Shown here piece after piece: positions 1-32,025 of a DNA stretch of 32,025 nt; positions within the stretch are counted from its first letter, which is position 1, and the number at the start of each line of letters is the position of its first letter. Source of the stretch: an uncultured Candidatus Saccharimonas sp. (GTDB lineage Bacteria > Patescibacteriota > Saccharimonadia > Saccharimonadales > OMJO01); assembly GCA_943353165.1 (NCBI GenBank), contig CALRAM010000003.1, positions 1 to 32,025 of the forward strand. Reading direction: 5' to 3'. Made by a program: the position numbers and the translations under genes. A model generated the notes under the pieces. It saw nothing but the letters and a program-made list of their open reading frames with translations. It had not been told where the DNA came from and ran no database searches.

Positions 1-206
1 ACATCGCCGTTATTGTTAGAAACGAAATTAGTGAGTGCTCCAGCTATTCTGGAAATATCGCTTTTGCGCGCAGTGTTACGATTGTTTCTTTGCAATGCCG
101 GAATAGCCAGCAAAACTATCAGGATAATCAAGCCGGCGATGGCTAGTACTATCAGGACTTCGATGATGGTGAAGCCTTCTGCTCTTTTTTTGATGTTGTT
201 TTTCAT
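1..206 (-). CDS. Type IV pilin/pseudopilin, truncated by window start
   Basis: Reverse-strand translation MKNNIKKRAEGFTIIEVLIVLAIAGLIILIVLLAIPALQRNNRNTARKSDISRIAGALTNF has a class III signal (G^FTIIE) and a hydrophobic helix; strong SD (AGGGGGG) upstream; not listed in the ORF track. Confidence 0.93.
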   Translation of the reverse strand, partial: MKNNIKKRAEGFTIIEVLIVLAIAGLIILIVLLAIPALQRNNRNTARKSDISRIAGALTNFVSNNNGD

Positions 207-217
207 AATAAATTTTA

Positions 218-223
218 CCCCCC
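218..223 (-). promoter_or_regulatory. G6 tract forming a strong Shine-Dalgarno for the pilin gene
   Basis: Minus strand TTTTTAGGGGGGTAAAATTTATTATG. Confidence 0.6.
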
Positions 224-269
224 TAAAAATTAAAATATTTCATATACAAATAAATGGTAATGCTTTTCT

Positions 270-288
270 ATAGCAATAGCAATAGCAA
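270..288. repeat. Hexanucleotide microsatellite (ATAGCA)x3 between pilC and pilin
   Basis: + strand ctATAGCAATAGCAATAGCAattg. Confidence 0.8.
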
Positions 289-295
289 TTGTATA

Positions 296-1513
296 TTAAC
301 TGCCGAACCCTTTGTTTGCCAACGAATATATGGGCAACAATACGGCCGCCACGATGATCATAGCAACTATGCCCAGAACTATCATCATCACCGGCTCTAT
401 GATGGTGGATATGGTCTTTATCTGATTGTCCACTTCCTTTTCGTAGTAGCTGGCGACTTTGTCTAGCATGGCTTCTAGCGACCCGGACTGTTCGCCGATA
501 CGAATCATATTTGGGACCAACTCTAGAAAGTTTGGGTCATTGGTCAAAGAATCCGACAAGGCTTTGCCTCCCTTTACCTGCTGAGAGGCGCGTTTTAGCG
601 AATCAGCTATATGCACATTGTTTACAGATCTGGCGGTTATCTCCATAACCTGCAACAGCGGTACTCCGCTGGCAACTAACGTGGCGGCCGTACGGGCAAA
701 ACGCGCCATATACATCTTCATAAACAACGGACCAAATGGCCAAAGTCGCATCTTTGCCTTGTCCAAAAACCTCCTACCGCCCAGCGTTTGTATCCATCTA
801 GATCCAAAAATCCCACCTGCTATTGCCAGCAAAAGTAACAGCCACCAAAATTTGATGACAAAATCAGACACGGCCAACAGCATAACTGTTACAAATGGTA
901 ACTGAGCACCCTTTATTCCTTCATACAGTAAGCCGACCTGGGGCAAAACAGTTGTTATCATAAAACCCATCACAACAAACATCACACCCATAACCACGGC
1001 AGGATATATCATAGCACCCCGAACTTTGCTGATAATGTCGGCGTCCTTTTCCTGCTGATCTGCTACTCGCTCCAACGATTTGTCCAGAGTACCCGACACC
1101 TCGCCGGCAGCCACCAGACTGATAAATATTTCGTTAAAAACATTTGGGAAACGACCGACGGCAGCCGACAATGTGGAGCCTTCTTCTATGTCGGCTATAA
1201 TCCTGCCACAGATGACTTTTAGGGGTTTGCTGGTGGTCTGTGACATAACGCTCCGCAGGCTCTGTATCAGTGGCAATCCTGCGTTTATCAGGGTAGCTAG
1301 TTGGCGAGTAAACAATATACGGTCTTTTGTGCGGACACGGTTTACGAACTTTAGCAAGCCAGTTGAAGAGTCATCTTGTACCTCTATGTCTATGGGTGAC
1401 AAGCCCTGGGCGCGGATGAGTTTTGCGGCGCTCTGAATATTGTCTGCCTGCACAATGGCTTTGGTTTTTTCGCCTGTCTTTGGGTCTCTGGCAGTGTATT
1501 TGTAGCTAAGCAT
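296..1513 (-). CDS. pilC: Type II secretion/type IV pilus inner-membrane platform protein PilC
   Basis: 405 aa; two GspF-like halves (RQLATLINAGLPLIQSLRSV; ARFARTAATLVASGVPLLQVMEI), TM segments. Confidence 0.95.
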   Translation of the reverse strand: MLSYKYTARDPKTGEKTKAIVQADNIQSAAKLIRAQGLSPIDIEVQDDSSTGLLKFVNRVRTKDRILFTRQLATLINAGLPLIQSLRSVMSQTTSKPLKVICGRIIADIEEGSTLSAAVGRFPNVFNEIFISLVAAGEVSGTLDKSLERVADQQEKDADIISKVRGAMIYPAVVMGVMFVVMGFMITTVLPQVGLLYEGIKGAQLPFVTVMLLAVSDFVIKFWWLLLLLAIAGGIFGSRWIQTLGGRRFLDKAKMRLWPFGPLFMKMYMARFARTAATLVASGVPLLQVMEITARSVNNVHIADSLKRASQQVKGGKALSDSLTNDPNFLELVPNMIRIGEQSGSLEAMLDKVASYYEKEVDNQIKTISTIIEPVMMIVLGIVAMIIVAAVLLPIYSLANKGFGS

Positions 1514-1520
1514 TTGTAAA

Positions 1521-2588
1521 CTATGTCCTCATTAGCCTGTCTAGTTCATCGATATCTACGGCATAGTTTCTGGCGTCATCGTAGGTAATGCTGCCACTGT
1601 GAACCAGAGCCACAAGCGTCTTGTCCATAGACTGCATGCCAAATTCTCCACCAGTCTGGATGACGGCTTCTAATTGGTGACTCTTTCCTTCCCTGATGAT
1701 ATTTCGGACGGCTGGAGTCGCCACCAAAATCTCGCCTGCAACAGTTCTGCCTCCACCAATAGTTGGTATGAGTCGCTGCGAACAGATTGCCATCAGGATA
1801 TTTGACAACTGGGCGCGGATTTGTGGCTGTTGATGAGGCGGAAAAACATCTATCATACGGTCTATACTCTGTGCGGCCGAATTGGTATGAAGGGTGGCCA
1901 AGACCAAGTGTCCTGTTTCGGCGATGGTTATAGCGGCGGCGATAGTTTCTAGGTCACGCATTTCGCCTATTAGCACGACATCTGGGTCTTCGCGGAGGGC
2001 GCTACGCAGAGCCGCACTAAAAGAATAGGTGTCGTAGTGAACCTCGCGCTGAACTATGACGGATTTTTGGGACCTATGAGTAAACTCTATGGGGTCTTCT
2101 ATGGTAATGATGTGCGATGCGCGCTCCATATTTATCTTGTGGATTATGGCCGCTAGCGAAGTGGATTTGCCAGAACCTGTCGGCCCTGTCACCAGAACCA
2201 AACCTCTAGGGTAATTGGCAAACTTGTTAACTATCTCTGGCAACCCCAGCTGTTCGATGGTCAATATCTCGTTTGGTATCAGACGCAAGGCTGCGGCTAG
2301 ATTGCCTCTCTCGTGAAAAGCATTCACCCTGAAACGACCCATATCGCCAAAGGCAAAACTAAAATCGAACTCTTTGTCTTTTAGTAAAATCTGTTTTTGG
2401 TCTTCGTCCAAAATGGCAAATATCAGGTTTTCTACGGTTTCTTCTGTCAGGGCGGCAGTAGCCGGCACGGCCAAAAGTGATCCGTCTACGCGGAGCATCG
2501 GCGGCAAGCCGACCTGCAAATGTAGGTCGGAAGCTTTTCGTTTTACTACTTCTTCTAGTAAAAGTTCAATTTTTGGACTATCGTTCAT
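1521..2588 (-). CDS. pilT: Twitching motility retraction ATPase PilT
   Basis: GPTGSGKSTSLAAII Walker A, ITIEDPIEF, LREDPDVVLIGEMRDLETI, ATLHTNSA. Confidence 0.96.
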   Translation of the reverse strand: MNDSPKIELLLEEVVKRKASDLHLQVGLPPMLRVDGSLLAVPATAALTEETVENLIFAILDEDQKQILLKDKEFDFSFAFGDMGRFRVNAFHERGNLAAALRLIPNEILTIEQLGLPEIVNKFANYPRGLVLVTGPTGSGKSTSLAAIIHKINMERASHIITIEDPIEFTHRSQKSVIVQREVHYDTYSFSAALRSALREDPDVVLIGEMRDLETIAAAITIAETGHLVLATLHTNSAAQSIDRMIDVFPPHQQPQIRAQLSNILMAICSQRLIPTIGGGRTVAGEILVATPAVRNIIREGKSHQLEAVIQTGGEFGMQSMDKTLVALVHSGSITYDDARNYAVDIDELDRLMRT

Positions 2589-2606
2589 ATCCCACCCCTT
2601 TTATTG

Positions 2607-4391
2607 TCAAGCATCATCGGCTGCTACCCTGTTTACTTCTGCAAGCGTAGTGGCTCCAGCCAAGGCTTTTAAGTAGCCGTCTTCTCTCATGGTCAACATA
2701 CCTTGCTCTAACTGTACGGCTTTTTGTATGACATTGCTGGTGGACCTTTTCAGGATCAATTCCTGAACCTGCTCTGTCAGCTCAAAGACCTCGTATAGGC
2801 CAATCCTACCATTGAAACCACTGGGGCTATCTGGTCCGTCCACGCCCTTGTATAAAGTATAAGCGTTTTGACCCCGAAGTGGCAAATTATTATAGCCCAG
2901 ATCTTCTCCAGCGGCTTTTTGGGCGGCTGCGTCTATGGGCAGCCACTTGCCTATGGTGTTGTGTATGGCCTGAGTTTCTGCTTTGTTTGATTGGTAGGCT
3001 ACTTTGTTGTCGGCAAGCTTTCTAACCAACCGCTGACCGATGACGGTGTGAACCGTAGATGCTATCAGAAACGGCTCTATGGACATATCTAGTAGTCTGG
3101 GCAATATACCAGCCGCCGAATTTGTATGAAGTGTGGAAAACACCAAGTGCCCTGTCAACGCTGCCTGTACCGCCAGTGTGGCTGTTTCTTTGTCGCGAAT
3201 CTCGCCTACCATAACCACGTCTGGGTCCTGGCGCAAAATAGACCGCAAACCTGTGGCAAAAGTCAGCCCTACTTCGTTGTTTACCTGTATCTGATTTACG
3301 CCAGGCATCTTGTATTCTACGGGGTCTTCTAGAGTTACAATATTTATGCTGTCATTTTTTATCTCTTGGAGGAGCGCATATAGCGATGTGGATTTACCAG
3401 AGCCAGTTGGTCCAGATGTCAAAATCATGCCGTTTGGGTGTTGCAGTCCGCTCCTGATTGCCCGCAGAGCCCTGCCCCTATAACCCATATCTTCCAGTTT
3501 AAAGCTGGTTCCACTCTTGTCCAGTAGTCGTATAACAACTTGCTCGCCCCAAACCAGAGGTGCGATGGCAATACGCAGGTCTATAAACCGGCCCCCAACA
3601 TTTACGGTAAACTGCCCGTCCTGCGGTATGCGGTGTTCGTCTATCTTTAGGTTGGCCAAGATTTTGATACGCGAGACAATGGGAGCTTCGGTGCTTTTTG
3701 GGAGTTTCATAACTTCGCGCAGGATTCCGTCTATTCGGCAACGGATTTTTAGCTCTTTTTCTAGTGGCTCTATGTGTATGTCGCTGGCCCGGTTCTTGGC
3801 GGCGTACTCCATTATACTGGTCAAGGCCTTGCTAATCGGCAAATCCGAAACAATGGCTTCTAGGTTTCCAGACGTGTTGTCCAGGGGTGACGGATTTGCA
3901 GCTATCGGCTTGGTTTCTGCGTATGACCGTCCCAAATCGCTGGCTACATTTAGACCATATTGTTTTAGGACTTGGCGTATCCCGCTCTCCGTGGCGGCAT
4001 AAACTTTTAGTGGGCGCCCTATCTTTTTTGCCAAAAAATCTACCGCCTGCACATTGTCTGCGTCCAGCATGGCAACCACCAGCCTTCGTTCCATCTCGCC
4101 TAGCGGCACGGCCATATAGCGCTCTGCGACATCCAGTGGCAACAGCCCCAGAACTTGTTCGCCTATTCTGGCCTGCGACAAGTTGACATATGGGATATCG
4201 CTGGCCTTTGCGATTGTCCGCGTCAGCAGTTCGTCTGTGATGTGATTTCCACTGACCAACAGAGATATCAACGGAGTATTGGACTTTTTTGCCTCTTCGA
4301 CCAGCCGAGCCAATTCGTCGGCCTTTATCAGACCGTCAGATACCAATAGTTCTTCGACCAGCTTTTCAGTTTTTGTAGAAAGTAAACTCAT
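2607..4391 (-). CDS. pilB: Type IV pilus assembly ATPase PilB
   Basis: MshEN-like N-terminus, GPTGSGKSTSLYALL, LRQDPDVVMVGEIRDKETA, STLHTNSA. Confidence 0.95.
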   Translation of the reverse strand: MSLLSTKTEKLVEELLVSDGLIKADELARLVEEAKKSNTPLISLLVSGNHITDELLTRTIAKASDIPYVNLSQARIGEQVLGLLPLDVAERYMAVPLGEMERRLVVAMLDADNVQAVDFLAKKIGRPLKVYAATESGIRQVLKQYGLNVASDLGRSYAETKPIAANPSPLDNTSGNLEAIVSDLPISKALTSIMEYAAKNRASDIHIEPLEKELKIRCRIDGILREVMKLPKSTEAPIVSRIKILANLKIDEHRIPQDGQFTVNVGGRFIDLRIAIAPLVWGEQVVIRLLDKSGTSFKLEDMGYRGRALRAIRSGLQHPNGMILTSGPTGSGKSTSLYALLQEIKNDSINIVTLEDPVEYKMPGVNQIQVNNEVGLTFATGLRSILRQDPDVVMVGEIRDKETATLAVQAALTGHLVFSTLHTNSAAGILPRLLDMSIEPFLIASTVHTVIGQRLVRKLADNKVAYQSNKAETQAIHNTIGKWLPIDAAAQKAAGEDLGYNNLPLRGQNAYTLYKGVDGPDSPSGFNGRIGLYEVFELTEQVQELILKRSTSNVIQKAVQLEQGMLTMREDGYLKALAGATTLAEVNRVAADDA

Positions 4392-4416
4392 ATCTTTTAT
4401 TGTAAACTATTTATGC

Positions 4417-4656
4417 TTATTGGAATGGTTTTGGGTTGGCAGTTGGGCCAATATCTATTATCTTGGTCGGGTTCAGAGAATCTTTGTTGAAGTATTTGGT
4501 ACTAGGAGTGGTAAAGTCGCTGGTAATCTTTTCTACCACTTCTACTTTTTCGGTACGACTTTTTGCTGGGTTTATCAAATAATTAGACAACAGAGTCGAA
4601 GCGGCACCGCTGATTATGACTACGACGAGTATCAGTGCCCAGTCATTTTGTTTCAT
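4417..4656 (-). CDS. Small single-TM protein in the PilP position of the pilus operon
   Basis: 79 aa; N-terminal TM helix, short polar tail; ATGA overlap with upstream PilO-like gene. Confidence 0.75.
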   Translation of the reverse strand: MKQNDWALILVVVIISGAASTLLSNYLINPAKSRTEKVEVVEKITSDFTTPSTKYFNKDSLNPTKIIDIGPTANPKPFQ

Positions 4657-5318
4657 CTTATCTCCTTAGATCCAATAATTAGTGTTTTTGCGGGCTGGTA
4701 GTATGTATTTGCAGAAATATTCAACGAAACAGCCTTGTCCGTTGCCGACAATGTCAGTGATATGATGTTGAAAGGACGGATAGAGGACTCTAATGTAGTT
4801 ACTAATTTTTGGCTGGCGACCAAGTCGGTCGTAACATTTACGGTAAAAGGCATAATTATGGGTACTGGTTTTTTGACGTCTGCTTTTGCTTGATTTACTT
4901 CGTCGTCTGTAGAGGTAATGCTAGGTTCCTTGTAGGTGGCAGTAATCTTTTCCAGACTGCTGATCAAGGCCGGTGCATCGTATTTGCTAGGCAAAGAGTC
5001 CAGTATGATCTTTGCGTTGTCGCCGTCTTTTTCTCCGGTCCCTTTGGGATTGCCAGACAATACATTTGGGTCCAATGCTACAAAATTTGTGTACTGTTCT
5101 ACTAACTTACCAGATGCTATTTTGTTTTCCTTTAGCTGATTCAGGGCCAAAACTTTTGCAGAAATTACTCGTGACTGAAAAGCCCGTTTGCTCAGCAAAG
5201 CTCTGGATGCTACCAGAGAAAATACCGTCACAAAAGAAGCCGCCGCCACAATACCTACCATGGTCGCCGTAGCCTTGTCTATCTGTATACCTTTTTTGGA
5301 TGTATTTTTGACTGCCAT
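4653..5318 (-). CDS. PilO-like pilus assembly protein
   Basis: 221 aa; N-terminal TM, coiled region then alpha/beta domain; located after PilM-PilN. Confidence 0.75.
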   Translation of the reverse strand: MAVKNTSKKGIQIDKATATMVGIVAAASFVTVFSLVASRALLSKRAFQSRVISAKVLALNQLKENKIASGKLVEQYTNFVALDPNVLSGNPKGTGEKDGDNAKIILDSLPSKYDAPALISSLEKITATYKEPSITSTDDEVNQAKADVKKPVPIIMPFTVNVTTDLVASQKLVTTLESSIRPFNIISLTLSATDKAVSLNISANTYYQPAKTLIIGSKEIR

Positions 5319-5321
5319 AAT

Positions 5322-6029
5322 CTACCTTCCGCCTGGACTAGTGTTTAATGTTGGATCTACCTGAAACAGAGTCGGCTTTTCTGTTTCAGAACGCGTGGTT
5401 ATCTGCTTTGGAACATCCAAAAAGACTTCTTTGGTATTGTCAAAAATTAAAGGGTCAAAGATCATAGTTATGGAATAGCTAGCTTTTTTGTTGGTCGGTG
5501 ACGTAGGTGTCAGACTAAAGGACGATAGCACGACCGAACTAAACGGATTTTTTTTGGTAGCCGGGCTGTCTACTGTGGTGTAATTGACGAACTTTAGGGT
5601 GTCTACAAATTTGTTTACAGTACTGAGGTCGGCAGAGTTCCCGCTGATAGTCAGAGTGTTTTTTACGAGGTCTATGCTGGCACTGCTGATAGTGACATTT
5701 ATGGGTGTAACTTGGTTTATGTAGTTATAGAGCCTAGAAACCTGCGGTTTTTTGGCGTGTAGTCCGCCCAACGCGCCCAGCTGGTTTTGTACGGTCAAAA
5801 TTTTTTCTAGATTTGGTATTTTCTTTAGGTCGGCTATGTTGGTTTTGATATCCTTTGACAAGTCTGATATACGGTCTTTTTGGTAGACAGAAACTGCCAT
5901 GTACAAGATTACCAGTATGGTCAACGACGCACCGGAAACCGCCATAGCCGCTACTAGCACCAAGTGCTTTGTGCGCTTTGTCTTTATGTATTCCAGCTTT
6001 ACATCTGGGAGCAGGTTGAATTGAATCAT
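5322..6029 (-). CDS. PilN-like pilus assembly protein
   Basis: 235 aa; starts MIQFNLLPDVKLEYIKTKR, one TM; 4-bp overlap with pilM. Confidence 0.85.
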   Translation of the reverse strand: MIQFNLLPDVKLEYIKTKRTKHLVLVAAMAVSGASLTILVILYMAVSVYQKDRISDLSKDIKTNIADLKKIPNLEKILTVQNQLGALGGLHAKKPQVSRLYNYINQVTPINVTISSASIDLVKNTLTISGNSADLSTVNKFVDTLKFVNYTTVDSPATKKNPFSSVVLSSFSLTPTSPTNKKASYSITMIFDPLIFDNTKEVFLDVPKQITTRSETEKPTLFQVDPTLNTSPGGR

Positions 6030-7099
6030 TCTGAACGCTCCGCTAGTCCTGCCGCAACGGCAAAGCTACTGGACACGGCCAGCAGTTCGTTTTGGCGCTC
6101 TGCTGGAAAAGAGATGTTTCGCCAAGCGTTGCCTATCTCTACATTTATGCCGAATCTGTTAGCTATATACAGAGGAAATGTAGGCAATGTGGCAGCGCCT
6201 CCCGTAACGATGACACGGTCAAGTTTTGTGCTAGTGTATCTAGCCTGAAAGAATTTTATGGATTTGTCGATTTCTCCCATCAACGATTCTACCGTAGCCT
6301 CGATGGATTGGAACACCTGTCCTTCTAGCTTGTCCTTGCTGAGACCAAATTTAAAGACAAATTGTTGGGCCTGTTTTTCGTCTATGTTTAGGTTTTGCAT
6401 AGCGCCGCGGATGATTGCCTCCATGCCAGTAGGAATAGTCCTAGTCAGTCTGGGTGCGCCGTTTAGCACTATGACTAGGTCTGTGGATTTGCTGCCGACA
6501 TCCAGAACCATCTGGGCGGTCATGGCATCAGAGGCCACTATGGCTCTGGCCAGCGCCATAGTGTCTGGTTCGAAAGATATGACATTTAGGCCTATGGATT
6601 CCAGGGCGTCGAGGCGGTTTTCTATAAATGTGTTGGTCACGCTGGACAGCAAAATCTCTACTTTTGACTTGTCGGTTGGCGAATCTCCTAGCACAGCCCA
6701 GTCTACCTTTGACTCGTCCAGCGGAGTAGGAATCAGAGAATCAACTTGGTAACGGATGGTTTTTGCCAGTTCGCTGGGTGGCAACCTGTCTATGTCTGCA
6801 ACGGTAGTAAAGACCTTGCTGGAAGGCACTCCAACAGCTACATTGTTGGTGGTGATGCCCGCCTGAGCCAGCAGCTCGCGCACTACCTGAACCAGTTTTT
6901 GTTGATCGGCTGGCGCATCGCTGAGCGACAGTTTGCTATCCACAGGAATAAAGGCATATTTGGACAGGGTCTTTGTGGCACCTGTGCCTTGCAGTTGGAC
7001 TAGCCTGATATTTGTGGTACCGATGTCCAGTCCAAAGAAATCTGATACCCCACTCAATATACTCATATTACTATTGAGTTTAGCATAAACGTTTTGCAA
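6026..7099 (-). CDS. pilM: PilM, actin-like pilus assembly ATPase
   Basis: 357 aa; FFGLDIGTTNIRLVQL, MVLDVGSKSTDLVIV, VIVTGGAATLPTFPLYI. Confidence 0.93.
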   Translation of the reverse strand: MQNVYAKLNSNMSILSGVSDFFGLDIGTTNIRLVQLQGTGATKTLSKYAFIPVDSKLSLSDAPADQQKLVQVVRELLAQAGITTNNVAVGVPSSKVFTTVADIDRLPPSELAKTIRYQVDSLIPTPLDESKVDWAVLGDSPTDKSKVEILLSSVTNTFIENRLDALESIGLNVISFEPDTMALARAIVASDAMTAQMVLDVGSKSTDLVIVLNGAPRLTRTIPTGMEAIIRGAMQNLNIDEKQAQQFVFKFGLSKDKLEGQVFQSIEATVESLMGEIDKSIKFFQARYTSTKLDRVIVTGGAATLPTFPLYIANRFGINVEIGNAWRNISFPAERQNELLAVSSSFAVAAGLAERSE

Positions 7100-7120
7100 A
7101 CTGCAACTTTGGCTGTGCCG

Positions 7121-9238
7121 TTATAAAAGTGGCGGCAGAGCCTGAATATAGTCGGCGTTAGGATTGGTAGATGATTGCTCTACCATCCAGGCTTCTGGGC
7201 CAAGGTTGACTATTTCTGAAGCACAAGTGGGCTTTGTGTATGTTACACCCAGAGATGTGCAGTTGCTATTCGAATTCGGATTTTCGCCAAAAGTACTATT
7301 TCCCAGATGACCAAATGTTCTCAGCCACTTTATCCTGCTGGCAACTAGCGCGCCGTTGACAGTCAATTGAGTGTTACAGTCCGCATATAAACCGTTCACA
7401 ACACCCCCAGCCCCATTGGTGCAGGTGTAGATAGTTCCCCCTTGCGCCACATATACGCCGTCCAGTTGGGTGACAGATTTGTCTATAAATATATTGCCCC
7501 TGACGACTATCTGCAGGCGAGGTATGACGTCAGCCGAACGCCAACTACCGGCACCGGCGTATATTATGTTGTTCTGAATGACCAAATTGCCCTCTACGAA
7601 CAGATTGATGATACGGCTGTTTTGTATATTTGTTGTTGTTATATAAATTGTGTTTGTGGCGGCTGGGGCCTTTATATACAAATTCCCGCTGAGATTATTA
7701 AGGGCAGGATCTATAATATCCAACGCATTCAGAGCTGCTGTGGGGTTATTGACCTTTTTACCCCAATAGTCGTATGGACAGTGCATGCCCTCTACTTTAC
7801 CGAGTAGAGGACTTTCGTTGCCAAAGGTCAGCCCGCTTGGTGGTAGTGGTGCAGTAGCGCCTGTACGTAACATTGCGCTGTTAAAGCCCCAGACCTCACC
7901 CATAGCCAACACACCCAGCTGGGCGCCCGACCCTGTGCCAGCTGTCGTCCCAACAAATCCGTATATACCCGCATTTCCGCCATAGAGTTTCCAACCCTCA
8001 CCATAACAGCCAGACGATGACCCGGCAAAAATATCACCTCCATATGCCCGTATATATGGTTTTTGGGTAACAACTACGTAACAAGTGCTAGTAGTGCCAT
8101 TGACCGTTAGTGTAACTGGGAAATTACCCACTGCACCATAAGAAACACTAAATGACTGAAGCGACCCACTATTCGGTGTCCCAAAACCAGCGGTCCAAGT
8201 ATTCCCTGTTGCTATGGTTGATTTTAGGGTGGCTGTTTCGCCGATGCCCACTGTCTGTGCTATTGGACTACAATTGTTGCCTAGAGTTTTTTTGTAGCGC
8301 CAAATTATATTAGTAAATGGTTTTTGAGGTATTGTGTCAAAATTCAGACTGGTGACTGCGGAATTTGTATTGGTCACCACTCTCCCGTCTGCAAGGGTCA
8401 GTGTATATCCTGTGTATTCATAACCTAGCGGAACGCCTGTGTTTGTAACTGTATAATTTCCACTAGCTAGCTCAATAGTATAGCTAGACCCGCCCCTGCT
8501 AGCAGTACAATTTCCAAAAATATCTGCACTACAGACTATCTTGTTTATAAAATTAGAACTTGAAGATACCATTTCTGTACCATTCTCGTCCACGTGCTTC
8601 ACCTTGAGGTAGTTCGGTATGCCTTTTGTATTGTTATCGCCTACTGGGTTTCCACAATTTTTCTTTATAGCGTAGTGACTTCCGTCGCCCCAATAGATTA
8701 CTATAGCCGGAAAAGTACCAGAATCCGCATACCAAGCTATGTCACCAGCAGGGAGGTTTACACTGTTCTGCCAGTAGGTGTTGATGGTGTAATAAAAATT
8801 TTGATTAAAATTTATTTTACCGGCAGCTGCACTATAAGTAATTACATTGCTCCATTCATCAAACATATCATTGGCGGTCTGAATAGGTTCTGCGCCTGGT
8901 GAAACACTAAGCATATCTAGAATTATAAAGGCTGCGCCTGTCTGGTCGTTGCCCGGAGCCGAATTCAAGTCAAAATTTATTGTATTTATAAATTCTGCTG
9001 CATTGGTCACATTGTTCAGACCATTGTTGTTGTTACTGATAGCCTTATTTCCGTCTGGGTCGTATTGGTTGGCGAAATAGCCGTAGTATGGTTGCCGACC
9101 CGGAAAGGCATTTGCCTTTGGTTGGGGCAAAAACACCACTGCCGCAGCTACTATACAGAGTACCAGTCCCACACCCAGCAGATAACCACGCGGTTCGCCC
9201 AGCATCTTCAGCGAGTATCGGCTTCGGGAATGCATCAT
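7121..9238 (-). CDS. Large exported surface protein, candidate pilus-associated adhesin
   Basis: 705 aa; N-terminal TM/signal anchor, PKD-like segment (TLKSTIATGNTWTAGFG...NFPVTLTVNG), about a dozen Cys, beta-rich C-terminus ending ADYIQALPPLL; first after TPR gene in pilus operon. Confidence 0.8.
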   Translation of the reverse strand: MMHSRSRYSLKMLGEPRGYLLGVGLVLCIVAAAVVFLPQPKANAFPGRQPYYGYFANQYDPDGNKAISNNNNGLNNVTNAAEFINTINFDLNSAPGNDQTGAAFIILDMLSVSPGAEPIQTANDMFDEWSNVITYSAAAGKINFNQNFYYTINTYWQNSVNLPAGDIAWYADSGTFPAIVIYWGDGSHYAIKKNCGNPVGDNNTKGIPNYLKVKHVDENGTEMVSSSSNFINKIVCSADIFGNCTASRGGSSYTIELASGNYTVTNTGVPLGYEYTGYTLTLADGRVVTNTNSAVTSLNFDTIPQKPFTNIIWRYKKTLGNNCSPIAQTVGIGETATLKSTIATGNTWTAGFGTPNSGSLQSFSVSYGAVGNFPVTLTVNGTTSTCYVVVTQKPYIRAYGGDIFAGSSSGCYGEGWKLYGGNAGIYGFVGTTAGTGSGAQLGVLAMGEVWGFNSAMLRTGATAPLPPSGLTFGNESPLLGKVEGMHCPYDYWGKKVNNPTAALNALDIIDPALNNLSGNLYIKAPAATNTIYITTTNIQNSRIINLFVEGNLVIQNNIIYAGAGSWRSADVIPRLQIVVRGNIFIDKSVTQLDGVYVAQGGTIYTCTNGAGGVVNGLYADCNTQLTVNGALVASRIKWLRTFGHLGNSTFGENPNSNSNCTSLGVTYTKPTCASEIVNLGPEAWMVEQSSTNPNADYIQALPPLL

Positions 9239-9738
9239 TTTTGGAGCCTAGCTATGTTGGCATTTGCATCGGCAATATCAGAGTCTTTGACGGGATTTCC
9301 AGACTGTTTTTCTAAACCGGCTATTACTGCGCGGTAATAGGTTATGGCTGCGGGCTTGTTATTTAGTTTTTCCGAACACAGTGCCAACATATTGTTTATG
9401 TTGATGCTGTAGCCAAACTTTTCGCCCGCCTTTTTGTAGAGGTCAAACGCTGCTTGCCAATGACCCTGATTTACCTCGATAACTCCCAGAAGCTGCAAGC
9501 TTTGGGTTGTTTTGCCTGAACCAGCCGCCTTTTTGGCCTCATCGTATTTTTTCTGACTAATCAGCGAGTTTACGCTGCCGATAGGGTTAGCAATCTTTGC
9601 CGTGTTTTTGGGTTTGGAAAAGGGACTTATTTTGTAGATGACAAACAAACCCACTAGCAGAATACCTAGTGCAATGGCTCTGTATAACCACTTTTTCTTT
9701 TTGGATATTACCTGCTGGATATCTACTATGTCGTTCAT
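9235..9738 (-). CDS. Membrane-anchored TPR-like protein
   Basis: 167 aa; TM near N-terminus and TPR-like helices (HWQAAFDLYKKAGEKFGYSININNMLALCSEKLNNKPAAITYYRAV); ATGA overlap with 705-aa gene. Confidence 0.75.
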   Translation of the reverse strand: MNDIVDIQQVISKKKKWLYRAIALGILLVGLFVIYKISPFSKPKNTAKIANPIGSVNSLISQKKYDEAKKAAGSGKTTQSLQLLGVIEVNQGHWQAAFDLYKKAGEKFGYSININNMLALCSEKLNNKPAAITYYRAVIAGLEKQSGNPVKDSDIADANANIARLQK

Positions 9739-9752
9739 AATGCTTGTACTTT

Positions 9753-9758
9753 ATTGTA
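9753..9758 (-). promoter_or_regulatory. Putative -10 box (TACAAT) for the pilus operon
   Basis: Minus strand GCGTACAATAAAGTACAAGCATTATG. Confidence 0.45.
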
Positions 9759-9806
9759 CGCTAACAACGAACATACTGCCAGAACCTTTGAGTTTTTGTT
9801 GACCCC

Positions 9807-9815
9807 TGTTATAAT
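9807..9815 (+). promoter_or_regulatory. Extended -10 (TGTTATAAT) immediately upstream of ychF
   Basis: 7 nt between TATAAT and ATG at 9823. Confidence 0.7.
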
Positions 9816-9822
9816 ATGTAGT

Positions 9823-10902
9823 ATGTCATTATCCATAGCCATAGTCGGACTGCCCAATGTCGGCAAGAGCACCTTGTTTAACGCCCTGACGGACAACAAT
9901 ATATTGGCCGCCAACTACCCTTTTGCTACCATAGAGCCAAATACCGGCATAGTCGCCGTGCCAGATGCTCGCTTGCTAAAACTAGCCCAAATGTATCAAA
10001 CCAAAAAAGTCGTGCCTGCCACAGTTACATTTATAGACATTGCTGGGCTAGTGGCTGGCGCCAGCAACGGCGAAGGTCTGGGCAACAAATTCCTCAGCCA
10101 TATTCGTAGCTGCAACGCTATCGTTCAGGTAGTACGAACATTTTCTGACAGCGAAGTCGTCCATGTAGATAACGACATTGACCCTGCCAAAGACATAGCC
10201 GTCATAAACACAGAACTAGTGCTGGCAGATTTGCAGACCGTAACCAACCGTATCCCCAAAATGGAGAAAGAAGCCCGTTCCAACCCAAAGCTAATGCCCA
10301 TACTAGAAACGCTAAACCAAGCAAAGCAGATTTTGGACAGTGGCACGCCTATTTTTCATACTTCGGAACCCCTAAAAACAGAATACTTGGCGGATTTGCA
10401 ACTATTGACCGCCAAACCGATAATCTATCTATTCAATGTGGACGAAAAAGGTCTGGCAGATGATGCCAAAAAAGCCCAGCTGACCAATCTGGTGGCACCC
10501 GCAACTGCCCTGTTCGTCTGTGCCAAACTAGAGAGCGAGCTACGAGGGCTGGACGATGACGACAAAACAGAGCTACTGACCAGCTACGCTGTTTCAGAAT
10601 CTGGACTGACAAAACTCATCCACGCCGCCAGCGATATTTTGGGTCTCCAAACATATCTGACGGCTGGTGCGGACGAAGTACGAGCCTGGACCATAAACCA
10701 AGGAGCCTCGGCTCCCCAAGCAGCTGGCGTCATACACGGAGATTTTGAGCGCGGTTTTATAGCCGCCCAAATAGTTGACTATGATGACCTAGTCAGCGCT
10801 GGATCAGAGGCAGCCGCCAAGTCCGCAGGCAAAATGCGTACCGAAGGAAAAACATACATTATGCGCCCAAATGATGTGGTAGAGTTTCGGTTCAATGTCT
10901 AG
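9823..10902 (+). CDS. ychF: YchF/OLA1-family redox-regulated ATPase/GTPase
   Basis: MSLSIAIVGLPNVGKSTLFNALT, TFIDIAGLVAGASNGEGLGNKFLSHIR, C-terminal TGS domain; start moved from 9754 to 9823. Confidence 0.96.
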   Translation: MSLSIAIVGLPNVGKSTLFNALTDNNILAANYPFATIEPNTGIVAVPDARLLKLAQMYQTKKVVPATVTFIDIAGLVAGASNGEGLGNKFLSHIRSCNAIVQVVRTFSDSEVVHVDNDIDPAKDIAVINTELVLADLQTVTNRIPKMEKEARSNPKLMPILETLNQAKQILDSGTPIFHTSEPLKTEYLADLQLLTAKPIIYLFNVDEKGLADDAKKAQLTNLVAPATALFVCAKLESELRGLDDDDKTELLTSYAVSESGLTKLIHAASDILGLQTYLTAGADEVRAWTINQGASAPQAAGVIHGDFERGFIAAQIVDYDDLVSAGSEAAAKSAGKMRTEGKTYIMRPNDVVEFRFNV

Positions 10903-10906
10903 CTGT

Positions 10907-11590
10907 CTAGTTAATGGTCGTGTCTGAAAAACCTAGCCGTTCCCAAGACAACGAAATGTTGCGAATAACTTTGTACAGCCCCTCTCTGTCAGGCACACTG
11001 TTATCATCGTAATAATGGTCCGTATCCACGTAATTTTCTGCCACATTTAAACAATGCACTTCGTCGGCAAACAATCTCATTCTGTCCAGTGCTTGTGGAC
11101 TAGCTATGGGTGTTACGGCAATCAATCTCTTTACCTTTATGGGTTTTAGATAATCAGCTGCAACATCTAGCGACAACCCCGAAGACAATCCGTCGGACAC
11201 CACTATGACGACATGGTTTTTTAGCAAATCTTTTCGGACTTGACCGCCTGCATCTATCAGTTTGTGGAGTTGATGGGCTTTTTGCATTCTCTCCTGTTCG
11301 ATGTAGTTGAAATACTCCATATTGAACTCTTCTATTTCTCCAACCGAAAAAGCATGGTTGTAGGTCAATGTGTCAGACGCCGACATAGCCGCCAAAGGTG
11401 TAGGTTCTCCTGGAATATGAATATTTTCTGTCATCAACATCATCAGATTAGAATGAAGCTTTATGGCTATCTGAGCACCAACCAGTACACCTCCATCGCT
11501 GAGTGATATAATGGCGCAATTTTTGGTTTGGTACTCCATAAGTTTTTGGGCAAGCTGTCTGCCTGCATCTGCCCTGTTTAGAAAATACAT
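10907..11590 (-). CDS. Phosphoribosyltransferase-like protein, degenerate motif
   Basis: 227 aa; PRTase fold pattern with VVIVVSDGLSSGLSLDVAADYL at the PRPP loop position. Confidence 0.7.
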   Translation of the reverse strand: MYFLNRADAGRQLAQKLMEYQTKNCAIISLSDGGVLVGAQIAIKLHSNLMMLMTENIHIPGEPTPLAAMSASDTLTYNHAFSVGEIEEFNMEYFNYIEQERMQKAHQLHKLIDAGGQVRKDLLKNHVVIVVSDGLSSGLSLDVAADYLKPIKVKRLIAVTPIASPQALDRMRLFADEVHCLNVAENYVDTDHYYDDNSVPDREGLYKVIRNISLSWERLGFSDTTIN

Positions 11591-11596
11591 AGTTGC

Positions 11597-11605
11597 ATTT
11601 TAGCA
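11597..11605 (-). promoter_or_regulatory. Extended -10 (TGCTAAAAT) 6 nt upstream of the PRTase-like ATG
   Basis: Minus strand ATGCTAAAATGCAACTATG. Confidence 0.55.
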
Positions 11606-11632
11606 TAAACGGTTAGGTTATCGGCACTGATT

Positions 11633-12352
11633 TTAGCCCTTTTTAAGTAGATAAAATCGCTCTTTGTTGCCGTTGGCGCCAGCTACTTCGGAGTCGGCTT
11701 TGTTGACCACAATGAACAACTTTTGTACCCAGTTTTCGAACTCTTTCAAGATGTTACGGCGTATTTTGTCGTTCTTTATGACGCCTTTGTGCTTTACGCC
11801 ACTGTGGCTAGATTCGAACTGTGGTTTGACCATTGCCAGTACTTTTGTATTCTTATTTATTAGTTTAGAAACAGCCGGCAAGATATCGCGTAAACTGACA
11901 AAAGATACATCTATGACTACGACATCTGGAGCCGGCTTTTGCGTTTCTAGGTCACGAATATCTGTCTGCTCGTGCAGTTCAATGCGTGGGTTTGTTCGCA
12001 ATGATGGATGTAGTTGATTGGTACCGACATCTACGGCCACAACTCTGTCTGCTCCGTGACGCAAGGCATAGTCGGTAAAACCACCTGTACTACTGCCGAC
12101 ATCTAGAACCACAGCACCTTTGAAATCTACACCTAGTTTGTCGGCAACGGATGCTAGTTTTAGCCCTGCCCTAGATACATACTGTTGCGCGGCCAACATT
12201 TCTATAATGTCTGTTGGACCTACGACAAAGCCTGATTTTGTTATGACTACCGAGCCAACGCGAACTTTGCCCAGTTTTATGTAGCTCTGTGCCTGGCTGC
12301 GCGACACTACCAAACCCCTGGAAACCATAGCTGTATCCAGCCGTTCAGTCAT
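11633..12352 (-). CDS. tlyA: TlyA-family rRNA 2'-O-methyltransferase/hemolysin-like
   Basis: S4 domain (RLDTAMVSRGLVVSRSQAQSYIKLGKV) plus FtsJ-like VVLDVGSSTGGFTDYALRHGA. Confidence 0.92.
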   Translation of the reverse strand: MTERLDTAMVSRGLVVSRSQAQSYIKLGKVRVGSVVITKSGFVVGPTDIIEMLAAQQYVSRAGLKLASVADKLGVDFKGAVVLDVGSSTGGFTDYALRHGADRVVAVDVGTNQLHPSLRTNPRIELHEQTDIRDLETQKPAPDVVVIDVSFVSLRDILPAVSKLINKNTKVLAMVKPQFESSHSGVKHKGVIKNDKIRRNILKEFENWVQKLFIVVNKADSEVAGANGNKERFYLLKKG

Positions 12353-12356
12353 AAAA

Positions 12357-12923
12357 TTACTCTTTTACCCGTTCGCGGTAGGCACCGTTTACGGTATCGA
12401 CACTGATAATATCGCCAGTTTTTATAAAAGCCGGAACCTTTATTACTATGCCTGTTTCCACAGTAGCGTCCTTGCTGATGGACGAACTGGTGTCGCCTTT
12501 TACTGCCGACTCTGTGTAGGTTACCAACAGTGGGACATTTTTGGGTAATTCCACAGATATTACCCTACCGCCAAACAACTGGGCCTGAACTTTGTCGCCA
12601 TCTTTCATATATCCAGCCAAATCTTCTAGGTCATCGGCAGAAACTTCAAACTGCTCGTAGGTGTCCTCGTCCATAAAATAAAAGCTGGCTGAGTCCCTGT
12701 ACAGATACTGGACATTGCGATTGCTGACATCTGCGGGTTCGATGGATTCGTTTCCCTTGAAAGTCTTTTCTAGGACTCGTCCATCTATCAGGCTTTTTAT
12801 CTTTACATTTACTATCGACCCACCACGACCCATAACTTTTTGACCATAGCTAACAACCCTGTACGGAACGCCGTCCAGCTGAAAAATCTGCCCTTTTTTG
12901 AGATCTGTTACACCAAAAGCCAT
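12357..12923 (-). CDS. efp: Translation elongation factor P
   Basis: 188 aa; TDLKKGQIFQLDGVPYRVV and full three-domain length; GDIISVDTVNGAYRERV C-terminus. Confidence 0.95.
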   Translation of the reverse strand: MAFGVTDLKKGQIFQLDGVPYRVVSYGQKVMGRGGSIVNVKIKSLIDGRVLEKTFKGNESIEPADVSNRNVQYLYRDSASFYFMDEDTYEQFEVSADDLEDLAGYMKDGDKVQAQLFGGRVISVELPKNVPLLVTYTESAVKGDTSSSISKDATVETGIVIKVPAFIKTGDIISVDTVNGAYRERVKE

Positions 12924-12932
12924 TGTTTTGAC

Positions 12933-13136
12933 CTAGTTATTGGCTACAAAAGGCATCAGTGCCAAATGCCGTGCCCGCTTTATGGCGATGCTGAGGCGAC
13001 GCTGTTCGTGCTCTTTTAGACCTGTTTTTTTGCGCGTTTCTATCTGACCGTACTGGTTTACATAGCGTTGCAGGGTTTTGAAATCCTTGTGGTCAAAAAA
13101 AGCTACATCTGTTCTGTGTTTAAAAATTTTTGCCAT
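12933..13136 (-). CDS. rpsR: Ribosomal protein bS18
   Basis: 67 aa; ETRKKTGLKEHEQRRLSIAIKRARHLALMPF. Confidence 0.95.
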   Translation of the reverse strand: MAKIFKHRTDVAFFDHKDFKTLQRYVNQYGQIETRKKTGLKEHEQRRLSIAIKRARHLALMPFVANN

Positions 13137-13206
13137 ATCTGTTAATTCCTTTCTTGAATTAGTGTTTCGTGCGGATAGGAGTCCTAAAAGGCTCCTTTGT
13201 TACTCA

Positions 13207-13674
13207 TTAAAATGGTATATCGTCTAGGTTTATTGGCTCGTCGCCCAATTCTTCGATGACGATGTCGTCTTTTTTGGCTGGTTTGGTGGATTCTGCATTT
13301 CTGCTAGAACCGGCTTCGTCGTCACGAGGCGCTCCTGCCCCACCAGCACCACCCAGAAATGTTACGTCTTGGGCATTTATCTCTACTTTGGTTCTTTTTT
13401 GTCCGTCTTTTTCCCAACTGCTGGACTGTATGCGACCGTTTACTAGGCAAGGGCGTCCTTTGGTCAGATACTGGGCTACGCGTTCTCCTAGTGGTCCCCA
13501 CGCCACGACATCTATATAGTCTGTGGTTTCTTGCCAGTCACCACTACTGTTTTTGTAGCTACGGTTTAGCGCAAGGCTAAAACTACAAACATTTTGCCCG
13601 TTGGGCGTCTGTCGAAGCTCTGGATCGCGTGTCAGATTTCCCATCAATATTACTTGGTTAAAACTACGTGCCAT
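13207..13674 (-). CDS. ssb: Single-stranded DNA-binding protein
   Basis: FNQVILMGNLTRDPELRQTPNGQNVCSFSLALNR; acidic C-tail ending DDIPF. Confidence 0.96.
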   Translation of the reverse strand: MARSFNQVILMGNLTRDPELRQTPNGQNVCSFSLALNRSYKNSSGDWQETTDYIDVVAWGPLGERVAQYLTKGRPCLVNGRIQSSSWEKDGQKRTKVEINAQDVTFLGGAGGAGAPRDDEAGSSRNAESTKPAKKDDIVIEELGDEPINLDDIPF

Positions 13675-13801
13675 ATGGCATTTCTCCTTCTAGGAACTAT
13701 GTCCTCGCACCTTTATGCACCAAAAAGGGCAAAAAGCGCGTAAATTATTGTTAAGTACTTATACCGTAACGCGAAGATATGTGCCCGTCAAGGCAATATG
13801 C

Positions 13802-14194
13802 CTATTCCTCGTCTTCGTCGTCGTTGCGGTCGTCGTTGGCTCGGTCGCCACGCGCCGCGACCTTTTGGGCCTTTTCTTCCTTCAATTGTTGCGCCTTTTC
13901 GATGGCCTTTAGGTCTGGTCGACTGATAAGGTAACGTATTACCTCGTCAGTAATATTGAGGGTTGCCTCAATCTTTTGGACGGCCGAACCTGGCAACTCT
14001 ACGGTGTAAAAAACATACACTGCGTAATCGTGCTTGGCAATCGTATAGGCTAGCTTGCGCTTGCCCCAATTGTCGGTAGACAGTATCTTGCCGCCACCGT
14101 TGGTAACCATTTTGGTCACCTTTTCTTCGGCTTTGCTCAGATCTACTTCTAGGTCTGGGTGATACAACACCGCGATTTCGTATTGGTTGTTCAA
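13802..14194 (-). CDS. rpsF: Ribosomal protein bS6; start refined to TTG at 14194
   Basis: NNQYEIAVLYHPDLEVDLSKAEEKV; perfect AGGAGG 6 nt upstream of TTG (AGGAGGTTCTTTTTGAACAACC), so the track start at 14221 is probably too long. Confidence 0.93.
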   Translation of the reverse strand: MNNQYEIAVLYHPDLEVDLSKAEEKVTKMVTNGGGKILSTDNWGKRKLAYTIAKHDYAVYVFYTVELPGSAVQKIEATLNITDEVIRYLISRPDLKAIEKAQQLKEEKAQKVAARGDRANDDRNDDEDEE

Positions 14195-14271
14195 AAAGAA
14201 CCTCCTCTGGTTAATGCCCATGCGCTAGTAGTCTTTGGGACTTAGCCATGAGCCGAGTTAATGTACAGAGT

Positions 14272-14300
14272 ATTGTAGTCTATTTACCTCTGTTAGTCAA
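14272..14300 (-). promoter_or_regulatory. Consensus-like promoter for the rpsF operon
   Basis: Minus strand TTGACT - 17 nt - TACAAT (AACAGAGGTAAATAGAC spacer). Confidence 0.75.
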
Positions 14301-14332
14301 CAGCCCGCCAATAAAACCTCTGGACTGCCGAC

Positions 14333-15772
14333 CTAGCCACCCATATTTTGGCGTCGATAATTATCGTTCGTGCTGTCGGAGTTGTGTTTTAGTTTCCAGC
14401 GCGCCAGTGCCGCTAGCACCAGAGCTATCCCCGCTATAACCATGGCTATACTGAGCAATACCAGCCATATAGATGTCTTTTTGGTTTTGCCCATTATGAC
14501 AAACTTTGTGTAACTACCGAGTACCGCGTTGTCTATGCCTGACTTTTTGTCGCGCTTTACACCTTTTATCTCTATCCATTTATTATCTTTTTGGCCAAAA
14601 TACGCTACCTTGGCTACTTTTGAACGACTACTAGCAGAGACATTGGCAGTCATATTTATAGGTTTATCAAAGTTATTTACCACATCGCCGGCTTCGTTTC
14701 GACAATTCAACAGATATGGTCCAGCCAGAATCGTGTAGCCCTTTATGCTGGGAGCTAACTGGCTGTCGTCGCTGGTGACGCTACAAAACAGACTAACTTT
14801 TACGGCATCGGGCGGAATGATTACGGTCACGGTCTTGTCCTCGGAGGTCAAGGTGGCCCCGTCTTTTGGTGAAACATTAGCTACGAAATCTCTTGACGAA
14901 ACTTCTGTAGTAGCAAAATCAGAGATGTTACCCGCAGCGTCCACCGCCGAAATCCTGTAGTAATAAAGCGTCAAAAAGTCGGCGGTAGCGTCCTGATACT
15001 GTACTTCTGTAACATTTGCCGCCAATACACTCCATTCGGTTTGGTTTAGCGAACGCTCTATTTGGTAGCCAGAGACTGCTATGTTGTCCGTAGATGCTGT
15101 CCAAGACAGATTTATCAAACCCGAGGTATTGTCTATATTGCCACTAAAGTCGGTGGGCGCAGTGGGTTTTTGGGTGTCGGCGACTGGTGCTGGCGTGGCG
15201 GGGATAGTTCGTGGCCTTGGCTTTGGGGCGGGTGGTGTTGGGGCGGGTGGTGTTGGTGTGGGTGGTGTTGGTGTGGTGGGAGCAACTACTTTTATGGTTA
15301 TCGCTGGGCAAGGATCATTGTAATATCCCGAGTAAACAACACCCATAATTGGCTGAAATTGATAAGACCCAGGTACTGACGGAGCTGTTAATGTCAGACT
15401 AAAGTTTGCAGTTTCGTTAACAGCATAATTTTTTGTTATGCCCCCTCCTGTCATGGTAAACTTGCCACCCAGATCAAACAGCGCAGTACCGACATTGGGA
15501 GAGAAAGCACCTGAACCATTACCTGAACCATTATTTTTCATAGACACGCTAGACCCAAAGACCTCGCCTGTCTGTACAGTGGTCTTTGTAACTGTAAAAT
15601 TGCTACAGGTTGCAGTTAATCCGCCAATAGGCGTATAAGCGCCAGAACGCTTCAGGAACATCATGCCGGCAACCGCAAACATCAGTACCAACAGGCCAAT
15701 CTGTAGATAGCCTAGTTTCTTTATCATTAGTTGGCGTTTTTTGGTTAGTCGTTTATTTGATGTATTTTTCAT
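14333..15772 (-). CDS. Cell-surface membrane protein with fibronectin type III domain and Pro-rich linker
   Basis: 479 aa; TM at both ends; TPTPPTPTPPAPTPPAPKPRPR linker; FN3 signature (APTDFSGNID...SWTASTDNIAVSGYQIERS...YRISAVDAAGN); ATGA overlap with ftsK. Confidence 0.82.
   Translation of the reverse strand: MKNTSNKRLTKKRQLMIKKLGYLQIGLLVLMFAVAGMMFLKRSGAYTPIGGLTATCSNFTVTKTTVQTGEVFGSSVSMKNNGSGNGSGAFSPNVGTALFDLGGKFTMTGGGITKNYAVNETANFSLTLTAPSVPGSYQFQPIMGVVYSGYYNDPCPAITIKVVAPTTPTPPTPTPPAPTPPAPKPRPRTIPATPAPVADTQKPTAPTDFSGNIDNTSGLINLSWTASTDNIAVSGYQIERSLNQTEWSVLAANVTEVQYQDATADFLTLYYYRISAVDAAGNISDFATTEVSSRDFVANVSPKDGATLTSEDKTVTVIIPPDAVKVSLFCSVTSDDSQLAPSIKGYTILAGPYLLNCRNEAGDVVNNFDKPINMTANVSASSRSKVAKVAYFGQKDNKWIEIKGVKRDKKSGIDNAVLGSYTKFVIMGKTKKTSIWLVLLSIAMVIAGIALVLAALARWKLKHNSDSTNDNYRRQNMGG
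15226..15270. repeat. Three 15-bp tandem units encoding the Thr/Pro/Ala-rich linker
   Basis: gggcgggtggtgttg twice exactly, then gtgtgggtggtgttg. Confidence 0.85.
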
Positions 15773-17985
15773 GATTCTGTAGGTGTTTCCGTTGACGCTT
15801 CATCTTCTTCTGGGGTGTTATCATAGACATCTGGCGTAGTGTTCTGGTGGTCGTCTTCTCCGCCAAATACCTCGTCCATAGAGCCGACCAAAACTTCGCG
15901 CGCTCGTGAACCGTCAGCTGCTCCTACTATACCTTGTTCTTCCATATTTTCTATCAACCGGGCGGCTTTTTGGTAACCAATGCGTAGTTTTCTCTGCAAC
16001 AGGCTAGTGCTAGCCTTTCTGGCTATTATGACGACATCTACAGCTTCTTTGAAAATAGGCTCGTCGTTGCTCTCTATCTCTGACACCACACCACCACGAC
16101 CGTTCAATTGGACTACCTGACTGACAACTTCATCGTCGTACTGAGGGGCTCTTTGCATACGCAAAAAATCTGTCAGTTTTCGGACTTCTTCTATCTCTAT
16201 CAGGGCCCCTTGGACTCTGATGGGTTTTGGCATATCCGAAGTCGCGTACAACATATCTCCCTTGCCCAATAGTTTTTCTGCACCACTCTGGTCCAATATG
16301 ATACGCGATTCTACTTCCTGAGACACAGTAAACGCTATCCTGGCAGGGACATTGGCTTTTATCAGTCCAGTTATGATATTTACCCTAGGGCTTTGGGTTG
16401 CGAGGACTAGGTGGATACCGACAGCCCTAGCCTTTTGGGCTAGCCGAACTATCAACGCTTCTACTTCTCTGGCGGCTACCATCATCAAATCCGCTAGTTC
16501 GTCTATGACTATGACGATATAAGGCATACCCTCGTCTTTTTTGAGTTCGTTGTATTCTGCGATATGGCGAAGTTTTACTTCGGCCATCGCCCTATATCTT
16601 CGTTCCATTTCTGCCACTGCCCATTTTAGCGCACTAATGCACTTTTCTGGTTCAGTAATGACATTTGTCAGCAAATGAGGGATGTCGTCATAAGGCAACA
16701 GCTCCACATGTTTTGGGTCTACCAATATCAGTTTTAGGTCGCTGGGACTATTTCTGTATAGCAAACTGGCCAATATAGTGTTTATCATGACAGATTTTCC
16801 AGAGTTTGTTTGGCCAGCAACCAAGAGATGAGGCATCTTGTCCAAACTTGCCACTATGGGCGCCCCAGAGATGTCTTTTCCTACGGCAAAACCCAGTGGA
16901 CTGTCTAGTTTTTGCCAGATATCGCTGGATATAATATTTGCCAACCTGACTGTGGCCGGAGTAATATTTGGCACTTCCACGCCAACCGCTTTTTTGCCCG
17001 GGATGGGTGCTTCTATGCGGATGGATTGTGCGCCCAAATCTAGTTTTAGGTTGTCGTCTAAAGCCGAAATCTTGGTTAATTTTACTCCTGCTGGGGGTTT
17101 GACGGTAAACTGGGTGACTCGTGGCCCAACATTTGCGCCCTCCATTTCTACATCTATACCAAAATGTTCAAATGTTTCGCGAATAATTTCTGCATTTCCG
17201 TCTATGTTGCCTGCCCCTGGTTTTTCCTGTTTTTGGTTCAAGAGATCTATTGACGGATACTTCCAGTCTGAATCTGTGGCTATAGTCAAGGCATCGTGGG
17301 ATTCTGAGCCTGTTAATTTCTGGGCAGTATTCCGAAAACTGCTCAGTCTACCGCCAACTCCACCAGTGTTTTCTGTAGTAATGCCTTCGTTTATCTTGAA
17401 TCCGCTGTCCGAGGAGGCCTTTAGGTCTGCCAAGTCTGTATCGTCGTCTGTTTGTCTGCTAAACATTGTAAATAGTTTTGGTATCAACTTTAGCGATATG
17501 CCAAATGTCAAAAAGACCAACAAAACCCATAGCACAAAAAACATTATTGCGGCCGGTACTTGATCAATTGCGCCCAATGTCAGGTTGCCAAAAAGCTTGC
17601 CTATCTGGCCACCGTTTCCGCCAACATATAGCCCAGCCTGTTGGGACGCAAAGGTGACATGAAACCAACTACTAGCTAACAATATCAAAAGTAGCATCCC
17701 GACAAATTTGTCTAATGGGATGTTTCGGTCGTCGCCCATAAATTTGTGAACTCCAAAAAATACCAGAGCCAAAGGTGTAATATAAGCCGCCCAACCCAAG
17801 GCCCAGTAGGCTCCGCTAAAAAGTCCTTTTGGCAATGCTCCACCCGTGCCAAAACCGCCCAGGAGCAAAAATAACGCCAAAACAATCATCAAAATGGCTC
17901 CTGCTAACGGCCAAAAATTAGACGGCTCGGCTGATTGTTCAGCTGATTTTTTACGAGCCCTTGTTTGTTTTTTTCTTTTTGCCAT
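15769..17985 (-). CDS. ftsK: FtsK/SpoIIIE DNA translocase
   Basis: 738 aa; TM N-terminus, LLVAGQTNSGKSVMINTIL Walker A, IVIDELADLMM Walker B, C-terminal gamma winged helix. Confidence 0.96.
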   Translation of the reverse strand: MAKRKKQTRARKKSAEQSAEPSNFWPLAGAILMIVLALFLLLGGFGTGGALPKGLFSGAYWALGWAAYITPLALVFFGVHKFMGDDRNIPLDKFVGMLLLILLASSWFHVTFASQQAGLYVGGNGGQIGKLFGNLTLGAIDQVPAAIMFFVLWVLLVFLTFGISLKLIPKLFTMFSRQTDDDTDLADLKASSDSGFKINEGITTENTGGVGGRLSSFRNTAQKLTGSESHDALTIATDSDWKYPSIDLLNQKQEKPGAGNIDGNAEIIRETFEHFGIDVEMEGANVGPRVTQFTVKPPAGVKLTKISALDDNLKLDLGAQSIRIEAPIPGKKAVGVEVPNITPATVRLANIISSDIWQKLDSPLGFAVGKDISGAPIVASLDKMPHLLVAGQTNSGKSVMINTILASLLYRNSPSDLKLILVDPKHVELLPYDDIPHLLTNVITEPEKCISALKWAVAEMERRYRAMAEVKLRHIAEYNELKKDEGMPYIVIVIDELADLMMVAAREVEALIVRLAQKARAVGIHLVLATQSPRVNIITGLIKANVPARIAFTVSQEVESRIILDQSGAEKLLGKGDMLYATSDMPKPIRVQGALIEIEEVRKLTDFLRMQRAPQYDDEVVSQVVQLNGRGGVVSEIESNDEPIFKEAVDVVIIARKASTSLLQRKLRIGYQKAARLIENMEEQGIVGAADGSRAREVLVGSMDEVFGGEDDHQNTTPDVYDNTPEEDEASTETPTES

Positions 17986-17996
17986 AAGTATTACTT

Positions 17997-18005
17997 ATTA
18001 TACCA
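17997..18005 (-). promoter_or_regulatory. Extended -10 (TGGTATAAT) upstream of ftsK
   Basis: 11 nt between TATAAT and ATG at 17985. Confidence 0.55.
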
Positions 18006-18017
18006 CCTGTCAGACTG

Positions 18018-18227
18018 TTATCTGCCAGAAGGATGTCGTGACTTTGCTGCTTCTAGTTCGCCCGGTTGGGGCACCGGGTCTGGATCTGGGTCATTTTGGT
18101 CGATTGGAACAACATTTTCTGGGTTATCAGAAAGTGGATTTATCAGAGGGTTAACATCGTCAGACGATGTTATATCTGGGCTGTCTGGTGCTATTGTAAG
18201 TTTTGGTTTTGGCTGTTCATTTTCCAT
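18018..18227 (-). CDS. Small acidic Pro-rich protein, unknown function
   Basis: 69 aa low-complexity ORF with its own TGCTATAAT box 6 nt upstream of ATG. Confidence 0.6.
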   Translation of the reverse strand: MENEQPKPKLTIAPDSPDITSSDDVNPLINPLSDNPENVVPIDQNDPDPDPVPQPGELEAAKSRHPSGR

Positions 18228-18233
18228 ACCAAG

Positions 18234-18242
18234 ATTATAGCA
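18234..18242 (-). promoter_or_regulatory. Extended -10 (TGCTATAAT)
   Basis: Minus strand TTTTGCTATAATCTTGGTATG. Confidence 0.7.
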
Positions 18243-18262
18243 AAAAATACAACAATTGTCAA

Positions 18263-20371
18263 TTAGTCTGTTCGGGCGTCTTGGCCCAATAGTTTGGCGC
18301 GTAATTCCTGAAAACGAAGCTGTTGATCGGCTGCAACTTGCTCTGGTGATGGCTGGGCTGGTTCTATGACGGCCGGTTTGCCAGACTGTTGCTTTTCTAC
18401 TGAAGGTCTAGAGTTTGAGCCCCCAGAAACAACATTTACTACCGGTATGACAATTGGACTTCGGCCTGTACTCTCAAACAAAAACTGCATAACATGGTCT
18501 TTTAGTTCGGCTTTGAACCTATCTAGGTCAATTCGTTTGAATCTCTGGGCAGTAGCTCGTCGAAGTTCGGTTCTAAAAGCGTTCATCAGTTCTTCGCTGT
18601 CACGAATATAAATGAACCCTCTAGTAATTATGTCAGGACTGGTTATCAGCTGACCTGTCTTTTTATCGACTGTCAGGACCACTGCCACCAAACCTTCTTC
18701 GGCTAACATCAAACGGTCTTTTATGACAACATTGCTGACTATGGCTCCTGTCTGATCTACCAGCACCGTACCGTGTGGCACCTTGCCGATAATTTCCATC
18801 TTGTCTGGAGTAAATGCTATGACATCGCCATTATCTGCGTTCAAAGTGTTGGCTCGGGCAATTCCCTCTTCTACCGCAATCTCTATGTGCTGACGCTTGG
18901 CAGTAAAGTCACCATAAATAGGCACAAAGAACTTTGGTTTGGTCATACGCATCATATCTTTATATTCGTCTATGCTGGCATGCCCGGAAACGTGCAACGG
19001 ACCGCAATGGTCTATTTCACGGGTTTCGTGCCGAAAAACATGAACGCCTTTTTTGTACAATTCATCCACCATTGAGCGGATTTTTTCGTCATTTCCGGAG
19101 TATGGTATTGGTGTGCTAGACAAAATAACCGTGTCTTGTTCTTTTAGTTTTATGTGCCTATGGTCGCCTGTGCTCATACGCTGAAGCGCAGAACTGGGCT
19201 CGCCCTGCGAACCAGTACAAACAACCACTAATTCATGGTCTTTCATGGTGGCAGCAGATGCAATTGGCACAAATGTACCTTTTGGAATTCGCACATAACC
19301 ATGCCGAACTGCCATTTCCAGAGTACTGACCATGCTTCGCCCGTCCATAGCAACTTTTCGGCCGTGATGTACAGCGGCATTTATGATCATCTGAACCCTG
19401 TTCATATTTGTAGAAAATAGTCCTACAAAAATTCGCCCCGGCGCTTGTTCTATGATGTCCACAAAACTCTGCTCTATGGTACTCTCGCTGGGTGTGCGTC
19501 CCGGACGCTCGGTAGTCGTGCTCTCTGACAAGAGCGCCAAAACACCTTCTTTTCCTAGCTGTTCCAGTCGTTCTGTATCTGTACGTTCGTGGTCCAGAGG
19601 GTTTGGATCCAGTCTAAAATCTCCTGTATTTATGATACGCCCGACTGGCGTATCCAAAACTATGCACGTGCTACCAGGTATAGAGTGTGTAACTCTGACC
19701 AACTCTACAAAAAATGCACCAATCTTTAGGCGCTCGTGAGTATTTTCGTTCATAGTAACTGTCTGTAGTTCAAAACCTTCTGGCATCGGAAGACCAAAGT
19801 TTCCAAATATCTCTTCAACTCGGCCAATACTAAACTTGCTACCGTAGATGGGCGCTGGTAGCTTTGGTACGATGTGCGGCAAACCACCGATGTGGTCCAA
19901 ATGACCGTGCGTGATTATGTATGCTCGCAGTTTGTGACGAATGCTTTCTAGATATGTAACGTCAGCTATGCCGTAGTTTATGCCAGGCAAATCAACACCT
20001 AAATCGTTACCACAGTCCATGATTACAGCGTCGTTCATATACTCTACTAAGAGCATGTTTTTTGATCCACCACCGTCCATACCGCCTAGACCAATTATTT
20101 TTAGTCTGGGGCTGTCATCTATAAAGTTGGCTCTGGGTTGGCCTTCTGACTGCTGACCTGACGCGTCCAAATATTTGTTTGCGATACGATGCGCGTCGTC
20201 TTGTGTTCGGCGTTGGGCGCGGATAGCTGCCCCACGATTTGCTCTGGGGTTACGGCCTTGTCCAGCCGATGTTTTGGCTTTTGACTGGTTATTGTTGTTG
20301 GGGTTGTTGTTTGAACGCACCGGCCGATTGTTCGGTCGTGGTCCTGTTTGGTTTGATGGCTTGTTATCCAT
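18263..20371 (-). CDS. rnj: Ribonuclease J with basic Asn/Gln-rich N-terminal extension
   Basis: THGHLDHIGGLPHIV metallo-beta-lactamase motif, beta-CASP region, HVSGHAS. Confidence 0.94.
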   Translation of the reverse strand: MDNKPSNQTGPRPNNRPVRSNNNPNNNNQSKAKTSAGQGRNPRANRGAAIRAQRRTQDDAHRIANKYLDASGQQSEGQPRANFIDDSPRLKIIGLGGMDGGGSKNMLLVEYMNDAVIMDCGNDLGVDLPGINYGIADVTYLESIRHKLRAYIITHGHLDHIGGLPHIVPKLPAPIYGSKFSIGRVEEIFGNFGLPMPEGFELQTVTMNENTHERLKIGAFFVELVRVTHSIPGSTCIVLDTPVGRIINTGDFRLDPNPLDHERTDTERLEQLGKEGVLALLSESTTTERPGRTPSESTIEQSFVDIIEQAPGRIFVGLFSTNMNRVQMIINAAVHHGRKVAMDGRSMVSTLEMAVRHGYVRIPKGTFVPIASAATMKDHELVVVCTGSQGEPSSALQRMSTGDHRHIKLKEQDTVILSSTPIPYSGNDEKIRSMVDELYKKGVHVFRHETREIDHCGPLHVSGHASIDEYKDMMRMTKPKFFVPIYGDFTAKRQHIEIAVEEGIARANTLNADNGDVIAFTPDKMEIIGKVPHGTVLVDQTGAIVSNVVIKDRLMLAEEGLVAVVLTVDKKTGQLITSPDIITRGFIYIRDSEELMNAFRTELRRATAQRFKRIDLDRFKAELKDHVMQFLFESTGRSPIVIPVVNVVSGGSNSRPSVEKQQSGKPAVIEPAQPSPEQVAADQQLRFQELRAKLLGQDARTD

Positions 20372-20409
20372 TTTATTTTCCTCTCTTTCTCTTTTAAAGA
20401 AAGACTTAA

Positions 20410-20910
20410 TTAATTTTTAATTCGTTTTAATAATGCAGGTATCTGGCAAAAATCGTCTATCAATGTTTGCCTCAAACTGCCGTTGTATAGTGCCGCTGCT
20501 GGGTGGTAAAGTGGCAAAATCGTCTGCCCGTTCAGGTTTTGAGCTTTTCCGTGCACCTGACCAATCTGCAAGCCCGGCAAAAAACAATTGGTGCTGTGCC
20601 TGCCCAGTGTAATGACTATTTTAGGCGAGATTACTTCTAGTTGAGCCAGCAAATATGGCATAAAAGCATCTTTTTCGGCAGGCAACGGATCGCGGTTCTG
20701 CGGTGGGCGGTATTTGACTATATTGGTAATGTACACATCGCTACGCTCTAGCTTTACGCTGGCGAGCAATTCGTCCAAAAATTTGCCTGATGCACCTACA
20801 AACGGAACACCTTTTAGGTCCTCGTTTTTTCCTGGCGCCTCGCCGACAAAAACTATGTCTGCGTTGGCGTTTCCCCAACCAAACACTAGTTGGTTGGCTG
20901 TCTTGGCCAA
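20410..20910 (-). CDS. Family 4 uracil-DNA glycosylase; track start is TTG at 20910 but homology continues upstream
   Basis: FVGEAPGKNEDLKGVPFVGASGKFLDELL, ITNIVKYRPPQNRDPLP, LPLYHPAAAL. Confidence 0.9.
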   Translation of the reverse strand: MAKTANQLVFGWGNANADIVFVGEAPGKNEDLKGVPFVGASGKFLDELLASVKLERSDVYITNIVKYRPPQNRDPLPAEKDAFMPYLLAQLEVISPKIVITLGRHSTNCFLPGLQIGQVHGKAQNLNGQTILPLYHPAAALYNGSLRQTLIDDFCQIPALLKRIKN

Positions 20911-20982
20911 GTCTGGACAGATATTCTTCTCTAAAATATCTGCCTGAATCTGACCAAGACGAATTGTTTTGTTAATTATGTG

Positions 20983-21183
20983 TCACTTTCTAATCAAACG
21001 CACAGCACGAACAAATGTACTAACAGTAAGGGTCGTCAGCAAAATACTCAGACCGTACTGTCCCAAGCTACCGGTATCGATAGCCCGAGTAATCAACATG
21101 TAGGTCAAAACCAGGCCCATGACACCCAGAGTAATCAGGGGCGCAGGACTTTGTATGGATTTGATGGTGACCGTTTTAGTCAT
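20983..21183 (-). CDS. Small two-TM membrane protein downstream of pnp
   Basis: 66 aa; two hydrophobic helices; start codon overlaps pnp stop (TAATG). Confidence 0.7.
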   Translation of the reverse strand: MTKTVTIKSIQSPAPLITLGVMGLVLTYMLITRAIDTGSLGQYGLSILLTTLTVSTFVRAVRLIRK

Positions 21184-23312
21184 TAATTTTTTTCTCTTTT
21201 GGCAGCTTTCATAGACAATTGTAACCTTCCACGGTCGTCAATGGCAACTAATTTTACGGTTACTGTGTCGCCCTCGTTTACTACATCGCTAGGTTTGTTT
21301 ACTCTTTCTTCGCTGAGCTCGCTGACATGCACCAATCCTTCTTTGCCTGGCATAATCTCTACAAATGCTCCAAAATCTAGAACGCTAACTACTCTACAAT
21401 TTTCGTATATTTTGCCCACTTCTGGGTCATCTGTGATGTTTCTTATCCATTGTTTTGCAGCTTCTATGCTGTCCTTGTTTGGGCTAGCGATAAAGACCGT
21501 ACCGTCGTCCTTTATATCTATTTCGGCGCCAGTTTCGGAAATAATCTTGTTGATTGTTTCGCCGCCCTTGCCGATAACTTCGCGAATTTTGGCAGGATTT
21601 ATTACGATAGATTCTACTCGCGGAGCGAATTCACTCAAATCGGTTCGTGGTTTTGGCAATGTTTCTAGCATGCTTTTTAGTATGTGAGCTCGGCCGTCTT
21701 TGCCTTGGATTAGGGCCTTTTTTAGCACATCAACGCTGAGACCATGAACTTTCATGTCCATTTGAAGTGCCGTAATGCCTTTTGTGGTTCCGGTAACTTT
21801 GAAATCCATATCGCCCGCAAAATCCTCGGCATCTGCTATGTCGCTTAGTATGTAAATATTGTCGCCATCTTTCATCATTCCCATGGCGATGCCGCTGACA
21901 GGTCGTTTCAGTGGTACGCCAGCGTCCATTAATGCCAGAGAGCTACTACAAGTTGCGGCCATACTGGTGCTACCGTGTTGACTCATAATCTCTGTAACGC
22001 TACGAATAGTGTACGGAAATTCTGTTTCGTCGGGCAAAACCGCGCTCAATGCTCGTTCTGCTAGGTAGCCATGCCCAATTTCGCGACGACCAGGACTGCC
22101 CAATCGTCTGACTTCGCCAACTGTGTAGCCAGGAGCATTGTAGTGGTGGAAATAGCGTCGTTCGCCTTCGCGCTCCATGGTATCTACTAGTTGAACAAAA
22201 CTCAGTGGCGCTAGAGTGACTACATTTAAAGCCTGAGTTAAACCACGAGTAAACAGACTAGAGCCGTGGGCTCTGGGTAGCAACCCTACTTCGCTGGAAA
22301 GCTGACGGATCTCTGTCAGTTTGCGACCGTCGGGACGGAGATTTTCCTCTATGATGCCTTTTCGAACATCTTTGTTAGCAGCGCTAGCAAAGGCGTCTTC
22401 GTATTCCCTTTTGACTGATTCAAAACCATCGCCCATTTTTTGTTCAAAGTGAGCCATTAGGTCCACACGAATTTGGTGCATCTTTTCGTGTCGGTCAACA
22501 TACGGCAAACGAATATTTTTGCCAAACTTACCAGCTAGAAAATCATCCACTTCCTTTTGAATGTCTGCGCTAGGCAAACTAAGGTCGTATTCTGCAGGTT
22601 TTACACCAACTTTTTTGACTAATTCTATTTGGAGTTTTATGGCTGGCTGTATAATTTTCTGGGCGTATTCCATAGCAGTTACGATTTCATCTTCTGACAC
22701 TTCGCTGGCACCGGCTTCTACCATCATGATTCCAGCTTCTGTGCCAGCCACTACCAAGTCCAAAGCACCTGTGTCTAGTTCCTCTGGAGAGGCAAAAGCC
22801 TTTGGCTTGCCGTCCACCAGACCGACACGAACACCTGCTACTGGACCTTCAAAAGGCGCACCAGTCAGCATAAATGCGGCGCTCAGAGCAATCATAGCGA
22901 TAGAATCAGGGCGAAAACTTGGGTCCAAGCTGAGGACTGTCGCCACTCCCTGAACTTCGTGCCGATAGCCTTTTGGCCACAACGGACGGATCGGACGGTC
23001 AATCAGACGGCCAATCAAAATGGCATCGTCGCTGGGTCGTCCTTCTCTCTTTATGAACCGACTGCCACTAATCTTGCCGGATGCATACATTTTTTCTTCG
23101 TAATCAATACTGAGCGGAAAATAGTCAAAGCCTTTTAACGGAGAGTTACCTACCATAGCCGTGCCCATAACCACTGTGTCGCCATAGCGAGCAATCACGA
23201 CAGCGCTAGTGCGAAAACCAACACGGTTTACTTCCAAGCTAAGTTTTCGTCCGCAAAACTCTGTCTCTACAGTTATTATTTTTTTACCTAGCGGGTTTAT
23301 TGTTTGTCCCAT
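21183..23312 (-). CDS. pnp: Polyribonucleotide nucleotidyltransferase
   Basis: 709 aa; two RNase PH domains, KH (REVIGKGGETINKIISETGAEIDI) and S1 domains. Confidence 0.97.
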   Translation of the reverse strand: MGQTINPLGKKIITVETEFCGRKLSLEVNRVGFRTSAVVIARYGDTVVMGTAMVGNSPLKGFDYFPLSIDYEEKMYASGKISGSRFIKREGRPSDDAILIGRLIDRPIRPLWPKGYRHEVQGVATVLSLDPSFRPDSIAMIALSAAFMLTGAPFEGPVAGVRVGLVDGKPKAFASPEELDTGALDLVVAGTEAGIMMVEAGASEVSEDEIVTAMEYAQKIIQPAIKLQIELVKKVGVKPAEYDLSLPSADIQKEVDDFLAGKFGKNIRLPYVDRHEKMHQIRVDLMAHFEQKMGDGFESVKREYEDAFASAANKDVRKGIIEENLRPDGRKLTEIRQLSSEVGLLPRAHGSSLFTRGLTQALNVVTLAPLSFVQLVDTMEREGERRYFHHYNAPGYTVGEVRRLGSPGRREIGHGYLAERALSAVLPDETEFPYTIRSVTEIMSQHGSTSMAATCSSSLALMDAGVPLKRPVSGIAMGMMKDGDNIYILSDIADAEDFAGDMDFKVTGTTKGITALQMDMKVHGLSVDVLKKALIQGKDGRAHILKSMLETLPKPRTDLSEFAPRVESIVINPAKIREVIGKGGETINKIISETGAEIDIKDDGTVFIASPNKDSIEAAKQWIRNITDDPEVGKIYENCRVVSVLDFGAFVEIMPGKEGLVHVSELSEERVNKPSDVVNEGDTVTVKLVAIDDRGRLQLSMKAAKREKN

Positions 23313-23340
23313 TGTTATAAAAAGATCCTTTCGTCAGTGC

Positions 23341-23418
23341 GATTTCGCCGTAAAGTGCAAATATATATGCCAGCTTGTGCTGCTACAAAGCAATATATCT
23401 GTTCTCTAGGGCGAAATC
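23341..23418 (-). promoter_or_regulatory. Nested inverted repeat / structured RNA in the rpsO-pnp intergenic region
   Basis: Outer stem GATTTCGCC (23341-23349) / GGCGAAATC (23410-23418); middle ATATATGC (23363-23370) / GCAATATAT (23390-23398); inner CAGC TTGT GCTG (23371-23382). Confidence 0.7.
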
Positions 23419-23478
23419 TTTACTGTTTAATGTGCACAAGCTTGTCCCGAAATTTTTCGAGCGTATAGTCTGTGCAAA

Positions 23479-23745
23479 TTATTTACGAAGTCCTAGCTTT
23501 TTGACGGTTGCCAAATAGGCTTTTGCATTTTGGTCGGCCAGGTATTTTAGGAGTCTTTTTCTTTTTCCTACCATCTGTACTAAACCACGACGAGCCATAA
23601 AATCGTGCTTGTTTGCTCTGAGATGAATAGTAATTTCCTGTATGCGCGCAGTTAATATGCCCACCTGTACTTGTGGCGATCCTGTGTCGTTCTTGGCAGT
23701 GGCCAAGTTGGCTATTGCTGCCTGTTTATTCTCTCTCGTTATCAT
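23479..23745 (-). CDS. rpsO: Ribosomal protein uS15
   Basis: TGSPQVQVGILTARIQEITIHLRANKHDFMARRGLVQMVGKRKRLLKYL. Confidence 0.96.
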   Translation of the reverse strand: MITRENKQAAIANLATAKNDTGSPQVQVGILTARIQEITIHLRANKHDFMARRGLVQMVGKRKRLLKYLADQNAKAYLATVKKLGLRK

Positions 23746-23778
23746 ATGCTTGGATTTATTCTATCACAGAACACTCTG

Positions 23779-24477
23779 TTAGGCAAGAGTTAGTAGTTGG
23801 TCAAATATTTTCTGGTCAGACAAGCCATCCATTTCAACAGAATCCTTGATGTCAAATTTGCCTATTTTAGTTCGGTGCAGGTCGCACATGTATGCTCCGG
23901 TGCCTAGTTTTTGGCCGATATCTTCGGCTAAAGTCCTGATATATGTACCACTAGAAACGTGTGCGCTAAACTTTAATATCGGATAATCGTAGTTTATTTC
24001 AGATATTTTGAATATTGTTACTAACCTTGGTTTCATCTCTACTTCCTTGCCCGCTCTAGCTAGTTTGTAGGCCCGCTGACCATTTATCTTTATAGCTGAA
24101 AAAGCTGGAGGAATCTGACTAATCTGTCCTAAAAACTGGTTTACGACCGTAGTAACTTCGGTTTTTGTGGGTATCCTAGAGCTTACTGATTCTTTTTTTC
24201 CTTCTTCGTCTCCTGTCGTACTGGTTTCTCCTAGTTTTATAGAAACTTGATAGGTTTTGTCTAGTTTGATTAGTTCTGGTGCTTTCTTAGTATAGTTCCC
24301 CAGCAATATGACAAGTAAACCGGTCGCCAAAGGGTCTAGCGTACCTGTGTGTCCTACAGGAAATAGTTTTTTGTTAGATGTATTGAATTCAGACTTTTGG
24401 ATAATCTGACGAAGTTTTTTTGCCACATCAAAAGATGTCCAACCGCGTGGTTTGTTTATCAATAACATTCCGTTCAT
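23779..24477 (-). CDS. truB: tRNA pseudouridine(55) synthase
   Basis: GMLLINKPRGWTSFDVAKKLR, VGHTGTLDPLATGLLVILLG. Confidence 0.96.
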   Translation of the reverse strand: MNGMLLINKPRGWTSFDVAKKLRQIIQKSEFNTSNKKLFPVGHTGTLDPLATGLLVILLGNYTKKAPELIKLDKTYQVSIKLGETSTTGDEEGKKESVSSRIPTKTEVTTVVNQFLGQISQIPPAFSAIKINGQRAYKLARAGKEVEMKPRLVTIFKISEINYDYPILKFSAHVSSGTYIRTLAEDIGQKLGTGAYMCDLHRTKIGKFDIKDSVEMDGLSDQKIFDQLLTLA

Positions 24478-24485
24478 ATTAAATA

Positions 24486-24494
24486 ACTATAGCA
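24486..24494 (-). promoter_or_regulatory. Extended -10 (TGCTATAGT) upstream of truB
   Basis: 8 nt between TATAGT and ATG at 24477. Confidence 0.6.
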
Positions 24495-24534
24495 CTGGGG
24501 GGTAAATATACGACTTTTTGACCTATCTATCAGA

Positions 24535-26097
24535 CTACGGAGTTGGTGGCATCATTGGTGGTGGCACGGGTGGTGGCGACGTAGGATCGGTGACGGGGCT
24601 CTTTGTCGTATCTACGGGTCGGGCTGTTGATATCAAATTATTTGGAAGGCCAAAATTTGGCAATCCAGTAGCTTCATCTACCACCATCTGTGGCATAGTT
24701 CCTGTGCTATTATCTGGCAAATGATTCTGCCCGAGATCTATGGGCGATGCGTTCAATGCCATTATTGGCTCTACTTTATACGGAGTGGCATCCAAAACCT
24801 GAGATACTGCTTTTCGGGCTTCTACTAATGACGTATTGACTGGAGGTTGTACCGCAGGTTCTGACGCATTTTGATGAAGGCTGTTGACTGACTTTTCTAT
24901 TTCCGTAAGTTTTTCTGGCTGTGGTGGGGTGGCCGTAGCGACGGTAGGTTGTGGTGCAGGTTGTATGTCTGTTATTGATTCTATTTGCGGTAGTGGCGTT
25001 GTAGCGACGGGAGGTTCTGGTGCAGGTTGTGGTGCATTTTGATGAAGGCTGTTGACTGACTTTTCTATTTCCGTAAGTGTTGCTGTCGGTGGTGGGGTGG
25101 CAACATTTTGCTGGTTCATTCCAGAAACGGGTGGCAACATGGGACCAGCAACAGAAGCCAATGCACCATGCTCATTTATGTGAATATGCTCCGATATTTC
25201 TGCAGGACCTTTATCGGTATGCAATGTATTCGCGTCTGTCATGACGTTTTGCTGATGATCTACAACGATAGACCCGTCATCATTACGTTCGGCTGAATTG
25301 GGGACTACGACGGGTGGGATTGGTGGCAATGGACTAGAAGAGCCATCAGAGTTTAGCTTTGTAGATATAAGTTGTTGGTTCGCTCCAGCAGTCATAAGCT
25401 TAGAGCTAACACTCATAGTCAAAGGAGTTGTTTTTGAGTTACTAAATCTGGCCGTTTCGGCCACTATGCCAGTCAGTAAAGCTGTTGCCATTTGCCCGTC
25501 TAGTAACTCCGTGTCCTGCATCAGCTCTACCAGAGATGCCACCATCTCGCACAAACTGCTAGCACCGTTATCAACCCAGTTCATAGTTCCAATATCTCCA
25601 CTGGCATCTGTATTTAGAGAAATTACTGTGGCGTCATGCAAAATCCTACCGTGCTGTGCTATGGCTTGGTCCAAAAACTGGGCCTGTTTTACGCCCAATG
25701 CTATAACGACATCGATATTGAAATCTCCTTGTTCAAAAACCAAATCTTTTTCTGACAAAGATGTTTGATACGGTGTTATGAATATTCTGACTAGTTTGTC
25801 TTCTACCTTGTAGCGGAGCTTGTCGGCCTTTGACTTGTCCAAAGAAATTATAAAATCTCTCAGACTGTCGGTAGTTTTTTCTAGGGTTTTTTCCGGCTCC
25901 AAAAATTCTATGGTAGAAGGCACTGTCCCGCTGAAAACGGCGGTACCGTGTTTTCCCAGTTTATTTAACAGCAATGTCAAGCCAATTGTGGCGGCCAATT
26001 GATCTACAGTTGGGCTGGAATTGACCGTAACCAAAATATTGGATGCCTCTTTTATTTTTTTGGCTATTTGGTCTTTTATGGGTCCTGGGTTTTCCAT
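24535..26097 (-). CDS. DHH-family (NrnA-like) protein with degenerate active site and Pro-rich tail
   Basis: MENPGPIKDQIAKKIKEASNILVTVNSSPTVDQLAATIGLTLLLNKLGKHG...ISLNTDASGDIGTMNWVDNGASSLCEMVASLVELM...ALLTGIVAETARFSNSKT; start refined to 26097 (SD AGAGGAT upstream). Confidence 0.75.
   Translation of the reverse strand: MENPGPIKDQIAKKIKEASNILVTVNSSPTVDQLAATIGLTLLLNKLGKHGTAVFSGTVPSTIEFLEPEKTLEKTTDSLRDFIISLDKSKADKLRYKVEDKLVRIFITPYQTSLSEKDLVFEQGDFNIDVVIALGVKQAQFLDQAIAQHGRILHDATVISLNTDASGDIGTMNWVDNGASSLCEMVASLVELMQDTELLDGQMATALLTGIVAETARFSNSKTTPLTMSVSSKLMTAGANQQLISTKLNSDGSSSPLPPIPPVVVPNSAERNDDGSIVVDHQQNVMTDANTLHTDKGPAEISEHIHINEHGALASVAGPMLPPVSGMNQQNVATPPPTATLTEIEKSVNSLHQNAPQPAPEPPVATTPLPQIESITDIQPAPQPTVATATPPQPEKLTEIEKSVNSLHQNASEPAVQPPVNTSLVEARKAVSQVLDATPYKVEPIMALNASPIDLGQNHLPDNSTGTMPQMVVDEATGLPNFGLPNNLISTARPVDTTKSPVTDPTSPPPVPPPMMPPTP
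24866..24910. repeat. Direct repeat copy A (45 bp, identical to 25034-25078)
   Basis: gcattttgatgaaggctgttgactgacttttctatttccgtaagt. Confidence 0.95.
25034..25078. repeat. Direct repeat copy B (45 bp)
   Basis: Identical to 24866-24910; 168-bp (56-codon) period, encodes LTEIEKSVNSLHQNA. Confidence 0.95.
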
Positions 26098-26234
26098 ATT
26101 TGTATGTTTATCCTCTGGGGTCAGATTATCATAAAAACACAAGCGTGTCTATCACCTTTGACAACACAGCTGTTTAAGGGTATATTAAAGAACGACTATT
26201 CATAAACAAATTAGTAATAAAGGACAAAATTTAT

Positions 26235-26540
26235 ATGCCAATCATAAAGTCAGCCAAAAAACGCGTGCGAGTAACTCGAAAAGCCACAGCTCGCAACATA
26301 AAGACAAAACGTAGCCTACGCGTAGCTATAAAAGCATTTAGCAGCGCGTTAGGTGGAACAAAAGCTAGTGACGCCCACAAAAAAGCCCAAAGCGCCATTG
26401 ATAAAGCCGGCAAAAAGAACGTTATGCACAAAAACAAGGTCGCCCGAAAACAGCGTCAGCTGTCTGCCAAGGCAAAAGCCGCAGGCGTAAAAATAACTAG
26501 CACCAAAAAAGCTCCTGCAAAAAAACCAACCAAAAAATAG
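26235..26540 (+). CDS. rpsT: Ribosomal protein bS20
   Basis: MPIIKSAKKRVRVTRKATARNIKTKRSLRVAIKAF; Lys-rich C-terminal tail. Confidence 0.93.
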   Translation: MPIIKSAKKRVRVTRKATARNIKTKRSLRVAIKAFSSALGGTKASDAHKKAQSAIDKAGKKNVMHKNKVARKQRQLSAKAKAAGVKITSTKKAPAKKPTKK

Positions 26541-26542
26541 AC

Positions 26543-26558
26543 TGCTATTTTTATAGCA
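26543..26558. terminator. Small hairpin between convergent rpsT and holA
   Basis: TGCTAT-TTTT-ATAGCA; U-tract follows on the minus strand (GTCTATTTTTTGG). Confidence 0.4.
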
Positions 26559-26583
26559 AAAAAGCTCCCTACCCTAGTATTTT

Positions 26584-27507
26584 TTATATTTCAGAAAAAC
26601 TAATTAGCAACTGACATAACGCTTCATCGCTGTTCATTGTCGTTGTTTTTAGTCTTGTATCTAGCTCGGCGGTTGTCTTTATGATGTTTCGCAGCTGGGA
26701 AAGTGTCAATCTCCGGGCAATGGCTTGGCTCTTTTGGACTACAAATGGATTTATTTTGGCTTCTACGGCGATATCGTTAGGAGTTTTGTCGGTGGCAGTT
26801 TTTACCAAAGCCACGACATGAAGCTGCCACGCTATCATGCCCATAATCATCAGAGGCTCTACTTTTTGCGCGCGTTGTTCTTCGTAAATTTCTAGAGCCT
26901 TTTTTGTGTTTCCACCAAAAGCAGCATCCAACAAATTAAAAACCGTGCTTTGTGGCAAATGACTTGTCAGTAATTCTATACTGCTACGCGTGACATCTTG
27001 GTTATACAAAATCAATTTTTCCAATTCATTTTGCAACAGCATTTGGTTGGATCCGACTCTTTCTATTAGATACCTTGCATCAGAAAGAGACAAATTAGCT
27101 TTTTTGTCCTTAGCCAAACCTACTAGCCACGACGGCAACTGCATATCATTCAAATCATCACACATAACTAGTTCTGTATGCTTTTTTAGCTGCTTAAAAT
27201 AGCCCAGCCGTTTATCTATCTTTGGCTCCAAAATAATCACTTCGCTGGTGTCGGCAACTCGTTCCAACCATTTGTCAAAATTTTCTACAAATTGTTTGTT
27301 CGCAGAAGGGCTACGGAGAATTACCAACTTTTTTTCTGATAAAAATGGGTGGCTCTCCGCAGATCCCTGCAACTGCTCGTAGCTGGCTTCTTCGCCGTCC
27401 ACCTTTTCTAGCGAGAATTCGCCATACGAATCAACAAAATCCATAGTGCGTTTTTCTAGCTCGCTTGCCAATAAATACCTGTTATTTCCTGCCAGTGTTG
27501 TTATCAT
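26584..27507 (-). CDS. holA: DNA polymerase III delta subunit
   Basis: MITTLAGNNRYLLASELEKR, LERVGSNQMLLQNELEKLILY; start refined to 27507, ATGA overlap with mutM stop. Confidence 0.9.
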   Translation of the reverse strand: MITTLAGNNRYLLASELEKRTMDFVDSYGEFSLEKVDGEEASYEQLQGSAESHPFLSEKKLVILRSPSANKQFVENFDKWLERVADTSEVIILEPKIDKRLGYFKQLKKHTELVMCDDLNDMQLPSWLVGLAKDKKANLSLSDARYLIERVGSNQMLLQNELEKLILYNQDVTRSSIELLTSHLPQSTVFNLLDAAFGGNTKKALEIYEEQRAQKVEPLMIMGMIAWQLHVVALVKTATDKTPNDIAVEAKINPFVVQKSQAIARRLTLSQLRNIIKTTAELDTRLKTTTMNSDEALCQLLISFSEI

Positions 27508-28379
27508 TTTACAAGCCTCTGACAGTTTGGGCACAAATGCGTGCCCCTGCCTGCAACTCTTGTTTTTTGGATGGTAGTCTGGCAACGCGGACAAGCTAAG
27601 CCTTCGCGCCTAAAAACTCTGGCAAAATCCATATAACTACCTCGTTTTCCATCGATATTTACATAATTTTTATTCGTAGAACCGCCTTTTTCTATGGCCA
27701 GGTTCAAAACATAACGAAGTTGCGTAAATAAATTATTCATTTTGGGTTTGGAAAGGTTTCTGACCAGAGTACTGGGATTTATCTTTGCTCCCCACAAACT
27801 CTCGTCAGCATAAATGTTGCCCACACCTGCTACAACCGTCTGATCCAACAGAACGGACTTTATGTTGCTATTTTTTCTGCGTTCCAACCTGCTAGCAAAA
27901 ATACTACTCGTAAAATTGTTGGGCAATGGTTCTGGTCCAAGTTTTTTGAAAAAATCTAGTTTTGGGACTTCTGTTGTTGGCAATAGCCTAATCCAGCCAA
28001 ACTTTCGCTGGTCATTGAAATAAAGCGTGCTGTTATCGGAAAATTTTATAACAACCCTGGTAGATTTGTCTGGTAGATCGCCTACCAGAGATCCATTAGG
28101 ATGCCCTGCCCCAAAATTATCGTTAGGGCTGCGAAACACCAGTTGACCTGTCATCTTTAAATGTATGACTAGTGTATATCCTGTGTCGAGATCTATGGAT
28201 AAAACCTTTGCCCGTCTAGAAACATTGGTGACCACAGAGCCAATCAAGAAACCCTCTACATCCAAAGGCGAATTGGGAAAGCCTTTTGGCCAATCAAAAG
28301 AAACGCTAGCGACTTTCTTTTTCACTATGCGCGTGACTAGTCCTCGACGGACTGTTTCTACCTCTGGTAACTCTGGCAC
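27504..28379 (-). CDS. mutM: Formamidopyrimidine-DNA glycosylase
   Basis: GTG start; (M)PELPEVETVRRGL, VVAGVGNIYADESLW, zinc finger CPRC...CPNC. Confidence 0.96.
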   Translation of the reverse strand: MPELPEVETVRRGLVTRIVKKKVASVSFDWPKGFPNSPLDVEGFLIGSVVTNVSRRAKVLSIDLDTGYTLVIHLKMTGQLVFRSPNDNFGAGHPNGSLVGDLPDKSTRVVIKFSDNSTLYFNDQRKFGWIRLLPTTEVPKLDFFKKLGPEPLPNNFTSSIFASRLERRKNSNIKSVLLDQTVVAGVGNIYADESLWGAKINPSTLVRNLSKPKMNNLFTQLRYVLNLAIEKGGSTNKNYVNIDGKRGSYMDFARVFRREGLACPRCQTTIQKTRVAGRGTHLCPNCQRLVK

Positions 28380-28400
28380 AAACTAAGTATGCCAGAGTTA
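28368..28400. repeat. 11-bp perfect inverted repeat spanning the mutM start codon
   Basis: TAACTCTGGCA (28368-28378) / TGCCAGAGTTA (28390-28400). Confidence 0.85.
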
Positions 28401-28473
28401 ACCCGATAATGTCGAGTATTGGTGGCTTTGAAGCATAATTTTGACTTGCGACATTGGAAACCAAAAAAAGCGC

Positions 28474-28479
28474 TACAAT
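28474..28479 (+). promoter_or_regulatory. Putative -10 (TACAAT) 7 nt upstream of small + strand ORF
   Basis: cgcTACAATgtagttaATG. Confidence 0.5.
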
Positions 28480-28486
28480 GTAGTTA

Positions 28487-28732
28487 ATGGAAAAAATTGG
28501 AAACATAATGCCGGCAAAGAAATTTGTGGAGCCTCCTGAAATAGTTCTGATAAAAGCTTTTGTGTTGAGCAAATATTCTACTGTTGTGCAGGTCAGCGTC
28601 CACCCACACCAAATAACCATAGTGACCGCCAGCGCTGCCCTAGCAGGTAGCCTCAGATTAGATTTGAAAGAGTTAAGTTCGCTTGTTCAAACTAAAAAAA
28701 AGCTAATCATTCGTATTGGCGATGGGTTTTAA
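28487..28732 (+). CDS. Small conserved-looking protein, weakly DUF721/DciA-like
   Basis: 81 aa; VQVSVHPHQITIVTASAALAGSLRLDLKELSSLVQTKKKLIIRIG; upstream -10. Confidence 0.6.
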   Translation: MEKIGNIMPAKKFVEPPEIVLIKAFVLSKYSTVVQVSVHPHQITIVTASAALAGSLRLDLKELSSLVQTKKKLIIRIGDGF

Positions 28733-28894
28733 ATCGGAATTATCTAGCCTGACATAATCTATGTCTTTTGATCCAGGCGACGATGATTCTTCTAGTGCGA
28801 TCAGTCCTAATCCGCAGACCAGCATTCCAAACCTATTGCCGTTAATTGGTGGCAAATCATATAGGTCAGCATTATTTAGGTCTATTTCTTCCAT
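28703..28894 (-). CDS. Small hypothetical protein, convergent overlap with preceding ORF
   Basis: 63 aa; AAAGGA upstream of ATG; fills otherwise empty interval. Confidence 0.45.
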   Translation of the reverse strand: MEEIDLNNADLYDLPPINGNRFGMLVCGLGLIALEESSSPGSKDIDYVRLDNSDLKPIANTND

Positions 28895-28962
28895 ATTTAA
28901 AATTTGTATCCTTTAATTTATCAAGGTAGCGCTTACTATTGAACTACGGATTCGTTTAGGTG

Positions 28963-29535
28963 TCAAACGGAACTGATTATTTGGTTTAATTCTGTTTTGA
29001 GCTGATCAAAATCGCTATAGACGACTGCACTCATACCTACGCCCCTAGCAGCTTCACAATACGAACTGATATCGTCGACCAAAACCGTTTCTTTTGGCAT
29101 AGTACCAAGCCTTTTGCATGCCAGTCGAAAGATGGCTGGGTCTGGCTTTGTCATGCCTACTTCAAAAGACAAAACCATATCATCGAACATTTTCTGCTCG
29201 TCGGTGGTCAGAAATGTTTGTCGAACCCAGTCGTTGTAGATGTTGCTGAGCAAGCCGATTTTGAACTTTGGCTTTAGTGTACGGATATAGTCCAGTAGAG
29301 CTAGGTTTTTTGCGGTTTCGCCGCTTATGGCTGTTCGTATATCTGCTGGGTCTATGCCCGTAATCTTGGACACACTTGTTTCGAAATCTTCTTGACTCAA
29401 GGATCCCGAATCTAGCTGGTGATTTAGTTTATGGATAGTCGTGACGTCCATATTTTTAGGCAGGTTTTCAATAAATCTCTTCCAACTGTCAGTAGTCAGA
29501 ACACCAAAACAATCAAATATTATAGCCTTTATCAT
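28963..29535 (-). CDS. HAD-superfamily hydrolase
   Basis: IIFDCFGVLTTDSW, LLSNIYNDW, KPDPAIFRLACKRLG, VLVDDISSYCEAARGVGM. Confidence 0.92.
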   Translation of the reverse strand: MIKAIIFDCFGVLTTDSWKRFIENLPKNMDVTTIHKLNHQLDSGSLSQEDFETSVSKITGIDPADIRTAISGETAKNLALLDYIRTLKPKFKIGLLSNIYNDWVRQTFLTTDEQKMFDDMVLSFEVGMTKPDPAIFRLACKRLGTMPKETVLVDDISSYCEAARGVGMSAVVYSDFDQLKTELNQIISSV

Positions 29536-29575
29536 AAGTACACTTTACCGAATTTGGCATAAAAATGCGATGATA

Positions 29576-30148
29576 CTAGATATTCAATTTGGCAGAAAAC
29601 TTGCCGTATTCTGGTATTTGTTTCTGGAAAAGTGTTCGAACAACGGATCCGTTTCCTGTAAAAGTAACGTTGTTAGCACAAGTGTTTGACCAAGTACGAA
29701 TGACATTGTTGCTGTTTTCTTTTAGATTATAGACATAAGTTCTGCCTAACGGGCATAGCCCCCGTTCGTCCTTTATGCTAGAAGATTTGCTTTTAGTAAA
29801 GCCGGCATTGTTCAGTGCCAGCAGAAAAACATTGTATGCTTCTGGAGTATTTGAATATGTAGAGACTTGACTTGGCACATATTCGTAACCGTTTAATATT
29901 TCTATCGTTCTTTCTGACCTTGAAACTGTAATTCGCAAGGATTTGTACTCGTTTTCTCCAACAATGCTGCCGCTATTTGTTAGGCTGACACTTGAGTTTT
30001 TGTCTAGATATTCTACTAATTTGGTCGCTGCTTTGGTTTTTTTAGTGTTTGTGTTGCCAGAATTTTTAAAGCTATTTGACACCATTACAATAGAAAATAA
30101 TGTCAATAAAATAACGGCCAAAAAACTATAAAAATACTTTATACTCAT
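29576..30148 (-). CDS. Membrane-anchored/secreted hypothetical protein
   Basis: 190 aa; N-terminal TM then polar Ser/Asn-rich ectodomain with two Cys. Confidence 0.7.
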   Translation of the reverse strand: MSIKYFYSFLAVILLTLFSIVMVSNSFKNSGNTNTKKTKAATKLVEYLDKNSSVSLTNSGSIVGENEYKSLRITVSRSERTIEILNGYEYVPSQVSTYSNTPEAYNVFLLALNNAGFTKSKSSSIKDERGLCPLGRTYVYNLKENSNNVIRTWSNTCANNVTFTGNGSVVRTLFQKQIPEYGKFSAKLNI

Positions 30149-30156
30149 ATATTAAT

Positions 30157-30165
30157 ATATTAACA
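30157..30165 (-). promoter_or_regulatory. Extended -10 (TGTTAATAT) 8 nt upstream of 190-aa protein ATG
   Basis: Minus strand ATGTTAATATATTAATATATG. Confidence 0.4.
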
Positions 30166-30249
30166 TATTTACTAACTTTATACAATTATACATAGTTACG
30201 CTGAGGTGCTTTTTTGGTCATAGCAAAACATCCGTAGAATATAACAAAA

Positions 30250-32025
30250 CTACAGGTCACCCCAATTTCTGCCCTTGGAAACATCCACCGATAACTTTAC
30301 TGGAAGTTTATGAATATTTTCCATGGTATTTTTTAGCAGACGTTCTATATTATCAGTTTGGTTTTCGGGACACTCTACTATCAAACTGTCGTGTATCTGG
30401 AGCAATAGTTTGCTGTCGCCGCCTTTTAGTTTATTTTGAACTTGTATCATAGCCATTTTCATCAAATCCGCCTCTGTACCTTGAACTGGCATATTTATGG
30501 CTGCCCTCTCGGCTGCTGAGCGAACGATAAAATTGGGCGAATGTATATCTGGAGTAGGCCGTCGGCGACCAAATAATGTTTCTACATAACCGTCGTCTCG
30601 GGCTTTTACCTTTAGGCCATTCATGTACTCGAGTATTGGTTTTCTGAGTTCAAAATATTTGTCTATAAAAGTTTTGGCGGCCGCAATTGTCATGCCCGTA
30701 GCAACACTCAATCCATGCGGACTCATGCCGTAAAGGACTCCAAAGTTTATGATTTTTGCGTCACGTCGCATCTGTTTGGTTACCTCGTCAGGGTCGCGCC
30801 CATATACTTGGGCGGCCGTCATAGTATGGACATCTGCCCCACCATTGAACATATCCATCAAATCTTTGTCGTCTGCCAAATAGGCAGCTAGACGCAGTTC
30901 AAATTGGCTATAATCTGCACTGACCAGCATCATTCCTGGAGCCGCTACAAAGGCTGTTCTTATCTGTTTCCCTAGTTCCGTTCGGACAGGTATGTTTTGT
31001 AGGTTTGGATCTGTGCTACTCAGCCTGCCGGTCTGGGCAATAGTCAGGTTAAATGTAGTATGAACCCGACCGTTATCGTCGGTCATATTCGGCAAAGTGT
31101 CTATATAAGTGTTTTTTAATTTTGTGTATTCTCTATACTGCGAAACCAAGTCTATAATCGGATGCGTTCCTCTGAGTTTGTCTAGTTCGCTGGCAGCCGT
31201 AGAATAGCCTGTTTTGCCTTTTTTTATGGCTTTGGTGTCCAAGTTTAGTTTGTTGAACAATATGTCCGCCAACTGAGCAGGACTAGAGATGTTAAATTCT
31301 TGATCCGCATGGCCATAAATCTGTTGAACAATATCACTTATTTTGTCAGTCAACTGTTCCCCCATAATCTCTAGATAGCCACTGTCCAGCCGAATCCCAT
31401 GATATTCCATAGACGCCAGAACAGCTATAACGGGCCATTCTATCTCTGTTGCTAGCTTGGCTACCTTTGGCATAGCCTTCAAAGCTTCCTTTTGTTGAAT
31501 ATACAAAAGTCTGATTATAGAAATTACTGTATTAGCACGGTCCACTAATTCTAGGTCCGTCAAATCGTCCAAACTAGAGCCGTCATAGCCCAGTCCCGTT
31601 GTAGCCAAATCAGTCAATGATTGATCGCGAATCATAGAGTTCAACAAAAACGCTCCTACCAATACATCATGTTCAACATTTTCTAGCTCCAAGCCAAGAT
31701 TGTAGCCAGCCTTTATAGTGCTTTTTACGTCGTAACCAATGAGTTTTTTTTGTTGTAGCTGCTTTTGAAGAACTTGTCGAACAATATCTGGTGACATTTT
31801 TGGTAAATTGAGCACATATGTGTGATTTTCATCAGTACTGAGAAGCAAATATTTGGGTTCGGTACTATTCTTGCCTGCGCATCTGCTGTGTACAATAACA
31901 CTATCCGACCCTGACAAATCCAGCTTTTTTAGCTGGTCGTCGTCGCCTATGACTATAGCTAGGCCCGCATTATCATGATCAACCGCATAGCTTTCTTCGT
32001 GTTGCCTACCAGGCAGTGGACTATG
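30250..32025 (-). CDS. polA: DNA polymerase I, C-terminal part (degenerate 3'-5' exonuclease plus polymerase domain), truncated by window end
   Basis: SADYSQFELRLAAYLADD, RRDAKIINFGVLYGMSPHGLS, QIHDSLIVECPE, GRNWGDL; frame stays open to 32025 (HSPLPGRQHEESYAVDHDNAGLAIVIGDDDQLKKLDL upstream of the listed start). Confidence 0.96.
   Translation of the reverse strand, partial: HSPLPGRQHEESYAVDHDNAGLAIVIGDDDQLKKLDLSGSDSVIVHSRCAGKNSTEPKYLLLSTDENHTYVLNLPKMSPDIVRQVLQKQLQQKKLIGYDVKSTIKAGYNLGLELENVEHDVLVGAFLLNSMIRDQSLTDLATTGLGYDGSSLDDLTDLELVDRANTVISIIRLLYIQQKEALKAMPKVAKLATEIEWPVIAVLASMEYHGIRLDSGYLEIMGEQLTDKISDIVQQIYGHADQEFNISSPAQLADILFNKLNLDTKAIKKGKTGYSTAASELDKLRGTHPIIDLVSQYREYTKLKNTYIDTLPNMTDDNGRVHTTFNLTIAQTGRLSSTDPNLQNIPVRTELGKQIRTAFVAAPGMMLVSADYSQFELRLAAYLADDKDLMDMFNGGADVHTMTAAQVYGRDPDEVTKQMRRDAKIINFGVLYGMSPHGLSVATGMTIAAAKTFIDKYFELRKPILEYMNGLKVKARDDGYVETLFGRRRPTPDIHSPNFIVRSAAERAAINMPVQGTEADLMKMAMIQVQNKLKGGDSKLLLQIHDSLIVECPENQTDNIERLLKNTMENIHKLPVKLSVDVSKGRNWGDL

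Follow-up and report, generated by a model that had tools for sequence, protein, structure and literature searches.

A clade-fixed DNA polymerase I with a vestigial exonuclease domain, phenylalanine 709 and serine 883 in Saccharibacteria-type bacteria

Background

Substitutions of isoleucine 709 in Escherichia coli DNA polymerase I (Pol I) yield an efficient mutator, as recounted in PMC7708058 after original work by Shinkai and Loeb (2001), and an engineered Pol I associated with EvolvR combines D424A, I709N and A759R (PMC12009436). The Pol I gene (polA) at the end of a 32,025-nucleotide stretch of DNA from an uncultured Candidatus Saccharimonas sp. (the 'window') raises the question of whether a comparable enzyme exists in nature. 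An earlier note on this sequence had proposed that the 3'-5' exonuclease motifs of the encoded protein are dead, that all three positions altered in the engineered enzyme, together with position 883, carry natural changes, and that the polymerase may thus be of lower fidelity or otherwise specialised. A literature search found no paper joining Saccharibacteria, DNA polymerase I and proofreading.

The gene and its product

The window corresponds to positions 1-32025 of contig C3 in a 639-kb, five-contig genome. The polA reading frame (30250..32025, minus strand) runs off its end; the gene extends to C3:32916 in the assembly and encodes a protein of 888 amino acids, of which residues 298-888 lie within the window. 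A search of the genome with the family-A polymerase profile (PF00476) returned this protein as its only match. The chain carries a 5' nuclease domain (matched by PF02739 and PF01367), an exonuclease fold and a family-A polymerase domain, and scores well above the cut-offs of the NCBIfam equivalog models PRK05755 and TIGR00593. The polymerase domain (residues about 481-888; 30253..31476, minus strand) matches PF00476 at E=1e-141, and its assignment is further supported by Foldseek and by an AlphaFold2 model of PolA with a mean pLDDT of 93, for which the best solved structures are the Pol I enzymes of Taq, M. smegmatis and Bst. It is the best conserved part of the protein, with 83% identity to the nearest relative as against 54% for the exonuclease region. 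PolA is orthologous to E. coli Pol I, and its two-metal polymerase site is intact, with D705 and D882 (E. coli numbering, as for all positions below unless a window residue is named) both kept.

The neighbourhood of polA holds fpg, a uracil-DNA glycosylase gene, ssb and holA. At window positions 26584-28379, on the same strand and downstream of polA, fpg (formamidopyrimidine-DNA glycosylase, with a GTG start) overlaps or abuts a holA-like gene for DNA polymerase III delta.

Possession of a family-A polymerase is not universal in the phylum: about a quarter of the sampled genomes (30/117), many of them near-complete, have none, and the same is true of a few genomes within the class, such as G142, a member of family f39. 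One relative harbors a second, divergent family-A polymerase (L138, G059:C106:26360-27556), possibly phage-derived, whose motif A reads DLSNIELR and whose motif C reads HDALY.

A vestigial exonuclease domain

The region between the nuclease and polymerase domains (residues about 314-480; 31477..31977, minus strand) retains none of the DEDD acids. When aligned to E. coli Pol I, the Exo I site (31882..31890, minus strand) reads H-S-R, its H343 and R345 standing where E. coli has D355 and E357; the Exo II site (31717..31719, minus strand) has T400 in place of D424, as the earlier note had it; and at the Exo III site (31525..31539, minus strand) R460 and V464 replace Y497 and D501. The earlier reading of this last motif as ELVDRAN was about right, and its reading of the Exo I site as VIG(D) was taken from a different stretch; since the true site reads H and R, the conclusion that the exonuclease is dead survives this error of register. 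The substitutions are therefore D355H, E357R, D424T and D501V, together with Y497R, and the alignment that had been proposed as a check places no catalytic aspartate or glutamate in the domain.

Misalignment was considered as a source of this result and rejected: three sister sequences with a live exonuclease (L082, L084 and L090) align through the whole domain, and display DTET, D424 and YA[AS]ED motifs at the points where the clade described below has none. The active-exonuclease profile PF01612 found no match in this PolA, although it matched E. coli PolA at 2e-43, and the only match over the region was a weak one (2e-7) to the general RNaseH-like profile PF22619. Judged by its DEDD acids, the protein would thus fall outside the definition of a proofreading Pol I. 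Loss of this kind is common: roughly one in two Pol I orthologues is exo-dead (PMC12926913). The change at D424, previously counted as a mutator hit, is part of this general decay of the domain.

The polymerase active site

The three polymerase substitutions noted earlier (I709F, A759I and E883S) are all real. Motif A reads DYSQFELR (30892..30915, minus strand), in which F672, encoded at 30901-30903, occupies position 709; motif B reads RRDAKIINFG (30739..30768, minus strand), in which I722, encoded at 30751-30753, occupies position 759; and motif C reads QIHDS (30385..30399, minus strand), in which D843 corresponds to D882 and S844, encoded at 30385-30387, replaces the third carboxylate, E883, of the usual HDE. 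The residues D705, E710, R754, K758, F762, Y766 and D882 are kept in this protein, and D705, R754, K758, F762, Y766 and D882 are conserved throughout the clade.

These substitutions differ in what they might imply. At position 709 the residue is the very phenylalanine that PMC7708058 reports as a mutator in exo-minus E. coli Pol I: there, I709F in the Klenow fragment leaves synthesis unimpaired and, without the exonuclease, favours T:T mispairs. Homologous enzymes agree, as an exo-minus L903F form of the tobacco organelle homologue is 140-fold more error-prone and L979F converts pol zeta into a mutator (PMC7708058), and Klenow I709F has additionally been reported to make better use of rNTPs (PMC4854868). 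Position 759, by contrast, was rejected as a mutator marker: it varies freely (A, T, V, I, E, S, M or R across Pol I; V, A, T, I or E in relatives), isoleucine there is rare within the window's own order, and the engineered change is to arginine (PMC12009436). Position 883 lies outside the engineered mutator set altogether. The suggestion that the engineered mutator positions are specifically affected is accordingly not supported, and the broader reading of lowered fidelity is carried by the absent proofreading residues and by F709.

The glutamate at 883 is not an essential feature of family-A polymerases, as phage enzymes exist without it. The polymerase of phage Tt72 has a natural serine there, whose replacement by alanine leaves 76% activity as compared to 4% for either aspartate mutant (PMC9324360). 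Because that enzyme has serine at this position, and because catalysis rests on the two retained aspartates, E883S appears tolerable in the window enzyme.

Distribution and origin of the changes

The alignment covered PolA sequences of some 140 loci in the phylum, chosen by kinship. Within this sample the window's order and its sister family f39 form a clade of 64 sequences (one gene, L099 and L142, being entered twice), in which position 709 is F in 60, Q in two, and I and V in one each, and position 883 is S in 63 and A in one; none of the DEDD acids is left in 58 sequences, a single one remains in six, and a working site is found in none. Lineage fixation thus holds for F709 and S883, across about 37 families of the order, and fails for the variable position 759. 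Records named Candidatus Saccharibacteria (L149-L152, found by homology) all display HDS and F709, so the clade is read as Saccharibacteria.

Outside the clade the picture is different. The class has 21 further members in the sample: every one has E at 883, 20 have I and one (L090) has F at 709, and 20 keep all four exonuclease acids, the sequence of the remaining one (L104) being masked or missing there. Across the rest of the phylum E883 is retained with a single exception (Asp), F709 occurs in 3/55 sequences, and no exonuclease acid is left in 13/49, so that loss of the exonuclease does not by itself bring S883.

Wider counts at 709 and 883 rest on one scan of a genome collection (80 loci). 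Homologues from other bacterial phyla (73, picked by the patterns DYSQ[FI]ELR or [DNE]PNLQNIP and ordered by how closely they resemble the window enzyme, a selection that should favour F709 and S883 enzymes and would not hide them) have E at 883 in 73/73 and I (65) or V (8) at 709, never F; the exonuclease is dead in 54 of them. Among 80 viral homologues S883 occurs in ten, with I, A or L at 709, and F709 in none. Within this sample, serine 883 in cellular Pol I therefore appears confined to the clade, with precedents in phage.

Trees were built on the polymerase and 5' nuclease domains with columns 709, 759 and 883 removed, and with 913 also removed in a second tree. The order and f39 formed one clade (SH-aLRT 100 in a quick tree, 100/100 in a careful one), and topologies holding f39 apart from the order were rejected (p-AU 3.0e-6 and 3.6e-6); an independent gain of the package by f39 is disfavoured by both results. 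By parsimony, exonuclease loss and S883 would have arisen once on the stem of the clade, together with F709, and a few later members then changed 709 again. On the alignment and trees, the changes are old and fixed in the lineage, and do not represent a mutator allele of this genome.

An obligate coupling of 709 and 883 was ruled out in both directions: S883 occurs without F709 in clade members L012 (I709), L003 and L016 (Q709) and L050 (V709), and outside the clade L090, L077 and L153 combine F709 with E883 and a live exonuclease. The first of these last three, which belongs to the same class, may show a first step.

The clade is marked by nine diagnostic sites, only three in the polymerase domain (709, 883 and 913, the last being K874 of the window enzyme, 30295..30297, minus strand, where proline is usual) and six in the 5' nuclease. 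The latter changes (T68N, F69I, L88F, G137S, D157N and T158I; polA at window 30250-32025, L031:2251-4917) include G137S, which adjoins the DxD metal ligand region.

Repair and replication genes

MutS was not found in this genome and is absent in 30/31 genomes tested, in which controls were detected; its absence from Saccharibacteria has been published previously (PMC8406219). The genome encodes two RNase_T proteins, one an oligoribonuclease and the other exonuclease I, and for that reason no epsilon-type (DnaQ) proofreader was found. The small RNase_T protein encoded about 9 kb from polA had been a candidate trans-acting proofreader and was discarded once recognised as the oligoribonuclease. 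In the f39 genomes G175, G178 and G142, unlike in the order, no RNase_T family exonuclease was found, nor were Orn or ExoI homologues at the threshold used.

DnaE and a Y-family polymerase are each present in 20/20 genomes tested. The N-terminal PHP motifs of DnaE (HLHNHTQYSLLDG and DHGTLSG) look intact, so that chromosome replication may be proofread by PHP, as described for mycobacteria (PMC5636811).

This genome lacks rnhB, the gene for RNase HII, and its rplS abuts yraN (L314, about 11060, G000:C1); in a sister genome (G001) and in family f39 rnhB sits between these two genes. Its loss is sporadic in the order (present in 54/61 genomes, absent in 7/61), and is of interest because I709F has been reported to raise rNTP use.

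Interpretation

The explanation that we favour, with somewhat better than even confidence, is that PolA is a normal Pol I of repair and Okazaki-fragment processing in a clade-fixed, non-proofreading and probably less selective variant. It would carry out ordinary Okazaki-fragment maturation and excision-repair gap filling, and would be unable to proofread; Phe709, beside the incoming nucleotide, would make the choice of base, and probably that of sugar, less strict, in the way that I709F does in Klenow, and Ser883 would represent the tolerated loss of a third, non-essential carboxylate. Chromosome replication would still be protected by DnaE, which has a PHP domain of its own, and errors of PolA would thereby be confined to short Pol I patches, in cells without MutS mismatch repair. 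Lower fidelity is plausible because the exo-minus I709F Klenow enzyme acts as a mutator while synthesising normally and using rNTPs better, and the combination by which a low-fidelity Pol I would be recognised in sequence, an exo-minus domain with a mutator residue at 709, is present here as F709 with a dead exonuclease. The enzyme is thus probably an active, non-proofreading polymerase of lowered selectivity, and the label of natural mutator is offered as a testable hypothesis.

Three observations weigh against this explanation. What is known of the effect of I709F comes solely from an E. coli background with E883, and background residues or S883 itself may counteract that effect; position 709 is I, V or Q in some clade members that show no other obvious change; and the enzymes of L090, L077 and L153, noted above, indicate that F709 need not mean low fidelity.

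A second explanation, which we regard as possible though short of probable, is an ordinary Pol I that cannot proofread but whose intrinsic fidelity is normal, in the manner of Bst or Taq; F709 and S883 would then be neutral, or would compensate for each other, and would have been fixed by drift in a reduced genome. Exonuclease loss without F709 or S883 is common, both among the other bacterial homologues and in the published survey (PMC12926913); natural enzymes have I, V, M, L, A, Q or F at 709; S883 of phage accompanies I, A or L there; and the PolA model closely matches Bst and Taq. Set against this are the mutator phenotype of I709F in exo-minus Pol I, described in PMC7708058, and the near-fixation of F709 and S883 over so many families, which suggests more than drift.

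It is also conceivable, and in our view unlikely, that PolA is a specialised translesion or damage-tolerant enzyme, its open site without proofreading having been favoured by selection for filling gaps across from lesions. Inactivated Pol I exonucleases have been linked to translesion synthesis (PMC12926913), as proposed for the exo-dead enzymes of H. pylori and B. subtilis, and a small genome without MutS, with polA near fpg and a uracil-DNA glycosylase gene, would fit such a role; the Y-family polymerases indicate, however, that a separate bypass polymerase exists. That loss of the third carboxylate killed synthesis and left only the 5' nuclease in use is scarcely credible, since, for all that E883 is invariant elsewhere among bacterial Pol I enzymes and PolA is wholly missing in some relatives, the catalytic residues are kept throughout the clade in what is the best conserved domain, and the phage precedent demonstrates that serine is compatible with activity (PMC9324360).

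A bolder extension of the favoured reading, of a less selective repair polymerase, is put forward tentatively, as possible though short of probable: that the Saccharibacteria-type branch has long run on a low-fidelity, ribonucleotide-tolerant Pol I without the third carboxylate and with no mismatch repair behind it, such that the laboratory exo-minus I709F mutator is its natural state.

Comparison with characterized enzymes

The window enzyme shares domain order, fold and loss of the 3'-5' exonuclease with Bst and Taq Pol I (the PolA1 group of PMC12926913), its nearest solved structures, which keep I709 and E883 where it has F709 and S883. With exo-minus I709F Klenow it shares the lack of proofreading and the identical single-site mutator change. 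It differs from the low-fidelity E. coli enzyme in being natural and clade-fixed rather than engineered and in lacking arginine at 759, and its E883S has no counterpart in engineered low-fidelity enzymes. That serine is shared with the Thermus phage Tt72 polymerase (PMC9324360), which is otherwise unlike it: a protein of 703 amino acids with exonuclease and polymerase domains only, strong live proofreading and no 5' nuclease. Actinobacterial PolA2/APEX (PMC12926913), a family-A enzyme of proposed low fidelity, likewise has an inactivated 3'-5' exonuclease, but lacks a 5' nuclease and carries a QxxLF clamp motif in its vestigial domain; the window enzyme has a 5' nuclease, and a search of its vestigial domain found no conserved copy of that motif.

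Significance

A third carboxylate that is invariant in the other sampled bacterial Pol I enzymes has been dropped by one clade, along with proofreading and in company with a substitution that turns E. coli Pol I into a mutator. Live-exonuclease sisters with I709 and E883, the F709-only enzyme of L090 and the derived clade form a ready comparison for the roles of these residues, and the clade may offer natural exo-minus polymerases whose selectivity is altered. As judged from sequence, the repair polymerase of these cells may be naturally sloppier, and the same comparison could show whether small-genome, host-dependent bacteria tolerate sloppy repair synthesis.
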